Below are positions 1 to 64,000 of a stretch of DNA of 64,000 nt, piece by piece. Within the stretch, counting starts at the first letter, position 1. Each line of letters starts with the position of its first letter. The notes below the pieces were generated by a model. The model was given only the letters and a program-made list of their open reading frames with translations, was not told the DNA's origin and did no database searches. Position numbers and translations under genes: made by a program. The DNA is taken from the NCBI RefSeq assembly GCF_000025885.1, contig NC_014011.1, forward strand, positions 868,001-932,000, read 5' to 3'. This stretch comes from Aminobacterium colombiense DSM 12261 (GTDB taxonomy: Bacteria; Synergistota; Synergistia; Synergistales; Aminobacteriaceae).

Positions 1-866
1 GGATCGACCATAGAAATATCCTTCGATATGAAGACTTATTATTCCTTTGTAATGTCCTTGCCAATATGGGAGCAGGCAAGCTTCGTTTTACTGGCGGGGA
101 GCCTTTTGTAAGAAAGGGGTTTCCTTTATTCCTTAAAAAAGTGCGAGAGGAATTCCCGCAGGCGGCCCTTTCCGTTACTACCAATGGGTCAATGCTTGCA
201 TCTGTAGCAGATGATATTTTATCCCTTAAACTTGAAAGTATAAATATAAGTCTTGATACCCTGGACCCGCAAAAATTTAAACTCATAACAGGCACCGGCA
301 ACGTTCAGGATGTTATTCGGGGAATCAGGTCAGTAGCCATTCATAGCGACACTATAGTGAAACTCAACACCGTATTGATAAATGGGTTTAACGAAGATGA
401 GATAGGCGATCTTTTATTATTTGCAGAGAGGGAAGGAGTATTGCTTCGTCTCATAGAGTTTATGCCCCTTCATGGGGATGTTTGGAATTACAACCGTTTT
501 ATTTCCGCAGATGACATCCTTTCATCCCTTCCGGATGCAAACAGTTGGCGGGACGACACCTCAGAAAGTAAAGATAATGCAGGTCCTGCCCGCTATCTAG
601 TGAATACTCTGACAGGGCAACGTCTTGGAGTTATAGCTGCGGTAACCCATCATTTTTGCGATACATGCAATCGTCTCCGCATAACGTCTACAGGGCAAGT
701 TCTACCATGTCTTTTTAGCCAAAAGGGGGTTAACATTAGCAATGCATTACGAGAACGGGATGAAGAAATGGTAAAAAAGGGTATTATAGAGGCAATTAAG
801 ATGAAACCCCGACGATGGCTTGATATGGAGTCGGGAGATGAACATATGTCTCGGATTGGAGGGTAA
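1..866 (+). CDS. moaA: GTP 3',8-cyclase MoaA (5' truncated by window edge)
   Basis: This is the C-terminal part of MoaA, the radical SAM enzyme that starts molybdenum cofactor synthesis by converting GTP to 3',8-cyclo-GTP. The frame is already open at base 3, so the N-terminus with the SAM-binding CxxxCxxC cluster lies outside the window. Visible are the RFTGGEP motif, the second cluster motif CDTCNRLR followed by a third cysteine 13 residues after the CxxC pair (binds the substrate-side 4Fe-4S cluster), and the C-terminal IGG tail in which the two glycines are functionally important in the family. moaC follows after 6 bases, so the two are probably cotranscribed. Confidence 0.95.
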   Translation, partial: IDHRNILRYEDLLFLCNVLANMGAGKLRFTGGEPFVRKGFPLFLKKVREEFPQAALSVTTNGSMLASVADDILSLKLESINISLDTLDPQKFKLITGTGNVQDVIRGIRSVAIHSDTIVKLNTVLINGFNEDEIGDLLLFAEREGVLLRLIEFMPLHGDVWNYNRFISADDILSSLPDANSWRDDTSESKDNAGPARYLVNTLTGQRLGVIAAVTHHFCDTCNRLRITSTGQVLPCLFSQKGVNISNALRERDEEMVKKGIIEAIKMKPRRWLDMESGDEHMSRIGG

Positions 867-872
867 TTTGAC

Positions 873-1364
873 ATGGAGCCATTTTCCCACCTTGATGACC
901 TTGGACACCCGCGAATGGTCGATGTTGGCGGAAAAGAAAGGACTGCACGCGAGGCTCTTGCCGAGGGAGTGGTTTTATTGCCTCAAACTATTCGAGACGC
1001 CCTTTTTTCGGGAACCACAGATAAGGGAGATGTAATGAAAGTTGCGGAAGTTGCAGGAATAATGGCTGCAAAAAAAGCTTCGGAACTTATCCCCCTCTGT
1101 CATAATATAAGTCTTGACAAGGTAGAGATCCACTGTGAGCTGTTGCCTAAAGAAAACAGGATTAAGATAACGTGCAATGCGGCTTCGAAAGGTGTAACTG
1201 GAGTAGAAATGGAAGCTCTTACTGGCGTAATGGCAGCAGCCCTCACAGTTTATGATATGTGTAAAGGCATAGATAAGGGTATGGTGATACAAAATGTGCG
1301 ATTGCTTCATAAAATTGGGGGCAAAAGTGGAGATTATAGGGTTTCAGAGGAGGAGCATGAATGA
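873..1364 (+). CDS. moaC: cyclic pyranopterin monophosphate synthase MoaC
   Basis: MoaC turns 3',8-cyclo-GTP from MoaA into cyclic pyranopterin monophosphate, the second step of molybdenum cofactor synthesis. The 163-residue length is normal. Recognisable segments are MVDVGGKERTAREA near the N-terminus, KKASELIPLCHNI in the middle and GVEMEALTGVMAAALTVYDM towards the C-terminus, including the conserved Lys and His residues of the active site. It lies 6 bases after moaA, and its stop codon overlaps the next start (ATGA at 1361-1364), so translational coupling is likely. Confidence 0.96.
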   Translation: MEPFSHLDDLGHPRMVDVGGKERTAREALAEGVVLLPQTIRDALFSGTTDKGDVMKVAEVAGIMAAKKASELIPLCHNISLDKVEIHCELLPKENRIKITCNAASKGVTGVEMEALTGVMAAALTVYDMCKGIDKGMVIQNVRLLHKIGGKSGDYRVSEEEHE

Positions 1365-2176
1365 AACTTCTCGGTATTTTGAGTAATGAGGATCGGCGTG
1401 AGTATGGAATATGCTATGTCAACAAGCGAGGAGATGGTCAATCTTCTGTTAATGGGAACCTGGCCACTCTTTTCATAGTAAAGCCAGGAGATATGCCTGC
1501 TTATGAAGGTGCGGCCTGTATCTTACGGGTCTCCCTTCTTAAAGATCTGGAGATAGGGAATTTGTTGGCCTTTGCAGAAAGTGACGTGTTGCTTCGTATA
1601 GAAAGACAACACGCCCCTTCTCAGTGGGAACTTTCTGTGCAGCAAAGTGGTTTTATTTCTGTATCTTCGGAAATAGAAACATGGAGATCACTGCGTGTTG
1701 GTGTTTTAACGGTGAGTGATAAAGCAAGTCAGGGTTTAAGGGATGACACTGCTGGTCCTGCTTTATCCAGAGCGGTAATTCTCATTGGCGGCATCGTAGA
1801 GGAACAGTCCATTGTTCCCGATGAAAAGGAAACCATAGAAAAAAAGCTCCGCCACTGGGTCGACCAGAAGGATCTTCATCTTATTCTGGTGACAGGAGGT
1901 ACGGGTCTATCAGAGCGAGATGTAACGCCAGAAGCTCTGGAGGCCGTAGCCCATAGGAAAATCCCGGGAATAGGGGAGTTTATGCGAAGTCGTACGGTTT
2001 ACTATACACCTCGGTCTATTCTTTCCAGGGGGCTTGCTGTAACAAGAGGGAAAAGCCTGATTATTGCTGTTCCTGGAAGTCAGAAGGGGGCTCTTGAGTG
2101 CTTTGAGGCCGTTGTCCCAGTGCTGAGACACGGCGTTGAAATACTACGAGATTGGGAGAAGGAATGTGGACATTAA
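1361..2176 (+). CDS. MoaB/Mog-family molybdopterin protein with an extra N-terminal domain
   Basis: The C-terminal part (about residues 108-271) is a MoaB/Mog domain: GVLTVSDKAS, DDTAGP, VTGGTGLSERDVTPEA and AVPGSQKGA are its nucleotide and molybdopterin binding segments. This family adenylylates molybdopterin before molybdate insertion. The first about 105 residues are not part of that fold. A stretch with LEIGNLLAF followed by a beta-like run faintly resembles the end of a MOSC domain, but the cysteine and GDAH-type motifs of MOSC are not visible, so I leave it unassigned. An SD-like GAGGAGG at about 1347-1353 precedes the start. It belongs to the moaAC operon and overlaps rapZ. Confidence 0.85.
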   Translation: MKLLGILSNEDRREYGICYVNKRGDGQSSVNGNLATLFIVKPGDMPAYEGAACILRVSLLKDLEIGNLLAFAESDVLLRIERQHAPSQWELSVQQSGFISVSSEIETWRSLRVGVLTVSDKASQGLRDDTAGPALSRAVILIGGIVEEQSIVPDEKETIEKKLRHWVDQKDLHLILVTGGTGLSERDVTPEALEAVAHRKIPGIGEFMRSRTVYYTPRSILSRGLAVTRGKSLIIAVPGSQKGALECFEAVVPVLRHGVEILRDWEKECGH

Positions 2177-3056
2177 GAATAACAGAGTTCGCCGGTGTCT
2201 TATTATTACGGGGATGTCAGGAGCCGGAAAATCGACGGTATTGAACATCCTGGAAGATCAGGGGCTATTTGCCGTTGATAATATCCCTCCAGCATTGTTG
2301 CCGCAGCTTCTGGAGCTCCTTTCCCAACACCGGGCGGCAGTGCAGGAAGGACTTGCAGCCGTTGTCGACGTTAGGGGGGGACGGCTTCTTAATGACCTTT
2401 TTTCTGTCGTTGATTCTCTTAAAGGGACCATCCCTCTTGTACAGGTTCTTTTTCTGGATTCCTCTGATGAAAGCCTAGTACGGCGTTTTGAAACAACAAG
2501 AAGGAGACATCCGCTGGGAGACCATATACCTGTTCTCGAGGGCATCCAGAAAGAAAGAGCCTTATTGGCTCCAGTGAGGGAATATGCTGATGTGGTACTT
2601 GATACATCTGGGCTCTCCATACGAGGTCTCAAAGATCGTCTCATAGCTGAATTTATACGGACTGAAGCTACTGCGTCCGTAGTATTCTCGTCCTTTGGTT
2701 TCAAATACGGGATTCCACAGGATAGTGATTTCATGCTGGATGTGCGATTTTTAGTGAACCCTCACTATGTTCCTCTACTCAGCCATCTAACGGGAAAGGA
2801 TCCCGATGTCCAAAGCTATATTTCAACCCCTGAGGAAACACGCCTATTTCTTGCCCGTTGTTATGAGTTTTTGGATTTTCTCATTCCTGTCTACCTTTCA
2901 TCAGGGAAATCACCCTTTCATATAGCTGTGGGTTGCACCGGTGGCCAGCATCGCTCAGTAGCAGTGGTGGAGTGGCTTTCTGAATATTATAGTAAAAAGG
3001 GCGTGCGGTGTGTGGTAAGGCACAGGGATATAGAACGAGGCCAGGTGGGAGAGTAA
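2166..3056 (+). CDS. rapZ: RapZ/YvcJ family nucleotide-binding protein
   Basis: RapZ is a P-loop protein. In Escherichia coli it is an RNA-binding adaptor that controls glucosamine-6-phosphate synthase mRNA; in Bacillus (YvcJ) it binds nucleotides and affects competence. The Walker A sequence GMSGAGKS is at residues 16-23, DVRGG is in the middle, and the C-terminal VGCTGGQHRSV motif is intact. I chose GTG at 2166, preceded by an AGAAGGA site, giving 296 residues as in the family; an in-frame TTG at 2136 would add ten residues without homology. It overlaps the Mog gene by 11 bases and yvcK by one, forming the rapZ-yvcK-whiA cluster typical of Gram-positive bacteria. Confidence 0.92.
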   Translation: MDIKNNRVRRCLIITGMSGAGKSTVLNILEDQGLFAVDNIPPALLPQLLELLSQHRAAVQEGLAAVVDVRGGRLLNDLFSVVDSLKGTIPLVQVLFLDSSDESLVRRFETTRRRHPLGDHIPVLEGIQKERALLAPVREYADVVLDTSGLSIRGLKDRLIAEFIRTEATASVVFSSFGFKYGIPQDSDFMLDVRFLVNPHYVPLLSHLTGKDPDVQSYISTPEETRLFLARCYEFLDFLIPVYLSSGKSPFHIAVGCTGGQHRSVAVVEWLSEYYSKKGVRCVVRHRDIERGQVGE

Positions 3057-4168
3057 TGGATTGGCGCATAGCATATCTCCTAGGATTAATCACAGCTTTT
3101 CTAACCTTGTTTGTTCTCTCTTTTAAAAATAGGAAAGTAAGTCTTTTTCGTCCTTCTCCTAAAAAAGATGTTATGGCAAAGGTAGTAGAGTATAGACTGT
3201 CCATGGGGCCTCACATTGTAGCTGTTGGCGGTGGAACGGGACTTTCTACCTTGCTTTTGGGGCTTAAATCTTTCACAAGAAACATTACAGCAGTAGTGGC
3301 TGTCACAGATGAGGGAGGAAGTTCCGGCCGTTTGCGGCAGGAATGGGGCGTTCTCCCCCCAGGGGATGTTCGAAACTGTATTGTTGCCCTGGCAGAAAAT
3401 GATAATGCCCTTCGCAATATTCTTGATTTTAGATTCGATAGAGGAGATCTTTCCGGCCATAGCCTTGGGAACCTCATTCTTTTGGCAGTTACAGAGCTTT
3501 CCGGCGACTTCCGTGTTGCCGTAGAAGAAATGAATCATCTTCTCGCCATTCGAGGTAAGGTTTTACCGGTAACAACTGAAGCGGTTTCCCTTATAGCTGA
3601 AACAGTGGACGGGCAGCTATGCCGTGGGGAACTGCAAATTTCTTCCTGCGGAAAAAATTTGAAGGATATATGGCTTGAGCCACAAGACGCCCGGCCACTT
3701 ACTGATGTGATACGGGCCATAGAGGAAGCAGATCTTATTGTTATGGGGCCAGGAAGTCTTTTTACCAGTGTATTACCGAACTTGCTTTTGCCGAAAGTTG
3801 CCCAGAAAATTCAGGAATCGCCTCTTCCCAGAGTTTACGTTGCCAATCTTATGTCTCAGCCAGGAGAAACAGATGGAATGAATATACTGCACCACTTAGA
3901 ATGGGTCGAAAGAGCGGTGAAGGCAGTTCCGGATTATGTGGTGGTCAATAACGGGTCGATACCGGAAGCCCTTCTTCAGGCCTATCTCAATGAAGGAGCG
4001 GTTCCATTATATTTAGATGAATCTCAACGGGAAAGGATTCTGGAAAAAGGCTGTCATATTATTGAAGGAAATTACGTTAAGGTCTATGAAGAATCTGTGG
4101 TCCGCCATGATGGGCAGGCCCTTTCAGAAACTCTTATGAGAATATGCAGAGATTTGAAAGAAGTGTAA
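3056..4168 (+). CDS. yvcK: YvcK-family gluconeogenesis factor with N-terminal membrane segment
   Basis: YvcK (CofD-like fold) is required for growth on gluconeogenic substrates and for normal wall synthesis in Bacillus, where it binds UDP-GlcNAc. The 370-residue protein starts at ATG 3056, overlapping the rapZ stop by one base. Residues about 5-22 form one hydrophobic helix, followed by a basic linker and then the core domain with AVGGGTGLS, TDEGGSSGRLR, LPPGDVRNC and MGPGSLFTSVLPNLL. The membrane segment makes it longer than the usual soluble YvcK, so it is probably anchored at the inner membrane with the core in the cytoplasm. whiA follows after 7 bases. Confidence 0.93.
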   Translation: MDWRIAYLLGLITAFLTLFVLSFKNRKVSLFRPSPKKDVMAKVVEYRLSMGPHIVAVGGGTGLSTLLLGLKSFTRNITAVVAVTDEGGSSGRLRQEWGVLPPGDVRNCIVALAENDNALRNILDFRFDRGDLSGHSLGNLILLAVTELSGDFRVAVEEMNHLLAIRGKVLPVTTEAVSLIAETVDGQLCRGELQISSCGKNLKDIWLEPQDARPLTDVIRAIEEADLIVMGPGSLFTSVLPNLLLPKVAQKIQESPLPRVYVANLMSQPGETDGMNILHHLEWVERAVKAVPDYVVVNNGSIPEALLQAYLNEGAVPLYLDESQRERILEKGCHIIEGNYVKVYEESVVRHDGQALSETLMRICRDLKEV

Positions 4169-4175
4169 CCACGCC

Positions 4176-5072
4176 ATGAAGAGCATTAGTGAAACGATGT
4201 GGGACGAATGGGTTTTCTCTCCTGTTTCCAGTACAAATGCAGATTCAGAAGTAGCAGGAGTCCTTTGGGGACTTATGCCTGCGTCACCTGAATTTTTAAC
4301 AAAGGAACGATTAGTTATCCTTTCAGGGCGGCGACTATGGGTATTCCGGCGTTTAAGAAGAATTTGGTCCCATTCCCGATGGGGGCAGAGAGTTGAACTG
4401 CCAACGATCCTTAACGTTCCAGCCAGTTTTAAGGGAAACGTAACTCTTTCCATTCCCCAAACACTAATAGCTGAAGTTGTTGTCTGGGGAGAAAACGCTA
4501 AAAGAAAAAATGATTGGGCATGGCTGCGGGGAGTATGGGGAAATTGCGGCTCTTTATATGTGCCTAAAAGCGGATATTACCTTGCCTTCCGCTTCAGGTT
4601 CTATAGATTGATGGACATGGTCTTATCCCTTTTGAAAAACAATCATTTCCCCATGGGCAAGCGTATGGTGGACGAACAATATGAATTGCTTTTACGAGAT
4701 CAAGAGAAAATTGTTACATTGCTAAGCAACTTTAAACTTTTTGATACATCTTTGAAATTAGAGGAAAAGGCCATTGTTCGGGCTATGCGTGACAGAGCGA
4801 ATAGACTTGTGAATTGCGATGCTTCCAACATACGAAAAACTCTTGAGGCTGCTGAGTGGCAGCTCGAAATAGCTAAAGTCTTTCAGAACGAAAAGGTCTG
4901 GGCGACTTTGCCAGAACCTTTGAAAGAGCTTATAGAAACACGGATGCAATATCCTAGCGCTACTTTGACAGAGTTGGGACAATTACTTTCAAAACCAGTA
5001 AGTAAAAGTACTGTCAAATACCGTTGGCAAAAGCTAAAGGAAATGGCTGAGCAATTGCCTCACGGTATATAA
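4176..5072 (+). CDS. whiA: WhiA-family DNA-binding regulator
   Basis: WhiA combines a catalytically dead LAGLIDADG-type N-terminal domain with a C-terminal helix-turn-helix; it is a sporulation regulator in Streptomyces and affects division and nucleoid segregation in Bacillus. Support comes from RGVWGNCGSLYVPKSGYY, the counterpart of the family's RGAFLxGGS segment, and from NRLVNCDASNIRKTLEAA, a WhiA hallmark, followed by an LTELGQLL...SKSTVKYRW helix-turn-helix. At 298 residues it is slightly short and the N-terminal half is divergent. Its place directly after rapZ and yvcK is the conserved arrangement. Regulatory targets cannot be inferred here. Confidence 0.85.
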   Translation: MKSISETMWDEWVFSPVSSTNADSEVAGVLWGLMPASPEFLTKERLVILSGRRLWVFRRLRRIWSHSRWGQRVELPTILNVPASFKGNVTLSIPQTLIAEVVVWGENAKRKNDWAWLRGVWGNCGSLYVPKSGYYLAFRFRFYRLMDMVLSLLKNNHFPMGKRMVDEQYELLLRDQEKIVTLLSNFKLFDTSLKLEEKAIVRAMRDRANRLVNCDASNIRKTLEAAEWQLEIAKVFQNEKVWATLPEPLKELIETRMQYPSATLTELGQLLSKPVSKSTVKYRWQKLKEMAEQLPHGI

Positions 5073-5138
5073 TAAGTTTCGAGAAATAATATTTTATTAG
5101 AATTTATTACAATGTATATATAGAAAGGGTGCTGCATA

Positions 5139-6158
5139 ATGAAGAAGGTTAGAGTTGCTATCAATGGTTTTGGCCGCATTGGAAGACTTGCTTTACGTGC
5201 TATGTATCAATATGACCAGGAGGGTCTTTTTGAGATAGTGGCGACAAATAGCCGTACAACCCCCGAACAGAGGGCTTATATGTTTAAATACGATTCCATC
5301 CACCGCCGTTTCCCCGGCGAGGTTCAGGTTGATGGAGACGATCTCATCGTCAATGGCAACAGGGTAAAAGTTCTAGCCCATAAGGATCCTTCTGAATTAA
5401 ACTGGGGCGATCTTGGAGTTGACATCGTGATAGAGTCTTCAGGCATCTTTAAGGATCTCGAAGGAGCTCAGACACATTTAAAAGCGGGAGCGAAGAAAGT
5501 TGTTATAACAGCGCCGGGAAGTGGAGAAGGGATCCCTACTTTTGTCATGGGCGTTAATGAAGGTCTTTATGACCCTGAAAAGGATCATGTGGTCTCAAAT
5601 GCATCATGTACTACAAACTGTCTCGCTCCTGTGGCGAAGATCCTCAACGAAGAGTTCGGTATAGCCCGAGGCCTTATGACAACTACCCATGCCTATACAA
5701 ATGATCAGAAATTGATGGATTCTTCCCATAAGAAACTCCACCGCGGCCGAGCTGCAGCTCTCTCCATGGTTCCCACATCTACTGGAGCAGCTAAAGCGAT
5801 TGGACTTGTCATTCCCGAGCTCAAAGGCAAGTTGAACGGTATAGCCCTTCGTGTTCCCACTCCTGACGTTTCAGTTGTAGACCTTGTTGCTGAACTTAAC
5901 AAAGAAGTATCAGCCCAGGAAGTAAACGAGGCGGTGAAAAAACGAGCAGCAGGCGACATGAACCATTATGTGGTGTATGAAGAAGACGATCTGGTCTCCT
6001 CTGATTTTATCGGAGATCAGCACTCTTCTATCTTTGCAGCCCGGCATACCATGTCTATTGGCAACATGGTAAAAATCTTGGTCTGGTACGATAACGAGTG
6101 GGGCTACACCTGCCGTTGTATTGATCTTGTAAACTATATGATCAAGAAAGGGCTGTAA
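5139..6158 (+). CDS. gap: glyceraldehyde-3-phosphate dehydrogenase, type I
   Basis: This enzyme interconverts glyceraldehyde-3-phosphate and 1,3-bisphosphoglycerate. NGFGRIGR near the N-terminus is the dinucleotide-binding loop, and SNASCTTN (catalytic Cys at about residue 157), THAYTNDQ and WYDNEWGY are all present; the 339-residue length is normal. Two positions that set coenzyme preference are unusual: the acidic residue expected after Asn in the NAD-binding strand is Ser (VATNS), and the usual Leu-Pro before HK in the S-loop is Ser-Ser (DSSHKK). Both resemble NADP-using enzymes rather than glycolytic NAD enzymes. pgk follows after 3 bases. An AT-rich gap of 66 bases precedes the gene, but I see no convincing promoter there. 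Confidence 0.97.
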   Translation: MKKVRVAINGFGRIGRLALRAMYQYDQEGLFEIVATNSRTTPEQRAYMFKYDSIHRRFPGEVQVDGDDLIVNGNRVKVLAHKDPSELNWGDLGVDIVIESSGIFKDLEGAQTHLKAGAKKVVITAPGSGEGIPTFVMGVNEGLYDPEKDHVVSNASCTTNCLAPVAKILNEEFGIARGLMTTTHAYTNDQKLMDSSHKKLHRGRAAALSMVPTSTGAAKAIGLVIPELKGKLNGIALRVPTPDVSVVDLVAELNKEVSAQEVNEAVKKRAAGDMNHYVVYEEDDLVSSDFIGDQHSSIFAARHTMSIGNMVKILVWYDNEWGYTCRCIDLVNYMIKKGL

Positions 6159-6161
6159 GGA

Positions 6162-7355
6162 ATGAAGCTACGAGAATTCTCTCGTCAAGATGTAGAAAAT
6201 AAAAAGGTACTCATGCGGGTAGACTTCAATGTTCCTTTAAAAGATGGGATAGTTACTGACGTGACAAGAATTAATGCTCACGTTGCCACTATTCGCCAGC
6301 TTCTTGATTGGGGAGCAAAAGTTACCCTTGTTTCTCACTTAGGACGCCCGAAGGGTAAAAGGGTTGATTCCCTGTCTTTAAGCCATGTTGTAGAAAAGAT
6401 TGAGAGTGCCTTGGGATGCCCTGTGACTTTTGTAGATGACGTCATTGGAGAGAAAGTAAAAAACGCGGTAGACTCTGCCCCTGCTGGTACGGTCATTCTT
6501 TTGGAGAACTCCCGGTTTTACCTAGAAGAGGAAAAGAACGATTCTGATTTTGCAAAAAAACTCGCACATCCCTTTGAGGTATTTGTAATGGACGCTTTTA
6601 GCGCTTCTCATAGGGCTCATGCTTCAACAAGAGGTGTAATGGAATACCTTCCCTCCTTTTCCGGGCATCTCATATCCAGAGAGATTGAAATGCTCAGTGC
6701 TGTAAGCGAGGCCCCTGAGAAACCTTTTGTATTGATTCTTGGTGGAGCGAAAGTATCAGATAAGATAAAAGTAATTGACCACCTTCTCACCAAAGTGTCG
6801 GCAATTCTTATTGGCGGCGGCATGGCCTATACTTTCCTTGCCGTTCAGGGTAAAAATATCGGACATTCCCTCTATGAAGAGGACAAGGCAGATTTTGCTC
6901 GTCAAATGCTGAATAAGGCCAAAGAGATAGGCGTAGATATTGTACTTCCAGTGGATACAGCTGTGGCTGATTCTTTAGAAAGTGACGCTCCCAGAAAAGA
7001 GGTTTCTGTAAATGAGATTTCTCCTTCTGATATGGGGCTTGATATTGGCAAAGAAACAGCCGCTTTGTTTGCTTCATATATTGAAAAGGCCAAAACGATC
7101 CTTTGGAACGGTCCCATGGGCGTATTCGAAAACCCTGTTCTTGCAGAAGGAACCCGTCTTGTTGCAGAAGCGGTAGAAAAATGTACAAAAAATGGTGGCG
7201 TAACCGTAGTGGGTGGCGGGGATACGGCCTCAGCTGTCAAGAAATTAGGATTTTCAGAAAAGGTAACCCACGTTTCGACCGGGGGCGGCGCAAGCCTGGA
7301 ATTTTGTGAAGGGAAAATATTGCCCGGCATTGAACCTCTATTAGAAACACAATAA
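6162..7355 (+). CDS. pgk: phosphoglycerate kinase
   Basis: Phosphoglycerate kinase transfers phosphate between 1,3-bisphosphoglycerate and ADP, or the reverse in gluconeogenesis. The 397-residue length is typical. Signature segments are LMRVDFNVPL near the N-terminus, SHLGRPKG (substrate site), LENSRFYLEEEKND, DAFSASHRAHAS, LGGAKVSDK, the hinge region WNGPMGVFE and the nucleotide-site VVGGGDTASAV and STGGGASLEF. It lies 3 bases after gap and is followed by a hairpin before tpiA, which could adjust expression of the last gene. Confidence 0.97.
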   Translation: MKLREFSRQDVENKKVLMRVDFNVPLKDGIVTDVTRINAHVATIRQLLDWGAKVTLVSHLGRPKGKRVDSLSLSHVVEKIESALGCPVTFVDDVIGEKVKNAVDSAPAGTVILLENSRFYLEEEKNDSDFAKKLAHPFEVFVMDAFSASHRAHASTRGVMEYLPSFSGHLISREIEMLSAVSEAPEKPFVLILGGAKVSDKIKVIDHLLTKVSAILIGGGMAYTFLAVQGKNIGHSLYEEDKADFARQMLNKAKEIGVDIVLPVDTAVADSLESDAPRKEVSVNEISPSDMGLDIGKETAALFASYIEKAKTILWNGPMGVFENPVLAEGTRLVAEAVEKCTKNGGVTVVGGGDTASAVKKLGFSEKVTHVSTGGGASLEFCEGKILPGIEPLLETQ

Positions 7356-7390
7356 GCGAAGGCCAGATAAAAGATAGATCGCAACTAGAG

Positions 7391-7418
7391 GAGACGGGAA
7401 GCCAAAAGCTCCCGTCTC
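7391..7418 (+). terminator. hairpin between pgk and tpiA (weak terminator or attenuator)
   Basis: GAGACGGG at 7391-7398 pairs with CCCGTCTC at 7411-7418, extended inward by AGC/GCT with a one-base bulge. Only a short T run (AATTTT) follows, so partial termination or mRNA stabilisation between pgk and tpiA seems more likely than a full stop. Confidence 0.5.
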
Positions 7419-7457
7419 AATTTTAAAAGAAGATCAAAAAGGAAGGAGTTTTTTCCT

Positions 7458-8270
7458 GTGAAAAAGATATTTCTTTTTGGAAACTGGAAAATGAACAACG
7501 GCCTGGAAGAAACGAAAATATTCTTTAAAGATCTCACCGCGCAGATATGTGAGGACGCAGTCATTTGTGACCAGCTGGAAAGAAGTTTTTTAGAGGTTTG
7601 TATTTTCCCACCTTTTACTTCACTGTATGTAGGCGCAGAAATTCTTGCTCAAAACGTTAAAAAAGGGATTTTTCTCGGGGGACAAAATGGCTTTTATGAA
7701 GATAAAGGGGCGTTTACTGGCGAAATTTCACTCCCAATGCTTAAAGAAACGGGATGTAGTCATGTCCTCATTGGCCACAGTGAGCGAAGGCACATAATGG
7801 GTGAAACAGACGACCTTATTCATAAAAAATTGCAGGCGGCTCTCCATCATGGTTTAACACCTGTTCTTTGTTTTGGAGAGACTCTTTCGGAGAGGGAGTC
7901 CGATTTAACCTTTGAAGTAATAGAGCGGCAAATTCTTAAGGCCGTCAATGGCCTTACAAAAGAAGAGATCAAAAAAACAATTTGGGCATACGAACCTGTT
8001 TGGGCCATAGGCACAGGCCGTACAGCCAGCCCTGAAAATGCAGAAGAAGCATGTTCCTATGCCCGCACACTTTTATGTAATTACGGTAATATAGACATTG
8101 AAGGGGAGGGACATCGAGACGTCCATATACTTTATGGCGGCAGTGTAAAAGCAGCAAATGTTGCGAGCCTTCTTGAAGAACCTGATATTGATGGAGCCCT
8201 TATTGGCGGAGCGTCCATTACAGCAGACTCTATGCTTGAAATTATTCACGAATCACTTCATAGAGGATAA
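7458..8270 (+). CDS. tpiA: triosephosphate isomerase
   Basis: Triosephosphate isomerase interconverts dihydroxyacetone phosphate and glyceraldehyde-3-phosphate. FGNWKMN is at the N-terminus with the catalytic Lys, LIGHSERR carries the catalytic His, and YEPVWAIGTG carries the catalytic Glu and flexible loop 6; ILYGGSVKAAN and GALIGGAS bind phosphate. The start is GTG at 7458 after an AAGGAAGGAG ribosome site. At 270 residues it is about 20 longer than usual, with extra sequence after the first strand-helix unit (residues about 20-50). It is the last gene of gap-pgk-tpiA. Confidence 0.96.
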   Translation: MKKIFLFGNWKMNNGLEETKIFFKDLTAQICEDAVICDQLERSFLEVCIFPPFTSLYVGAEILAQNVKKGIFLGGQNGFYEDKGAFTGEISLPMLKETGCSHVLIGHSERRHIMGETDDLIHKKLQAALHHGLTPVLCFGETLSERESDLTFEVIERQILKAVNGLTKEEIKKTIWAYEPVWAIGTGRTASPENAEEACSYARTLLCNYGNIDIEGEGHRDVHILYGGSVKAANVASLLEEPDIDGALIGGASITADSMLEIIHESLHRG

Positions 8271-8308
8271 AAAATAATTCACAAATCTTTTATAAATACG
8301 ATTGGTTA

Positions 8309-8341
8309 ATGTAGGCCCAGAATTTTATTCTGGGCCTACAT
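8309..8341 (+). terminator. 15-bp hairpin after tpiA
   Basis: A perfect stem of about 15 base pairs (8309-8323 with 8327-8341, loop TTT) lies 38 bases after the tpiA stop. A T-containing but interrupted tract (TGTTTCCC) follows. It probably ends the gap-pgk-tpiA transcript and is immediately followed by a second hairpin. Confidence 0.6.
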
Positions 8342-8348
8342 TGTTTCC

Positions 8349-8382
8349 CTCCGGCATGTTTGACCAATCAAACATGCCGGAG
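8349..8382. repeat. perfect 15-bp inverted repeat with 4-base loop
   Basis: Positions 8349-8363 and 8368-8382 are perfect reverse complements separated by CCAA. No T run follows directly on the plus strand and no A run precedes it, so it is not a classic intrinsic terminator for either strand. It may be a backup terminator, a transcript-end stabiliser or a protein-binding palindrome. The remaining sequence up to 8660 is AT-rich without a coding frame; a TTGACA at 8527-8532 has no good -10 partner. Confidence 0.6.
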
Positions 8383-8674
8383 TATAATTCTTTATGTTTG
8401 ATAGATAAAACATTAAGGCGGTGTTTACGTTGCTGCTTTTAAATTCTACATACTTGCCTCAGTGCAATCTCAGGTAGGCTCTACGAATATATAAAAGGAA
8501 TGCGGGTATGTATTCTTCACACAACATTGACATAGTATGAGAAAGAAATTGTGCATTGTCTTCAGAATTAAAAATCTCATATATTATTTATCCTGTAAAC
8601 AATCACAAAATTAACTTTTTGGGCCATCAAATGTGTATGAATGTGAAGAACTTATAGGTTAGGAGGAACATTTT

Positions 8675-8746
8675 ATGCGAGTTGGCATTTTTTATGGAAG
8701 TTTTATTGGTCACATAGAACATTTACGACAGGTCTTGAAGGCATGA
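8675..8746 (+). CDS. 23-residue ORF translationally coupled to feoA, flavodoxin-N-terminus-like
   Basis: A very good ribosome site (TTAGGAGGA at about 8659-8667) precedes an ATG at 8675 that opens a 23-codon frame ending TGA at 8744-8746. Its stop overlaps the feoA start as ATGA, so translation of feoA is probably coupled to it; feoA itself has no separate ribosome site. The peptide begins MRVGIFYGSFIGHIEHL, which resembles the first strand and FMN-phosphate loop of flavodoxins (a YGSxTGNTE-type motif), but most of the loop residues are changed and no further flavodoxin sequence follows. It is either a leader peptide or the remnant of a flavodoxin gene truncated next to feoA. Confidence 0.5.
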   Translation: MRVGIFYGSFIGHIEHLRQVLKA

Positions 8747-8970
8747 TTACTTTGAATGAATTACGGCCTGGCGAGCATGGAGTAATTCGTAAAAACAGAG
8801 CTCGGGGCGTAATAGGGCAACGGTTAATGGATCTCGGTTTTTTCCCAGGAGTGGAAGTGCATGTCATTCGTAACGCACCTCTTGTCGATCCTGTAGAAAT
8901 AAAAGTAGATGGACATCACGTTACTATTCGGCATGAGGAGGCAAGATTTGTGGAGGTAGAGAAGCAATGA
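8743..8970 (+). CDS. feoA: FeoA family ferrous iron transport protein
   Basis: FeoA is a small cytoplasmic SH3-like protein needed for Fe2+ uptake by FeoB. The 75-residue sequence shows the family pattern: an N-terminal LRPGEHGVI strand, GQRLMDLGFFPGVEV, the central core PVEIKVDGHHVTIRHEEA, and a C-terminal beta strand VEVE. It starts within the stop codon of the 23-codon ORF upstream and its own end overlaps feoB by 4 bases, so all three frames are tightly coupled. Confidence 0.93.
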   Translation: MITLNELRPGEHGVIRKNRARGVIGQRLMDLGFFPGVEVHVIRNAPLVDPVEIKVDGHHVTIRHEEARFVEVEKQ

Positions 8971-11495
8971 GTCATGAAAAAATGCATATTGCTTTAGCTG
9001 GCCAGCCAAATTGCGGTAAATCGACAATCTTTAACATGCTTACTGGCGGGCGGCAGTTTGTCGCAAATTATCCAGGCGCAACTGTATCTATAAAAACAGG
9101 TTCATTTACTTGGCAAAACCGGAAAACACTTCTAACTGACTTGCCTGGCACATATAGCCTTTCCTCCTATTCAGAAGAAGAGCGCATTGCAAGGGATTAT
9201 ATTTTAGAACAGACTCCCTCTCTTGTCGTGAATGTTGTCGATGCTTCAAATTTAAAACGGCACCTTTATCTTACGTTTCAGCTTTTAGAAATAGGAGCCC
9301 CGATCCTGATCGCCCTTAATATGGTTGATGTTGCTGAAAAGAGAGGGCTTAAGATTGATGCTGATGCCTTCGCGAAAGCATTGAATATTCCTGTTGTTAC
9401 AACAGTTGGCAATAAGGGGCAAGGTAAAAAAGAGTTAAAAGATAGCATCCTTGAAGCTTCAAGCACAGTGCGAAAACAAGAGAGTAAAGATGTTTTTGAA
9501 GTGGATTACGGAGTTCTTGCTCCCTATCTTGATGACCTTTCATTGAGGCTTGAAGAAGCTATCAGAGAAAGCTTCTTCAAGGTGCCTTTTAGATGGCTGG
9601 CAATAAAGTTGCTTGAAGAAGATGAGGTAGCAAAAAAAATAGTATTAAATAACTGCTCTGATCCCGAAAAAGTGTTGACCTTTGTGGAAAGTGTTGTTGA
9701 GGACTTTGAAAAAAAACACGATGACACTCCAAGAGGATTTATTGCCTTCAGACGACATATTGCTGCCGAAAAAATAGAAAAGAGTTGTGTTATAAGAACG
9801 AAGGAAGTTTCTGTTACATTAACAGACAGAATCGACAGGCTTGTATGCAGCAGAATTTGGGGTCCTCTTATTCTGGCCGGCATTATTTACCTTTTGTATG
9901 AGTTGTCTATTGTACAGGGATATAAACTGACAAACTATATGATACCTTTTCTCGAAGGATTTCGTAATGCTGTAGAGGTATTTCTTCCCACGGGCAGTTT
10001 TTTCCAGGAACCGCTCATACGCATCCTTGTATTAAATGTAATTACGAGTATAAATTCCGTGCTAATTTATATTCCTATTTTCTTAGTGCTTTTTGCGCTG
10101 ATCGCAGTTCTCGAAGACGTGGGGTACATGCCGAGAATGGCTTTTATTCTAGACAAACTTTTTAGACGTTTTGGATTACATGGGCAATCGACTTTGCCTC
10201 TTATCCTGGGTGGCGTTTTTGTAGGCGGATGTGCTGTTCCTGGTGTCATGGCAACTCGTGTTATAGCTGATGAAAAAGCAAGGCTGGCTACAATTCTTGT
10301 TGTACCTCTAATGAATTGTTTGGCCAAGGTTCCCCTCTATACACTGCTTGTCAGTATTTATTTCGCGAAAGAAAAAGCTACAGCCATGTTCTTCATTTCA
10401 ACGATTACTATTATTTTAGCTCTTTCTGTAGCCAAAATTTTAACGTTGACTTTGCTTAAAAACAGACCCAGCTCACCCTTTGTGCTCGAAATGCCGCCTT
10501 ATCATATTCCCACTGTACGTGGTGTTGTTGTGAGATCTGTGGAAAGAACCTGGTTGTTTGTAAAAAAAGTTATCACAATCATTATGATCGTCGCCGTTGT
10601 AGTTTTCTTTTTGACAAATTATCCTTCTCTAAATGAAGAGCGAAAAAGTGACTATAGAAATCGGGCAGAACAGATAAACGTTTCTTTTCTTTCTCGAATT
10701 GAAGGGACGCCCTTTTATGAACAGCTTCGTTCTGAATCAAATATTGTTCGTTATCTTGCTGTTGAAGAGCGCTATAAAAATCAGAAACGGGTACTTTTAA
10801 ATGCCTCTGATGCAAGAAAAGAAAAATTTGAAAAAAAATTTGAAGAACGTTATCCAGATGCCTATCCCTTGTTAAATGCAAAGGGAAAAGGAGGCAAAGC
10901 TTTTAGCAAAGCCTTTAAACAGATGAAACGAGACAGGGCTATTTTATTGATGGAAATGAAAGATGAAACGTTGCATAAGAGTTTTCTGGGCATAACGGGA
11001 AAAGCCTTAGAGCCAATAACACGTTTTGCTGGCTTTAACTGGAAAGTCAACGTAGCTCTTTTAAGTTCCCTGGCGGCAAAAGAGAGCAGTGTTGCTACTC
11101 TTGGGATGCTTTATCAACCGCGAGAGGAAGGACAAACTCTTGAAGAAAGCATGAAAGAGCAAGAAGCAGGATTTACTTCTCTTCATGCCTTGGCGTTAAT
11201 GATTTTTATGGCCATGTATCCGCCATGTATTGCAGCCCTTCTCATGGTTAAAGTTGAAGCTGGTGGGTGGAAATGGGCGTTTATCGCTTTAGGATATCCC
11301 ATCATATTAGGCACTGTTTTGGCAACTATTGTTTACACGGGAGGAATGTTTTTAGGCCTAACAGGGAAACAAGCGATGTTTGTTTTTTATGGGCTGGTTT
11401 TATTGACAGCGTTCCTCTTGGGGAAAATAAAAGGAACAGTTTTTGATGAATATACTGATGAAGGTTTATTGGGGAAGGAGGTGATTGACGCATGA
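8967..11495 (+). CDS. feoB: ferrous iron transporter FeoB
   Basis: FeoB is the inner-membrane Fe2+ transporter with a cytoplasmic G-protein domain. G1 is GQPNCGKS at residues 12-19, then the GATVS switch, DLPG and NMVD motifs, followed by the helical regulatory domain and a polytopic membrane domain with GGCAVPGVMATR and MNCLAKVPLY gates, and LAAKES near the second gate. The 842-residue length exceeds the usual 650-780. The excess is a strongly charged segment at roughly residues 550-680 between membrane helices, about 130 residues where the Escherichia coli protein has about 40. The last four bases overlap the next gene, so the secreted protein downstream belongs to the same operon. Confidence 0.95.
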   Translation: MSHEKMHIALAGQPNCGKSTIFNMLTGGRQFVANYPGATVSIKTGSFTWQNRKTLLTDLPGTYSLSSYSEEERIARDYILEQTPSLVVNVVDASNLKRHLYLTFQLLEIGAPILIALNMVDVAEKRGLKIDADAFAKALNIPVVTTVGNKGQGKKELKDSILEASSTVRKQESKDVFEVDYGVLAPYLDDLSLRLEEAIRESFFKVPFRWLAIKLLEEDEVAKKIVLNNCSDPEKVLTFVESVVEDFEKKHDDTPRGFIAFRRHIAAEKIEKSCVIRTKEVSVTLTDRIDRLVCSRIWGPLILAGIIYLLYELSIVQGYKLTNYMIPFLEGFRNAVEVFLPTGSFFQEPLIRILVLNVITSINSVLIYIPIFLVLFALIAVLEDVGYMPRMAFILDKLFRRFGLHGQSTLPLILGGVFVGGCAVPGVMATRVIADEKARLATILVVPLMNCLAKVPLYTLLVSIYFAKEKATAMFFISTITIILALSVAKILTLTLLKNRPSSPFVLEMPPYHIPTVRGVVVRSVERTWLFVKKVITIIMIVAVVVFFLTNYPSLNEERKSDYRNRAEQINVSFLSRIEGTPFYEQLRSESNIVRYLAVEERYKNQKRVLLNASDARKEKFEKKFEERYPDAYPLLNAKGKGGKAFSKAFKQMKRDRAILLMEMKDETLHKSFLGITGKALEPITRFAGFNWKVNVALLSSLAAKESSVATLGMLYQPREEGQTLEESMKEQEAGFTSLHALALMIFMAMYPPCIAALLMVKVEAGGWKWAFIALGYPIILGTVLATIVYTGGMFLGLTGKQAMFVFYGLVLLTAFLLGKIKGTVFDEYTDEGLLGKEVIDA

Positions 11496-11818
11496 GACGA
11501 AAAATATTAGCAGCTTTAATAATGGCATTGTTTGCGTCGTTTGTAATGAGTACGGGAGCTTTGGCACACACTCCTATGTGCTATTGCTACTTGAATGGAG
11601 ACGGAACAATTACATGTGAAGGCGGGTTTTCCGATGGTTCGTCTGCAACAGGAGTAAAAATGACGGTCCAGGATAGTGATGGAGAAGTTCTTATAGAAGG
11701 AAAAATGGATGAGTTGAGTGAGTTCTGTTTTGAAAAGCCAGACGTTCCTTTTGTTGTAGTTTTTGACGCAGGTCCAGGTCACATTGTTGAAGTAAAAGGT
11801 GAGGATATCACAGACTGA
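11492..11818 (+). CDS. small secreted protein with N-terminal His after signal cleavage
   Basis: This 108-residue protein overlaps feoB by 4 bases and so is cotranslated with iron transport. Residues 1-25 are a signal peptide (basic start, hydrophobic core) ending in ALA; cleavage there would leave a mature protein starting HTPMCYC. The mature part is a single beta-rich domain (GGFSDGSSATGVKMTV, then IEGKMDE) resembling the carboxypeptidase-regulatory-like or CbiL/NikL-type domains found with nickel and cobalt transporters. It carries three Cys (two within the first seven mature residues plus TCEGG) and a further Cys near the C-terminus. A role in periplasmic metal handling for FeoB is inference; I do not recognise a named family with certainty. 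Confidence 0.75.
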   Translation: MRRKILAALIMALFASFVMSTGALAHTPMCYCYLNGDGTITCEGGFSDGSSATGVKMTVQDSDGEVLIEGKMDELSEFCFEKPDVPFVVVFDAGPGHIVEVKGEDITD

Positions 11819-11825
11819 AAAAAGC

Positions 11826-11860
11826 GCTACCAAGGAAACGGCGCTCGTTTCCTTGGTAGC
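11826..11860. repeat. perfect 15-bp inverted repeat after the feo operon
   Basis: Positions 11826-11840 and 11846-11860 are perfect reverse complements with a 5-base loop. It begins 7 bases after the stop of the small secreted protein gene. No T run follows on the plus strand, so termination without a U-tract, mRNA stabilisation or partial readthrough into the DUF4198 gene are all possible. Confidence 0.55.
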
Positions 11861-11946
11861 GGCCACTTGAAAATGAGTAAAACCGTGCATAGAACACCAA
11901 AGATTATATCGTTAATAGTTGTGATTGACAAAGCAAAGGAGAGAAA

Positions 11947-12759
11947 ATGATGATGATAAAGAATGCAACCAAAGCACTTTTAACAGGTATCATGGTTTGT
12001 GTTTTTGCTCTTCCGGCCTTTGCGCACTTTCAAATGGTGTATACTTCCGAGAGTGCCCTTGAAAAAGGCGGGGATATTGATCTTAAACTAGTGTTTACCC
12101 ATCCCTTTGAAGCTGGCCATACTATGAAAATGGAGCAGCCTGAAGCATTTTATGTGGTTCACAAAGAAAAAAAGACAAATTTGCTCAAAGAAACTAAACA
12201 GATTACCTGGACAAGCCTTACTAATAGTGAAAAAGCTTTTGAACGGTCTTACAAGCTTAGAGGTATGGGAGATTTTGTATTTTGTCTCATCCCAGCTCCT
12301 TATTTCGAAGCACAGGAGGATGCCTACATCCAGCAAATGACAAAAGTTGTAGTTAATGTTGCCGGAATTCCTACGGATTGGGATGGAGAAATGGGACTTC
12401 CGGCTGAAATAGTTCCCCTTGACAAACCCTATGCACTTTGGACAGGAAATGTATTTAGAGGTATTGTCAAAAGCGAAGGCAATCCCGTTCCTTTTGCCGA
12501 AATTGAAGTTGAATATTTAAATCATGAACCACTTATGGATAAAAACAGTTTTGCAAAAGAAGCCCATGTAGAAGCTCCACAGGATGCATTTGTTACGATG
12601 ACGATTAAAGCCGATGCAAATGGTTGTTTCACCTTCGGCATTCCTCGTAAAGGCTGGTGGGGATTTGCGGCCCTCGGTGTAGGGCCTAAGAATACACATG
12701 AAGGCAAGGAGTTAAGTCAAGATGCTGTTATCTGGGTTCAGGCCAGAGATATGAAGTAA
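11947..12759 (+). CDS. DUF4198-like periplasmic metal-transport-associated protein
   Basis: The 270-residue protein has a signal peptide ending ALPAFA, so the mature form should begin HFQM. The rest matches the DUF4198 pattern: an N-terminal beta domain with FTHPFEAGHTM and a C-terminal domain with KSEGNPVPFAEIEVEY, ADANGCFTFGIPRKGWWGFAAL. Proteins of this family accompany nickel, cobalt and iron transporters (NikK-like) and are thought to bind metal in the periplasm, partly through the N-terminal histidine. It lies 128 bases after the feo operon behind a hairpin; TTGAAA at 11867 and TAGAAC at 11890 with 17-base spacing could be its own weak promoter. An AAAGGAGAG ribosome site precedes the start. 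Confidence 0.8.
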   Translation: MMMIKNATKALLTGIMVCVFALPAFAHFQMVYTSESALEKGGDIDLKLVFTHPFEAGHTMKMEQPEAFYVVHKEKKTNLLKETKQITWTSLTNSEKAFERSYKLRGMGDFVFCLIPAPYFEAQEDAYIQQMTKVVVNVAGIPTDWDGEMGLPAEIVPLDKPYALWTGNVFRGIVKSEGNPVPFAEIEVEYLNHEPLMDKNSFAKEAHVEAPQDAFVTMTIKADANGCFTFGIPRKGWWGFAALGVGPKNTHEGKELSQDAVIWVQARDMK

Positions 12760-12798
12760 CATAAAGCATAGTTTCAATCTATCCCCTCTATTCCTTCT

Positions 12799-12852
12799 AA
12801 CAACAAGCCGAGCACGAAGAAAAGTGCAATTTTGTGCTTGGCTTGTTGTTTA
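12799..12852 (+). terminator. terminator after the DUF4198 gene
   Basis: A 17-bp stem (12799-12815 with 12836-12852, one G-T wobble) surrounds an internal A/T-rich loop, 40 bases after the stop codon. TTTAAG follows. The rest of the 374-base gap to rsfS (up to 13133) holds only AT-rich sequence with no coding frame, plus the facing terminator of the minus-strand operon. Confidence 0.7.
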
Positions 12853-13037
12853 AGTATAAATAGAGAGAAATAATTGGCAAAAAGGGCCTATTTAGCGAAA
12901 ATGTCAAAAGTTTAAAAAGCGTACCGATTATGACTTTAAAACGACCTTTTACGCAACATAAGATACATTATATGACACTATCTAAAACTACACTCCTTTA
13001 CTTCTCTCCTCATTTAGCTCTTGTTAAAAATAATAAA

Positions 13038-13070
13038 AAAGAGATCCGCAGGTAGTTTACGGATCTCTTT
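13038..13070 (-). terminator. terminator of the nadD-LCP-rsfS operon
   Basis: On the minus strand the stem AAAGAGATCCG (13070-13060) pairs with CGGATCTCTTT (13048-13038) and runs into a T tract at 13040-13035. It lies about 64 bases after the rsfS stop and faces the terminator of the plus-strand DUF4198 gene. Confidence 0.85.
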
Positions 13071-13133
13071 GCTCTTTGAGCTTCAATTTCTACTTATAAT
13101 TCTTTTAAGAAAAAAATTGAGCTTTAAATTTTA

Positions 13134-13493
13134 TTAGTCAAGATATTCGTATGAATAAGAAGGACAATCTCCCCAGACCTTTTCTAAATGATAAAATTCT
13201 CGTCCCTTGCGGCTAAATATATGAATAACAATGTTTCCCGCATCTATCAGGCACCACTGGGTGCTGTTGCGTCCTTCTATAATCGATGACACCCCTTTTT
13301 TGTCGAGTGCTTCTTCTGTCGCGTTTAGCAGGGTTCCCATATGAATATCTGAATTGGCCGTCACGAGTATAAAGGTATCTGATATGGTTGATTTTTCCCC
13401 AAGATCCATCAGGGTAATATCTAGGCCCCTTTTATCGGCCAGAGCGTCAAGTAAAAACATATATTGGTTCACTAACTCCTTTTTATCACTCAT
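13134..13493 (-). CDS. rsfS: ribosomal silencing factor RsfS
   Basis: RsfS (YbeB/Iojap family) binds ribosomal protein L14 and blocks subunit joining in starvation. The 119-residue protein shows DTFILVTANSDIHMGTL, the Iojap core, and the C-terminal pattern STQWCLIDAGNIVIHIFSRKGREFYHLEKVWGD. It is the last gene of nadD-LCP-rsfS, a common arrangement in Firmicutes and relatives. The stop is followed by a T-tract terminator. Confidence 0.95.
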   Translation of the reverse strand: MSDKKELVNQYMFLLDALADKRGLDITLMDLGEKSTISDTFILVTANSDIHMGTLLNATEEALDKKGVSSIIEGRNSTQWCLIDAGNIVIHIFSRKGREFYHLEKVWGDCPSYSYEYLD

Positions 13494-13512
13494 TCGCGGA
13501 TGATCCCTCCCT

Positions 13513-14796
13513 TTACTGTTTTGTTGTAATGTTCTTTACTCTATTTAATATTGTATCCTTATCGTGTCCAAGTACAAGCGTTACGTGGGCTATTGTTTCG
13601 TTTACTTGTACAAGCTGATTCGAAATACCACAGATCTCTTTGAGTATATTTGCGTTTTGCTGTGCTTCATCGCCCTTTTTGGTCGGGTATTGTATGCTTG
13701 AATAATGGTAGTCATAATGTTTGGCATTTCCTACATAGGCGACGTCAATTCCGGCTTTTTGGAAATAGGAAGATGCTGTCTTGCCTAGTCCCGCTTGCCC
13801 GTCTCCGTTAAGAATAGCTATAGGCATGTTCAGCTTTTTTACAAGTTCCATTAAGTTCTGTTCTTCTACTGTCTGTATAGCTGCTGTTTGAGTTGCGGCT
13901 TCTTCTGCGGCACTTTCTTCTCCAGGCAACGGGCCGCTGAGTAACGTTGATGCCGCAGCGAGGTCTCCAAGCCAGTAGCTTACATTAGATATATAAGCGG
14001 CTTTTCCTGGCAATGTAAAAAATGCCATATTTTGAGTATTTATATCTCTGAGATAGGAAGTCAACTGTACTGCCTGGGTCATTGTCATGTTCGTATTGAC
14101 GAGATTAAGGATCTCCTTTGCGAAGTCTGGCAGCTTTGGCAGCATCTCTGGTGATTGTACCTTCTTCATGACTGCTTTGATAAATTGCTGTTGTCGCTGC
14201 ACTCTTCCAATATCTCCCAAGGCATCATTTCTAAAACGTACATATTCAAGGGCTGTCTTTCCGTTCATTTGTCGCAGTCCTTTAGGTATATTGATGAAAA
14301 GTTTTCCTGCCTTATCCTGATAGTATAGTCTTTTTTCCACGTTGATCTCTACTCCACCAATCATGTCAACTATTTTAGGGAAGCTTTCATAGTTGACCAG
14401 TACATGATAATTAATTGGAAGACCAAGATAATTGATAATGGTTTGCCGTAACAGGTCAGTTCCACCGTAAGCATAGGCGTGATTGAGTTTTTGCCAGCCA
14501 TGCCCCGGGATTTGTACTCGTGTATCTCTTGGGAGAGACATGAAACGAACAATTTTATCGTCTATGTCAATGGTCGCAAGTCCAATGGTATCAGAGCGAT
14601 GTCCTCCTTCCACATCATCAATGCCTACTACGAGAACATTTATATTCCCAGTTTCCTTGTCATAGGAAATACTTTCTTTTATATGTTCTGGTTGAGGGGC
14701 AACAATGTTCTGCAGTCGAAAGAAAACACCTGCTCCTATTGAAAGTACAGCTAAAGTGGCAATTAACGCGATTTTGGTGATTTTCATTCCACTCAC
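13513..14796 (-). CDS. LytR-CpsA-Psr family protein with LytR C-terminal domain
   Basis: LCP proteins transfer undecaprenyl-linked glycopolymers to peptidoglycan or other acceptors. There is one N-terminal membrane helix (residues about 6-26), then the LCP domain: NVLVVGIDD, RSDTIGLATID, SLPRDTRVQIP, LNHAYAYGG and VRFRNDALGDIGRVQRQQ carry the conserved Arg and Asp residues that bind the pyrophosphate lipid. After an Ala/Glu-rich linker, the last about 110 residues form a LytR_C domain (IAILNGDGQAGLGKTA). The start is GTG at 14796, overlapping the nadD stop as GTGA; ATG at 14787 is an alternative. The acceptor polymer in this organism is unknown. Confidence 0.92.
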   Translation of the reverse strand: MSGMKITKIALIATLAVLSIGAGVFFRLQNIVAPQPEHIKESISYDKETGNINVLVVGIDDVEGGHRSDTIGLATIDIDDKIVRFMSLPRDTRVQIPGHGWQKLNHAYAYGGTDLLRQTIINYLGLPINYHVLVNYESFPKIVDMIGGVEINVEKRLYYQDKAGKLFINIPKGLRQMNGKTALEYVRFRNDALGDIGRVQRQQQFIKAVMKKVQSPEMLPKLPDFAKEILNLVNTNMTMTQAVQLTSYLRDINTQNMAFFTLPGKAAYISNVSYWLGDLAAASTLLSGPLPGEESAAEEAATQTAAIQTVEEQNLMELVKKLNMPIAILNGDGQAGLGKTASSYFQKAGIDVAYVGNAKHYDYHYSSIQYPTKKGDEAQQNANILKEICGISNQLVQVNETIAHVTLVLGHDKDTILNRVKNITTKQ

Positions 14797-15446
14797 CGCC
14801 CAATCCTTTTGTATAGACCTTTTTTATAGATATACCGTTCTACAAGCTCCGGCACTAAATAGCGTATGTTTTTTCCGCTTTCAATGCGTTTCCTAATTTC
14901 TGTGCTGGAAATGGAAAGAAGAGGCGTTTCAAGAGGTATAACATGTCCTTTAAACTCTTCTGGCAATAGATCAGGAAGTAACCCCAATTTTTCTGTTTGG
15001 TAGCCTGGTCTATTAACTGCAACAATCTTGCATAACGTAGGAAGAGTCTTGTATTCTTTCCATGTAGTGATGTTTAGCACGGCATCAAGGCCAGTAATAA
15101 AGAAAAACTGAACGCTATCCGGTGCGTACCAATGGCGCATCTCCCGCAACGTGTCTACTGTATGGCTAGACTCTTTGCGGTCAATTTCAATCCTCGACAG
15201 TTTGAAATGAGGATTGGCAAGCGTTGCCAATAGTGTCATAGTATAGCGATCTTCCGCTAAGGAAACGCCCTTCATGCGTTTATGTGGTGGATCTCCGGTA
15301 GGGACAAATATTACCTCATCAAGACCCAACGCAAAAAAGGTTTCTTCCGCTGCCAGAAGATGTCCATAATGGATGGGATCGAATGTCCCACCCATTATTC
15401 CTATTTTTCTAGTTCGAATCACATGTCCGTCCAAATTCACAAGCAT
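14793..15446 (-). CDS. nadD: nicotinate-nucleotide adenylyltransferase
   Basis: NadD adenylylates nicotinate mononucleotide in NAD synthesis. GIMGGTFDPIHYGHLLAAEE is the nucleotidyltransferase HxGH-type motif, FVPTGDPPHKR binds the nucleotide, and SISSTEIRKRI is the C-terminal ISSTxIR motif. The 217-residue length is typical; a GGGAGGAC ribosome site sits just before ATG 15446. obgE ends 13 bases upstream. Together with nadK and nadE elsewhere in the window it covers three NAD(P) synthesis steps. Confidence 0.96.
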   Translation of the reverse strand: MLVNLDGHVIRTRKIGIMGGTFDPIHYGHLLAAEETFFALGLDEVIFVPTGDPPHKRMKGVSLAEDRYTMTLLATLANPHFKLSRIEIDRKESSHTVDTLREMRHWYAPDSVQFFFITGLDAVLNITTWKEYKTLPTLCKIVAVNRPGYQTEKLGLLPDLLPEEFKGHVIPLETPLLSISSTEIRKRIESGKNIRYLVPELVERYIYKKGLYKRIGR

Positions 15447-15459
15447 TGTCCTCCCGCTT

Positions 15460-16776
15460 TTACTCTTGAACCTGTTCGGGTTGGTATTCGAATTCTATTT
15501 CCCCTATAACCACTGTATCTCCTTCTTTGGCACCTTCTTTTTCCAAAAGCTCTTCAATACGATATTTTTTGAGAAGCCTTGCGAAATGATACAACGCGTC
15601 GTCCTGTTCAAAATCGTAACGCTTCAGTATTTTTTCCAGTCCTTCATGGATGACTCTGAATCCAGCGTCATCATCAAGTTTGACAACACGGGCCTTTTCA
15701 AATCTCCTTCTTGAAGTTGCAGCTCTTTCTTCTGGGTGTTCCAGAGTTTCAAATAGACGTATCTCGCTGTGAGGCCTGGTATGTTCTCTGCACAGTGCTA
15801 CGATATTTCCCATAAACTCGGCTATTCCTTCGCCAGTAATGGCACTTGTGTTGTAATAGGGGATATTCCTGGCTTTCATAAAAGACTCTATAGCTGGGGC
15901 ATTTTCATGGCCTCGCTCTATATCTATCTTGTTGCCCACCACCATATAAGGCCTTTCTAGAAGACTTTCCTTATAGGCTTTAAATTCACTGCAAATGACT
16001 TCCCATTGGTAAAGCACATCCTCTGGGGTGCCCACACTTAGGTCGAGAACATGAATAAGCACGCGGGTCCGCTCTATATGGCGGAGAAAATATATACCCA
16101 GCCCTTTATTCTCATGCGCGCCTTCTATTAGTCCAGGCACATCTGCAACTACAATTCGATCGTCATCTACCGCAAGGATCCCCAAATTAGGAGAAAGTGT
16201 TGTAAAGGGGTATCCAGCTATCTTAGGCCGCGCATTGGAAATTGCGGCCAAAAGACTTGATTTTCCTGCATTAGGAAGGCCTACTAATCCCACATCCGCA
16301 ATGAGTTTGAGTTCAAGCCGCAGGTTTCTTTCTTCTCCTTCATCGCCTTTTTCTGCGAATCTTGGAACCCTTCTCATAGAGGTTGCAAAATGCATATTCC
16401 CTCTGCCTCCCCTGCCTCCCTTTGCTGCTACTACCTGGTCGCCAGGTTCTACAAGGTCGGCGAGTGGTTCGCCAGTATTCTCATCGTATACTATAGTACC
16501 ACAGGGGACGAGAATAATAAGGTCTTTGCCAGTCTTACCGACTTTCTTTTGTCCTTGTCCAGGTTCACCATGTTCTGCTCTAAATTTCTTTTCAAATTCG
16601 AAGTCAGCTAAGGTATGAATGCCCTCTACTGCTTTGAGAATGATATTCCCACCGTTGCCGCCGTTAGCTCCATCTGGGCCGCCTTTTGGGACAAACTTCT
16701 CACGGCGAAAGCTAATGCAGCCGTTTCCGCCTCGTCCGGCTCTGACCATAATACGTACTAGATCAACAAATTTCAT
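15460..16776 (-). CDS. obgE: GTPase ObgE/CgtA
   Basis: Obg is an essential 50S-assembly and stress-response GTPase. The glycine-rich N-terminal Obg fold is visible (GRGGNGCISFRREKFVPKGG), followed by the G domain with GLPNAGKSS (G1), DVPGLIEGAHENKGLG (G3 and switch II) and NKID (G4). The C-terminal about 80 residues form the OCT domain, present in Gram-positive Obg and absent in Escherichia coli. It sits after a strong terminator that closes rplU-prp-rpmA, and I see no clear promoter in the 27 bases between that terminator and its start, so it may depend on readthrough. Confidence 0.97.
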   Translation of the reverse strand: MKFVDLVRIMVRAGRGGNGCISFRREKFVPKGGPDGANGGNGGNIILKAVEGIHTLADFEFEKKFRAEHGEPGQGQKKVGKTGKDLIILVPCGTIVYDENTGEPLADLVEPGDQVVAAKGGRGGRGNMHFATSMRRVPRFAEKGDEGEERNLRLELKLIADVGLVGLPNAGKSSLLAAISNARPKIAGYPFTTLSPNLGILAVDDDRIVVADVPGLIEGAHENKGLGIYFLRHIERTRVLIHVLDLSVGTPEDVLYQWEVICSEFKAYKESLLERPYMVVGNKIDIERGHENAPAIESFMKARNIPYYNTSAITGEGIAEFMGNIVALCREHTRPHSEIRLFETLEHPEERAATSRRRFEKARVVKLDDDAGFRVIHEGLEKILKRYDFEQDDALYHFARLLKKYRIEELLEKEGAKEGDTVVIGEIEFEYQPEQVQE

Positions 16777-16803
16777 ACTTTACCACCATCCGGTGTTCTA
16801 ATG

Positions 16804-16838
16804 AAAAACAAGGGCCAATCTGCAAGGCCCTTGTTTTT
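16804..16838 (-). terminator. bidirectional terminator between rpmA and obgE
   Basis: ACAAGGGCC at 16808-16816 pairs with GGCCCTTGT at 16826-16834, flanked by A and T runs on both sides. On the minus strand it follows the rpmA stop by about 50 bases and is trailed by TTTTTCAT. Confidence 0.85.
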
Positions 16839-16886
16839 ATATACAAAATATAAACTTAAATGACATAAAATTTACCGTCATAAGGG

Positions 16887-17168
16887 TTACATAGTTTCTA
16901 TAGAAACAAATTTTCTGTCACCTTTTGTATGATATTTCACAACTCCTGCTGAAAGAGCAAAAAGAGTGTCATCCTTACCGCGCCCCACATTCAAGCCAGG
17001 ATGGACTTTTGTCCCGCGCTGACGAACAAGGATATTTCCGCCTTTCACTACTTCCCCTGCGTATTTCTTTATTCCAAGCCGTTTGCCAATGCTGTCTCGG
17101 CCGTTTGTTGTGCTTCCCTGACCCTTTTTATGAGCAAAGAACTGCAGATCAAAAAAATTGATACGCAT
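16887..17168 (-). CDS. rpmA: 50S ribosomal protein L27 with cleavable N-terminal extension
   Basis: L27 lines the peptidyl transferase centre. The protein begins [16 protein letters not shown]: the part before AHKKG is the N-terminal extension known from Firmicutes, where the Prp protease must remove it (cleavage after the two Phe) because it blocks the ribosome's active site. The remainder ([38 protein letters not shown]) is standard L27. The neighbouring prp gene overlaps its start codon by one base, consistent with that processing. Confidence 0.97.
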
Positions 17169-17494
17169 TATTTTCGCACCTCCATAAATTTAACATAACC
17201 GGCATAACTTTCAGAAATTGTCTTTAGAGATAAAACTATTGTTTCAGCCAGCACCTGTATCTCTTTTTTTTCGGTTCTGGGCCACCATATTTTTATGGTG
17301 GCGTTTTCTTCATCCACTAAAAAAGAAGCTTTCTCGACGCAGGCCACCTCTTTGATTCCCACTGCTAAAGCTTGAACAAGTGCTGATATTCCTGCACAAA
17401 CAATGTCACTTCCTGCTTTAGCGTATCCAGAGTGCCCCATTGCTTCCACTGAAACGATCTCCCCGCTTTGTCTTGTAATAGTAATAATTGTCAT
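17168..17494 (-). CDS. prp: ribosomal-processing cysteine protease Prp
   Basis: Prp cleaves the N-terminal extension of L27. The 108-residue protein has the conserved [18 protein letters not shown] segment containing the catalytic His and Cys, with small residues around them as in the family. It lies between rplU and rpmA, the standard position, and overlaps rpmA by one base. Confidence 0.93.
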
Positions 17495-17520
17495 AACTGT
17501 GAGAGATCGTTACGCCTTAT

Positions 17521-17832
17521 CTAGGCGTTGATGGAGTCGATTTTAACTTCTGTAAAATTCTGACGATGTCCCCTCATCCGTCGGTAATTCTTCTTGCTTT
17601 TATACTTGAAGACAAGAATCTTTGGGGCTCTTCCGTGCCGAACGACAGTAGCATTTACTGTTGCGTCAGAAAGATAAGGTGTCCCCACCTGAACTTCACT
17701 GTCATTAGATACCATAAGAATCTTATCAAAGACCAGAGATGCCCCTTCATCTACGTGAAGGCTTTCGATACGCACTACGTCTCCAGACTCTACCCTATAC
17801 TGTTTCCCACCTGTTTCTACAATAGCATACAT
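17521..17832 (-). CDS. rplU: 50S ribosomal protein L21
   Basis: L21 of 103 residues: MYAIVETGGKQYRV at the N-terminus, then GTPYLSDATVNATVV and the C-terminal LVFKYKSKKNYRRMRGHRQ basic segment. It is the first gene of rplU-prp-rpmA. A near-consensus promoter and a structured leader of about 80 bases precede it (separate entries). A GGGAGGAGG ribosome site lies just before the start. Confidence 0.97.
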   Translation of the reverse strand: MYAIVETGGKQYRVESGDVVRIESLHVDEGASLVFDKILMVSNDSEVQVGTPYLSDATVNATVVRHGRAPKILVFKYKSKKNYRRMRGHRQNFTEVKIDSINA

Positions 17833-17863
17833 TAAGAAATGTCCTCCTCCCGCTGGGTATGTG

Positions 17864-17888
17864 TAGGTAGCTTTCGCTTTTAAACCTA
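17864..17888 (-). promoter_or_regulatory. structured leader hairpin of rplU (candidate L21 autoregulatory element)
   Basis: On the minus strand TAGGT (17888-17884) pairs with ACCTA (17868-17864), with an inner AGC-GAAA-GCT stem closed by a GNRA-type tetraloop and an internal loop TTAAA on one side. It lies between the promoter and the rplU ribosome site, where L21 leaders occur in other phyla. Assignment as a regulatory leader is inference. Confidence 0.4.
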
Positions 17889-17919
17889 TCCCAAGCGTTA
17901 TTTATACATAAGCTTTAGC

Positions 17920-17948
17920 ATTGTACGTTTCTTCGAATAAGAAGTCAA
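17920..17948 (-). promoter_or_regulatory. sigma-70-type promoter of rplU-prp-rpmA
   Basis: Read on the minus strand, TTGACT (17948-17943) and TACAAT (17925-17920) are separated by exactly 17 bases. It starts directly at the recN stop codon and points to rplU, with a transcript start expected near 17913. Confidence 0.8.
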
Positions 17949-19601
17949 CTATTGAGATAGAAGTTTACCGGCATGCTCCTGGGCTTCAAGAAGAGTTGTG
18001 TTTCCTGAAAGCATCCTGGCAATCTCAAGTACCCGCTCGTCCTTTTCTATTTCTTTAATAAAGCTTTTATTTTCCTGTCGGGCCACTACAAAGTGTTGTT
18101 CAGCTAATGCCGCTATAGTAGCTTCATGGGTGATTAATATTACCCGGCACTTTTCTGCAAGTTGTTTGAGCTTGTATCCGGCTAAAACCGCGGCTTTCCC
18201 CCCCAGCCCAGCTTCAACCTCATCAAATACGAGGGTTCCAGGAAGTTGGCTATCAGGAAGGGCCAGTTGCAAAGCTAACAACAGCCTGCTCAACTCCCCT
18301 CCTGAGGCTATTTTCATTACCGGTCCAGGAGGCATCATTCCGCTTGCCATTAAAAACGAGATTTCATCAGCACCGGTACTTTTAATCTTGCCAAGGTCTG
18401 AGAGGGTTATTGAAAATGTTATATCCTCCATGGCCATGTCCCGGAGAGAATGGTTGACAGCTTCTTCAAGGGAACGGGCTGTTCTTTCCCTCTTCTTTCT
18501 GAGCTCAAGTGCCAGTCTGCTCGCTTCTCTTCTCAGTTTCTTTGCTTCTGCTCCACTTTGCTCTGAGCGCCGATAGCTCTCATTGAGCCATGTCAGGTTC
18601 ATTTCAGCCTCTTTGCAATAGTTGGTAAGTTCTTCAAGGGTCCTGACGCCTGCCAAACGCTTAAGCTTTCGCAGCGTTCCTAATTTATTTTCAATTTCTT
18701 CCTGCTCGGCATAAAGATCCGAAAGTGATTGTTCTGATAAAAGAACGGTTAAACTTTGGGAAAGTTTCTGTAAGAAGACAAGGGCATTGTTCCCCAGCTC
18801 TTGATATTTAGAGCCCTTTTCCGTATCAGGGGAAATAATCTGAGTCAACTCGAGGCACAGGTTCTCTATAGAGTCAGCGATGCCCTCCCCAGTTTTTCCT
18901 CCTGTTAACCGCGCGAGTATCTGCTCTAGTTTGGTATGTTCATCTATGCTTTTAGATATCCTTTCAAGACGTCCCTCCCATATCGCCTCGCTGTTGGATT
19001 CAGGAGAAATGCTCTTAAAGGACTGAAGGATCGAATTGGCATTCTCATATCGATCTATAACTTCCTTTTGTTTCTTTTCTACGGACCGCAGCTCTTTCTC
19101 TTTCAACAGAGCATTAGAAAAGACGGAACGTAATTCGTTTTTCAGACAAATTATTTCTTCGCCGCCATAACTGTCGAGTATGTCCCGTTGTCTGTCTGAA
19201 TCAAGAAGCTCAAGTTGTGCGAACTGGCTTTGTATGCGCAATAGGGGTGCTGCCACTTCATTAAAAAGTGAGAGAGGAAAAAGTTTTCCCTGTATGAAGG
19301 TCTTTCCTCGTCCATTTCTTGTAAAGACTCGTTTTAAAAAGAGGTTTCCCTCTTCAGAGCTTATCTCTTCTGGTAACTGAAGGGTTCTAGGGCAGAAAAA
19401 AAGGGCAATTACTTCTGCTTCTTCCTCACCGGCCCGAATCAGCTCAGATTGGGCCCTTTTGCCACTGGCAAACTCCAGAGCCCTCACAATGCTGCTTTTC
19501 CCCGCGCCGCTTTCACCAGTAATGGCTATAAAACGCCCCTTAAAGTGTAGGTGGGCAGAATCCAGCCCTCCTATATTTCGTAACGAAAGCTCTTCGAGCA
19601 C
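17949..19601 (-). CDS. recN: DNA repair protein RecN
   Basis: RecN is an SMC-like ATPase acting early in double-strand break repair. The start at GTG 19601 gives LEELSLRNIGGLDSA after the initiator, the usual RecN N-terminus, with an AAGGAG site 8 bases upstream; further upstream starts would lie inside nadK. Walker A is GESGAGKS; a long coiled coil fills residues about 150-380; the ABC signature is ASGGELSRLLLAL and Walker B is GTLVFDEVEAGLGG, followed by VILITHEATIAALA. The 550-residue length is normal. It is the last gene of xseB-ispA-dxs-tlyA-nadK-recN. Confidence 0.95.
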   Translation of the reverse strand: MLEELSLRNIGGLDSAHLHFKGRFIAITGESGAGKSSIVRALEFASGKRAQSELIRAGEEEAEVIALFFCPRTLQLPEEISSEEGNLFLKRVFTRNGRGKTFIQGKLFPLSLFNEVAAPLLRIQSQFAQLELLDSDRQRDILDSYGGEEIICLKNELRSVFSNALLKEKELRSVEKKQKEVIDRYENANSILQSFKSISPESNSEAIWEGRLERISKSIDEHTKLEQILARLTGGKTGEGIADSIENLCLELTQIISPDTEKGSKYQELGNNALVFLQKLSQSLTVLLSEQSLSDLYAEQEEIENKLGTLRKLKRLAGVRTLEELTNYCKEAEMNLTWLNESYRRSEQSGAEAKKLRREASRLALELRKKRERTARSLEEAVNHSLRDMAMEDITFSITLSDLGKIKSTGADEISFLMASGMMPPGPVMKIASGGELSRLLLALQLALPDSQLPGTLVFDEVEAGLGGKAAVLAGYKLKQLAEKCRVILITHEATIAALAEQHFVVARQENKSFIKEIEKDERVLEIARMLSGNTTLLEAQEHAGKLLSQ

Positions 19602-19606
19602 CGGCC

Positions 19607-20488
19607 TCACTCCTTGTTTTCGTTTCGCTCGATACCTTGTCCCCACTTTAGCTTTTCCTGTAGGAGATCAAAGTATGTTCTTTGAGGCAGTGTCACGACA
19701 TTGACAACTTTATCTCGGGAAAGAGAAAGCTCGATACGGTCTCCTGGCAAAATCTCATATCCAAGCTGCCCATCCTGGGTTAGCATAAGGTCACGATGGG
19801 TTCCACGAGGGATGAGGCTGATAACGTCATTTTCTCCTACGATAACGGGACGGGCATATAAGGTGTGGGCACAGATGGGAGCAAGCACCATACAAGGAAC
19901 ATGGGGAGGCACAATGGGCCCTCCCGCTGAAAGAGCGTACGCGGTTGAACCTGTAGGAGTGGAAACAATAACGCCATCTGCCGGTAACATATTGAAATAA
20001 CGATTGTCTATGCGGATTTCTATAGTAATGACTCTGGCAAAGGCCCCTTTGGTAAGAACGAGATCGTTGAGGGCATAGAGCGTATGCTTGCGCCGTCCTT
20101 CCCTCCAGATAATTCCCTCAAGGATACGATGCTGCTGCAGTGCGTATTCTTCACGTAAAATCTGTTCCAGGTCAGCTTCGGCTTCTTCTGGTTTCCCGCA
20201 AGCTAGAAATCCTAGGTGTCCGAGATTAATACCATATAGGGAAATAGAGTGATTGAGTATATATCGGCTTGCCCGTAGAAAGGTACCATCACCGCCAATA
20301 ACCACAGCGAAGTCTATTGTGGATTTCCATACGTCGTCAGGAGTCGCTTGCACCCCCAATATGGAAGCTTCGTGGGGTGGAAAGAGAAAAACTATTCCTT
20401 TCTTTTTCCCCCATTGAACAAGACGGTTGGCCATATCGAGTGCACCTTTCTTTTGTGTGTTGACGAGCATGCCAATCTTCTTTTCCAT
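19607..20488 (-). CDS. nadK: NAD kinase
   Basis: NAD kinase phosphorylates NAD to NADP. VIGGDGTFLRASR carries the conserved GGDGT motif, GINLGHLGFL is the NxGxxGFL motif, and VSTPTGSTAYALSAGGP is the substrate-binding segment. I chose ATG 20488 (293 residues, starting EKKIGMLVN after Met) over an upstream TTG that overlaps the tlyA stop; AAGGGAAG lies about 9 bases before it. Confidence 0.95.
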   Translation of the reverse strand: MEKKIGMLVNTQKKGALDMANRLVQWGKKKGIVFLFPPHEASILGVQATPDDVWKSTIDFAVVIGGDGTFLRASRYILNHSISLYGINLGHLGFLACGKPEEAEADLEQILREEYALQQHRILEGIIWREGRRKHTLYALNDLVLTKGAFARVITIEIRIDNRYFNMLPADGVIVSTPTGSTAYALSAGGPIVPPHVPCMVLAPICAHTLYARPVIVGENDVISLIPRGTHRDLMLTQDGQLGYEILPGDRIELSLSRDKVVNVVTLPQRTYFDLLQEKLKWGQGIERNENKE

Positions 20489-20508
20489 CAATTCTCTTCC
20501 CTTTCTTC

Positions 20509-21330
20509 TCAATTTATAAGAGTTCTATGGCTTTCTTCTACTAGTGTATCAAAATCAATGGCATGAGAATTCCCATGCCCATTTTTTTGCAGGTAGAATA
20601 AAAACTCTATGTTTCCTTTTGGCCCTTTTATGGGAGACCATGTAGCTCCCTTAAGCCGCAATGTTGTTTGTTCTTCTATAAAAAATGCAACCTCCGTGAG
20701 AATATCTTTATGAATTTCGGGCTTTCGAACGATTCCACCCTTACCAAGGCGGTCTTTCCCTGCCTCGAACTGTGGTTTTACAAGACATATTATACTTCCT
20801 CCCTTTGAAATAAGACTGTCAACTACAGGGAGGAGGAGCTTCAATGAAATAAAGGAAGCATCAATGGTCACCATGTCCAGAGGCTCATCAAAATGCTCCC
20901 GCTGCAAATAGCGGGCGTTAGTTCGTTCCATAACGACCACTCTTGAATCGTTTCGCAATTTCCAGGCTAACTGGCCATAGCCCACATCCACTGCGTAAAC
21001 TCGACGGGCCCCTCTAGCAAGAAGAACATCTGTAAAACCACCGGTAGACGCTCCCAAATCCATGCAAACCTTGCCTTTCGGATCCACAGAAAAAACCTCA
21101 AGAGCCCGTAGAAGTTTATAGGCGCCTCTGCTCACCCATTCACTCTCGTTTGTTCTTATTTCAAGAGGTGCGTCTTCCGGAAGCAAGGTTCCAGCTTTAT
21201 CAATTTTTTGCTGGGACGAGAAGACCTTGCCTTCCAGAATAAGAGCCTGAGCCTTCGCCCTTGTTGCAGCCAGTTTTCTTTCTACAATAAGTTTATCGAC
21301 TCTTTCTTTGAGCTTCTTCTTTATAACAAT
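20509..21330 (-). CDS. tlyA: TlyA family rRNA methyltransferase, start codon uncertain
   Basis: TlyA methylates ribose 2'-O positions of rRNA and is sometimes annotated as hemolysin A. The methyltransferase domain is clear: VSRGAYKLLRAL, MDLGASTGGFTDVLL (SAM loop), VYAVDVGYGQL, ISLKLLLPVV and VKPQFEAGKDRLGKGG. An N-terminal S4 RNA-binding domain is also encoded in frame upstream (VERKLAATRAKAQALI, then LILEGKVF), but the first ATG/GTG/TTG in this frame is TTG at 21186, after the S4 domain. The frame is open to 21330, where only ATT (21330) and ATA (21324) could start translation, overlapping the end of dxs. The stated span is the open frame, not a proven start. Confidence 0.85.
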   Translation of the reverse strand: MVIKKKLKERVDKLIVERKLAATRAKAQALILEGKVFSSQQKIDKAGTLLPEDAPLEIRTNESEWVSRGAYKLLRALEVFSVDPKGKVCMDLGASTGGFTDVLLARGARRVYAVDVGYGQLAWKLRNDSRVVVMERTNARYLQREHFDEPLDMVTIDASFISLKLLLPVVDSLISKGGSIICLVKPQFEAGKDRLGKGGIVRKPEIHKDILTEVAFFIEEQTTLRLKGATWSPIKGPKGNIEFLFYLQKNGHGNSHAIDFDTLVEESHRTLIN

Positions 21331-23158
21331 TCACCACTCTCTGATACGTTAAGCCGCAGTATTCTCTTTGAATTGCGGGTGTTCCGTGAGGAACGAAGAG
21401 ATCGGGGATCCCTAAAGGGAGAACACGGGCTTTAAAAGCGAATTCTGCGCTTCTGGACGCAATGGCTTCGCCTACCCCGCCGAATTTATACCCCTCTTCC
21501 AAAATGATTACGAGGTTATCCTTTTGGAGGGTTTTGTCAAGGGTGGTCCAGTCCAGGGGTTTGGCACATCGAAGGTCCATAACAGATGGGGCTGGTACTC
21601 CTTCCTCTATGGCCCTTTCCCGGCTTTTCAGGCAGAGATCAATGGTCGCCCCCATCCCTATAAGGGTCCACTCCTTACCATCCATCAGGATTTCACTCTG
21701 AAAAGGGGATAGTGCCGGCGTTGTCTCATGACGAATTATTGCTTCCGGGGCAATTCCCCTTGAATATCGGATGATTGTTGGCTTATGGTGAGCCAGGCCG
21801 AACTGAAAGGCTTTTTCGAGATCTATCCTGTCTCTAGGAATAAGCATATTTACGTTAGGTATAGTTTTGCACCAGGCAATATCAAAAAGTCCCTGATGCG
21901 TTTCCCCGTCTTCACCGACAAGGCCTCCTCTATCCACGGCTATGACCACAGGGAGATCTTGAAGGGCGATATCGTGGGCCAGCTGATCCATAGCCCTTTG
22001 AAGAAAGGTGGAATAGATGAACACAACCGGTCTGAGCCCACCGGCCGCCATCCCGGCCGCCATGGTAAGCATGTGCTCTTCGGCTATTCCCACATCAAAG
22101 AAACGGTCGGGAAAACGGAGGGCAAATTCATCGAGGCGGGTTCCATTCTTCATGGCTGCTGTGAGACAGACTATACGGGAATCCTTTTCTGCCATTGAGC
22201 ATAATACTTCAGTAGCGGAAGCACTCCAGCTTGTACCTGTAGTTTTTTTTACAAATCCATTTACAGGTACTCCATGATAGGTATCAGGATGTTTTTCAGC
22301 ACAGGGAAGCCCTTTCCCCTTTTTCGTCACTACATGGATCAGTACGGACTTATGATAGCTTTTTGCCATTTTAAGAACCGTTTCCATTTCCTCTATGTTA
22401 TGTCCGTCAAAGGGGCCCCAATAATTGATATCAAGTTCGTCAAAGATATTGTCAGGTTTCACCAGGGATTTTATATGGTCCTTAAATTTAGCCAAAACAT
22501 TTTCTATTGACTGACCCTGAGGTATAGAGGCGCAGGATTCTTTAATATATTTCTTCAAGCTGTTATATGCCTGGCTAGAGCTTAATTTGGCCAAATGAGA
22601 TGCAAAGCCTCCAACACGATGGCCGATGGACATTTTGTTATCATTCAGTATGTATATCACTTTGGTATGGGCGTCTTTTGTGTAGTTTAAGGCTTCAAAG
22701 GACAATCCATTCAAAAGAGCTCCATCGCCAATGACAGCCACCACATGGTGCTTTTGGTTCTGAATATCACGGGCTTTACAGTACCCTAGGGCAGCGGATA
22801 AGGAAGTACTGCTATGTCCAACGTTGAAATGGTCACAGGGGCTTTCTTCACGCTTGGGAAAGCCGCTTATTCCACCCCATTGACGAAGGGTGGCAAACTG
22901 ATCTTTTCTATCAGTGAGAATCTTATAAGCGTAGGCCTGATGTCCTACGTCGAAAATAATTCTATCTTCAAGGGGGTTGAATTGCCGCAATAGTGCCACG
23001 ATAAGTTCAACGGCGCCAAGAGACGATGCTAGATGTCCCCCGTTTTTGGTTACAACTCGTATAATCTCTTCCCGTATATCCTGGCATAAAAAATCCAGGG
23101 CTCCGCGGGACATATCTTTTAGATCACGATAGTCTGTCAGTTTGTTCAAAATTCGCAT
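21293..23158 (-). CDS. dxs: 1-deoxy-D-xylulose-5-phosphate synthase
   Basis: DXS condenses pyruvate and glyceraldehyde-3-phosphate, the first step of the MEP isoprenoid pathway, using thiamine diphosphate. GGHLASSLGAVEL, DVGHQAYAYKILTDR, VIGDGALLNGLSFEALN (the thiamine-diphosphate GDG motif), DLPVVIAVDRGGLVGEDGETHQG and ILEEGYKFGG are diagnostic. The 621-residue length is normal. It follows ispA by 30 bases; dxr, ispG and uppS elsewhere in the window belong to the same pathway. Confidence 0.97.
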   Translation of the reverse strand: MRILNKLTDYRDLKDMSRGALDFLCQDIREEIIRVVTKNGGHLASSLGAVELIVALLRQFNPLEDRIIFDVGHQAYAYKILTDRKDQFATLRQWGGISGFPKREESPCDHFNVGHSSTSLSAALGYCKARDIQNQKHHVVAVIGDGALLNGLSFEALNYTKDAHTKVIYILNDNKMSIGHRVGGFASHLAKLSSSQAYNSLKKYIKESCASIPQGQSIENVLAKFKDHIKSLVKPDNIFDELDINYWGPFDGHNIEEMETVLKMAKSYHKSVLIHVVTKKGKGLPCAEKHPDTYHGVPVNGFVKKTTGTSWSASATEVLCSMAEKDSRIVCLTAAMKNGTRLDEFALRFPDRFFDVGIAEEHMLTMAAGMAAGGLRPVVFIYSTFLQRAMDQLAHDIALQDLPVVIAVDRGGLVGEDGETHQGLFDIAWCKTIPNVNMLIPRDRIDLEKAFQFGLAHHKPTIIRYSRGIAPEAIIRHETTPALSPFQSEILMDGKEWTLIGMGATIDLCLKSRERAIEEGVPAPSVMDLRCAKPLDWTTLDKTLQKDNLVIILEEGYKFGGVGEAIASRSAEFAFKARVLPLGIPDLFVPHGTPAIQREYCGLTYQRVVNCYKEEAQRKSR

Positions 23159-23188
23159 GATCTTTGCAGTGTTGCCTCCTTTACGACG

Positions 23189-24091
23189 TCAACGACTTCG
23201 TTTGGAAAGGGAGAGAGCCAGTTTTTGGAAAAAAACTGCTGAGGAACCTAGCATAAAGAGAGATTCTGCAGCCTCTTTACTTTCTTTTAAAGCCATTTTA
23301 CGAGCCTCTTCCAATCCGAACTGTGTGACAAACGTAATTTTTTGTTGCGCCGCATCTTTACCGGGAGTTTTCCCCAGTTCTTCTGGTGAAGACGTTACAT
23401 CTAGTATATCGTCAACAATCTGGAACGCCAAACCCAAATGGCGTCCGTATTTTCCAAAGGCTCCCGCTATTTCTTGAGAAGCTCCTCCCAGAATAGCTCC
23501 CGTAACCAATGATGCCTGAAGAAGCACAGCTGTCTTTTGTAGAGCAATGTTGGCTACAAAGGAAAGTGACGAAGTAAAGCTTGCGGGGTCGGTATCGAGA
23601 ACTTGCCCACCACATATTCCGGAAGGTCCTACTGCCTGGGCAAAAATAGAAAGCGCCTGAACTATTGAAGAAGGGGGCACTCCTCTATCCATGAGCCCTT
23701 TAAGAGAATATTCAAAGGCCCATGCCAGGAGGGCGTCACCAGCAAGAATAGCCAATGCGTCGCCATAGATCATATGGTTTGTGGGTTTTCCCCGTCTAAG
23801 AGAATCATTATCCATGGCCGGAAGATCATCGTGTATTAAAGAAGCGGTATGAACCATTTCCAGCGCTAATGCCATGGGAAGAACCTTTTCTTTTTCCCCT
23901 CCTACTGATTCTGCTGCTTTGACACATAATATGGGACGAAGTCTTTTTCCCCCTGCCTGAAGAGAGTATGTCATGGATTCCCAAAGCCGGGGGGGAATGT
24001 TTTCAGGTCTTGATGAACACAGAGAGTTAAGGTGGTCCTCAAACCATACTCGGTTTTTTTCAAGCTCTCTTTTTACCATGTCATTCATCAT
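23189..24091 (-). CDS. ispA: polyprenyl (farnesyl/geranyl) diphosphate synthase
   Basis: This trans-prenyltransferase builds short-chain isoprenyl diphosphates. The first Asp-rich motif is HDDLPAMDND (Asp88-Asp94) followed by RRGKPTNH, and the second is IVDDILDVT. GGKRLRP near residue 48 binds isopentenyl diphosphate. The 300-residue length and DDxxxxD spacing match the farnesyl diphosphate synthase group of bacteria. Its start overlaps the xseB stop by 11 bases; dxs is directly downstream. Confidence 0.93.
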   Translation of the reverse strand: MMNDMVKRELEKNRVWFEDHLNSLCSSRPENIPPRLWESMTYSLQAGGKRLRPILCVKAAESVGGEKEKVLPMALALEMVHTASLIHDDLPAMDNDSLRRGKPTNHMIYGDALAILAGDALLAWAFEYSLKGLMDRGVPPSSIVQALSIFAQAVGPSGICGGQVLDTDPASFTSSLSFVANIALQKTAVLLQASLVTGAILGGASQEIAGAFGKYGRHLGLAFQIVDDILDVTSSPEELGKTPGKDAAQQKITFVTQFGLEEARKMALKESKEAAESLFMLGSSAVFFQKLALSLSKRSR

Positions 24092-24305
24092 TGTTTTCTT
24101 TGAGCTCCATGTTCAACGGCTCTTCTTTTCCAGAGTTGGTTAGAAGAAAAATTTTTTGCTCGGCTTGTGTTAAATAGACCTGGCATTCTTTTACGAGGCT
24201 CACGCCCTGCTCAAACAGCTCCAGGGCTGCTTCAAGAGGCAGTTCATCTTTTTCTAATGTATGTACGATCTTTTGTATTTCATCTAATTTCTGACTGAAA
24301 TTCAT
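24081..24305 (-). CDS. xseB: exodeoxyribonuclease VII small subunit
   Basis: The 74-residue protein is a two-helix subunit of exonuclease VII. The pattern FSQKLDEIQKIVHTLEKDELPLEAALELFEQGVSLVKEC, of which LEKDELPLEAALELFEQG is the core, is the XseB signature. It heads the operon with ispA and dxs, as in many bacteria; the large subunit xseA is not in the window upstream, where divergent rpmB lies instead. Confidence 0.92.
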   Translation of the reverse strand: MNFSQKLDEIQKIVHTLEKDELPLEAALELFEQGVSLVKECQVYLTQAEQKIFLLTNSGKEEPLNMELKENNDE

Positions 24306-24334
24306 AATTGATCCCCCTTTTTTACATAGAACAA

Positions 24335-24364
24335 TTGCTCTACCTGCCTAACCTGTGATAAAAT
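24335..24364 (+). promoter_or_regulatory. probable promoter of rpmB
   Basis: TTGCTC at 24335-24340 and TAAAAT at 24359-24364 are separated by 18 bases and lie 45 bases before the rpmB start in the xseB-rpmB divergent gap. Confidence 0.5.
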
Positions 24365-24408
24365 CCACCTGTTCGAACATTATTTCCTTCGGAGGAGGCG
24401 GAAAATCA

Positions 24409-24603
24409 ATGGCTAGAGTTTGTGAATGTTGCGGCCGCGGACCTGTTACAGGAAACGCTGTCAGCCATTCCAATCGTCATACAAGAAGACGTTGGCTTGT
24501 CAATCTGCAGAATGTGAAGGTTGATCTTGGCGCTGGCGAAACACGACGCATGAAAATTTGTACAAAATGCCTTAAATCTGGCAAAGTCAAGCGGGCTGTA
24601 TAG
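24409..24603 (+). CDS. rpmB: 50S ribosomal protein L28 (zinc-ribbon form)
   Basis: L28 of 64 residues starts at ATG 24409 after a strong GGAGGAGG site. [21 protein letters not shown] and [11 protein letters not shown] are the L28 core. Two CxxC pairs (CECC and CTKC) make it the zinc-binding variant. It is a single-gene plus-strand unit inside a minus-strand region, with its own promoter and terminator. Confidence 0.96.
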
Positions 24604-24618
24604 TCAGCCCGCTTTTTT
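24589..24618 (+). terminator. terminator of rpmB
   Basis: AAGCGGGCTG (24589-24598) pairs with CAGCCCGCTT (24605-24614) and is followed by a T run. The rpmB stop codon lies in the loop. It also overlaps the last codon of the convergent thiN. Confidence 0.9.
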
Positions 24619-25354
24619 ATTCTGTCCAGTAAAGATACACTGCAAGTCTTCCTTTGTCTACTGAGATTTCAACGTAATCCTCTCTGCTTTTTTCGAGCCT
24701 GTTGCTTATAGCATAAGGCCGCGCCATTTCAAGGGAAACATTTTCCAGTTCCCAGCGAGTTCCCCGAATAGATACACCTTCCACCTTTTCTTCCAAAGCG
24801 AATAGGGATATTATCTCTGGTTCGGGTCTATTAAAACAGAAAGAAACCTGCTCTGCTCCCTGAAGAATAAAGAGCGCTTCCTTGTCGTCACAGAGGCTTC
24901 GAATATGAACACCCCAGTCTTCAGCCCATAGGGCAGAAAAAATATTGCTCCAGGTATGGTCAAGACGGCCTCCCCAACATCCTGTAAGTACAACTTCCGG
25001 CGAAGAATAGGTTTCGCCTATTCTTCTAAGTGTAAGCTGAAGGTCAGTATATTCCTTATCTACAGGATATGTTTCTATATGAACCCCCATTTTTTCAGCC
25101 CATGTCCTCCCTTCTAGAGAGCTGCTGTCACTGTCTCCTACAAGGTAATGGGGCACAATGCCGGTCTTCTTGCATATGTCGATTCCCGCGTCAGCGCACC
25201 AGATTTCGTCAAAAAGCGAGGCAGTCTGCACAAGCCACTCCACTGAAGGTGCTCGCCCACCTGCTATGAGAAGGATGGTCGGAACTTTGTTAAAACGGCT
25301 TGAACGCAGCTTCCAGCCATTTAAGTGAAAAATCCCAGTTTTAGATGTGTTCAT
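24617..25354 (-). CDS. thiN: thiamine diphosphokinase
   Basis: Thiamine pyrophosphokinase makes thiamine diphosphate from thiamine and ATP. The N-terminal catalytic half shows AGGRAPSVEWL, WCADAGIDIC and PHYLVGDSDSSS (the conserved GDxDS), followed by DKEYTDLQLTL and TGCWGGRLDHTWSNI (GGRxDH). The C-terminal half is the beta-rich thiamine-binding part. The first about 20 residues are extra. It overlaps the ftsK end by 14 bases. DXS, encoded nearby, needs its product. Confidence 0.92.
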   Translation of the reverse strand: MNTSKTGIFHLNGWKLRSSRFNKVPTILLIAGGRAPSVEWLVQTASLFDEIWCADAGIDICKKTGIVPHYLVGDSDSSSLEGRTWAEKMGVHIETYPVDKEYTDLQLTLRRIGETYSSPEVVLTGCWGGRLDHTWSNIFSALWAEDWGVHIRSLCDDKEALFILQGAEQVSFCFNRPEPEIISLFALEEKVEGVSIRGTRWELENVSLEMARPYAISNRLEKSREDYVEISVDKGRLAVYLYWTE

Positions 25355-27704
25355 CTAAAATCTCCAGTGCCCTTTGATCATCTACAAGAATTTCACGCGG
25401 CTTAGAACCTTCAGGAGGCCCTACGATCCCAAGCTGTTCCATTGTGTCTATAAGGCGGGCGGCCCGAGTAAAACCTATACGGAGCTGCCTCTGCAGGCGG
25501 CTTGCTGAGGCGATGCCAGAGTCAAGGATAATTTGCATAGCTTCTTCGAGCAGAGGATCATCAGTAAAAGGAGAGTCGGCACCAGAGCCATCTCCACTGC
25601 TCCCCCCCTGTTCTTCTATATCAATATACTCCGGTTTACCAAAAAGAGCCTTCATATAATTGATGAATTCAAGGGATTTGCCATCTTCTATATAGGGAGA
25701 TTGGAGGCGCACCGGCTTGGGGAACCTGGGGCTGACAAAAAGCATATCCCCTTTCCCTAGAAGTTTTTCTGCTCCGGAAACATCAATGATAGTTCTGGAA
25801 TCCGCCTGAGATGGCAATGTAAATGCGACACGGGCTGGGATATTCGCTTTAATAAGCCCTGTAACCACATTTACAGATGGTCGCTGAGTAGCGAGCAAAA
25901 GATGGATACCTGTAGCCCTTGCCATTTGCGCAAGCCGGCAAATATAGTCTTCCACGTCTTTTTGAGCGGTAAACATCAGATCTGCAAGCTCATCCACTAT
26001 TATGACTATGTGTGGGAGCCTGTCTTTGGGTATTGCTTTTTCGTTGTATCCCGCCAGATTTCGAACCCGAGCTTTTGCAAAAATGTCGTATCTCTGCTCC
26101 ATCTCCCGTACTGCCCATGCCAAGGCTTGAATAGCTTTTTTAGGAGATGTCACAGGTTTGGCCAACATGTGGGGCAAATGCTCATAAATGCTGAGCTCAA
26201 CCCGTTTGGGGTCGATCATAAGCAATCTGAGTTCTTCCGGTTTACGACAATAGCAAAGTCCTGCGATACAGCTATTTACAAATACGCTTTTTCCCGAACC
26301 TGTCGTTCCCGCAACAAGAAGGTGGGGCAAATCTTCCAGACCGATAATAAGGGGCCTTGAGTCGACTCGTACTCCCATTGGCAGTGGAAGGTTGTAGTCG
26401 GCTTGTTCAAAGGCTTGCGATTCAAGAATTCGTCTTAACAGTACACCTCTCCGTTTAGGGTTGGGAATCTCTATTCCTACATAGGGTTTTCCCGGAATAG
26501 GTGCTTCTACCCGTAAGGCAGGGACAGCAAGTGCTACAGCAAGATCATTTGCCAATCCTGCAATTTTACTAACTTTTATTCCTGGCGCGAGCTGTACTTG
26601 AAACTGAATGACTGTGGGGCCGATAACTATTTCTGCCAGTTCTGCCTGTACGTCAAAGTCGGCTAATGTGGATATAATAGCCTCCGCCTGCTCCTTGGCT
26701 TTTTGTTCTCCTAGATCCTGCTCTGGCGGCTCAGGAGCTCCAAAAAGTTCCAGGGGGGGCGGGAATTTCCCTGCGGTTATTTCTTCTTTCATGTCTTCTT
26801 TCTTTATATCGATTTCAGGCAACGCTTCTCCTTCTACGTCAGTAGAGTCTTCCTCTTTCAATATCATTCGAACATTTGGTGATAAGTCCACGTCTTTTTT
26901 AGTTTCGCTATCAAGATGTCCATCTTCTTTGCCATAAGTTCTCTCGAAGGAAGAAGTTCTTTCAAAAGTTGTAATGACTGGCAGATCTTCGTATTCGGCA
27001 ATGTTTTCTTTATCAGTTTCTGTAGTCTCCTCAGCTTCCATAGCGGCTGTTCTTTCATCTGCTGAGGCATTTGTGTTACTTTCATTTTCAATTTGCACAG
27101 TTTTTTTAGATTCTGAAGGCCGGAGATTCGTAATGCCGCTTAGCACGGTTCGCCCGAAAGCTAAAATAGTTCTTGTTTTTATAAAACCATAAAGAACGGT
27201 AGATGTAAAAAGAGCTGCAAAGCAGAAAAGGAGAGTTCCAAAAAAACCTCCATTGACTAAAAAGAACTGTGTCAGGTTTTGTCCAAAAAAACCAGGCTTC
27301 AGTACGCCCCATACTGATGGGCCGTTTAATCGTTCCAGAAGGCCTAATACGAGCGCGCCTGCCGTAAAGAGAAAGAGTGTGGCCAACGTCTGTACTGCCA
27401 GCTGCTGGATCTTTCGATGCAACAAAATGGAAAGACAGACATAAGCGCCGAATATGAGAATAATAAGAACGGCCCCTCCCCCTCTTTGTGTAAGAATTTG
27501 TCGAATGAACAGACCGAATTCTCCTGTCCAAAAAGAGAAAAGAGACGCTATGACGTAGATATCGCCAATAAGTAAAAAGAAAAAAAACAGACGCATCCCC
27601 TTCGCCAGGCGGCGAATTCTATCCTCGCGAATTCTTTGTCGTTCTTCATTTTTTTGTTTAGGGCGTCCGCGTTTTTTCCCCTTTTTAAAGTTAAAGAGTT
27701 TCAT
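25341..27704 (-). CDS. ftsK: DNA translocase FtsK/SpoIIIE
   Basis: FtsK pumps chromosomal DNA through the division septum. The start at ATG 27704 (KLFNFKKGKKRGRP after Met) has a GGAGGAAG site upstream. A basic stretch is followed by four membrane helices (residues about 40-190), an acidic linker of about 130 residues, then the motor: VAGTTGSGKSVFVNSC (Walker A), IVDELADLMF (Walker B) and LLATQRPSVNVVTGLIKANIPARVAF. The C-terminal gamma winged helix (SASRLQRQLRIGFTRAARLID) reads chromosomal orientation sequences. The 787-residue length is normal for SpoIIIE-size proteins. Confidence 0.96.
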   Translation of the reverse strand: MKLFNFKKGKKRGRPKQKNEERQRIREDRIRRLAKGMRLFFFFLLIGDIYVIASLFSFWTGEFGLFIRQILTQRGGGAVLIILIFGAYVCLSILLHRKIQQLAVQTLATLFLFTAGALVLGLLERLNGPSVWGVLKPGFFGQNLTQFFLVNGGFFGTLLFCFAALFTSTVLYGFIKTRTILAFGRTVLSGITNLRPSESKKTVQIENESNTNASADERTAAMEAEETTETDKENIAEYEDLPVITTFERTSSFERTYGKEDGHLDSETKKDVDLSPNVRMILKEEDSTDVEGEALPEIDIKKEDMKEEITAGKFPPPLELFGAPEPPEQDLGEQKAKEQAEAIISTLADFDVQAELAEIVIGPTVIQFQVQLAPGIKVSKIAGLANDLAVALAVPALRVEAPIPGKPYVGIEIPNPKRRGVLLRRILESQAFEQADYNLPLPMGVRVDSRPLIIGLEDLPHLLVAGTTGSGKSVFVNSCIAGLCYCRKPEELRLLMIDPKRVELSIYEHLPHMLAKPVTSPKKAIQALAWAVREMEQRYDIFAKARVRNLAGYNEKAIPKDRLPHIVIIVDELADLMFTAQKDVEDYICRLAQMARATGIHLLLATQRPSVNVVTGLIKANIPARVAFTLPSQADSRTIIDVSGAEKLLGKGDMLFVSPRFPKPVRLQSPYIEDGKSLEFINYMKALFGKPEYIDIEEQGGSSGDGSGADSPFTDDPLLEEAMQIILDSGIASASRLQRQLRIGFTRAARLIDTMEQLGIVGPPEGSKPREILVDDQRALEILDEHI

Positions 27705-29073
27705 GGTCTGTCGAGCTTCCTCCAACTGTCATCTTTTTTATAAGCAGTGATGGTTGTCCATCTGTCACTGGAACTGATTGACCAGCTTTGCCGCATGTGC
27801 CTGGAAGAAAATGCAGATCTTTTCCTACCCCTACTATATCCATAAGGGCTTCCGGCCCATTTCCTGTGAGAAGAGCACCCTTTACAGGATGGATTATGCT
27901 CCCCCTTTGAATAAGATAACCCTCCGTCACCTGAAAAACAAAATCTCCTGTTGTAGGGTTTACTTCTCCTCCACCCATCCTCTTTACATACAGGCCATAA
28001 TCTATGCCTTTGATCATTTCTTCAGGTTCATTGTTTCCTGGAAGAATAAAGGTATTGCTCATGCGGGGGATAGGCGGATTTCTGTATGAACTCCGCCGTC
28101 CATTGCCTGAAAGAGGTAAATTATCTTTCTTTGATGAGACCATATCTGTCAAGTACGCCTTTAAAATCCCGTTTTCTATGAGAACTGTTCGCTTTGCCGG
28201 CATCCCTTCATCATCGATAGAATAGCTGCCATAGAGTCCTGAAATAGTGCCGTCGTCAATCATGGTCACAAGAGGGCTCGCCACTTTTTCTCCCAGTTTA
28301 TTGCGATACACGGAGTAGTCCTTTTGAATAATGTCTGCTTCCAGTCCATGGCCGCAAGCTTCATGAATAAGAGTTCCGCCTGCTTCTCCGGAAAGCAAAA
28401 CAGGCATTGTCCCTGCAGGGCAATCAGGAGCGTCCAGCATCAATAGAGCCTCATCGAGGGCCCTTTGAGCGAGGGCGTCTGGATCGTGGTGTTGCCAAAA
28501 GAGATCAGGAGATTCTGCCCTTGCCGCACTTTCATATCCTGTCTGTATCTGTTCCTCTTTTTCTACTACAACCTCTACACTAAAGCTTGTATAGGCCCTT
28601 TCGTCTTTTCTCAGTTCGCCTTTATCGTTAATGATAGCGATCTGACGGGATGAAAGGGTATAGTTTATGGAAACTTGAGTCACAAGAGAGCTTTTTTGCC
28701 GAAGAGCCTGGTCGATATAATGGAAAAACTTCTGGTCCGCTGGTTGGGGAGGGATTACTTCTCTTACAACTCTTTCGAGAAGGTTGTTATCCAAAGTTGT
28801 TGATGGGATGATAATCCCCATATTTAAAGCTGCTTCCTGCAGTGCGGTCAGGCCGTCTTTGAGCGTTACACCTGGCATATGGGCAAAAGATGTCAAATCA
28901 TTGAATAATATCCTTGCCCCTACCCCTTCCCTGAGGGAAGTGCTAATTTCTTCCATAGTTTTATCTTCAAAAGAAGAGCTATGGAATGAAGAGGATTCAA
29001 AAAATAAATCTGCAAAATCTATGTCATGACGATGGAGTGATTCTAGTGCTTCTTTTAGCGCCAAATGGCTCAT
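27691..29073 (-). CDS. tldD: TldD-type metalloprotease
   Basis: TldD is the active subunit of the TldD/TldE protease, which in Escherichia coli processes microcin B17 and degrades CcdA. GTLIHEACGHGLEAD carries the zinc motif HExxxH at residues 237-242, with GEKVASPLVTMIDDG and RMGGGEVNPTTGDFVF downstream. The 460-residue length is normal. No tldE (pmbA) partner is visible in the window. Its start overlaps the end of the small DUF4911-like gene as ATGA, and its end overlaps ftsK. Confidence 0.93.
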   Translation of the reverse strand: MSHLALKEALESLHRHDIDFADLFFESSSFHSSSFEDKTMEEISTSLREGVGARILFNDLTSFAHMPGVTLKDGLTALQEAALNMGIIIPSTTLDNNLLERVVREVIPPQPADQKFFHYIDQALRQKSSLVTQVSINYTLSSRQIAIINDKGELRKDERAYTSFSVEVVVEKEEQIQTGYESAARAESPDLFWQHHDPDALAQRALDEALLMLDAPDCPAGTMPVLLSGEAGGTLIHEACGHGLEADIIQKDYSVYRNKLGEKVASPLVTMIDDGTISGLYGSYSIDDEGMPAKRTVLIENGILKAYLTDMVSSKKDNLPLSGNGRRSSYRNPPIPRMSNTFILPGNNEPEEMIKGIDYGLYVKRMGGGEVNPTTGDFVFQVTEGYLIQRGSIIHPVKGALLTGNGPEALMDIVGVGKDLHFLPGTCGKAGQSVPVTDGQPSLLIKKMTVGGSSTDHETL

Positions 29074-29348
29074 ACTTCGTCTTCTTCCTCTCTTTTCTCG
29101 AATTCTTTTATCTCTTCTATCTTAACAGGAATTCCCTCTTCCGAGAGCTTTTTCATAAGTATTCTCCCTTCTTCTGCTCTTTCATAGGGGCAAAAGAACG
29201 ATAGAATTCCTTTTTGAGGGTCGTCTGTACGTATAAATCCAATCCCATCGTATTCAGATACTATCCAGCTTATAAGAACTATGAATGCAGGATTTGTCGA
29301 AAGGATAAGCTGTATCATATCAGAAGGGGTATTTGCCTTTTCTTTCAT
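29070..29348 (-). CDS. small conserved protein, DUF4911-like
   Basis: This 92-residue protein sits between mltG and tldD with 4-base overlaps on both sides, so it is translated as part of the operon. It appears soluble, with IVSEYDGIGFIRTDDP followed by strands and a charged Glu/Lys-rich C-terminus; the EYDGxxxxRTxDP pattern resembles DUF4911, a small family of unknown function, but I hold that assignment loosely. No catalytic residues are apparent. Confidence 0.65.
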   Translation of the reverse strand: MKEKANTPSDMIQLILSTNPAFIVLISWIVSEYDGIGFIRTDDPQKGILSFFCPYERAEEGRILMKKLSEEGIPVKIEEIKEFEKREEEDEV

Positions 29349-30349
29349 TGTTTTTCGCCCCGTATCTTTCGAATGTTGGCCAAATGATCCTTGTATGTTT
29401 TAGCAAAGATATGTTCGCCGTTTTTCCTTGCTACATAATAGAGATACTCAGTTTTTTCTGGGACTAATGCCGCTTCCCATGAGGCCTTGGAAGGTACACA
29501 GATTGCAGTGGGAGGAAGTCCTAGTTTTTTATAGGTATTATAAGGGGATTCCACTTCCAGATGCTTGTAAAGCACTCGCTGAAGAACCTCCCCCTCCCTT
29601 TTCCAGGCATAGACAACTGTTGCATCGATTTGCAGAGGCATCTTTATCTTGAGCCTGTTTTGAATGACTCCTGCTATAAGTGCACGCTCTTCGTCTCTTT
29701 TAGCTTCCCGTTCAATGAGGGAGGCCAGTATTGCTAAATCTGTAACTTCCTGAGGAGAGTTGCCCTTTACACGGTCACCGAACTTTTTCCACCATAGAGC
29801 CGTTCCAGCCTGTATCAAGGCTTCAGGGGATGTTTGTGCTACATTATATGTGTCTGGAAGTAAAAAAGCAGCCCGTGTTTCTGCATCGGCAGGGAGTAAT
29901 GACAGAAGAGAATTATCAAAAAACTCGTCCTTCAGAAGAAGGGAAGCCAGTTCTTTTGCTTCTGTCAATTGAAATTGCTCAGCGATGGAAAAAATATCAG
30001 ATCCGGGAATTAAAGTCATTTTATCCTGAAAAGGAGTGGCTTTTCCCAACTGTCTTGCTACTTCCCATGGTGAACCTTTGCGTATGGAATACATACCAGT
30101 TTTAATTTTTCGGTCAATGCCTAACCGACTCATCCAAAATGCAAGCTCCTTCGAATTCTCTACAACACCAGCGTCCTGAAACTTGGAAGCGATTTCTCTT
30201 GCGGTTTGGCTTGGCAGCACGAGCACAGAAACAGGCTCCCCTCTCCCTAAGGGAAACTGTTCATCCCACCATTGAGGTGATTGCATGCTAATAAAAACAA
30301 TATAGATAGAGACAATAAGGAATAACAGACCATCAATGAATTTATCCAT
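29345..30349 (-). CDS. mltG: endolytic murein transglycosylase MltG
   Basis: MltG cleaves nascent glycan strands at the inner membrane. One N-terminal membrane helix (residues about 5-23) is followed by a LysM-like segment and the YceG domain. LASLIEREAKRDEE contains the catalytic Glu (residue 213), FLLPDTYNV and SPYNTYKKLGLPPTAIC are family signatures. The 334-residue length is typical. An AAGGAG site precedes ATG 30349. Confidence 0.94.
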   Translation of the reverse strand: MDKFIDGLLFLIVSIYIVFISMQSPQWWDEQFPLGRGEPVSVLVLPSQTAREIASKFQDAGVVENSKELAFWMSRLGIDRKIKTGMYSIRKGSPWEVARQLGKATPFQDKMTLIPGSDIFSIAEQFQLTEAKELASLLLKDEFFDNSLLSLLPADAETRAAFLLPDTYNVAQTSPEALIQAGTALWWKKFGDRVKGNSPQEVTDLAILASLIEREAKRDEERALIAGVIQNRLKIKMPLQIDATVVYAWKREGEVLQRVLYKHLEVESPYNTYKKLGLPPTAICVPSKASWEAALVPEKTEYLYYVARKNGEHIFAKTYKDHLANIRKIRGEKQ

Positions 30350-30365
30350 GCTCTCGCTCTCCTTT

Positions 30366-31355
30366 TTAAGTAAGGGTAACTATATGATTTCCACACAGCG
30401 AACAGTTGCCTTTTTCATCCAGGTTTATAATGTGTGTCTTATATCCATGGCGTTCTATGACTGCTGCCCCGCAGTTGGGGCAGAGAGTGACTGCTGGAGT
30501 ATCAATATTACCTAGATAAACAAAGGGCAAATATTGAGCTGCCCGTTCTTTTGCTTCATTCAACATGTTCAGAGGTGTCGCTGGGCGATGCCATTTGTAA
30601 CTGGGGAAATATCTGGAAATATGCAAAACTATATTGGGGGACACGGAAGCCGCCCATTGAGCAAGAGGCTCCAGCCATAGGACATCGTTGTGAATTCCTG
30701 GAACGATGAGGCTTGTAAGTTCCACATGAACATGAGCTTCAACCATAGCTTCCACTGTTCTTTTTGCACTTCTAAGGTCGCCGCCAAGAAAGGAATACGT
30801 TTGAGGATCAAAGGCCTTTATATCAATATTTGCTCCATCTATGTATGGAAGCAGTTCTTGCAAGGGCTCTGGGTTGATCATGCCATTTGAAACAACCACT
30901 ACAGAAAAGCCCTCTTTTTTAAGTTTGATAGCTGATTCGAGCACATATTCGTACCAGATAAAAGGTTCATTATATGTAAAGGCGACAGATTTTATATTTT
31001 CTTTTTTTGCAATGTCAACCAGCTCAGAAGGCAGAAGAAAAGAAAGAGAAACAGTGTCAGAACATGTGGATATCTGCCAGTTCTGACAAAATTGACAGCG
31101 CATATTACACCCGATGCTTCCTAAAGAAAGAATGGAAGTACCTGGATTCCAGTGAAAAAGAGGTTTTTTTTCTACTGGATCAATGCCTACAGAGGATACA
31201 AAACCATAGTTTAGGCTGACAAGCCCCTTGTCTTTCTGGTTCATCCGTACGCCGCAAAAGCCTTTTTGGCCATACCTTAAAGAACAGTGGTGAAAACAAA
31301 GATCGCAGACAACAGTGCCTCCTTCTTTATGCCACCAGGATGCTTCGTAAGCCAT
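30366..31355 (-). CDS. amrS: AmmeMemoRadiSam system radical SAM enzyme
   Basis: This is the radical SAM member of the AmmeMemoRadiSam group, related to pyruvate-formate-lyase activases; its substrate is unknown. The cluster motif is GCNMRCQFCQNWQIS (CxxxCxxC). Extra cysteines occur at the N-terminus (CDLCFHHC, FCGVR) and in a C-terminal zinc ribbon (CPNCGAA and CSLCGNH). SVAFTYNEPFIWYEY and GANIDIKAFD are family features. The 329-residue gene begins 2 bases after the fused Memo/AMMECR1 gene, so the whole set is one unit. Confidence 0.92.
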   Translation of the reverse strand: MAYEASWWHKEGGTVVCDLCFHHCSLRYGQKGFCGVRMNQKDKGLVSLNYGFVSSVGIDPVEKKPLFHWNPGTSILSLGSIGCNMRCQFCQNWQISTCSDTVSLSFLLPSELVDIAKKENIKSVAFTYNEPFIWYEYVLESAIKLKKEGFSVVVVSNGMINPEPLQELLPYIDGANIDIKAFDPQTYSFLGGDLRSAKRTVEAMVEAHVHVELTSLIVPGIHNDVLWLEPLAQWAASVSPNIVLHISRYFPSYKWHRPATPLNMLNEAKERAAQYLPFVYLGNIDTPAVTLCPNCGAAVIERHGYKTHIINLDEKGNCSLCGNHIVTLT

Positions 31356-31357
31356 GG

Positions 31358-32665
31358 TCAGTCCCTTCTTTCTGGGAAGCGCTGTACCGTGAATCGATAT
31401 ATGGTTACATTGTCAAGAGAAAAGATTCCAGCTTTCTGGGAAGCGATGGTCAATTGCTTTTCTACACTATCCACTCCCTCAAGATCCGGCAGAAGAACCC
31501 CTTTTCTCATTCCCTTGGAAACGATGACTCCATATCGTTTAGGATCCAGGTCATTTTCTGAATCAATTTTTTCTGGCTCTGAAAGTATATCCACAGAAAC
31601 GACGATATTTTTTAATTCTTCTTGTTCCACCGGCGCAAAACGGGGGTCTTCTGACGCAGCTGCAATAGCGTTTTCTATTACTTCTTCCGAAAGGGATGAA
31701 TATGACGAAAGAATAGTGCCAATACACCCTCGCAGATGACCTTCTTTTGTTTTTAAAGAAACGAAGCAGGCTCCCTTCTGGTCTAGTGCTTCTTCTGGAG
31801 ACCAAGACTTTTGCTCATCTTTTGTCGGTTTCCGTTTTTCTTTTACATACATTTCTATGGTTTTACGAGCTAGCCCTGGGTAGGTCTTTTGGGGGATGGC
31901 TAGAGCTACAGCATAGCCGACTCCAAAGGGCGCTTCATAAGAGAGAAGTTTTGTCGTATGGCCAGAAAGACCAAGAAAGATGAGTACTGACCGCAGGCCG
32001 CATTCCCCGGCTTCTTCAATGGTTCTCATAGGCAAACTGAGAAGAAGATCTGGATCAGAGTGTTGAATTGCGCGAACTACCTGTTCATCAAAGAATGCGC
32101 CAAGAGGTGAATATCCGGCTGGGGCGCCAGGTTTAACTCGATGAGAAAGATCGCCGCTAGCAACAAGTCCCCATTGAAGGGCGTCACGGAATTGATGAAG
32201 CATTTCCCCGACTTTAGCCGATTCCTCAAGGGTCAGCCCTATAGGATTAGCCAAAATGAGGTTGGGCAAAGAACCCCATTTTTTATAAAAAAAGTATAGG
32301 GGGACAAGGGAAGCATGATCAAGATGCCCTTTCTTTTCTTTTATGACTTCCACTGGTACACTTTGTTTGAGATAGTTGCTTATTAACTCTGTTTTTTCTT
32401 CGTTGCCGTTAATTTGCATTGAAATTTCAGGAACACCAAATAATGAAAGATCCCCTTTATAGAGCTGAGCTTCAAGAAACAAAAGTCCCCGAGTGTAAGG
32501 AGCATGGGGAGAAAGTAAAAAGAGAATATCCGGCTTCTCTTTTTCAAGCCTTTGTGTCAGATCAGACATGCCTTGAATAGTACGAACAGCTTCTTTTTCA
32601 TTGCCACGCCCAACTTCCGGAATAATGATAGGCGGATGAGGAACGAGACAAGCCCATTTCCACAT
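31358..32665 (-). CDS. fused AmmeMemoRadiSam proteins B (Memo) and A (AMMECR1)
   Basis: The 435-residue protein joins two domains usually made separately. Residues 1 to about 257 are the Memo domain, related to class III extradiol dioxygenases: VPHPPIIIPEVG, LLSPHAPYTRG and ASGDLSHRVKPGAPAGY hold the metal-type histidines. Residues about 262-435 are the AMMECR1 domain, with HLRGCIGTILS and AIAAASEDPRFAPV. Archaea and anaerobic bacteria carry these domains beside a radical SAM enzyme, as here. Bacterial function is unknown; human MEMO1 has been linked to iron and copper chemistry. queA ends 21 bases upstream. Confidence 0.92.
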   Translation of the reverse strand: MWKWACLVPHPPIIIPEVGRGNEKEAVRTIQGMSDLTQRLEKEKPDILFLLSPHAPYTRGLLFLEAQLYKGDLSLFGVPEISMQINGNEEKTELISNYLKQSVPVEVIKEKKGHLDHASLVPLYFFYKKWGSLPNLILANPIGLTLEESAKVGEMLHQFRDALQWGLVASGDLSHRVKPGAPAGYSPLGAFFDEQVVRAIQHSDPDLLLSLPMRTIEEAGECGLRSVLIFLGLSGHTTKLLSYEAPFGVGYAVALAIPQKTYPGLARKTIEMYVKEKRKPTKDEQKSWSPEEALDQKGACFVSLKTKEGHLRGCIGTILSSYSSLSEEVIENAIAAASEDPRFAPVEQEELKNIVVSVDILSEPEKIDSENDLDPKRYGVIVSKGMRKGVLLPDLEGVDSVEKQLTIASQKAGIFSLDNVTIYRFTVQRFPERRD

Positions 32666-32686
32666 AGCAGCACCACCCTCCTTATC

Positions 32687-33736
32687 TTACTGTATCAGCA
32701 TGGCATCTCCAAAAGAGAAGAAACGATACCCCATTTTCACTGCTGTTTCATAGACCTCCATAATATTGTCGTACCCCGCTAAAGCGGCTACAAGCATAAG
32801 AAGGGTACTTCTGGGAAGATGAAAGTTTGTAATAAGACCGTCAATTACTGAGAATTGGTAAGCAGGATAGATAAAAAGAGAAGTGTTTTTTCTACCGTAC
32901 TGGACAACGTTTTCATCATGGGTTGCCATGCTCTCCAATGTCCTTGCAACAGTAGTGCCTGAAGCGATAATCCTGCGACCCTCTTCTTTGGCTTTTCGTA
33001 TGAGAGCCGCTGTTTCCTCTGGTACCTCGCAATATTCTTCATGAATTACGTGTTGACGAATGTCTTCTTCCTGAACAGGTCTGAAAGTACCTAAGCCAAC
33101 ATGAAGAGTAACCCAGGCAAAAGTTATGCCATGTTTATCCTCAAGATCCCTCAGCTGATTTTCTGTAAAGTGCAAACTTGCTGTGGGTGCTGCGGACGAT
33201 CCGTTGCGTTTTGCAAAAACGGTTTGATAGTCTAGTGCTGTAGCCGTGGTGCTTTTTATGTAGGGCGGAAAAGGAATCTCTCCCACTTCTTCCAGCAAAG
33301 ACAGCACATTACATTCTTCTGGGAATCGGACAACACGAACTCCATCAGCTAATGCTTCCTGTACCTGTACCGGTATGTCTTCCCTGACGATAACGATACT
33401 TCCTGGTCTAAGCCGCCTTCCCGGCCGAACCAGTGCTTCCCATCTTTTCCACAGTCCGTCCAGCGGCTTGAGAAGCAGTATTTCAGCTCGGGCACTGCCC
33501 TTTTCTTTAACGCCAAAGAGGCGGGCGGGAATAACTCGCGTGTCGTTTAAGACTATGACATCTCCTTCCTTCAAAAAACGATGAAGTTCGTAAAAGCGAG
33601 AATGAATCATAGTTCCGCTGTTCTTATCGAGCACAAGAAGTCTCGAATGATTGCGAGGAGAGGCAGGAGTTTGCGCAATACGACCTTCAGGAAGATCATA
33701 AGCATAAGATTCTATGTCGTAAAGGTTTGGTACCAT
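32687..33736 (-). CDS. queA: tRNA preQ1(34) S-adenosylmethionine ribosyltransferase-isomerase
   Basis: QueA transfers and isomerises the ribosyl part of SAM onto preQ1 in tRNA, making epoxyqueuosine. YDLPEGRIAQTP, HSRLLVLDKNSG, LNDTRVIPARLFG, PTASLHFT, ITFAWVTLHVGLGTFRPV and TNFHLPRSTLLML are strong family signatures over the full 349 residues. No tgt is visible next to it. The spoIID-like gene ends 17 bases before it in plus coordinates, that is downstream. Confidence 0.96.
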   Translation of the reverse strand: MVPNLYDIESYAYDLPEGRIAQTPASPRNHSRLLVLDKNSGTMIHSRFYELHRFLKEGDVIVLNDTRVIPARLFGVKEKGSARAEILLLKPLDGLWKRWEALVRPGRRLRPGSIVIVREDIPVQVQEALADGVRVVRFPEECNVLSLLEEVGEIPFPPYIKSTTATALDYQTVFAKRNGSSAAPTASLHFTENQLRDLEDKHGITFAWVTLHVGLGTFRPVQEEDIRQHVIHEEYCEVPEETAALIRKAKEEGRRIIASGTTVARTLESMATHDENVVQYGRKNTSLFIYPAYQFSVIDGLITNFHLPRSTLLMLVAALAGYDNIMEVYETAVKMGYRFFSFGDAMLIQ

Positions 33737-33753
33737 AAACCGTCATCGCCTTC

Positions 33754-35184
33754 TTATCGTTGTTTAAGATTTGTACCTGGGTAGTAATGCTGAAGTATTT
33801 TAGCATATTTCCACCCCTGCTCAGCGAGACTCTTGGCTCCCCATTGTGAAAGGCCCACACCGTGCCCCCAGCCCTTGCCAGAAAAAACAAAGGTTCCCTT
33901 AGATGGTCTTCTTGAAGAGCTCTGGGCAGAAACTTTAGATGGCGCCCCGGCTGCTTTTTGTTGGGTGCCCTTCTTTAATACTTGCAAAAGATATGTCTTT
34001 TTCTTTTCTGGGTGCATAAGCATGTCTATCATTTCATTAGCGGAAAAAGCACCTTGCTGTGTCAATGTGATGAGGCTCTGCTCTTCTTCCCAAGTCATAG
34101 GGCCATTAATGTCTCCAAGGTCTTCTTTTTTTAATGACGTGGGCTGGCTCCCAGTTGAAGTATTGCGTTGAGGCCCTTGGATTGTGGAACTGCCAGTCTC
34201 CCCATTAATAGTGAAGAAGGTGCTTCTTAATTGTGTCGGGCCGACAGCCATTCGGAATTGATGTGTCTTTATCTCCTTCGTACCATGGCTCCCCTTTGCT
34301 ATAAGGGTTACAGGGCGGCCAAAAGCATCCCGCTGATTCACTTGGAGATCTATGACATCTCCGACGTTTGCTCCAGTTTTATTGAGTGCTTCCTGGATTT
34401 GCTGTGAAGAGAGAGTGAGATTCCACGATGAATAGGGAGAATCATAGGAAGCGGCTTCCTTGACACCTCTCAAGTATGGAATGGAACTGCTCCATACTTC
34501 AGCAACATTGGCAGTGGCGCCCCCACTGTCTGAATGAAAGGGGGTAAGGGCTAAATCAGAACCATAAACTACGACAACGCCTTTTGTTTCTTTAATGGCC
34601 TGGTCCGTTCTGGAAGTTTCAGCATTGACTCCCCGATAGACCTGGCAGTTTGGGGTTGCCGTGAGATCAAATCCCTTACTCCCATATTTCCCCCTGTTCT
34701 TTAAAGCATAGGTTCGAGAGATGACAGCCTGAGCCTTTAAAGCCTCAAGATGCCAGGCAGGATTTGTTTCCATTTTTAGAACACCTCTCAAGTAGTCTTC
34801 TACGTCTAACACATTGACCACATTAAAGGAGTTGCCATTGCTGAGAATGCGAATAATGCCTCTGTACTCTACTTTGTTGAATTTTAAGAAGCCTTTAGAG
34901 CTTAACTCCAGAGGAAGTTTAAGAGAATGTTTGCCAATCTTAACTGTATTTTTGCTTGCGTATCCAATAGTAATATTATTGTTTGCCCGAAATTTTTTAC
35001 CGTTGCCGTCTTTCAAGATGATTGGAGACTTCGCCGAAATGGTTGTCTGTGAAAGACCTATTCCCACGCCAACTCTTATGGGGTTGGGTTCTGCTTCTGC
35101 ACGGGAGCTGCTTATTAGGGGGGCATCTGAAAAGCTGCCCCCAGCGAGTATTAATAAAAAGATGATCCAGATCATTCGTTTCAT
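33754..35184 (-). CDS. SpoIID/LytB domain secreted protein
   Basis: SpoIID-family proteins are lytic transglycosylases acting on denuded glycan strands; in non-spore-formers the role is in wall remodelling. The start at ATG 35184 follows AAGGAGGAG and begins a signal peptide (KRMIWIIFLLILAGG). The SpoIID domain includes VVNVLDVEDYLRGVLKMETN, EALKAQAVISRTYAL, FHSDSGGATANVAEVW and, at the C-terminus, GKGWGHGVGLSQWGAKSLA. About 110 residues of Ser/Thr/Gln-rich and charged sequence interrupt the domain before the GHG motif. The 476-residue protein is likely periplasmic. Confidence 0.9.
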   Translation of the reverse strand: MKRMIWIIFLLILAGGSFSDAPLISSSRAEAEPNPIRVGVGIGLSQTTISAKSPIILKDGNGKKFRANNNITIGYASKNTVKIGKHSLKLPLELSSKGFLKFNKVEYRGIIRILSNGNSFNVVNVLDVEDYLRGVLKMETNPAWHLEALKAQAVISRTYALKNRGKYGSKGFDLTATPNCQVYRGVNAETSRTDQAIKETKGVVVVYGSDLALTPFHSDSGGATANVAEVWSSSIPYLRGVKEAASYDSPYSSWNLTLSSQQIQEALNKTGANVGDVIDLQVNQRDAFGRPVTLIAKGSHGTKEIKTHQFRMAVGPTQLRSTFFTINGETGSSTIQGPQRNTSTGSQPTSLKKEDLGDINGPMTWEEEQSLITLTQQGAFSANEMIDMLMHPEKKKTYLLQVLKKGTQQKAAGAPSKVSAQSSSRRPSKGTFVFSGKGWGHGVGLSQWGAKSLAEQGWKYAKILQHYYPGTNLKQR

Positions 35185-35216
35185 GGGAGAGTGGCTCCTC
35201 CTTCTCTCTTTTGTTG

Positions 35217-35441
35217 TTATTTCATCCACCGTCCAATAATATTCAATACAATCGTTAAAACAACGCTGACAACCAGCATAGTTGTAATAGGGGCAAAGAC
35301 TGTCACGTTTTTTCGAGTATAGGTAATGTCTCCAGGCAGCTTCCCCAGTGGAATATTGAACCTGCCTAAAAAGAGGACAACAACTCCGGCGATACAAAGT
35401 ATAATCCCCATAGAAATAAGAAGTTTGCCTACTCCTTGCAT
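35217..35441 (-). CDS. DUF2905 family small membrane protein
   Basis: The 74-residue protein has two hydrophobic helices around the conserved FGRFN-like segment [15 protein letters not shown], the hallmark of DUF2905. It is an inner-membrane protein of unknown function, often found beside ruvB, as here: its start overlaps the ruvB end by 13 bases. Confidence 0.88.
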
Positions 35442-36496
35442 ATGCCAGATTCCTCCTCTTGATAAAGCTCTAGTTGATCGTTTAATGTTTCAGGAGGGTT
35501 CTTGCCTAGGTAAAGATAACCATTTCGTGTGGCCTTTCTCCCTCGTGGCGTTCGTTCTATCAGCCCTTTCTGAATAAGGTAGGGTTCATAAATATCCTCG
35601 ATAGTCTGACCTTCTTCGTTCAATGCGGCTGCTATTGTTGAAAGGCCAACTGGTCCCCCATCGAAAAGTTCAACAATAACCTGCAGTATCCGTCGGTCGC
35701 CGTCATCAAGGCCAAGGGTATCCAGGCCGAGCATATTCAAGGCAACAGATGCTACTGCTGTATTGATAGAAGGGGATTGACGAACCTCTGCGACGTCCCT
35801 TACCCTTTTAAGCAATCTGATAGCCACCCGCGGTGTTCCTCGAGACCTTCGCGCTATTTCATAGGCGGCTTCCTCTTCAATTTCAATTCCCAGAACCTTT
35901 GCGCCTCTTTGAACTATTTCGGAAGTTTCGTCTACATTGTAGAGAGCCAGTTGCTCTACTATGCCAAACCGCGCCCGAAGGGGCGAAGTGAGCAGTCCAA
36001 GTCGTGTTGTTGCCCCTACAAGGGTGAAGGGCGGAAGGGTCAAACAGATGTTATTGGCCAATGGCCCCTTCCCAACAATGATATGGAGGCTAAAATCCTC
36101 CATGCTTGGATAAAGAATCTCTTCAACATTTGCAGGGAGTCTATGTATCTCGTCAATAAAAAGCACATCAAAAGGTTCTAGATTCGATAAAATCGCGGCA
36201 ATATCGCCAGCTTTTTCCAAAGCTGGCCCCGTGGTAACTCGGAGCTGTCCCCCCATTTCATGGGCGATGATTCCAGCCAGGGTCGTTTTCCCCAAACCTG
36301 GAGGGCCATAAAAAAGAATATGGTCAAGGGCTTCTTTTCGTTGTCGAGCCGCTTGAACATATATTGATAGCTTATCTTTAAGTTTTTGCTGTCCAACAAA
36401 ATCCTGTAGACTTGATGGGCGAAGAGTGAGCTCTTCTTCAAAATCTTTTTTCTGAAGGTCGAAAAAGTTCGTTCTTTCTTCTGTCACGCTTTTCAC
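35429..36496 (-). CDS. ruvB: Holliday junction branch migration helicase RuvB
   Basis: RuvB is the hexameric AAA+ motor of branch migration. [24 protein letters not shown] (Walker A), [11 protein letters not shown] (Walker B), [18 protein letters not shown] (sensor 1 and arginine finger) and the C-terminal winged helix with [15 protein letters not shown] are all present; 355 residues. It follows ruvA by one base in the operon yebC-ruvC-ruvA-ruvB. Confidence 0.98.
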
Positions 36497-36497
36497 C

Positions 36498-37103
36498 TCA
36501 GTTTCTTTTCAGCTCACGAAGGGCTCTTTTAAGCAGAATGTCCTCTTTTGTTGTGTCAAACTCAGATCCCATTTCTCTTTTTAGACGATTCATAACGCTA
36601 TAGACCTCGTTTTGTGTAAATCCGAGAGATCGAAGGGCTGCCGCTACTGTGTTTTTAACCAATATGGACGGAACCTCTTCTTCTGCAAATTCGGCAAGCA
36701 TCTCTTCCGATAAATGGCGTTTCAGTTCAAAACATAGTCGTTCAGCGGTTTTCTTCCCAACTCCAGGAACCTGAAGAAAAGTGTCTGTGTCGGAAGTTGC
36801 AACTGAGCGTATTACCTGAGTTGGAGAAAGTGTTCTCAGTACGGCCAGCCCCACTCGGCCTCCTACCCCCTTTACCGTTAATAGCTTTATAAAAACTTCC
36901 CGTTCCTGCTCACTGGAAAAGCCAAAGAGAGTCGCGCCATTTTCAGAGACCTGCAGGTAGGTTGTGAGGCGTATGGTTTCATTGTCTTCACATAGCCGAA
37001 GTGCGCTTCCTGAACAGAGTATGTCAAAACCAAGGCCGTTTACATCAAGTATAACGTTTTCTTCGCCGATATGGAGAACTTTCCCTTCGAGACTTCTCAA
37101 CAT
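36498..37103 (-). CDS. ruvA: Holliday junction branch migration protein RuvA
   Basis: RuvA binds the four-way junction and loads RuvB. The N-terminal OB fold ([23 protein letters not shown] in part), the helix-hairpin-helix segments [16 protein letters not shown] and [18 protein letters not shown], and the C-terminal three-helix RuvB-binding domain ([15 protein letters not shown]) are present in 201 residues. Confidence 0.97.
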
Positions 37104-37621
37104 AAAAATCCACCCGCTTTCGCTTTTTTGCTGTAAGAATGAAGGGCTATGCCTGTAAGGGCTATGGCTATAGCATCAGCCGCATCGTCAGGTTTTGGAA
37201 TTTCCTTGAGATTCAGCATGCGCTGTACCATTCTTTGCACTTGTTTTTTATCAGCAGAGCCAAAACCGCAAACAGCAACCTTTATTTGAGATGGTTTGGG
37301 TTCATAAACAGGCAATTTATATTGAGATGCCAAAAGCAGAACTATGCCACGGGCCTGCCACACATATTCTGCAGTGGTTGTATTTCTGCCGAAAAAAAGT
37401 TTTTCCACTGACATAAAATCTGGGGAGCAGCATTGAATCCGCTCCCCAAGTTTGTTGTAAATCATTTCGAGCCGCAGAGAAATATCGGTTTTAGCGGGAG
37501 TTTCAATGCAGCCAAACTCCTCTGCGAAGAAGGAATGGCCTTCCTTTCTAACCAACGCAAATCCTAAACGGCCTAAACCAGGATCAATCCCGATACAGGA
37601 GATAGAAGCTTTATTACTCAA
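37097..37621 (-). CDS. ruvC: crossover junction endodeoxyribonuclease RuvC
   Basis: RuvC resolves Holliday junctions. CIGIDPGLGRLGFAL holds the first catalytic Asp, SVEKLFFGRNTTTAEYV the Glu, and EIPKPDDAADAIAIALTG the C-terminal acidic pair. I chose TTG 37621 because the family starts a few residues before GIDPG and it overlaps the yebC stop by 8 bases; more distant in-frame starts would lie inside yebC. This gives 174 residues, but the start is uncertain. Confidence 0.93.
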   Translation of the reverse strand: MSNKASISCIGIDPGLGRLGFALVRKEGHSFFAEEFGCIETPAKTDISLRLEMIYNKLGERIQCCSPDFMSVEKLFFGRNTTTAEYVWQARGIVLLLASQYKLPVYEPKPSQIKVAVCGFGSADKKQVQRMVQRMLNLKEIPKPDDAADAIAIALTGIALHSYSKKAKAGGFLC

Positions 37622-38363
37622 TTTGTTCCATAATTTCGTCTGGAATGTCGAAGTTTGCATAAACATTCTGAACGTCATCATGATCTTCAAGATTTTCGAG
37701 CAGCCTCAAGATTTTTTGCGCATGCTCAACAGTATCAACAGCAACGGTGTTGTTAGGAACCATTTCAGACTCCGCGCTGGCCACTTCATACCCAGCGGCT
37801 TCAAGGGCTGCCTGTACATCACTGAGTGCGGCGGGCGAGGTATAGACAGTATATCCGCCTTCTATCTCTTCAAAATCTTCAGCTCCCGCTTCCAGGCAGG
37901 CAAGCATAATAGTTTCTTCGTCAATGTTTTCTCCTTTGACCTCGATAACGCCCTTCCTTTCAAACATCCATGCCACACAGCCTGATTCGCCAAGAGATCC
38001 GCCACCCCTTGCGAGAAGGGCTCGTACATCAGCGGCAGTACGATTGCGGTTATCGGTCAGAGCTTCAATCATCAGCGCGACACCGTTGGAACCATAGCCT
38101 TCATATGTAATCTCTTCGTAGGAAGCTCCGTCGATTTCTCCTGTACCTCTTTTTATGGCTCGTGTGATGTTGTCGTTTGGTACACTTGCGGCTTTGGCTC
38201 TATCTATAGCCGTTTTAAGACGAACATTCATCGAAGGATCTCCGCCACCTTCTTTAGCGGCAACAATAATAGCTCGTACCAATTTTTGAAAAAGATTTCC
38301 CCTCTTTGCGTCTTGGGCAGCTTTCCTATGTTTTATATTTGCCCATTTTGAATGTCCGGACAC
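37614..38363 (-). CDS. yebC: YebC/PmpR family regulator or translation factor
   Basis: YebC proteins have been described as transcription regulators and, for some members, as factors relieving ribosome stalling at prolines. GTG 38363 gives SGHSKWANIKHRKAAQDAKRG after the initiator, with GAGGTG upstream. RAKAASVPNDNITRAIKRGTGE, YEEITYEGYGSNGVALM and GGSLGESGCVAWMFERKG are family signatures; 249 residues. It heads the ruvCAB operon, a conserved arrangement. Confidence 0.95.
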   Translation of the reverse strand: MSGHSKWANIKHRKAAQDAKRGNLFQKLVRAIIVAAKEGGGDPSMNVRLKTAIDRAKAASVPNDNITRAIKRGTGEIDGASYEEITYEGYGSNGVALMIEALTDNRNRTAADVRALLARGGGSLGESGCVAWMFERKGVIEVKGENIDEETIMLACLEAGAEDFEEIEGGYTVYTSPAALSDVQAALEAAGYEVASAESEMVPNNTVAVDTVEHAQKILRLLENLEDHDDVQNVYANFDIPDEIMEQIE

Positions 38364-38396
38364 GAACAATCACCTCTTCTATAAAATTCTAATTCA

Positions 38397-39143
38397 TTAT
38401 TTTTTCGGTATAATACAAACCGGCGGCAGCTCCCGTTTGTGGGCTGAGCCGCGGTAGCGTTCTTCTATGCGTTTCCTAACTTCCTCTTTTACGTTTCCTG
38501 TTGCAATATATGAATCTATCTCATCATAGGTAAGACCCATTTCTGCTTCGTCAGTTTGTCCTTTCCAGAGGCCTGCTGAAGGGGGCTTGTAAACAATTTC
38601 CTCAGGTATCCCTAGAAATGTGGAGGTTTCTCGAACTTCTTCTTTCAAAAGATCCCCCAAAGGCCAGATGTCTGCACCTGAGTCGCCATGCTTGGTGAAG
38701 TAGCCGGCAACAATCTCTGCTTTGTTACTGGTTCCGCAGACAAGGTAACCCATTGATTGAGCAAGGGCATAAAGGGTTGTCATCCTTAGCCTCGGTTTAA
38801 TGTTCGCTAGGGCTAAAGGGTTAATGTAGACATTAGTCTCTTTAAGACGTTGAACAAGGGTGTCATAGGTGGCGGTAATGTCTACTACAGTGGATGGGAT
38901 GGAAAACAGTTCTATTAATTTTTCCGCATCCTGCTGGTCTTCTGAAAGGCTATGGCATGGCATTATGACTCCAAGCATATTGGTGCCAAAAGCCCTTCTT
39001 AAAAGTACAGCTACAAGGGCAGAATCTATTCCCCCGCTTAGACCAACAACACAACCCTTAGCCTTTGCCGCAGATGCTTTTTCCTCCAGCCATTTTTCTA
39101 TAGCGGCAACAATTGTTTCCGGAGAGCGAACATATGTTTTCAT
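38397..39143 (-). CDS. nadE: NH3-dependent NAD+ synthetase
   Basis: NadE amidates nicotinate adenine dinucleotide to NAD. GLSGGIDSALVAVLL is the ATP pyrophosphatase P-loop; NIKPRLRMTTLYALAQ, LVCGTSNKAEIVAGYFTKHGDSGADIWPL and PPSAGLWKGQTDEAEMG are diagnostic. At 248 residues it lacks the glutaminase domain, so it should use ammonia, which fits an amino-acid fermenter. The 208 bases upstream to nikR hold no coding frame; TGCTAGAAT on the minus strand near 39183 could be an extended -10. Confidence 0.95.
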   Translation of the reverse strand: MKTYVRSPETIVAAIEKWLEEKASAAKAKGCVVGLSGGIDSALVAVLLRRAFGTNMLGVIMPCHSLSEDQQDAEKLIELFSIPSTVVDITATYDTLVQRLKETNVYINPLALANIKPRLRMTTLYALAQSMGYLVCGTSNKAEIVAGYFTKHGDSGADIWPLGDLLKEEVRETSTFLGIPEEIVYKPPSAGLWKGQTDEAEMGLTYDEIDSYIATGNVKEEVRKRIEERYRGSAHKRELPPVCIIPKK

Positions 39144-39351
39144 TATAAATTCACTTTCCTTCCTTCTCCGTTTTATCTCATTCTAGCATATATAGCCCTT
39201 CATCAGAGGACAGGGACATCTGCATAAAGGGGCAAGACTACCAATTTTAACATGAAACCACCGCGTGATCACAGATTTATTCAAGAGTTAGAATCCTTTT
39301 TTATCATTTATAATGGTGTCAACCAAGACAATATGAGGGGGCTGCTTAGCA

Positions 39352-39759
39352 TTGGAGAAACTAGTAAGGTTTGGGGTCGCTGTACCAGAGTCATTGCTGG
39401 AAGAGTTTGACCATTGGATAAAAAGGTCAGGAATGCCTAATCGATCAAATGCATTACGGCAACTCATCAGACAGTCTATTTCAAGAAACCGATGGGAAGA
39501 AGGTGCTGGGACAGTTTTTGGAACGCTCACTATTCTTTATGACCATCATTCCCATGATGTTTCTGCAGAGCTGACCAATGTTCAACACGATTTTGGGGAT
39601 GTCATTGTCTGTACATCCCATGTTCATCTTGATCATGCCCATTGCCTCGAGGCCATTGTTTTACGTGGTTCTGCCAAAGAGATTCGGGAATTCGTAAAGG
39701 CTATTTCTTCCATCAAAGGCATTAATACGGCAGATCCTGTTATTACAACGACAGTGTAA
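39352..39759 (+). CDS. nikR: NikR-family nickel-responsive regulator
   Basis: The 135-residue protein has an N-terminal ribbon-helix-helix (VRFGVAVPESLLEEFDHWI, NRSNALRQLIRQSI) and a C-terminal ACT-like metal domain with the nickel ligands in the order His, then HVHLDHAHCLEAIVLRG. NikR represses nickel uptake genes when nickel is bound. The start is TTG 39352 after a GAGGGGG stretch. It stands alone on the plus strand, with TATAAT at 39309-39314 as a possible -10 but no good -35. No nickel transporter is adjacent. Confidence 0.9.
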   Translation: MEKLVRFGVAVPESLLEEFDHWIKRSGMPNRSNALRQLIRQSISRNRWEEGAGTVFGTLTILYDHHSHDVSAELTNVQHDFGDVIVCTSHVHLDHAHCLEAIVLRGSAKEIREFVKAISSIKGINTADPVITTTV

Positions 39760-39762
39760 ATG

Positions 39763-39787
39763 AAAAAAGGGCGGCATCCTGCCGCCC
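39763..39787 (-). terminator. terminator of the argF/zinc-ribbon unit
   Basis: On the minus strand GGGCGGCA (39787-39780) pairs with TGCCGCCC (39776-39769) around a 3-base loop and runs into six T (39768-39763). It also forms a hairpin just after the convergent nikR stop. Confidence 0.85.
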
Positions 39788-39804
39788 CTCACTTATTAAA
39801 CACC

Positions 39805-39984
39805 TCAGCCAGATGAGCAGGATCCGCAGGATCCTCCGCACCCTTTTTTGCCAAGAGTTTCCCCTTCTAATAGAATGAGGATTTTCCCCCTGCACTCAGG
39901 GCACTTAATGGAAGAATCTCTGCCCTCTTGCTCAAAAATCTTTCCGCAGGAAGCACAACGAAAAACCCTCTTTGTTTGTTCCAA
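39805..39984 (-). CDS. FmdB-type small zinc ribbon protein
   Basis: The 59-residue protein starts at TTG 39984, with a TAGGAGGA ribosome site 7 bases upstream. It has a zinc ribbon, FRCASCGKIFEQ and IKCPECRGKI (two CxxC pairs), and ends in a Gly/Ser/Cys tail GCGGSCGSCSSG, the pattern of the FmdB/CxxC-CxxC-SSSS family. Function is unknown, possibly regulatory or metal binding. It follows argF. Confidence 0.8.
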   Translation of the reverse strand: MEQTKRVFRCASCGKIFEQEGRDSSIKCPECRGKILILLEGETLGKKGCGGSCGSCSSG

Positions 39985-40051
39985 ATGTATTCCTCCTAAC
40001 CATTCATTCTTACTGACATCATACCCCACAGGGGTTTATTTATCAAGAGAA

Positions 40052-41002
40052 TTACAAGTTTCCTATTGTGGCCACTATCACAGCTTTAATAGAGTGGAGG
40101 CGGTTTTCAGCCTCATCAAAAACTTTTGATGCCCTTGACTCAAAAACCTCTTCTGTTACTTCCTTCTCTTTGTAAGCCGGTAAGCAATGGAGGAAAATTG
40201 TATCATTCCTTTTTGTAGCTTTCATGAGCTGGGCATTGACCTGATAAGGCCGTAGTAACGCTTCTCTCTCTGCTTGCTGGGCTTCTTCTCCCATGGAAGC
40301 CCAAACGTCAGTATAGATTGCGTGAGCGCCAACAACGGCTTCATTTGGGTCTTCTATAAGGGAAATGCTTCCTCCAGTTTTTGCTGCCATTGCCTGGCAT
40401 TCAGCATAAAGTTCTCTTTCAGGGAAAAGAGTGGAGGGAGAACAAATAACAAAATGGAGTCCAAGTTTTGCGGAGCCTATCATAAGAGAATTGGCCATGT
40501 TATTCCTGCCGTCTCCAGCATATACAAGGCGAAGTCCCTGAAGATTCGTTCCAAAATTTTCTTGTAAAGTCAAAAAATCAGCAAGGATCTGGGTGGGGTG
40601 ATATGTATCAGTGAGGCCGTTCCAGACGGGAACGCCAGCATAGGCAGCCAGCTCTTCAACGAAAGACTGTTTAAAACCCCTATATTCAATGCCGTCAAAC
40701 ATTCTTCCCAAGACGCGGGCAGTGTCCTTGACATCTTCCTTGCCGCCTAGATGGATATCGTTTTTGCCAAGGTACTCAGCGTGTCCCCCTTCATCTATAC
40801 ATGCTACTGTAAAAGCACAGCGGGTGCGAGTCGAAGATTTTTCGAAGAGGAGGGCAATGTTTTTCCCTTGAAGTAAATTTCCTCGGATGCCGGCTCTTTT
40901 TTTAGCTTTTAATTGAATAGCAAGATCAAGGAGATAATAAATTTCCTGTTCTGTAAAATCTTTCAGTGTCAAAAAATGTCTTCCCTTGAGACTCAATGGC
41001 AT
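40052..41002 (-). CDS. argF: ornithine carbamoyltransferase
   Basis: Ornithine carbamoyltransferase links carbamoyl phosphate and ornithine to citrulline, either in arginine synthesis or, reversed, in arginine deiminase catabolism. [12 protein letters not shown] binds carbamoyl phosphate, [13 protein letters not shown] and the C-terminal FLHCLPAY (ornithine-site Cys) are diagnostic; 316 residues. No other arginine gene lies nearby, so direction cannot be read from context. Confidence 0.95.
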
Positions 41003-41025
41003 AGCTGTCTCTCCCCTCTTTATCC

Positions 41026-42096
41026 TTATTTATCTATTTCTCTGTTTTTCTTCAACGATTCCACTAATAATACTAATTTGTGGGGCATTTCATCAAGAGA
41101 GCACTCCCCCACAACATGTCCCTTTGTAAACAAAATCATTCCGGAAGGCGATCCCGCAATACCGATGTCCGCACTTTTTGCTTCCTGAGGGCCGTTGACC
41201 TCACATCCCATAACAGCAACGGTCAGACCATCAGGGAAATCTTTTAAAAAAGGTTTTATGCGTTCGACTATTGAGGCAACATTAATACGGCGCCGGCCGC
41301 AGGTCGGGCAGGAAATGAGGTGTACTCCATGCTCTCTCAAACCAAGAGAACGCAAAATCTCGTATCCGGCCTCCACCTCGGCCACTGGATCGTCTGTCAG
41401 ACTGACCCTTATTGTGTTTCCCACCCCCTGAGCGAGCATAAGGCCTATTCCAGCTGCACTGCGAACGAGACCTGTCATGCCGGGGCCTGCTTCTGTTATT
41501 CCTATATGGAGAGGGAAATGGGGGTATTTTTCACTCAACATAAGATTGGCCCTGACAGTTTCTTTCACATCTGTTGATTTTGCAGAAAGGATAATACGCC
41601 CAAAGTTTTCTTTTAGCAATAAATTTAACTGTTCCTCTACTGCTATTACCAGGGCCAATGCACGGTCTCCCTGAGCTTCCAGCAATTGGCGATAATTAAT
41701 TGAACCGCTATTAGCCCCTACCCTTATAACGATGTCTCTTTCAAGGGCTACTTCTATTAGTTTCTGCAGCTTGAAAGGCGGCATGTTCCCAGGATTAATT
41801 CGAATAGCGGGGCATCCGGCATCTATAGCTGCTATTGCCAGGTCGGGGTCAAAGTGGATATCCGCCATTACAGGTATATCTAAATCTATATTTAATTGTG
41901 AAAGCTCTCCCTTCAGATCTGCATGGGGAAAAGCTACGCGAAGAAGCTCGCATCCCGCATCCTGTAATGCCTTGCATTGCCCCAGAGCCTCGTTGTAGGC
42001 TGATAGAGGCTCTTTAAGCATGCTTTCAACCCGCACAGGGGCGTTTTGTCCTATTTTTAGATCCTTTATTTTTACATGGCGATATTCCATACTCAT
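41026..42096 (-). CDS. ispG: 4-hydroxy-3-methylbut-2-enyl diphosphate synthase (IspG/GcpE)
   Basis: IspG is the penultimate enzyme of the MEP pathway, a 4Fe-4S enzyme that reductively opens methylerythritol cyclodiphosphate. The N-terminal TIM-barrel part has [13 protein letters not shown] and IRINPGN; the C-terminal part has ISCPTCGRR and [19 protein letters not shown] with the three cluster cysteines. The 356-residue length is normal. It is last in uppS-cdsA-dxr-rseP-ispG. Confidence 0.97.
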
Positions 42097-42113
42097 AACA
42101 ATTCCTCAATATA

Positions 42114-43151
42114 CTACAGATTAAAAATTTTGCTGATGTCTTTCCATGTTATAAAAAGAATCAATGTGATCAGCAATATAAATCCAGCAAGATGAATGAA
42201 GTTTTCAATACGTTCGGGAAGGCGCTTTTTAGTAACTATTTCCCCCACTATAAAAACAAGGCGCCCACCGTCGAGGGCTGGAAAAGGGAAAAGGTTTATT
42301 AGCCCCAGATTAAGGTTAATGAGGGATAGGAAAGAAATAAAGGGCCATATGCCCTGTTTTGCGGCCTCTCCTGCCATAGTGGCAATGCCAATAGGGCCGG
42401 AAACGTCCACGTCCTGGGCCTGCAGAACCCATCTGACGATCCCTTGTATCATTTCTACACTCATGTTCACTGTGTAAGAAAAGGCGTTGGTCCAGGCCGA
42501 TAAAAGGCCATAACGCATCATTGGTGGCCGAATGCCCAGTAATTGCGCCCCATATTTTGCTGAATACGGTATTGCGACTTCCTTTAAGAGCAACTGTCCG
42601 CCCCTTTCAATTTCAAGGGTAACGGGGCCCTCTTTTGCCTCATCACGAATAGCTTTAGCCATGCTGGGCCAATCTGAAACGTGTACGCCATTAACAGTTC
42701 GTATAATATCACCTGGTTGTAGCTCAATGTGTTGAGCAGGCAGATTTTCCATAATGTCCCCTACTACTGGAGAGCTCATATCGATGACCCCATGGGCAGA
42801 AAGGAATATAGCTGTTAGAGCCATGGCCAGAAGGATATTGACCAAAGGTCCATTTAAAAGAATAAAAAAGCGCTGCCATGCTTTTTTATCGTTGAAGCCT
42901 TTCCCTTCTTTAACCTCTTCACCCGGTTGCTCCTCGTCCATTCCGGCAAGACGGACAAACCCTCCTACAGGGAAGGCCCTTATTGACCACAAGGTCTCCC
43001 GTCCCTTCTTTTGCCAAAGTACCGGACCCATCCCGAAGGCAAACTCGTGAACCTGAACTCCGCAGGCCTTTGCGGTTCTATAGTGTCCATATTCGTGAGT
43101 GACAACGCAAATACCGATGACTAAAAGAAAGGATAATACACTAACGATCAT
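42114..43151 (-). CDS. rseP: RseP-type site-2 protease (M50)
   Basis: RseP is an intramembrane zinc protease, which in Escherichia coli cuts anti-sigma factor RseA. ATG 43151 follows AAGGAG and begins IVSVLSFLLVIG, with the zinc motif HEYGH in the first helix. A single PDZ domain follows (residues about 120-200, with LQPGDIIRTVNG), and FPFPALDGGRLVF is the third zinc-ligand motif. Four membrane helices are visible; 345 residues. It overlaps dxr by 11 bases. Confidence 0.95.
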   Translation of the reverse strand: MIVSVLSFLLVIGICVVTHEYGHYRTAKACGVQVHEFAFGMGPVLWQKKGRETLWSIRAFPVGGFVRLAGMDEEQPGEEVKEGKGFNDKKAWQRFFILLNGPLVNILLAMALTAIFLSAHGVIDMSSPVVGDIMENLPAQHIELQPGDIIRTVNGVHVSDWPSMAKAIRDEAKEGPVTLEIERGGQLLLKEVAIPYSAKYGAQLLGIRPPMMRYGLLSAWTNAFSYTVNMSVEMIQGIVRWVLQAQDVDVSGPIGIATMAGEAAKQGIWPFISFLSLINLNLGLINLFPFPALDGGRLVFIVGEIVTKKRLPERIENFIHLAGFILLITLILFITWKDISKIFNL

Positions 43152-44343
43152 AAGATTTTCTCTCCTTGCCGCACCTGCCGGCACTTCTTATCAATGCTCG
43201 GGCCCTCTCTCTCCCTCTTTCTAAAATTATAAGGCTTTCTTCAAGGGTTTGTGGTGCATTATCATTATAACTCGATAGAACCTGCTCTATCACTAGGGAA
43301 ATTTGCGTAAAACTTATTTCTCTTCTTAAAAAAGCGTCAACTGCTACTTCATCAGCTCCCACGAGAAGGGACGGATAGGGACCTTTTTTCCGCGCTGCTT
43401 CCTTAGCGAGAGCCAGACAAGGAAATAACTTTTCGTCTGGTGGATAGAATTGTACCGTAAGGGAATGGACTGAAAGAGGCATAATCTGAGGCAATGCGGA
43501 TAAACGCAAACGTCCTGGGTAACTTAACGCAGTTGCCGCGGCAAGGCGCATGTCTGGAGTAGAGGCGGCCATTTTAAGAGTGCCGTCTGTAAAACGTACA
43601 ATACCATGGACAATCGAGCCGGGACAAATAACGGCTTTTACCTGAGTATGTTCTAGATCAAATAAATACATAGCCTCTATTATCTCTATGCCTTTATTCA
43701 TAAGGGTGGCACTGTCTATACTCACCTTGTATCCCATATCCCATACAGGATGAGCCAGTGCCATTTCAGGAGTGACATGCCTTAGAGCTTTCTGATCGTA
43801 AGTTCTGAATGGACCGCCGGACGCAGTGAGGTAAATTTCTTCTACAGTTTCTTTGTCCTCTCCTTGAAGGCATTGCCATATGGCATTATGTTCGCTATCA
43901 AGTGGACGAAGCTGATCTGTGCGCCGCACCAGGGGCATAACCCATGGTGCGGCTACTACAATACTTTCTTTATTGGCCAGAGAAACGTTCTTATCAGCCA
44001 GAAGGGCTTTTTGAAGGGCTTTAATAGCTGCTGTGCCTGAGGACGCAAAGACGACATGATCTATTTCGGGGTGAGTTACAATATATTCCAGGTCATCATC
44101 TGTTTCATAAACAGATACTTCACTTTGAAGTGTACGCAAAATTGAAGCTGCTTCCCGATCTGTCAGGGCAGCTCCTATTGGATGAAACTCATGAATGAGA
44201 TCGTTCATTTTTAGGGCATTGCGATGAGCTACAAGAAAAATTATCTTAAATTTTTCGGGGAAGGCCCTGCAAATATCGAGAACAGACGACCCCACACTGC
44301 CAGTTGCGCCTATAAGAGCTATATGGCAAGGATTTTTGCTCAA
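43141..44343 (-). CDS. dxr: 1-deoxy-D-xylulose 5-phosphate reductoisomerase
   Basis: DXR makes methylerythritol phosphate, the second MEP step and the target of fosmidomycin. The NADPH site is IGATGSVGSSVLDIC; LANKESIVVA, SEHNAIWQCLQG, TASGGPFR and SIDSATLMNKGIEIIEA are catalytic or metal-site signatures. 400 residues. It lies between cdsA and rseP, each overlapping. Confidence 0.97.
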   Translation of the reverse strand: MSKNPCHIALIGATGSVGSSVLDICRAFPEKFKIIFLVAHRNALKMNDLIHEFHPIGAALTDREAASILRTLQSEVSVYETDDDLEYIVTHPEIDHVVFASSGTAAIKALQKALLADKNVSLANKESIVVAAPWVMPLVRRTDQLRPLDSEHNAIWQCLQGEDKETVEEIYLTASGGPFRTYDQKALRHVTPEMALAHPVWDMGYKVSIDSATLMNKGIEIIEAMYLFDLEHTQVKAVICPGSIVHGIVRFTDGTLKMAASTPDMRLAAATALSYPGRLRLSALPQIMPLSVHSLTVQFYPPDEKLFPCLALAKEAARKKGPYPSLLVGADEVAVDAFLRREISFTQISLVIEQVLSSYNDNAPQTLEESLIILERGRERARALIRSAGRCGKERKSYDR

Positions 44344-45164
44344 CCAAGAATCACTCCAAACAGAAAGAATGTAAGGGTTCCATTAATAAGAATGCTGTCA
44401 AAACGATCAAGTACCCCTCCATGGCCTGGTATAAGCTGGCCGCTGTCTTTCACTTCCGCTTCTCTTTTTATAAGAGACTCCCCAAGATCCCCCAATTGCC
44501 CGGCGAACCCACATATTATCCCAATATATAGAAATGGAAATGGAGGCATAGCGCTGTAATAGGCTATAAATACCGAAGCAAGAATGCTGCCCCCTACTCC
44601 TCCGCCGAAGCCCTCCCATGTCTTTTTAGGGCTGACTGCTTCACAAAACTTGTTTTTCCCCCACTGTGATCCTACAAGGTAGGCCGCTACATCGCAACTC
44701 CATGTACAAAAAAAGAGAGTGAAAAGCAAAAGTTTCCCGAGGGGAAGGGCTCGTAAAAGGACCATAAAGCTCCAGGGGAAGATAATATAAATAAGGCCGG
44801 AAAGGGTTCCGCCTAAATTCCATATAGCGTAGCTGGAATGGGAAAACTGCCGGCGCAAAATTTCGATCAGCAGCAATATAAAAGTGGTTAATGTCAAAAC
44901 CATTAAAATAGAAATAGGACGAAAATGTTCTGCAGAGGCAAGTAATATAAGGCCCCCTGCTAAAAGTCCAATTCCTTTGGAGACACGAAATTTTTTTGAT
45001 AGAAGCTGATAGAATTCCCATAAAGAGAGAAGACCTATCAGTGACGCAACAGCAAACCAGTAATTGCCTCCAAGAAAAATAGACGCGAGTATGATAGATG
45101 CGAGAATGAGCCCGCTAGAAGCGCGTATTGCGAGCTCCTTAGTTTTATCGTTGAATGCCGCCAT
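44340..45164 (-). CDS. cdsA: phosphatidate cytidylyltransferase
   Basis: CdsA makes CDP-diacylglycerol for phospholipid synthesis. The 274-residue protein has about eight membrane helices and the C-terminal signature: CDVAAYLVGSQWGKNKFCEAVSPKKTWEG, in part, and GDLGESLIKREAEVKDSGQLIPGHGGVLDRFDS, whose core GHGGVLDRFDS is diagnostic. It overlaps uppS by 20 bases and dxr by 4. Confidence 0.95.
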   Translation of the reverse strand: MAAFNDKTKELAIRASSGLILASIILASIFLGGNYWFAVASLIGLLSLWEFYQLLSKKFRVSKGIGLLAGGLILLASAEHFRPISILMVLTLTTFILLLIEILRRQFSHSSYAIWNLGGTLSGLIYIIFPWSFMVLLRALPLGKLLLFTLFFCTWSCDVAAYLVGSQWGKNKFCEAVSPKKTWEGFGGGVGGSILASVFIAYYSAMPPFPFLYIGIICGFAGQLGDLGESLIKREAEVKDSGQLIPGHGGVLDRFDSILINGTLTFFLFGVILG

Positions 45165-45831
45165 AACGTCGATCCCTCTTTTCGTAGGAAAGTATAGCTT
45201 CTTGCAATGCCTCTTTGTTGAAATCGGGCCATAACAGGGATGAAAAGTAGAATTCGCTATAACTTCCTTCCCAAAGCCAAAAATTACTGAGACGATATTC
45301 TCCGCTCGTCCGAATAATTAGATCAGGGTCTGGAAGATCAGGCAAATATAGATAAGATCGTATGGTTTCTTCTGTGACCTTTCCTTTATATCCATCTTTT
45401 AGTAACTTTTGAACTGCATCCACTATTTCTTGTCGGCCGCCATAGTTCAAACAAACGATAAGCTGAAGGCGTTGTCCTTTTTCTGTTTCATTTTCTGCCT
45501 CATGGATAATTTCTTGAATGTCTTTCGGTAACTCCTTTGTCCTTCCTGCGAAGCGAAGGCGAACATCTTCCTTTACAAGTTCCTGCACTTTTTTATTAAT
45601 GTAATATCGAAAAAGGGACATAAGTCCTTTTACTTCGGTTTTTGGCCGCTTCCAGTTCTCTGTAGAGAAGGCGTATAGCGAAAGATAAGGAATGCCAAAA
45701 TCCGCTGCCGCTCTAACTGTGCGTTCCACTGCTTTAACCCCCGCACGATGGCCCAACAGTCGAGGAAGATGGCGCTTTTTTGCCCATCTCCCATTTCCAT
45801 CCATAATGATAGCTATATGTTTAAGTGACAT
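45145..45831 (-). CDS. uppS: undecaprenyl (di-trans,poly-cis) diphosphate synthase
   Basis: UppS extends farnesyl diphosphate to the undecaprenyl carrier lipid. IAIIMDGNGRWAKKRHLPRLLGHRAG is the catalytic segment, of which MDGNGRWA is the key motif; LSLYAFSTENWKRP, CLNYGGRQEI and PDLIIRTSGEYRLSNF are further signatures. 228 residues. It is the first gene of the cdsA-dxr-rseP-ispG group. Confidence 0.96.
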   Translation of the reverse strand: MSLKHIAIIMDGNGRWAKKRHLPRLLGHRAGVKAVERTVRAAADFGIPYLSLYAFSTENWKRPKTEVKGLMSLFRYYINKKVQELVKEDVRLRFAGRTKELPKDIQEIIHEAENETEKGQRLQLIVCLNYGGRQEIVDAVQKLLKDGYKGKVTEETIRSYLYLPDLPDPDLIIRTSGEYRLSNFWLWEGSYSEFYFSSLLWPDFNKEALQEAILSYEKRDRRYGGIQR

Positions 45832-45835
45832 GTTG

Positions 45836-46474
45836 TCATTGGCCCTCCCTGGGGGATAATTGGTCTAATTTCTCTTTTACAGCGCGAATATCCTGCCATG
45901 TCAGGTCTTTAGGACTGCCTTTTTTTCTAGATTCATTTCTCAGAAGATAACTAGGATGAAAAATTGGCATGAGATCAATTCCCCTCCATTTGAACCATCT
46001 TCCCCGAAGATTGCTTATACCCTCAGATGTTTTGAGAAACCACTTAGTTGGGGTATTCCCAAGACACAAGATAATAGATGGGCGGATAAGGGCTATTTGG
46101 GCCTCCAGATACATATTGCAAGTCATCATTTCCTCAATTGCAGGAACCCTATTGTGGGGGGGGCGGCATTTGACCACATTGGTTATATATACATCTTTTC
46201 TGGAAATGCCCGCGGCTTTTAATATTTTCGTTAAAAGCTGTCCAGCTTTGCCGACAAAAGGTTTGCCTTGTTCGTCCTCCTCTTCTCCAGGACCTTCCCC
46301 TACAAGCATCAAATGTGTTTTTGTGTTTCCTTCACCAGGAACTGTAGATACTCTTGTTTTGTGCAATCCGCATTTGCCGCATGAGGATATTTGCTGTATT
46401 AATTCTTTCCACGCAAGTTTCTGTGCTTCTTTTATATCTTCTCCAGTTGGAATGTAGCATCTTTTTTCTGTCAT
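45836..46474 (-). CDS. family 4 uracil-DNA glycosylase (4Fe-4S)
   Basis: Type 4 UDG removes uracil from DNA. CGKCGLHKTR (first two cluster cysteines), VGEGPGEEEDEQGKPFVGKAGQLL (uracil site), NVVKCRPPHNR, a later CNMYLEAQ, and the C-terminal HPSYLLR motif fit the family. The 212-residue protein overlaps the upstream P-loop/Asp23 gene by 4 bases, so the two are coexpressed. Confidence 0.93.
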   Translation of the reverse strand: MTEKRCYIPTGEDIKEAQKLAWKELIQQISSCGKCGLHKTRVSTVPGEGNTKTHLMLVGEGPGEEEDEQGKPFVGKAGQLLTKILKAAGISRKDVYITNVVKCRPPHNRVPAIEEMMTCNMYLEAQIALIRPSIILCLGNTPTKWFLKTSEGISNLRGRWFKWRGIDLMPIFHPSYLLRNESRKKGSPKDLTWQDIRAVKEKLDQLSPREGQ

Positions 46475-47325
46475 TCTATGAACACTCCATTTATCAAAAC
46501 GTTAACTTCTCTAATGTCCATGCCTGTAAAATACCGTACGGCCTTGGCGCTTTTCCAGCGTATTCTCTCCCCTATAGTGCGAAAGGTGACAGCTCCAAGG
46601 GATAAGGTTACCGTTACTGTTATTTCTATGGCATCATCGATAGGGCGGACTTTAATATCCTGAATGGCCCTTACCTGTCCGGTCCGTTCTGTAAGATATC
46701 TCACAATATCTATAATGGCCTGAGGTTCAATGCTTAGTTCTCCGTAAAAATTAAAAGGAGGGCGCACGATGGTACGTTCCCCTTCTTCCTTGTCAACTGT
46801 TTTGAAAAGGTCTCGAAGATGCCCCACAAGCTTGCCGGCAAAGTTTCGTCTTATTTGAGCCCTTGACACAGGAATGACGTGCTGACCTTTGGTCAAACGC
46901 TCTTTACGTGCGCTTTTAATGTCCTCTGCTGATGCCACATCACCTATATGGATAAATCTTTCTGGCTGAGGAAGATTGAGGATACGCACGATCTTTAAAG
47001 CCATAGCCGTTGAAGTAGCTATGATCATCACGGTACAGGGCGCCTGTTTTTCTAGAAAAGAAACAACTTCTTCTCTATGTTCGGGAAATTCGAAGAGGGC
47101 ACGACGAATGGCTCTTACAAGATTCTTTTCTGACTTGGCACTTTTCCCTGTCATAATTCTGCCACGCGCAATAACCAGCCCGTCATCTATAATATAATCA
47201 ACGTTATTATCTGTCGCTACGTACTGGGCCCTTTGACTTTTACCTGTACCAGCCGGTCCTACGAAAGCTATAACATGTATCATTTGAAGAGAGTTTCTAG
47301 CTGTTGTTGAATCCAATTTATTCAT
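46471..47325 (-). CDS. P-loop protein fused to a C-terminal Asp23/Gls24-like domain
   Basis: I do not recognise a named gene. Residues about 16-165 begin with IAFVGPAGTGKS (Walker A, 23-30), then VDYIIDDGLVI and TVMIIATSTAMALKI, a small kinase-like P-loop domain. A basic link with RAQIRRNFAGKLVGHLR follows. Residues about 185-284 resemble Asp23/Gls24: GELSIEPQAIIDIVRYL, then alternating strands and a final TGMDIREVNVLINGV. Asp23 proteins attach to the envelope in Firmicutes. ATG 47325 is the likely start, ATG 47283 an alternative. It overlaps the glycosylase gene and is separated from murA by a terminator and about 370 bases. Confidence 0.75.
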   Translation of the reverse strand: MNKLDSTTARNSLQMIHVIAFVGPAGTGKSQRAQYVATDNNVDYIIDDGLVIARGRIMTGKSAKSEKNLVRAIRRALFEFPEHREEVVSFLEKQAPCTVMIIATSTAMALKIVRILNLPQPERFIHIGDVASAEDIKSARKERLTKGQHVIPVSRAQIRRNFAGKLVGHLRDLFKTVDKEEGERTIVRPPFNFYGELSIEPQAIIDIVRYLTERTGQVRAIQDIKVRPIDDAIEITVTVTLSLGAVTFRTIGERIRWKSAKAVRYFTGMDIREVNVLINGVFIE

Positions 47326-47698
47326 CACCCTGTTCAATATAGTCAGGAAATGTTCGTTTTAACAGGTCAAATTACCCCTGCGGTTTTCCTGATGAAGTCC
47401 CTGCAAGAGAAATTGTCGGCTTGATCTCTTGATACTAATTTTACCAGTATTAGAGCAATTTGGTGAAATTTGGTTTAATTTAGTTCCATGCCATGGCTTC
47501 TTTGCTTGAAGTGTTTAAGAGCTGTATAAACCCAATTTTCTTATCTCTCTGCCAGGACACTGTTTTAAAGAACAGGTACCATTCAAGTTTTTCTTTAATA
47601 ACATACGTAAAACGGGATGAAGATTCCTTCTCATCCCGTAACGAGGTGTTATATCCTAAGTCAAAATAAACTTTCAGCAGTTTGAAAACGAGCACTGA
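47326..47698. other. intergenic region between murA and the P-loop/Asp23 gene
   Basis: This 373-base gap holds the murA terminator (separate entry) and then AT-rich sequence in front of the minus-strand P-loop/Asp23 gene. TTCACC and TAAAAT spaced by 18 bases on the minus strand near 47445-47475 are a weak promoter candidate. I see no RNA gene or riboswitch. Confidence 0.4.
47612..47639 (-). terminator. terminator of murA
   Basis: On the minus strand ACGGGATGA (47639-47631) pairs with TCATCCCGT (47620-47612), followed by TTTACG. It lies about 60 bases after the murA stop. Confidence 0.65.
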
Positions 47699-49006
47699 TT
47701 AGGAGTCTTCCTTCATGACAGCTCCGTTGACCTTTGTCCCCACAGATTCTGTAGGCATAATTTCAACCTGTCCTCCCAGCTGCTGGAGTTTCTTGTCCAT
47801 ATCTTCATACCCACGCCACACATGGCCTATATGGTATACGCAGGTTTCGTCCTTTGCGGCCAGACCTGCAAGGATGAGGGCCGCTCCAGCTCTTAAATCC
47901 GTAGCGCTTACATCGGCTCCCACAAGGTGCTCAACCCCTGTAACCACAGCGGTGTTGCCCTGCAACTCTATTCTAGCTCCCATGCGGTTAAGCTCGCTTA
48001 CATGAAGAAAACGTGCCTGAAAGACTCCTTCCTGGATCACGCTCGCTCCATCGGCGAGGGCAAGAGTAGCCATAATCTGAGGCTGTAAGTCTGTTGGGAA
48101 GCCCGGGTAGGGCATGGTTTTCAGCGAAACGGCCTTTAGCCGGTTTATAGGGTGAACAATAACAGAATCATTCTTTACTGTGAAAGATGCTCCGCCCTCT
48201 TCTAATTTTGCAATAAGAGAATCGATATGTTGGGGTATGACATTCTCGATCTCAATTTCTCCACCTGACATAATACTAGCCAAAATGTAGGTGCAAGTTT
48301 CTATACGGTCAGGGATAACTATCGTTTCTGCATCGTGAAGTTCGTCTACGCCTTTAATTCGAATAACCCCGGTTCCTTCCTCTTCAATACTAGCTCCCAT
48401 TGACTTCAACGTTTGAACAAGATTAGTAATTTCCGGTTCTCGCGCAGTGTTTTCCAAAACGGTTTCCCCTTCTGCAAAGACAGCTGCCATAAGAAGATTT
48501 TCTGTTGCACCGACAGAGGGAAAATCAAGATAGATACGACAACCTTTCAATCCGTTTGCAGTAGCATGAACAGCACCATGAACCAAATCAATTGATGCTC
48601 CCATACGGGAAAGGCCTTTCAGATGAAGGTCAATAGGACGGCTTCCTATGGAACAGCCGCCTGGCAAAGGTAAGACTGCACGTCCGCAACGGGCCAGAAG
48701 AGGACCAAGAACCAATGATGAAGCACGCATTTTACGTACTAGATTGGATGGGGTTTCCCAAGAGAGATCTTCGGGAATAGAGATAGACATTTCTCCTTTT
48801 TCATATTGGATCTCAGCACCGAGTCCCCGCAAAAGATCTGCCATAGTTAAAACATCATGGAGACGAGGAACTTTGTGTATATTGAGGGTTCCGCTTTTAA
48901 GAAGAAGAGAAGCTGCCATTATGGGGAGAGCGGCATTCTTAGCTCCCTGAGCTTCTATTTTCCCACGAAGAGGAACTCCACCTGTAATTTTCATTTTATA
49001 GTCCAC
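47699..49006 (-). CDS. murA: UDP-N-acetylglucosamine 1-carboxyvinyltransferase MurA
   Basis: MurA transfers enolpyruvate to UDP-GlcNAc, the first committed step of peptidoglycan synthesis. EAQGAKNAALPIMAASLL (catalytic Lys), MRASSLVLGPLLAR, LPLPGGCSIGSRPIDLHL with the fosfomycin-target Cys, and GFPTDLQPQIMATLALA are signatures. I chose GTG 49006 with an AGGAG 8 bases upstream (435 residues); ATG 48994 is possible. wecB ends about 50 bases upstream. Confidence 0.96.
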   Translation of the reverse strand: MDYKMKITGGVPLRGKIEAQGAKNAALPIMAASLLLKSGTLNIHKVPRLHDVLTMADLLRGLGAEIQYEKGEMSISIPEDLSWETPSNLVRKMRASSLVLGPLLARCGRAVLPLPGGCSIGSRPIDLHLKGLSRMGASIDLVHGAVHATANGLKGCRIYLDFPSVGATENLLMAAVFAEGETVLENTAREPEITNLVQTLKSMGASIEEEGTGVIRIKGVDELHDAETIVIPDRIETCTYILASIMSGGEIEIENVIPQHIDSLIAKLEEGGASFTVKNDSVIVHPINRLKAVSLKTMPYPGFPTDLQPQIMATLALADGASVIQEGVFQARFLHVSELNRMGARIELQGNTAVVTGVEHLVGADVSATDLRAGAALILAGLAAKDETCVYHIGHVWRGYEDMDKKLQQLGGQVEIMPTESVGTKVNGAVMKEDS

Positions 49007-49056
49007 TGCGATCACTCCTGGTCACAATATAAAGGCACAAATAAATTGCATCTATT

Positions 49057-50187
49057 TTAAACGATATTCCATGGATTAAAGAAATTGAAAATATGTTTTT
49101 CTATTTTTTCTGCGGCAGTTCCATCTCCAAAAGGACTTTTACTTCCAGCAACAAGATTATCATATTCCCTCTTATTAGAGAAAAGCCGAAGTGTTTCAAA
49201 AATAATTTTTTCCTTATCTGTTCCCACCAGAATTCCGGTTCCCTCATCAATAGCTTCTGGCCGTTCAGAAAGATTTCTCATGATAAGTACTGGTTTCTTC
49301 AGGAACGAGGCTTCCTCCTGAACGCCTCCACTATCGCTCAGTATAAGATAACTACGGTTCATTGCCTGTACAAAATCTGGGTAATTAAGGGGATCTGTAA
49401 AAATAACCCGCTCACTTTTGCCAAGACAAGATCTTATGACATCTCTCACCGCAGGGTTTTTATGGAGTGGAATTAAAAAATAAACATGAGGGAGCTCGGT
49501 TAAAAGATGTTTAATTGCCTTGCATATTTCTTTTAGCGGTTCGCCCCATGATTCTCTTCGGTGAGCTGTCATAAGGATAAGAGGCGCATCCTCGGGCAAA
49601 GAATACTCTTTTTGCGGGGCATGGCCTCGATTTTGCCTAAGGGTCCAGGCAAGAGCGTCTATTACAGTATTTCCCGTTACAAAAATACGTTCTTCCGCTA
49701 CGTTTTCAGAAAGTAGATTGTGCTTCGCCCTATCTGTGGGGGCAAAGAAAAGCGTTGCCAGGCGATCTGTAATAACTCGATTAGCTTCTTCTGGGAAAGG
49801 CTGCTCAAGATTCCCGCTGCGCAGCCCCGCTTCTACATGTCCTACTGGGATTTTTCTGTAAAATGCTGACATTGATGCGCCCAGGGTTGTCGTTGTGTCG
49901 CCATGGACTAAGACAAGGTCAGGTTTTTCTTTATCGTAAATCTCACCAGTGCCAACGAGAACACGGGAGGTAATATGGTCAAGAGTTTGGCGAGCTTTCA
50001 TAATATGTAAATTTTCATCGGCATGTATGTCAAAAAAAGAAAGTGCCTGATCAAGCATATCAGAATGTTGTCCCGTTGCGAGGACAAGGGTTCGGTAGGC
50101 AGTGTTTTTTTTCAAAGTAAGAATGACCGGCGCCATTTTTATGGCTTCGGGTCTTGTTCCTATAACGCAAATAATAGTGCGAGTCAT
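49057..50187 (-). CDS. wecB: UDP-N-acetylglucosamine 2-epimerase (non-hydrolysing)
   Basis: The enzyme interconverts UDP-GlcNAc and UDP-ManNAc for surface polysaccharides. ATG 50187 follows AAGGAGG and starts TRTIICVIGTRPEAIKMAP. LVLVHGDTTTTLGASM, PVGHVEAGLRSGN, PFPEEANRVITDRLA, MTAHRRESWGEPL and LILSDSGGVQEEASFLKKPVLIMR are all present; 376 residues. It lies 16 bases after the WecA/TagO-like gene. Confidence 0.96.
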   Translation of the reverse strand: MTRTIICVIGTRPEAIKMAPVILTLKKNTAYRTLVLATGQHSDMLDQALSFFDIHADENLHIMKARQTLDHITSRVLVGTGEIYDKEKPDLVLVHGDTTTTLGASMSAFYRKIPVGHVEAGLRSGNLEQPFPEEANRVITDRLATLFFAPTDRAKHNLLSENVAEERIFVTGNTVIDALAWTLRQNRGHAPQKEYSLPEDAPLILMTAHRRESWGEPLKEICKAIKHLLTELPHVYFLIPLHKNPAVRDVIRSCLGKSERVIFTDPLNYPDFVQAMNRSYLILSDSGGVQEEASFLKKPVLIMRNLSERPEAIDEGTGILVGTDKEKIIFETLRLFSNKREYDNLVAGSKSPFGDGTAAEKIEKHIFNFFNPWNIV

Positions 50188-50203
50188 TTTTTCCTCCTTG
50201 ACC

Positions 50204-51091
50204 TTACAAAGTGAACCGTCCATAAAAGAACATTCCCAGCTCAAGCAAAACCCATTGAAGAAGTGCCATGATGCTCAGAGTGGCTATTGACGACAACCCG
50301 CGATCAAGCAATCTATGGTGCAGGTGTCCACGGTCAGGCATAAAGGGTGATCTGCGTTCTATAATCCTGCGAAGGATGGAGGCAAGAGTATCGACAACTG
50401 GGACACCACCCCATAGTAACAGCAATAAAGCTAGCTCACTAGAGGAGATGCGAGAATAATTTCCGCTTTGATAAAAACTGAAAATAAGCTGCGAAGCAAA
50501 AAGATAACCTAATAGAGTGCTGCCCCCATCTCCGAGAAACGTTCTGGCTTGAGGAAAATTCCAGTGTAGAACTCCTACTGCCACGGCTGCTATTGGCCAC
50601 CAGATTTCAGGAGTTCCAAACCGGGATGCCGTAAGAGCCGCGATTACAAACATAAAGAGACAAAGCCCGTTTAACCCGTCTATAATATTGTAGGCGCTTG
50701 TTACACCGGCAATCCAGACTATGAGCAATACCCGATGAGAAAAGGGTATATTAAAAGGCAAAAGCACAAAGGCGGCGGCAAAAAGATGCAGGATCAATCT
50801 AATCTTCGGGTTTAATGGTTTTATATCATCCCAGTAGCCGCAAAGAAAAACAATAGTTGCGCCTATTGATAAAAGCTTGAGAAAGAAGTTTTCGGGGGCA
50901 CAAAGAAGAATCCATAATAAATAGCCCATCCATAAAACAATACCTGCGCCCCTGGGAATATTGCCCAAGTGAATCTTTCTTCCTCCAGGGACGTCGAGAA
51001 TTCTATACCTATTGGATAATTTCATGGAGAGGGGGGTCATTCCGGCTCCCCACCCCATCATAAGAATACATATAAATATAAGGCGAAGCAC
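50204..51091 (-). CDS. WecA/TagO-like undecaprenyl-phosphate GlcNAc-1-phosphate transferase
   Basis: This polytopic enzyme (about 10 membrane helices, 295 residues) starts a lipid-linked glycan by moving a sugar phosphate to undecaprenyl phosphate. DVPGGRKIHLGNIPRGAGIVLW, CGYWDDIKPLNPK, AYNIIDGLNGLCLF, RTFLGDGGSTLLGYL and DRGHLHHRLLDRGLS are the conserved cytoplasmic loops. With wecB next to it a ManNAc-containing polymer is plausible. The start appears to be GTG 51091 with a poor ribosome site. MraY is less likely because of the HHR-type loop and short length. Confidence 0.92.
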   Translation of the reverse strand: MLRLIFICILMMGWGAGMTPLSMKLSNRYRILDVPGGRKIHLGNIPRGAGIVLWMGYLLWILLCAPENFFLKLLSIGATIVFLCGYWDDIKPLNPKIRLILHLFAAAFVLLPFNIPFSHRVLLIVWIAGVTSAYNIIDGLNGLCLFMFVIAALTASRFGTPEIWWPIAAVAVGVLHWNFPQARTFLGDGGSTLLGYLFASQLIFSFYQSGNYSRISSSELALLLLLWGGVPVVDTLASILRRIIERRSPFMPDRGHLHHRLLDRGLSSIATLSIMALLQWVLLELGMFFYGRFTL

Positions 51092-51105
51092 AGCTGCACA
51101 CCGAT

Positions 51106-52230
<1,125 letters not shown>

Positions 52231-52259
52231 TTAAAACCCGCAATATAATAACACGTAAA

Positions 52260-52298
52260 AAGAAGTCTTTCCCGCATAAAAACGGGAAAGACTTCTTT
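52260..52298 (-). terminator. terminator of the methylmalonyl-CoA decarboxylase operon
   Basis: AAGAAGTCTTTCCCG at 52260-52274 pairs perfectly with 52283-52297. On the minus strand it follows the oadB-type stop by about 40 bases and runs into TTTTTACG. A and T runs on both sides allow bidirectional use. Confidence 0.9.
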
Positions 52299-52338
52299 TT
52301 CTCATGCTTTAGAAAAATTATTTCTAAAACAAGCCATT

Positions 52339-53460
52339 TTAGCTCAACAGTGTAAGCATGACGGCTGCAGCCACAGCAGTTCCGATGACGCCGGCCACAT
52401 TAGGTCCCATGGCATGCATGAGGAGGAAGTTGCCGGGGTGTTCTTTTTGGCACATGCGCTGCACCACCCTGGCGGCCATGGGGACCGCCGACACTCCCGC
52501 CGCCCCGATCATGGGGTTGATCTTTCCCCCGCTTATCACTTTCATGGCCTGACCCAGCACGACGCCTCCGGCGGTGCTGAAGACGAAGGCCACGAGGCCG
52601 AGGACGATGATCTTGATGGTTCCCATGGTGAGGAAATATTCCGCGCTCATGGTGGCTCCCACCGACAGGCCGAGGAAGATGGTGGTGGCGTTCAGGATTT
52701 CGTTCTGAGCCGCCTGGTTCAACCGTTCTGTCACCCCGCACTCCCGAAGGAGGTTCCCGAACATGAGGGTTCCGATCAGGGGCACCGACGAGGGAAGAAG
52801 CAGCCCTGCCGACACGGTGCACACGATGGGGAAGAGCACCCGTTCAAGCTTGGAGACGGGGCGGAGCTGATCCATCCGGATACCCCGGTCCGCCTTGGTG
52901 GTGAGCAGACGGATCACCGGCGGCTGGATCAGGGGGACCAGGGACATGTAGCTGTAGGCGGCCACCGCCACAGCCCCCAGGATCTGGGGGGCCAGCTTCA
53001 CGGTGAGGTAGATGCTTGTGGGGCCGTCGGCACCGCCTATGATGGCGATGGACGCCGCCTCCTTCACGTTGAAGCCGAGAAGCAGCGCGCCGAACAGGGC
53101 GATGAAGACACCCAGCTGGGCCGCCGCTCCCAGAAGGAAGGTGATGGGGTTGGCCAGAAGGGGCGCGAAGTCTGTCAGCGCGCCTATACCCATGAAGATG
53201 ATCACGGGGTAGATCTCATGTTCTGTTCCGAAAAAGACATAACGCAAAAAGCCTCCCTCGTCCATGATACCCGAAAGGGGCAGGTTGACCAGCAGGCATC
53301 CAAATCCGATGGGAACCAGCAGCAGGGGTTCAAATCCCTTCACGATGGCCAGGTAGAGCATGATGAAGGCCACCAGCAGCATGACCATGTTCCCCCACGT
53401 AAGGCCCGCGAAACCTGAGGAGCGAAGGATCATTCCTAATGAGTTTGCATAAATTTCCAT
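52339..53460 (-). CDS. mmdB: Na+-translocating methylmalonyl-CoA/oxaloacetate decarboxylase beta subunit
   Basis: The beta subunit decarboxylates carboxybiotin and exports Na+ through the membrane. The 373-residue polytopic protein has the family's FFGTEHEIYPVIIFMGIGALTDF, IIGGADGPTSIYL (conserved Asp in membrane domain), SGGKINPMIGAAGVSAVPMAARV and HAMGPNVAGVIGTAVAA. It is the last gene of the mmdA-D-C-B block and, with those genes, is much richer in G+C than the sequence on both sides. The oadB, gcdB and mmdB proteins are hard to tell apart; the adjacent mutase genes favour mmdB. Confidence 0.93.
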   Translation of the reverse strand: MEIYANSLGMILRSSGFAGLTWGNMVMLLVAFIMLYLAIVKGFEPLLLVPIGFGCLLVNLPLSGIMDEGGFLRYVFFGTEHEIYPVIIFMGIGALTDFAPLLANPITFLLGAAAQLGVFIALFGALLLGFNVKEAASIAIIGGADGPTSIYLTVKLAPQILGAVAVAAYSYMSLVPLIQPPVIRLLTTKADRGIRMDQLRPVSKLERVLFPIVCTVSAGLLLPSSVPLIGTLMFGNLLRECGVTERLNQAAQNEILNATTIFLGLSVGATMSAEYFLTMGTIKIIVLGLVAFVFSTAGGVVLGQAMKVISGGKINPMIGAAGVSAVPMAARVVQRMCQKEHPGNFLLMHAMGPNVAGVIGTAVAAAVMLTLLS

Positions 53461-53482
53461 GTTCGCCCGTACCTCCTTCGGC

Positions 53483-53888
53483 TTAGCCGAGGACTACCAG
53501 GGCGTCTCCGGAGTTGACGCTGTCTCCTTCCCGCGCCCGGACCTCTTTCACTGTGCCGGCGGACGGAGCGGATATCTCATTCTCCATCTTCATGGCTTCG
53601 AGGATGAGGAGAACGTCTCCGGCGTTCACCGCCGTTCCAACGCTTACGCTGACCCGAAGGATCTTGCCCGGCATGGGGGCCGCGATGACGGTGCCGCCCT
53701 CTGCCGACGGAGCCGGCGCCGCTGCCACGGGGGCTGGTGCCGGAGCCGGGGCCACTGGGGCGAGGGGCTGCTGGTGCCGCCGACGGAGCTGGTGCCGCCA
53801 CCGATACAGGGGCTGAAGCCCCGCCAAGGTCTTCCACTGTTACGTCGTAGCTTGTTCCATCCACTGTCACTCTATATCTTTTGCTCAT
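53483..53888 (-). CDS. mmdC: biotin carboxyl carrier subunit, apparently frameshifted in the linker
   Basis: The N-terminal part (from ATG 53888 after GGAGGGGAAG) reads SKRYRVTVDGTSYDVTVEDLGG and then an Ala/Pro-rich linker. The C-terminal part, in another frame, continues the linker and then gives the biotinyl domain ending at 53483, with VIAAPMPGKILRV and the biotin-lysine motif LEAMKMEN. The switch lies near 53764-53767, a run of four C on the coding strand; one extra C would join both halves into a protein of about 135 residues. It may be a sequencing error, a real mutation or a recoding site. Domain order is otherwise normal for the carrier subunit. Confidence 0.85.
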
Positions 53889-53965
53889 TTATCTTCCCCT
53901 CCACCTTGCTGTGATGTCATGATTCATTTCTCGTCTCTATCTATTCTATAGGCTCCCCCTGGTCC

Positions 53966-54391
53966 CTAACGGCTGGACCAGTTCGTGTTGTTCAGGCTTT
54001 CGAGGCCTTCCATGATAGCGCTCGATCTCCAGAGGCTCAAAACGGGCCGGCGATGCGGGCCCGACGCGGGACGAATCTCGGTGATCCGGCAGGGCTGCCC
54101 CGTGGCCTCCAGAAGAGCCGCGGCGATGGCCGCCACGATCTTTCCCTTATCCCCTGTCTCCGCGCCTGTCACTGCCGGCGCCGCGGGGGCTTTCTCACGG
54201 GGTGCCGGAGGCTGGGACGGCGGTGACGCCTTCTTGACACCCCCAAAATACTTGATGGCGTAGATGATGGCCGTCAAGCCCCCAAGAACCATAAAAACCG
54301 CTGAAAAGGCAATGAAGCACAGGGTCAACGGCCCGCTGAAACCCGTTTCAAAATAGGTGTGCAGATTGGTCACGTCTATCGCCCCTCCCAT
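53966..54391 (-). CDS. mmdD: decarboxylase gamma/delta (OadG-like) small membrane subunit
   Basis: The 141-residue protein has one membrane helix (residues about 20-48, with FIAFSAVFMVLGGLTAIIYA), a Pro/Ala-rich linker and a C-terminal soluble segment with a HRRPVLSLWRSSA motif. This layout matches OadG/MmdD subunits, which hold the alpha and beta subunits together. ATG 54391 directly follows the mmdA stop, with no separate ribosome site, so translation is coupled. It shares the high G+C content of the block. Confidence 0.85.
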   Translation of the reverse strand: MGGAIDVTNLHTYFETGFSGPLTLCFIAFSAVFMVLGGLTAIIYAIKYFGGVKKASPPSQPPAPREKAPAAPAVTGAETGDKGKIVAAIAAALLEATGQPCRITEIRPASGPHRRPVLSLWRSSAIMEGLESLNNTNWSSR

Positions 54392-55951
54392 CTAATGAGG
54401 CATGACGCCGTGTTTGCGGCGGGGACGAAGCTCCCGCTTGTTCGCCGTACCCTGAAGGGCAAGGTAGATCTCACGGCGGGTTTCCTCTGGCAATATGACC
54501 CGGTCCACAAAGCCGCGCTCTGCCGCCACGTAAGGGTTGGCGAAGGCTTCTCGGTATTCCTCGATCTTTTTGTTCCGTTCGCTCATCTGGTCTTCGGCCT
54601 TTTCTATCTCTTTCCGGAAGACGATGTTGGCCGCTCCCTCAGCCCCCATGACGGCAATCTCCGCCTGGGGCCACGCCAAAACCATGTCCGCCCCAAGGGC
54701 CTTGGAGCACATGCCAAGGTAGGCGCCGCCGTAGGCTTTACGAAGAACCACCGTGACCATGGGAACGGTGGCCTCGCTGTAGGCGTAAAGAAGCTTGGCG
54801 CCGTGGCGGATGATGCCGCCCCATTCCTGCTCGGTGCCAGGAAGATATCCGGGAACGTCTACAAAGGTGAGCAGAGGGATGTTGAAGGCGTCGCAGTGCC
54901 GTATGAAACGGCTCGCCTTGTCAGAGGCGTTGATGTCAAGACACCCCGCAAGGGTCGAGGCCTGGTTGGCGATGATGCCCACTACCTGTCCTCCAACCCG
55001 ACCGTAGCCGGTGACCATGTTCATGGCCCAGAGGGCCTGGACTTCAAAAAAGTCGCCGTCGTCTACAACCTTGCCGATAACGTCGTGAACACGGTAACCC
55101 TTGTTGGGGTTGGTGGGAACAACGTTCCTAAGTTCTGGCACCAGCCGGAGCGGGTCGTCTGACGGTTCCTTCCACGGAGCGTCGTCTACGTTGTTGCTCG
55201 GAAGGTAGCTCAGAAGCTTGCGAACCTGGACAAAGCATTCTTCCTCGCTCCGGGCCGTGAAGTGGGCGTTGCCGCTCTTGGTGTTATGAGCCTGAGAACC
55301 ACCAAGGGCTTCGCTGGTCACTTCCTCTCCCGTGACTGCCTTGATGACCGCCGGACCCGTGATGTGCATGATGCCCGTCTTCTCAACCATGAAAATATAG
55401 TCCGTGAGAGCCGGGCTGTACACCGCTCCCCCGGCGGTGGGGCCCATGATGACGGAGAGCTGAGGCACCACTCCGCTGGCAATGGTGTTCCGGAAAAAAA
55501 TGTCGCCGTACCCGTTGAGAGCGTCTACCGCCTCCTGAATGCGGGCGCCGCCGCTGTCATTGATACCAACCACTGGAGAGCCGTTCTTCATGGCAAGGTC
55601 CATGACCTTGCAGATCTTGCCCGCGTGCATCTCGCCAAGACTCCCGCCAAGAACTGTGAAATCCTGGCTGAAAACGTATACACGCCTCCCGTCTATCTCA
55701 CCAAAACCTGTGACCACACCGTCGCCGGGAAAAGAGGTCTCTCCAAGACCAAATCGCCCGCACCGGTGAACCACCTGCTCGTCAAGCTCTACAAAGGTCC
55801 CCTCGTCAAGAAGCCCGGCTATACGATCACGTGCGGTACCCTTGCCTTTGCCTCGCTGCTTCTCTATCGACTTGGGACCACCGCCTTCGCGGGCCTGCGC
55901 ACGCTTGCGCTCAAGATCCGCGCATAGCTCGTCAATGCTTCGGTTCGTCAT
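54392..55951 (-). CDS. mmdA: methylmalonyl-CoA decarboxylase alpha (carboxyltransferase) subunit
   Basis: The 519-residue protein transfers CO2 from methylmalonyl-CoA to carrier biotin. GKGTARDRIAGLLDEGTFVELD, FSQDFTVLGGSLGEMHAGKI, GINDSGGARIQEAVDAL, FVDVPGYLPGTEQEWGGIIRHGAKLLYAYSEA (part) and KAYGGAYLGMCSKALGAD are acyl-CoA carboxyltransferase signatures. The same family includes propionyl-CoA carboxylase beta, but no biotin carboxylase is present here, while Na+-pump subunits are. It follows meaB by 22 bases; base composition changes sharply at this boundary. Confidence 0.93.
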   Translation of the reverse strand: MTNRSIDELCADLERKRAQAREGGGPKSIEKQRGKGKGTARDRIAGLLDEGTFVELDEQVVHRCGRFGLGETSFPGDGVVTGFGEIDGRRVYVFSQDFTVLGGSLGEMHAGKICKVMDLAMKNGSPVVGINDSGGARIQEAVDALNGYGDIFFRNTIASGVVPQLSVIMGPTAGGAVYSPALTDYIFMVEKTGIMHITGPAVIKAVTGEEVTSEALGGSQAHNTKSGNAHFTARSEEECFVQVRKLLSYLPSNNVDDAPWKEPSDDPLRLVPELRNVVPTNPNKGYRVHDVIGKVVDDGDFFEVQALWAMNMVTGYGRVGGQVVGIIANQASTLAGCLDINASDKASRFIRHCDAFNIPLLTFVDVPGYLPGTEQEWGGIIRHGAKLLYAYSEATVPMVTVVLRKAYGGAYLGMCSKALGADMVLAWPQAEIAVMGAEGAANIVFRKEIEKAEDQMSERNKKIEEYREAFANPYVAAERGFVDRVILPEETRREIYLALQGTANKRELRPRRKHGVMPH

Positions 55952-55973
55952 GTCTCAACTGCCCCCTCTCAGT

Positions 55974-56918
55974 TTATCCTTCATTTGTGACTATGTTGTT
56001 CAATATATTTTGCGCAACGGTATAGGGGTCTAGTTCCTTACCTAAGATGGCTTCGATTTTGTCGTCAGTTCCCTGACGTTCCCAGGCTTTTTCCACATTT
56101 TTTGCGATGTCACGGCTGAGTATGTCTTTTATTTCCTCTGCAAGTTTGCGTTTTTGTTTCTTTATGCCGTGAATGCTTTGCTTTAGAAAAGCCCCATGTT
56201 TCTCGATGCCTTCTACTAACTCAGCTACCCCATCTCCTTTTTCCGCTACGGTCATATGAATAGGTGGAAACCAGTCTGTTTTTCCGATCAAGTCAAGCAT
56301 AAGCTTTACTTCAGTTTCTATTTTTTCTGCTCCTGGTCTGTCTGCCTTGTTCACTACAAAGATGTCTGCTATTTCCATAATGCCCGCTTTCATTATCTGA
56401 ATGTCATCACCCATGCCGGGCACAAGCACAAGACAGACAGTGTCTGCCAGTTTCACTATATCTATTTCAGACTGGCCTACCCCTACTGTTTCAATAATGA
56501 CAACGTCTTTGCCGCAAGCGTCTAATATTTTAACGGCTTCTCTGGTGCTCCTGCTGACGCCGCCTAGTGAACCTCGCGTCCCCATGCTTCTAATATATAC
56601 GTCCGGATCGTTAGCGTGACGTTGCATACGAATTCTGTCTGCTAGAATTGCTCCTCCGCTAAAAGGACTAGAGGGATCTACGGCGATGATTCCAACTGTT
56701 TTTTTCTTCTTCCTGAACTCAAGGATTAGTTTATCGACCAATGTGCTTTTCCCAGCGCCCGGGCTTCCTGTTATCCCTATGACCAGGGCCTTACCGGTAT
56801 GAGGATAGAGATATTTCATAATTTCTTCTGATTCGGGCGCCTCATTTTCTACAAGAGAAATAATGCGCGCTAAAGCTCTGATATCACCATGTAAAGCCTT
56901 TTCAGCAAGAAGTGTCAC
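55974..56918 (-). CDS. meaB: MeaB/ArgK G-protein chaperone of methylmalonyl-CoA mutase
   Basis: MeaB guards and reloads adenosylcobalamin in methylmalonyl-CoA mutase. GITGSPGAGKSTL (G1, residues 51-58), AVDPSSPFSGGAILADRIRM, RSMGTRGSLGGVSRST, IETVGVGQSEIDIV and VNKADRPGA (G4) are diagnostic. The 314-residue gene is 2 bases after the B12-binding subunit gene. Confidence 0.96.
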   Translation of the reverse strand: MTLLAEKALHGDIRALARIISLVENEAPESEEIMKYLYPHTGKALVIGITGSPGAGKSTLVDKLILEFRKKKKTVGIIAVDPSSPFSGGAILADRIRMQRHANDPDVYIRSMGTRGSLGGVSRSTREAVKILDACGKDVVIIETVGVGQSEIDIVKLADTVCLVLVPGMGDDIQIMKAGIMEIADIFVVNKADRPGAEKIETEVKLMLDLIGKTDWFPPIHMTVAEKGDGVAELVEGIEKHGAFLKQSIHGIKKQKRKLAEEIKDILSRDIAKNVEKAWERQGTDDKIEAILGKELDPYTVAQNILNNIVTNEG

Positions 56919-56920
56919 AG

Positions 56921-57340
56921 CTAAACAGTCTCTTTCTGTTTTTTTTCAGCAACGGCCTTTTCAAGCCACTCTGCACATACTGAAGTTGGCGTTCCAGGGC
57001 CGAAGATGGCTCCGGCTCCCATTTCAATAAGAGCAGGAATATCACTTTCAGGAATGACTCCTCCGCCAAAGACAATAATATCGCTCGCATTATTCTCTTT
57101 AAGAAGGTTAATGATTTTAGAAAAATAGAAGCTGTGAGCGCCCGATAGAATGCTTATTCCTATAGCGTCAGCGTCTTCCTGTATCGCTGTATCTACAATC
57201 TGTTCAGGAGTTTGACGAAGCCCGGTATAAATAACTTCCATGCCTGCGTCACGGAGGGCCCTGGCTACAACTTTCGCTCCCCTGTCATGACCATCGAGGC
57301 CTGGTTTTGCTATTACAACTCGTATCTTTTTTACAGCCAT
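56921..57340 (-). CDS. mcmB: methylmalonyl-CoA mutase small (B12-binding) subunit
   Basis: The 139-residue protein is a cobalamin-binding domain: AKPGLDGHDRGAKVVARAL contains DxHxxG with the cobalt-ligand His; EVIYTGLRQTPEQIV, ISILSGAH and VFGGGVIP complete the fold. It pairs with the separate catalytic subunit downstream in position but upstream in transcription, the split arrangement found in many anaerobes and archaea. Confidence 0.95.
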   Translation of the reverse strand: MAVKKIRVVIAKPGLDGHDRGAKVVARALRDAGMEVIYTGLRQTPEQIVDTAIQEDADAIGISILSGAHSFYFSKIINLLKENNASDIIVFGGGVIPESDIPALIEMGAGAIFGPGTPTSVCAEWLEKAVAEKKQKETV

Positions 57341-57355
57341 AGCTCATTCCTCCAC

Positions 57356-59041
57356 TTACAAAATAATATTTTCTGTGTATTCTCCGAATTCTTCTCTCAA
57401 TACGCCACAAATTTCGCCTTCAGTCGCATAATTGCGTACAGCATCGATAATAAGAGGCATCGTGTTAATGGATTCATCCCGAGCTGCTTTTCGTATTTCA
57501 TCAAGGGTGCTTTGCACCTTTATGTTGTCTCTGCTTTCTTTCATCTTTCGAAGTTTCTCGATTTGGCGTTCTCCCACTGATTCATCGACCTTGAGAAGCT
57601 TCATATCTATCTTCTCATCTTCTAACTGGAATTTGTTCACTCCGACGACAATGGAGTCTTGGCTTTCAATAGCTCTCTGGTACGTGTAGGCTGAATCCTG
57701 AATATGTTTCTGGACATAACCCTTTTCTATAGCAGCGAGCATGCCGCCCATTTCATCTATTTGCCCGATATACTCTTCTGCTCTTTTCTGAATTTCGTTC
57801 GTCAAATTTTCAACAACGTAGCTTCCCGCAAGAGGATCCACTGTGTTCGCAACGCCTGATTCATAGCCAATGATCTGCTGGGTCTTAAGAGCGATGCCAA
57901 CGCTCTTTTCGGAAGGAAGGGCCAAAGCCTCATCCATGCTGTTGGTGTGGAGGGACTGGGTTCCGCCCAGAACTGCTGCGAGGGCCTGAATGGTGACCCT
58001 GACTATATTATTCTCCGGTTGCTGAGCAGTGAGGGTGCAACCTGCGGTCTGAGTGTGGAAACGAAGCATCTGAGCTTTAGGATCGGTTACTCCAAAGCGT
58101 CCTTTCATTATCTGGGCCCACATTCTTCGGGCTGCCCTGAATTTCGCTACTTCTTCCAAAAAATCGTTATGAGCATTGAAGAAGAAGGAAAGGCGCTTGC
58201 CGAACACGTTTGGATCCAGCCCCTTTTTGCTTGCTGCTTCTACATAAGCGATACCGTCGGCTAATGTGAAGGCGACTTCTTGTGCCGCCGTGCTGCCGGC
58301 CTCCCGAATGTGATAACCGGAAATAGAAATAGTATTCCATTTAGGGACATTATGGCTGCAGAATTCAAATATATCAGTTATCAAACGCATAGAGGGTTTT
58401 GGGGGGAAAATATAGGTGCCTCGGGCTATGTATTCTTTTAAAATATCGTTTTGTATAGTACCAGAAAGATCACTCATGGAAACGCCCTGTTTTTCTCCAA
58501 CACAAATGTACATGGCGAGTAACACACTTGCGGGAGCATTGATTGTCATGGAAGTAGAAACCCTATCAAGAGGAATTTTGTCGAAAAGGATTTCCATATC
58601 GGCAAGGCTATCAATGGCTACTCCCACTTTCCCGCATTCCCCCTGTGCCATAGGGTGGTCAGAGTCATATCCAATTTGGGTAGGAAGGTCGAAAGCTACA
58701 GATAGACCTGTAGTTCCCTGGGAGAGAAGATATCTATACCGTTCATTGGACTCTTCTGCAGTTGCAAATCCTGCGTACTGACGCATTGTCCACAGACGGC
58801 CCCTATAAAGCGTAGGTTGCACGCCTCGAGTAAAGGGGTACTGCCCTGGATAGTTTAAGTCTCTTGCATAATCAAATTCTTCTAGGTCAGTTGGGTCATA
58901 AACGCGGTTTAAAGGAAGATTTCCACCTGTGCGGAATTCTTTTCGTCGTTCAGGCCGCTTTTCTAACACTTTTTCAACTTTCCCCTCATACTTTTTTCTA
59001 AGTTCAAAAAGTTCAGGGATTTTTTTCTTTTCTTCAGTCAT
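57356..59041 (-). CDS. mcmA: methylmalonyl-CoA mutase large (catalytic) subunit
   Basis: The catalytic subunit rearranges succinyl-CoA and methylmalonyl-CoA. [34 protein letters not shown] (part), [36 protein letters not shown] and [19 protein letters not shown] are mutase signatures; 561 residues without a C-terminal B12 domain, which is encoded by mcmB. The close relative isobutyryl-CoA mutase has a similar layout, but meaB and the mmd genes support methylmalonyl-CoA. Confidence 0.95.
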
Positions 59042-59084
59042 GGTACTTCGCCTCCCAAATAAAAAGTCTCATTCTTTCCAATTT

Positions 59085-59285
59085 TTATTTTATCCCTGCA
59101 AAAGAATAAAAACCTAATATAATTGCTCCTGCCAATAAAAATCCAAGAAGCATTCGAAGATAAACAACCCATATAGCACCGCCAGGAAGTTCTCCTTTAC
59201 CTATTTTAACAACGAGTCTAGCAACAAAAAGAGCCCCAACAAACATAGCAAGAGCTATAAGCGCATTTATATTTTCAGTTGGCAT
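59085..59285 (-). CDS. small membrane protein at the head of the mutase operon
   Basis: The 66-residue protein has two hydrophobic helices (about residues 8-26 and 38-62) joined by a short loop KIGKGELPGGAIW. A GAGGG site precedes ATG 59285 and a promoter lies about 50-75 bases upstream. It is 43 bases before mcmA on the same strand. I do not recognise the family; a role with the membrane decarboxylase is only a guess from position. Confidence 0.6.
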   Translation of the reverse strand: MPTENINALIALAMFVGALFVARLVVKIGKGELPGGAIWVVYLRMLLGFLLAGAIILGFYSFAGIK

Positions 59286-59333
59286 AAGAATCCCTCACTA
59301 ATTAATATTTTATCAAAATTGAGCGAAGCATAT

Positions 59334-59361
59334 ATTATATAAAACCACAAAAACACAACAA
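59334..59361 (-). promoter_or_regulatory. probable promoter of the methylmalonyl-CoA operon
   Basis: On the minus strand TTGTTG (59361-59356) and TATAAT (59339-59334) are 16 bases apart within a very AT-rich stretch, and point to the small membrane protein gene and mcmA. Confidence 0.5.
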
Positions 59362-59433
59362 TAATGCATTGTGAACATAATAACATTGAAATAAAAATGA
59401 TAAAAATATATTTCTATTTAAATACATAAAAAA

Positions 59434-59465
59434 TAAGGCCGGAGAAAAACATTTCACCGGCCTTA
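59434..59465 (-). terminator. terminator of the MocA-type oxidoreductase gene
   Basis: On the minus strand TAAGGCCGG (59465-59457) pairs with CCGGCCTTA (59442-59434), followed by a T-rich run (TTTTTTATG). It lies 12 bases after the stop codon. Confidence 0.88.
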
Positions 59466-59477
59466 GGAGGGGCATCT

Positions 59478-60446
59478 TTATTGCGAGATGATCGATTCTT
59501 CTTTCCCTTCGCTTAGATGAATTTGTTTGAGAACTGAAATGGCGACTTCGAGGGCACGTTTGCCGTCCATTATCCCTACTAGGGGCTGCTTCCCTTCTCG
59601 TACACATGTAACAAAATGCTGAAGTTCCAGCTTAAGAGGCTCGCTCTTGGGGAATACTGGATGTTCTATAACTTCCACAAGTGTGCCATTCTCATGACGT
59701 ACGCATCTGTTGATTGAAACATCCTGCGTTTCATAGTTTATGGTTAGATATCGCTCTGGTTCCATTATTTCAAGCTGTCTAAGACGGCGCTCTGAAACGC
59801 GGCTTACTAAAATATGGGCCATTGCTCCATTTTTGAAAGATATCTGCGCAGAAGCAACATCTTCATGGTTTGTTCGTATACATCTTCCTGTTGCGGAGAT
59901 GGAGTCGATCTCCGAATGCACTAGTGAAAGAATAATATCAATATCATGGATCATTAAATCAAGGACAACCCCCACGTCGCTGATTCGGGAAGAAAAGGGT
60001 CCGAGTCGGCGCGACTGAAGAAAGAGGGGTTCATGAACTATCTTAGATGTATATTGTACAGCGCTGTTAAAACGTTCCACATGACCTACTTGGAGAACGA
60101 GATCTCTTTTTGCAGCCACGTTAAGCAGGTCTTCCGCTTCTCTCACTGTTGTTGTCACTGGTTTTTCTATAAGAACATGAATTCCGTTTTCCAGAGCTTT
60201 CTTTGCTATCTCATAATGAAGACTTGTTGGAACTACAACACTTACTGCATCTGGCCGTGCTTTCTTGATAAATTCTTCGAAATTTGTGTAATAAGGAACC
60301 CCAAGATTATCTCCGATAGCAGCTGCGCGTGCTTCGTTCTCATCAACTACTCCCACAAGCTGTGTGCCGAGAAGTTCGGTATATAATCTAGCGTGGTGCT
60401 GTCCTAGGTGTCCCACTCCTATTACCCCTACTCGTTGTAGGTCCAT
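59478..60446 (-). CDS. Gfo/Idh/MocA family NAD(P)-dependent oxidoreductase
   Basis: The 322-residue protein has an N-terminal Rossmann fold (VGVIGVGHLGQHHARLY) and the EKP motif in HVLIEKPVTTT, with the C-terminal sugar-binding alpha/beta domain (DLMIHDIDIILSLV). Such enzymes oxidise or reduce sugar derivatives. Related proteins in diderm bacteria sit with lipid A or surface sugar genes, but no such genes are adjacent here, so the substrate stays open. It is a single-gene unit with a CAAGGAG ribosome site and its own terminator. Confidence 0.9.
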   Translation of the reverse strand: MDLQRVGVIGVGHLGQHHARLYTELLGTQLVGVVDENEARAAAIGDNLGVPYYTNFEEFIKKARPDAVSVVVPTSLHYEIAKKALENGIHVLIEKPVTTTVREAEDLLNVAAKRDLVLQVGHVERFNSAVQYTSKIVHEPLFLQSRRLGPFSSRISDVGVVLDLMIHDIDIILSLVHSEIDSISATGRCIRTNHEDVASAQISFKNGAMAHILVSRVSERRLRQLEIMEPERYLTINYETQDVSINRCVRHENGTLVEVIEHPVFPKSEPLKLELQHFVTCVREGKQPLVGIMDGKRALEVAISVLKQIHLSEGKEESIISQ

Positions 60447-60533
60447 TTAGGATCACTCCTTGTAACTTTTTCAATGTTGCGTTATAAGCCTCTTTCTTTA
60501 TTGTCACGTAAAAAATAGAGAAAGTGGTATCTG

Positions 60534-61304
60534 TTATTTATCGATTATCAGAGAAGCTAATAGGAACATCCTCTCTTTGATGTCCTTTCTCCGATAGGAA
60601 TAACAATATTGCCGATCTTTATATGAACAAAGAGGGATAGTGGTAATATGTCCTTCTAATAGTTCATTTTCCAGCAATTGGCTTTCAAGGGCGCCAGGCA
60701 GATCAAAATATACACGCTCCCCTTCCTTTTGCCAATGGGCGGAGGAAAGTTCTTTCTGCCCGAGCAGTGACCATTCATCATCTTTTCTAAAATAAAATGT
60801 TTTACTGATGCCAGGACCGATCCATGCATAGATACGATTGAAGTCCAAATTCATTTTTTGGTCAAGGTTTACCAGGCTGTTTTTTACAATATTTTGTACA
60901 GTTCCCTTAAACCCTGAATGAAGCAGCATCAGCCATGGATGGGGAACTGGAGATGCCAATATGACCGGCACACAATCTGCAAAACGAAGACTCCCTTCAT
61001 AGAGGGTGCTTTTTAAAAAAACCCCATCTGCAAACGGTCGTTCAGGCAGGCAATATTCTTCTCTTTCTGTGAGAATACGGGTCCCGTGATTTTGTTTAGG
61101 GGCTAAAAGCTTCTTTTGTGAAGTTTCTTCTTTTGAAAGAGAAGCCACTGCTTTCCTGCTAAGAGCCGGATCCCCCATGGCCTTTCCTATAAGGCTGCCT
61201 TTCATAAATAACCTGGCTTTAAAAAAGGCCTTTTCCTCTGGGCAGAGATATTCAAGAATATAATGCCCCTCTTTCTCATCAAGAGAGAAGTTTCGTGCGG
61301 TCAT
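60534..61304 (-). CDS. PgeF/YfiH (laccase-domain) family protein, divergent
   Basis: This family includes peptidoglycan editing factor PgeF and purine-nucleoside-acting enzymes formerly called polyphenol oxidases. KQNHG, FADGVFLK, RFADCVPVILAS and MLLHSGFKGTVQNIV are the counterparts of the family's metal-binding His-Cys-His segments, and WIGPGISK is conserved. The C-terminal SYRRKD replaces the usual SYRRDG. The overall sequence is more divergent than usual. The start overlaps the folC stop by one base (TAATG). Confidence 0.85.
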   Translation of the reverse strand: MTARNFSLDEKEGHYILEYLCPEEKAFFKARLFMKGSLIGKAMGDPALSRKAVASLSKEETSQKKLLAPKQNHGTRILTEREEYCLPERPFADGVFLKSTLYEGSLRFADCVPVILASPVPHPWLMLLHSGFKGTVQNIVKNSLVNLDQKMNLDFNRIYAWIGPGISKTFYFRKDDEWSLLGQKELSSAHWQKEGERVYFDLPGALESQLLENELLEGHITTIPLCSYKDRQYCYSYRRKDIKERMFLLASLIIDK

Positions 61305-62638
61305 TATAAAAAACGAGCTCCTTCTGCCATATGGGTCTGTACATATCCAATAAGATAAAGGCTTCCGCAGCAGACTATAATGTCACTGTTTTTCTGCGCC
61401 TTTTGAAGTGCTTCCACTGGATCTGCAATGCCCTCTGGTTCATTAGCCCATTTATATAAAGCCGCTTCCTCTTGTAATGCGGAAGCTTTAGCCGAGCGCT
61501 CCATGCCAGGGACTTCAGTGCAAATAAGCTGTGGCTGCAACTGACTTAATCGGTGCAACGCCACATTATGCTCTTTATCTTTCATGGATCCATAGACTAT
61601 AGTCAATCTTACTTTACTCCCGTTTATTTCCAGAGCGTTCAGGCTCTCTACAAGGCGGGCAATACCATCGTCATTATGAGCTCCATCCAGCATGATAGGA
61701 GGATGGGTTGGAAGAAGCTCCATTCGTCCCCGCCAGTGGGTCTGTGTTAAACCCTGACGTATGGTTTGCTCTGTTATCTGGCTTAGCTCCCTTTTTAAAA
61801 TATCCATAGAGGCTACAGCGAGACTGCTGTTAGATACCTGGTGGACACCGAGCAATGGGGTGTGCAGGTCAGTATATTCCACAATGCCGTCTTTGCCATG
61901 AAGGGTGAATGTAGCTCCTTTAATGGAAAGTCCTTTAGTTGTAAATGAATATGCATGAGGCAATACTACCCCTGGTGCTCCCTTTTTCTGACACTCTTTC
62001 GCGAACAAGGTACATAATGAAGGAGCGCCCCCCGCGAAAACTGCCGGTACGCCTGGACGAATGACGGCAAACTTTTCCATAGCAATGGCTTCTAGAGTGT
62101 CACCTAAAAAGTCCATATGGTCTTTTGATATGGAAGTGATAATGGTGATTAGAACCTTTGTTAGAGTGTTTGAGGCGTCAAGCCTTCCCCCCATCCCCGC
62201 TTCTATAACAGCGGCATCCACTTGGGAATCCGCTATGATGACAAAGGCAGCGGCAGTAAAAACTTCAAAAAATGTAGGGGGATCCTCTGAGAGCCTCTTG
62301 TCTTGACCTATGGTTTTTATAACCTTTCGCGCGGCCTTTTTCCATGTTTCAGGGGAAAGCATTTTTCCGTCAAGAAGGAGCCGCTCCCCCATATGTACAA
62401 GGTGGGGGCTTGTATAAAGCGCGACATGCATTCCAGATGATCGCAAAATTGATTCTACATAGGCTGAGGTAGATCCTTTTCCATTTGTTCCGACAACATG
62501 TATTGCCGGGAAGGCACTTTCCGGATGGCCTAACAGTTCTAGCAACTTGGAAATACGCTCCAAGCCTGGATGTATTCCAGGGCTTGAAGCGCTTATTAAT
62601 TCATTTTCTACTTTTTCGTAAAGAGTTCTAATGCTCAT
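61304..62638 (-). CDS. folC: folylpolyglutamate synthase / dihydrofolate synthase
   Basis: FolC adds glutamate to dihydropteroate or folates. HVVGTNGKGSTSAYVESIL is the P-loop, LYTSPHLVHMGERLLL the omega-loop region, IEAGMGGRLDASNTL and ITSISKDHMDFLGDTLEAIA metal and nucleotide sites, and MLDGAHNDDGI the C-terminal domain motif. 444 residues. It follows valS by 3 bases, an arrangement common in Firmicutes. Confidence 0.95.
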   Translation of the reverse strand: MSIRTLYEKVENELISASSPGIHPGLERISKLLELLGHPESAFPAIHVVGTNGKGSTSAYVESILRSSGMHVALYTSPHLVHMGERLLLDGKMLSPETWKKAARKVIKTIGQDKRLSEDPPTFFEVFTAAAFVIIADSQVDAAVIEAGMGGRLDASNTLTKVLITIITSISKDHMDFLGDTLEAIAMEKFAVIRPGVPAVFAGGAPSLCTLFAKECQKKGAPGVVLPHAYSFTTKGLSIKGATFTLHGKDGIVEYTDLHTPLLGVHQVSNSSLAVASMDILKRELSQITEQTIRQGLTQTHWRGRMELLPTHPPIMLDGAHNDDGIARLVESLNALEINGSKVRLTIVYGSMKDKEHNVALHRLSQLQPQLICTEVPGMERSAKASALQEEAALYKWANEPEGIADPVEALQKAQKNSDIIVCCGSLYLIGYVQTHMAEGARFL

Positions 62639-62641
62639 ATT

Positions 62642-64000
62642 CTACGACCTTTTCAAGCTGCTTATATTGTCCGCGATTCGCTGGTGGTGGTTTTTGTTTT
62701 CCTCAAGACGGCCTCGTTCTTTATCCACAACCTCTTGAGGAGCTTTGGATGTGAAGTTTTCATTGGCCAGTTTCTTCTCCATTTTATCTATATCCTTTTC
62801 AACACTCTTGAGTTCCTGTTCCAGGCGCTCAATCTCAGCTTTGATGTCAAGCAGGCTTCCCACTTCCAGACTGATTTCCCCATTGGTCATAACTGAGGCG
62901 AGGCATCCATGAGGTTTTTTGTCGCTATCTGAAATAATATCAACTCTCTCTACCTTCGCAAGGAGTGAGATCATATCCATATTTGCAGATACGAGTGCCT
63001 TTAAAGCATCATCATCTGTCTGAAGAATAACCCGCTCGACTTTTTGCTGAGGTGCTACCCTTGCCTCTGCCCGTAAGTTTCTGATTATACGAATTATTTC
63101 TTGAAGGGTTCCCATTTCAGACAAAGCATTGTTAAAAATTAGAGCTGAAGATGCTTTTGGCCACTCTGAACGTTCAATTGAGTCATCGCTGAATCCAAAT
63201 GTGTGCCACAGTTCCTCTGTAGCAAAAGGTATAAAGGGATGGATGAGCTTCAGTACTGTTTTAAAGACATATTCTACTATTGCCTGGGTATTTTTAACCC
63301 GTGACTCCCCTTCATCTCCCTTCAACGCAGGTTTAGACATTTCGAGGTACCAGTCGCACAGATCGCCCCAAATGAAGTCGTATAGCATTCGGGCTGCTTC
63401 CCCAATAAAATAACCGTCGAGAAGCCTTGTAATCTGCTCTGTCACTTGCTGTGTGCGTGTAAGGATCCACTGGTCATGAAGTCTAAGCTCGCCTTTATCC
63501 GGAAGCGGTTTTTCAGAGCAGTTTTCCTCTAGATTTATTAAGGCAAACCTGCTGGCATTCCAAAGCTTGTTCATAAAGAGGCGGTAGGTTTCAATTTTGT
63601 TTGTGCTTAATAGAATATCCCGCCCCTGAACAGTCAACGCCGCAAGGGTGAGACGAAGAGCATCTGCTCCGTATTTATCGATCATTGTGAGGGGGTCTAT
63701 GACGTTCCCCTTTGATTTACTCATCTTCTGGCCTTCCTCATCACGGATAAGGGCATGTATGTAGACCTCTTTGAAAGGCTCGTTTTCCATAAACTCAAGA
63801 CCCATCATAATCATGCGGGCTACCCAGAAGAAGATGATATCAAAGGCTGTTACCAGTAAGGATGTAGGATAGAAATAATTGAGTTCTTCGGTTTTCTCTG
63901 GCCACCCCAGAGTGGAAAAAGGCCACAGAGCGCTGCTGAACCACGTATCAAGAACGTCCTCGTCCTGTTGGATGCGAGCGCTTCCACATTTTTCACAATG
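62642..64000 (-). CDS. valS: valyl-tRNA synthetase (5' part outside window)
   Basis: This is the C-terminal half of ValRS. The frame remains open to base 64000, so the gene continues beyond the window with its HIGH motif. Visible are CEKCGSARIQQDEDVLDTWFSSALWP (part; a zinc-type pair and the conserved DVLDTWFSS), FFWVARM, the KMSKSKGNVIDP motif binding ATP, the anticodon-binding domain and a C-terminal coiled coil (about the last 75 residues) typical of bacterial ValRS. Confidence 0.97.
   Translation of the reverse strand, partial: HCEKCGSARIQQDEDVLDTWFSSALWPFSTLGWPEKTEELNYFYPTSLLVTAFDIIFFWVARMIMMGLEFMENEPFKEVYIHALIRDEEGQKMSKSKGNVIDPLTMIDKYGADALRLTLAALTVQGRDILLSTNKIETYRLFMNKLWNASRFALINLEENCSEKPLPDKGELRLHDQWILTRTQQVTEQITRLLDGYFIGEAARMLYDFIWGDLCDWYLEMSKPALKGDEGESRVKNTQAIVEYVFKTVLKLIHPFIPFATEELWHTFGFSDDSIERSEWPKASSALIFNNALSEMGTLQEIIRIIRNLRAEARVAPQQKVERVILQTDDDALKALVSANMDMISLLAKVERVDIISDSDKKPHGCLASVMTNGEISLEVGSLLDIKAEIERLEQELKSVEKDIDKMEKKLANENFTSKAPQEVVDKERGRLEENKNHHQRIADNISSLKRS

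Follow-up and report, generated by a model that had tools for sequence, protein, structure and literature searches.

Organization of the feo-KL locus

The window is a 64,000-nt stretch of Aminobacterium colombiense DSM 12261 (NC_014011.1, positions 868,001-932,000, forward strand), and all coordinates below are window positions. It contains an operon with the order feoA-feoB-L-K, in which L encodes a NikL-like protein of 108 residues and K a NikK-like protein of the DUF4198 family (Table 1). The first-pass annotation had placed a Feo operon with two secreted proteins at 11492-12759, and these limits were correct. FeoA and FeoB are ordinary members of the FeoAB ferrous-iron transporter; FeoB scored 477.7 bits against TIGR00437, above the cut-off of 315.65, and the G domain, Gate and FeoB_C are all present. 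The difference from other FeoAB transporters lies in the FeoB-KL clade with its dedicated secreted pair. An Rfam search of positions 8000-13200 gave no match.

Table 1. Features of the feo-KL locus (window positions)
Feature	Position	Strand	Remarks
Palindrome GTTTGACCAATCAAAC, putative operator 1 of a tandem pair	8358..8373	.	overlaps the TTGACC-17-TATAAT promoter-like site
Sigma-70-like promoter TTGACC-17-TATAAT	8360..8388	+	11/12 positions; consensus match only
Palindrome GTTTGATAGATAAAAC, putative operator 2	8396..8411	.	38 bp from operator 1
Flavodoxin gene remnant, 23 codons, MRVGIFYGSFIGHI + EHLRQVLKA	8675..8746	+	apparent leftover of internal deletion
feoA	8743..8970	+	Pfam FeoA, 70.4 bits
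feoB, 842 aa, KL-associated FeoB clade	8967..11495	+	FeoB_N, Gate, FeoB_C domains; tree
L, feo-type NikL-like, 108 aa	11492..11818	+	overlaps feoB by ATGA; signal peptide 11492-11566; mature start HTPMCYC
16-bp hairpin between L and K	11825..11861	.	z -3.7; one copy in window
K, feo-type NikK-like DUF4198, 270 aa	11947..12759	+	signal peptide 11947-12024; mature start HFQMVYT

The mature proteins are predicted to begin with histidine

Cleavage sites of the signal peptides were predicted from the -3/-1 rule and from conservation across species. Both proteins have a signal peptide that ends in AxA and is followed by His (ALA/HTPM in L and AFA/HFQM in K). His1 was present in 99/99 feo-linked L proteins, three of which have a slightly deviant -3/-1 motif with the His in the same place, and in 86/86 assessable K proteins. 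Of the 90 K ORFs examined, 78 matched the pattern and 8 have AxA/HF with other residues at positions 3-4 (by eye); the remaining 4 had a misassigned frame or start and were left out. The first-pass prediction that cleavage leaves His1 in both proteins is consistent with these counts. The same annotation had Met4 in both, which stands for K, where position 4 is mostly Met and otherwise Leu, Thr, Val or Ile, but not for L, where Leu predominates, Ile occurs in 14, and the window copy and one other are the only two with Met.

An N-terminal His with a free amine is a likely metal ligand, as in the histidine brace of CopC and LPMO. The comparison is of how the proteins work only; no sequence relationship of CopC or LPMO to L or K was seen. 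The N-terminal His of L and K probably grips metal.

L and K are related to NikL and NikK

L matched NF058648 (NikL) with an E-value of 1.5e-15 and 57.6 bits, under the equivalog cut-off of 100, while the genome's own NikL scored 155.9; direct BLASTP of L against that NikL gave no alignment. K scored 196.3 bits against PF10670, over the gathering cut-off of 34, and shares 40% identity with the NikK encoded in the same genome. In terms of the NikKMLQO nickel/cobalt ECF importer (PMC545781, PMC2667541), L is a divergent relative of NikL and K a relative of NikK. Elsewhere the genome has a nikKMLQO operon that encodes a NikK and a NikL of its own; the L/K pair of the window adjoins feoAB only, with no linkage to nikM, nikQ or nikO. 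The first-pass description of nickel/cobalt-transporter-like accessories attached to FeoAB agrees with the homology and with the paralogs in a true nikKMLQO, although the likeness to NikM that it had proposed was loose, the actual homologs being NikK and NikL. Orphan NikK and NikL were noted in 2009, with neighborhoods uninformative on function (PMC2667541), and the feo-type pair may account for part of them.

L and NikL both have His1 and the conserved histidine of a GxGH motif. The feo-type proteins differ from the nickel type in that L lacks a membrane anchor and carries Cys5, Cys7 and Cys17, K carries His32, and the operon has no NikR operator. Mature L consists of 82-94 residues, all beta-sandwich, without the C-terminal anchor of the genome's own 202-residue NikL. 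In the A2 alignment of L, His1, Cys17 and His72 are invariant and Cys5 and Cys7 are conserved to at least 90%; His72 is present in all feo-type L. The three cysteines are feo-specific (46-47/47 feo-type L vs 0/11 NikL) and some Synergistota members have fewer of them or none (L045, L051 and L055 are without one or more). In K, His26, a candidate second metal ligand, is conserved throughout (42/42 feo-type K, 10/10 NikK and 8/8 DUF4198 proteins of a third type), and His32 is a feo-type gain (39/42 feo-type K vs 2/10 NikK).

The AF2 model of L is a beta-sandwich with a pLDDT of 96.7. A PDB sequence search with L gave only weak matches to adhesin-like repeats, and Foldseek gave nothing at E <= 0.001, only generic Ig/macroglobulin-like sandwiches; the fold therefore does not identify the function of L. 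The AF2 model of K (pLDDT 95.8) matched, in Foldseek, Zcp with Zn/Co/Cu and the Ni-bound DUF4198 protein 9gcb. Zcp (PDB 9mhi-9mho) was the best fold match to K, with an E-value of about 1e-13 and a TM of 0.6, and the third DUF4198 protein is a clear sequence match to Zcp (E 5e-52). We know of no link of Zcp to FeoB, and the Zcp of the PDB and the gonococcal zcp are taken here, from the shared name, to be one protein. The zcp transcript is zinc- and Zur-regulated in Neisseria gonorrhoeae (PMC13343924), so that Zcp differs from the FeoB-linked K as a Zur-regulated zinc protein. The protein of PDB 9gcb belongs to the same Pfam family as K (fold match E 2.8e-6) and binds Ni through His1 and a second conserved His (PMC12537917), for which His26 of K is the candidate equivalent at the residue level. 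Its site, exposed and set in a cleft, binds Ni with a Kd of 18 nM. The study tried Ni, Zn, Co and Cu on the protein, makes no mention of iron and reports TonB and NikR neighbors; "Feo" is absent from its main text (PMC12537917). Metal binding by the N-terminal His of DUF4198/NikK proteins is thus already published (2025), for nickel. No FeoB link of this binding was found in the papers searched, nor was a secreted metal-binding partner of FeoB.

The pair is co-inherited with one FeoB clade

The first-pass annotation had proposed a survey of feoB neighborhoods, and the pair proved to recur with feoAB in at least five phyla and to be tied to one FeoB clade. At least 315 relatives were found, in at least five phyla, and in the tree one FeoB clade carries the pair. 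L was present in 22/23 Synergistota genomes carrying a KL-clade FeoB (Fisher 9e-28, kinship ignored) and in 16/16 such genomes of a Desulfobacterota order (Fisher 4e-17, kinship ignored). The exceptions are G023, where the clade FeoB occurs without the pair, and a small number of L copies away from KL-clade FeoB (L043; G208, G306 and G282). The feoAB-L-K arrangement is conserved in Synergistota and other phyla, with L/K adjacent in co-directional, divergent or upstream position. By homology and phylogeny, L and K look like paralogs of NikL and NikK recruited by one FeoB lineage in at least five phyla.

An enlarged soluble insertion of FeoB was considered as a docking site and dropped. In FeoB-KL a median of 192 residues separates two motifs, vs 87-137 in three of the only four unlinked FeoBs measured. 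The insertion was left out as evidence because the fourth, the L105 FeoB without adjoining L/K, is equally long (195) and because so few were measured.

Promoter features and neighboring genes point to iron

Operator 1 is the only exact GTTTGA-N4-TCAAAC in the genome. The spacing of the tandem operators is kept in the congeners G030 and G031, and congeners have the same tandem pair 5' of feo-KL and a single copy 5' of a second feoAB. The palindrome of feo-KL is common to the second feoAB operon and to a DtxR-like gene adjoining it; a DtxR-type regulator could sense Mn instead of Fe. A search for a NikR-type operator at feoA found 9/14 positions, vs a perfect 14/14 at nikK, and a nickel-regulated operon was rejected for want of the site. 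No Fur box was found 5' of the window's feoA, and among the loci examined good Fur-like boxes were present only at L126, L146, L150 and L085. Genes of iron-uptake type adjoin the pair at other loci, namely an LbtU-family siderophore porin, an OprB porin and ABC genes with DUF4857. DUF4198 genes are under Fur regulation in Caulobacter (PMC3751524), a DUF4857 locus is induced by iron starvation in Bacteroides (PMC10434189), and in Geobacter a predicted Fur box precedes an OprB porin gene together with feoAB (PMC545781). Because the palindrome is common to the second feoAB, a NikR site is missing and the LbtU and OprB porins and ABC-DUF4857 genes occur elsewhere, these promoter features and neighbors point to iron.

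A candidate route of iron to FeoB

Bacteria import Fe2+ mainly through FeoB; to our knowledge, the path of the ion from the periplasm to FeoB is poorly understood. Since L and K begin with a His that probably grips metal, they look like a previously unrecognized route of iron hand-off to FeoB. The gene order, co-inheritance, conserved residues, predicted K fold and shared promoter palindrome are results of the analysis, and with fair confidence they suggest that L and K form a periplasmic module for the capture of Fe2+ and its hand-off to FeoB. On this view, recruitment placed the NikL and NikK paralogs at the service of FeoB. After export, cleavage by signal peptidase would expose the N-terminal His of each protein, and a divalent metal, most likely Fe2+, would be held by the amine and imidazole of this residue together with a further conserved His (His72 in L; His26 and the feo-specific His32 in K). 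In the division of work that we infer, K may pick up the metal in the periplasm, after which K, the small L or both may deliver it to FeoB at its outer face for import. The metal-delivery module for FeoB envisaged by the first-pass annotation fits the homology, paralogs, co-inheritance, promoter type and K fold, with Fe2+ and its transfer the presumed elements. A bolder version, somewhat short of an even chance, is that the pair is a dedicated periplasmic Fe2+ relay, its N-terminal-His sites re-tuned by the added Cys of L and His of K, which marks FeoB-KL as a transporter class of its own, present in at least five phyla.

One alternative considered is that this FeoB lineage is mixed-metal or non-iron, with Ni, Co, Zn or Mn as the metal that K and L handle, or with K and L buffering competing metals where ions enter FeoB. 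In its favor, characterized relatives include a Ni-binding protein (9gcb; PMC12537917) and a Zn-binding one (Zcp), manganese transport has been ascribed to a FeoB paralog in Porphyromonas gingivalis (PMC10434189), and the candidate regulator is DtxR-like. However, feo-KL lacks the NikR-like operator that is perfect at nikK, its palindrome is common to the second feoAB, a flavodoxin gene lies 5' of feoA in a congener, and the adjoining porins are of iron type, which makes this reading unlikely. It is rather less likely that L is a redox protein whose three cysteines hold iron as Fe2+ or redox-cycle, with K as the metal carrier: the cysteines are near-invariant and feo-specific, and from the strand register Cys5 and Cys17 are probably on neighboring strands of the predicted first hairpin, but L045, L051 and L055 lack one or more, many hosts are anaerobes in which Fe2+ predominates, and the fold is not thioredoxin-like.

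Strict co-inheritance with one FeoB clade would equally suit a regulatory subunit, with K and L sensing periplasmic metal and gating FeoB allosterically without carrying it. This is improbable, as the exposed cleft site and 18 nM Kd of the NikK/DUF4198 relative are carrier-like (PMC12537917). Ordinary linkage beside feoAB with no functional tie would accommodate the few genomes that have L without an adjoining clade FeoB; it is very improbable given adjacency kept across phyla in three arrangements, and chance adjacency was rejected by the co-occurrence tests. Counterpoints to the iron module itself are the variable L cysteines, the few convincing Fur-like boxes, the G023 FeoB and the stray L copies; relatives that bind Ni and Zn also indicate that an N-terminal His site may take several metals.

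Given its strict association with a single FeoB lineage, the secreted pair is a testable candidate carrier of Fe2+, and matched nickel and iron versions of both proteins, sometimes in one genome, provide a natural experiment in the change of metal-site preference.

The flavodoxin remnant upstream of feoA is apparently the product of an internal deletion. An intact flavodoxin-like gene occupies the equivalent place in the congener G031 (L035:8030-8542), and its N- and C-terminal ends match the remnant.

Relationship of the feo-linked proteins to nickel-importer components

The feoA-feoB-L-K operon (feo-KL) encodes two secreted proteins, L and K. K was assigned to DUF4198 by Pfam (196.3 bits) and is 40% identical to the NikK of the same genome, and L matched the NCBIfam NikL profile at E 1.5e-15, under the membership cut-off, which argues on sequence grounds that the pair are relatives of nickel-importer parts joined to FeoAB; the first-pass annotation had noted a resemblance to nickel/cobalt transporter accessories. 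L had no match in Pfam. Direct BLASTP of L against the NikL of the same genome gave no alignment, so the kinship is drawn from the family profile, a weak match in the genome search (E 0.0026) and residues in common. A complete nikK-nikM-nikL-nikQ-nikO operon lies elsewhere in this single-contig genome of 1,980,592 bp, of which the window is part.

Features of the feo-KL region and related loci
Feature	Position	Remark
Tandem GTTTGA-N4-TCAAAC palindromes	8358-8411	candidate operator; also G030:C1:939912, G031:C1:822123 (congeners), G000:C1:1269380
Flavodoxin-like remnant	8675-8746	before feoA
feoA	8743-8970	
feoB	8967-11495	overlaps feoA
L, secreted, 108 aa	11492-11818	overlaps feoB
Hairpin	11825-11861	between L and K
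K, DUF4198, 270 aa	11947-12759	
NikR gene	39352-39759	
Intact flavodoxin-like gene	L035:8030-8542	locus of congener G031

The AlphaFold2 model of L, a confident one (pLDDT 96.7), is a seven-strand sandwich for which a structure search matched nothing specific. The equally confident AlphaFold2 model of K (pLDDT 95.8) resembled the Zn-, Co- and Cu-bound structures of Zcp, as well as the DUF4198 protein 9gcb in complex with Ni.

N-terminal histidine and feo-type residues

Both mature proteins had been predicted to begin with His and to carry Met at position 4. His directly followed the predicted cleavage site in 99/99 feo-linked L proteins. For K, 78 of 90 ORFs fit the pattern of AxA before and HF after cleavage, 8 more did so by eye with differing residues 3-4, and 4 miscalled ORFs were left out of this judgement. 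The His at the predicted N-terminus is thus conserved in the sequences judged; Met4 is not conserved in L. In alignment, His26 was found in 42/42 feo-K, 10/10 NikK and 8/8 third-type DUF4198 proteins; His1 was also present in all rows, but the NikK and third-type rows had been trimmed at their His.

Feo-type L shares His1 and His72 with NikL but differs in having no membrane anchor and in Cys5, Cys7 and Cys17 (46-47/47 vs. 0/11; the 47-row set is non-redundant and under-represents Synergistota, where some copies are without a cysteine). Feo-type K is like NikK in Met34 and His26 but differs in His32 (39/42 vs. 2/10).

Distribution and co-inheritance with FeoB

A protein search of 188 Synergistota genomes gave strong matches adjoining feoAB, with the sole exception of locus L043, and weak matches mostly in nik-type operons. 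L043 (G035 contig 5) is a second L copy, with no FeoB near, beside an ABC-DUF4857-type cluster. A scan of genome contigs identified at least 315 relatives, many from metagenome bins and some from named isolates (Desulfosarcina widdelii, Desulfatibacillum alkenivorans, Photobacterium marinum, Thiorhodococcus drewsii, Pseudovibrio and Cohaesibacter). The best 80 of the 315 came from Synergistota, Desulfobacterota, Nitrospirota, Omnitrophota, Alpha- and Gammaproteobacteria and SAR324. feoAB was adjacent in nearly all of these 80. L and K are co-directional with feoAB in Synergistota and Desulfobacterota, and divergent or upstream in Proteobacteria; this variety speaks against the genes having simply been transferred together as one unchanging unit. 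At locus L154, two L copies flank K-feoAB, followed by an ABC-DUF4857 cluster. The K proteins of L114 and L150 have a C-terminal extension of ~85 residues, by eye like a peptidoglycan-binding repeat.

In a tree with 22 other FeoBs, the L-adjacent FeoBs (33 rows) fell into a single clade with support 100. Those 22 were mostly from the same phylum, so that wider sampling could alter this result. In Synergistota, L was present in 22/23 genomes with the clade FeoB (E <= 1e-150); in the exception, G023, this FeoB appears broken and is followed by a DtxR-like gene. In a Desulfobacterota order, L was present in 16/16 genomes with the clade FeoB vs. 3/102 without. Fisher p values, with relatedness ignored, were 9e-28 and 4e-17, respectively.

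K and L are a real, conserved accessory pair of one FeoB lineage, undescribed as far as searched: the mostly open-access literature on FeoB with DUF4198, NikL or N-terminal histidine did not describe the pairing. DUF4198 has been reported as an N-terminal-His nickel-binding protein (PMC12537917, whose main text mentions neither Feo, NikK nor NikL), and a periplasmic role in nickel uptake has been described for NikK and NikL (PMC545781, PMC2667541). K belongs to a family of known chemistry; the novelty lies in L, in the connection to Feo and in the residues specific to the feo type.

Substrate and regulation

Iron as the substrate is inferred, and is the best-supported reading. Iron-regulated genes of the DUF4198 family have been reported (PMC3751524, PMC11870441), and neighbouring genes in other loci point to iron: an ABC ATPase, permease and DUF4857 protein in about 18-25 of 98 loci and, by similarity to a representative, an LbtU-type siderophore porin in 15/98 and an OprB-type porin in 10/98. 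A third N-terminal-His DUF4198 protein occurs in eight Synergistota loci (L036, L037, L046-L051), secreted and encoded downstream of K, with its N-terminal His in the motif AH[DE]FW or AHHLW; the L048 copy is close to Zcp in sequence.

The exact palindrome GTTTGA-N4-TCAAAC has a single occurrence in the host genome, in front of feo-KL; congener G030 has two, located ahead of its two feo operons. With one mismatch allowed, where background was not negligible (control 4, 5 and 0 sites), tandem palindromes 37-38 bp apart preceded feo-KL in 3/3 genomes, single palindromes preceded the second feoAB, and one preceded the DtxR-like gene beside it. The tandem palindromes are candidate operator sites for a feo regulon, and this DtxR-like protein might bind them. 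The host encodes one Fur and one NikR, the latter inside the window and far from the nikKMLQO operon bearing a NikR-type site. The nikK promoter has a perfect site of this type (GTAACAC-N14-GTGTTAC); none was found at feo-KL. Scanning for Fur consensus sites gave a weak signal overall (mean z of 0.86 and 0.25 with two consensuses, and of -0.46 with NikR, vs. base-shuffled controls).

The 128-bp L-K gap holds a strong hairpin, which may determine how much L is made relative to K. This hairpin is a perfect 16-bp one, present in one copy in the window and terminator-like on the minus strand only. Directly before feoA, congener G031 has an intact flavodoxin-like gene, of which a 23-codon remnant is left in the window.
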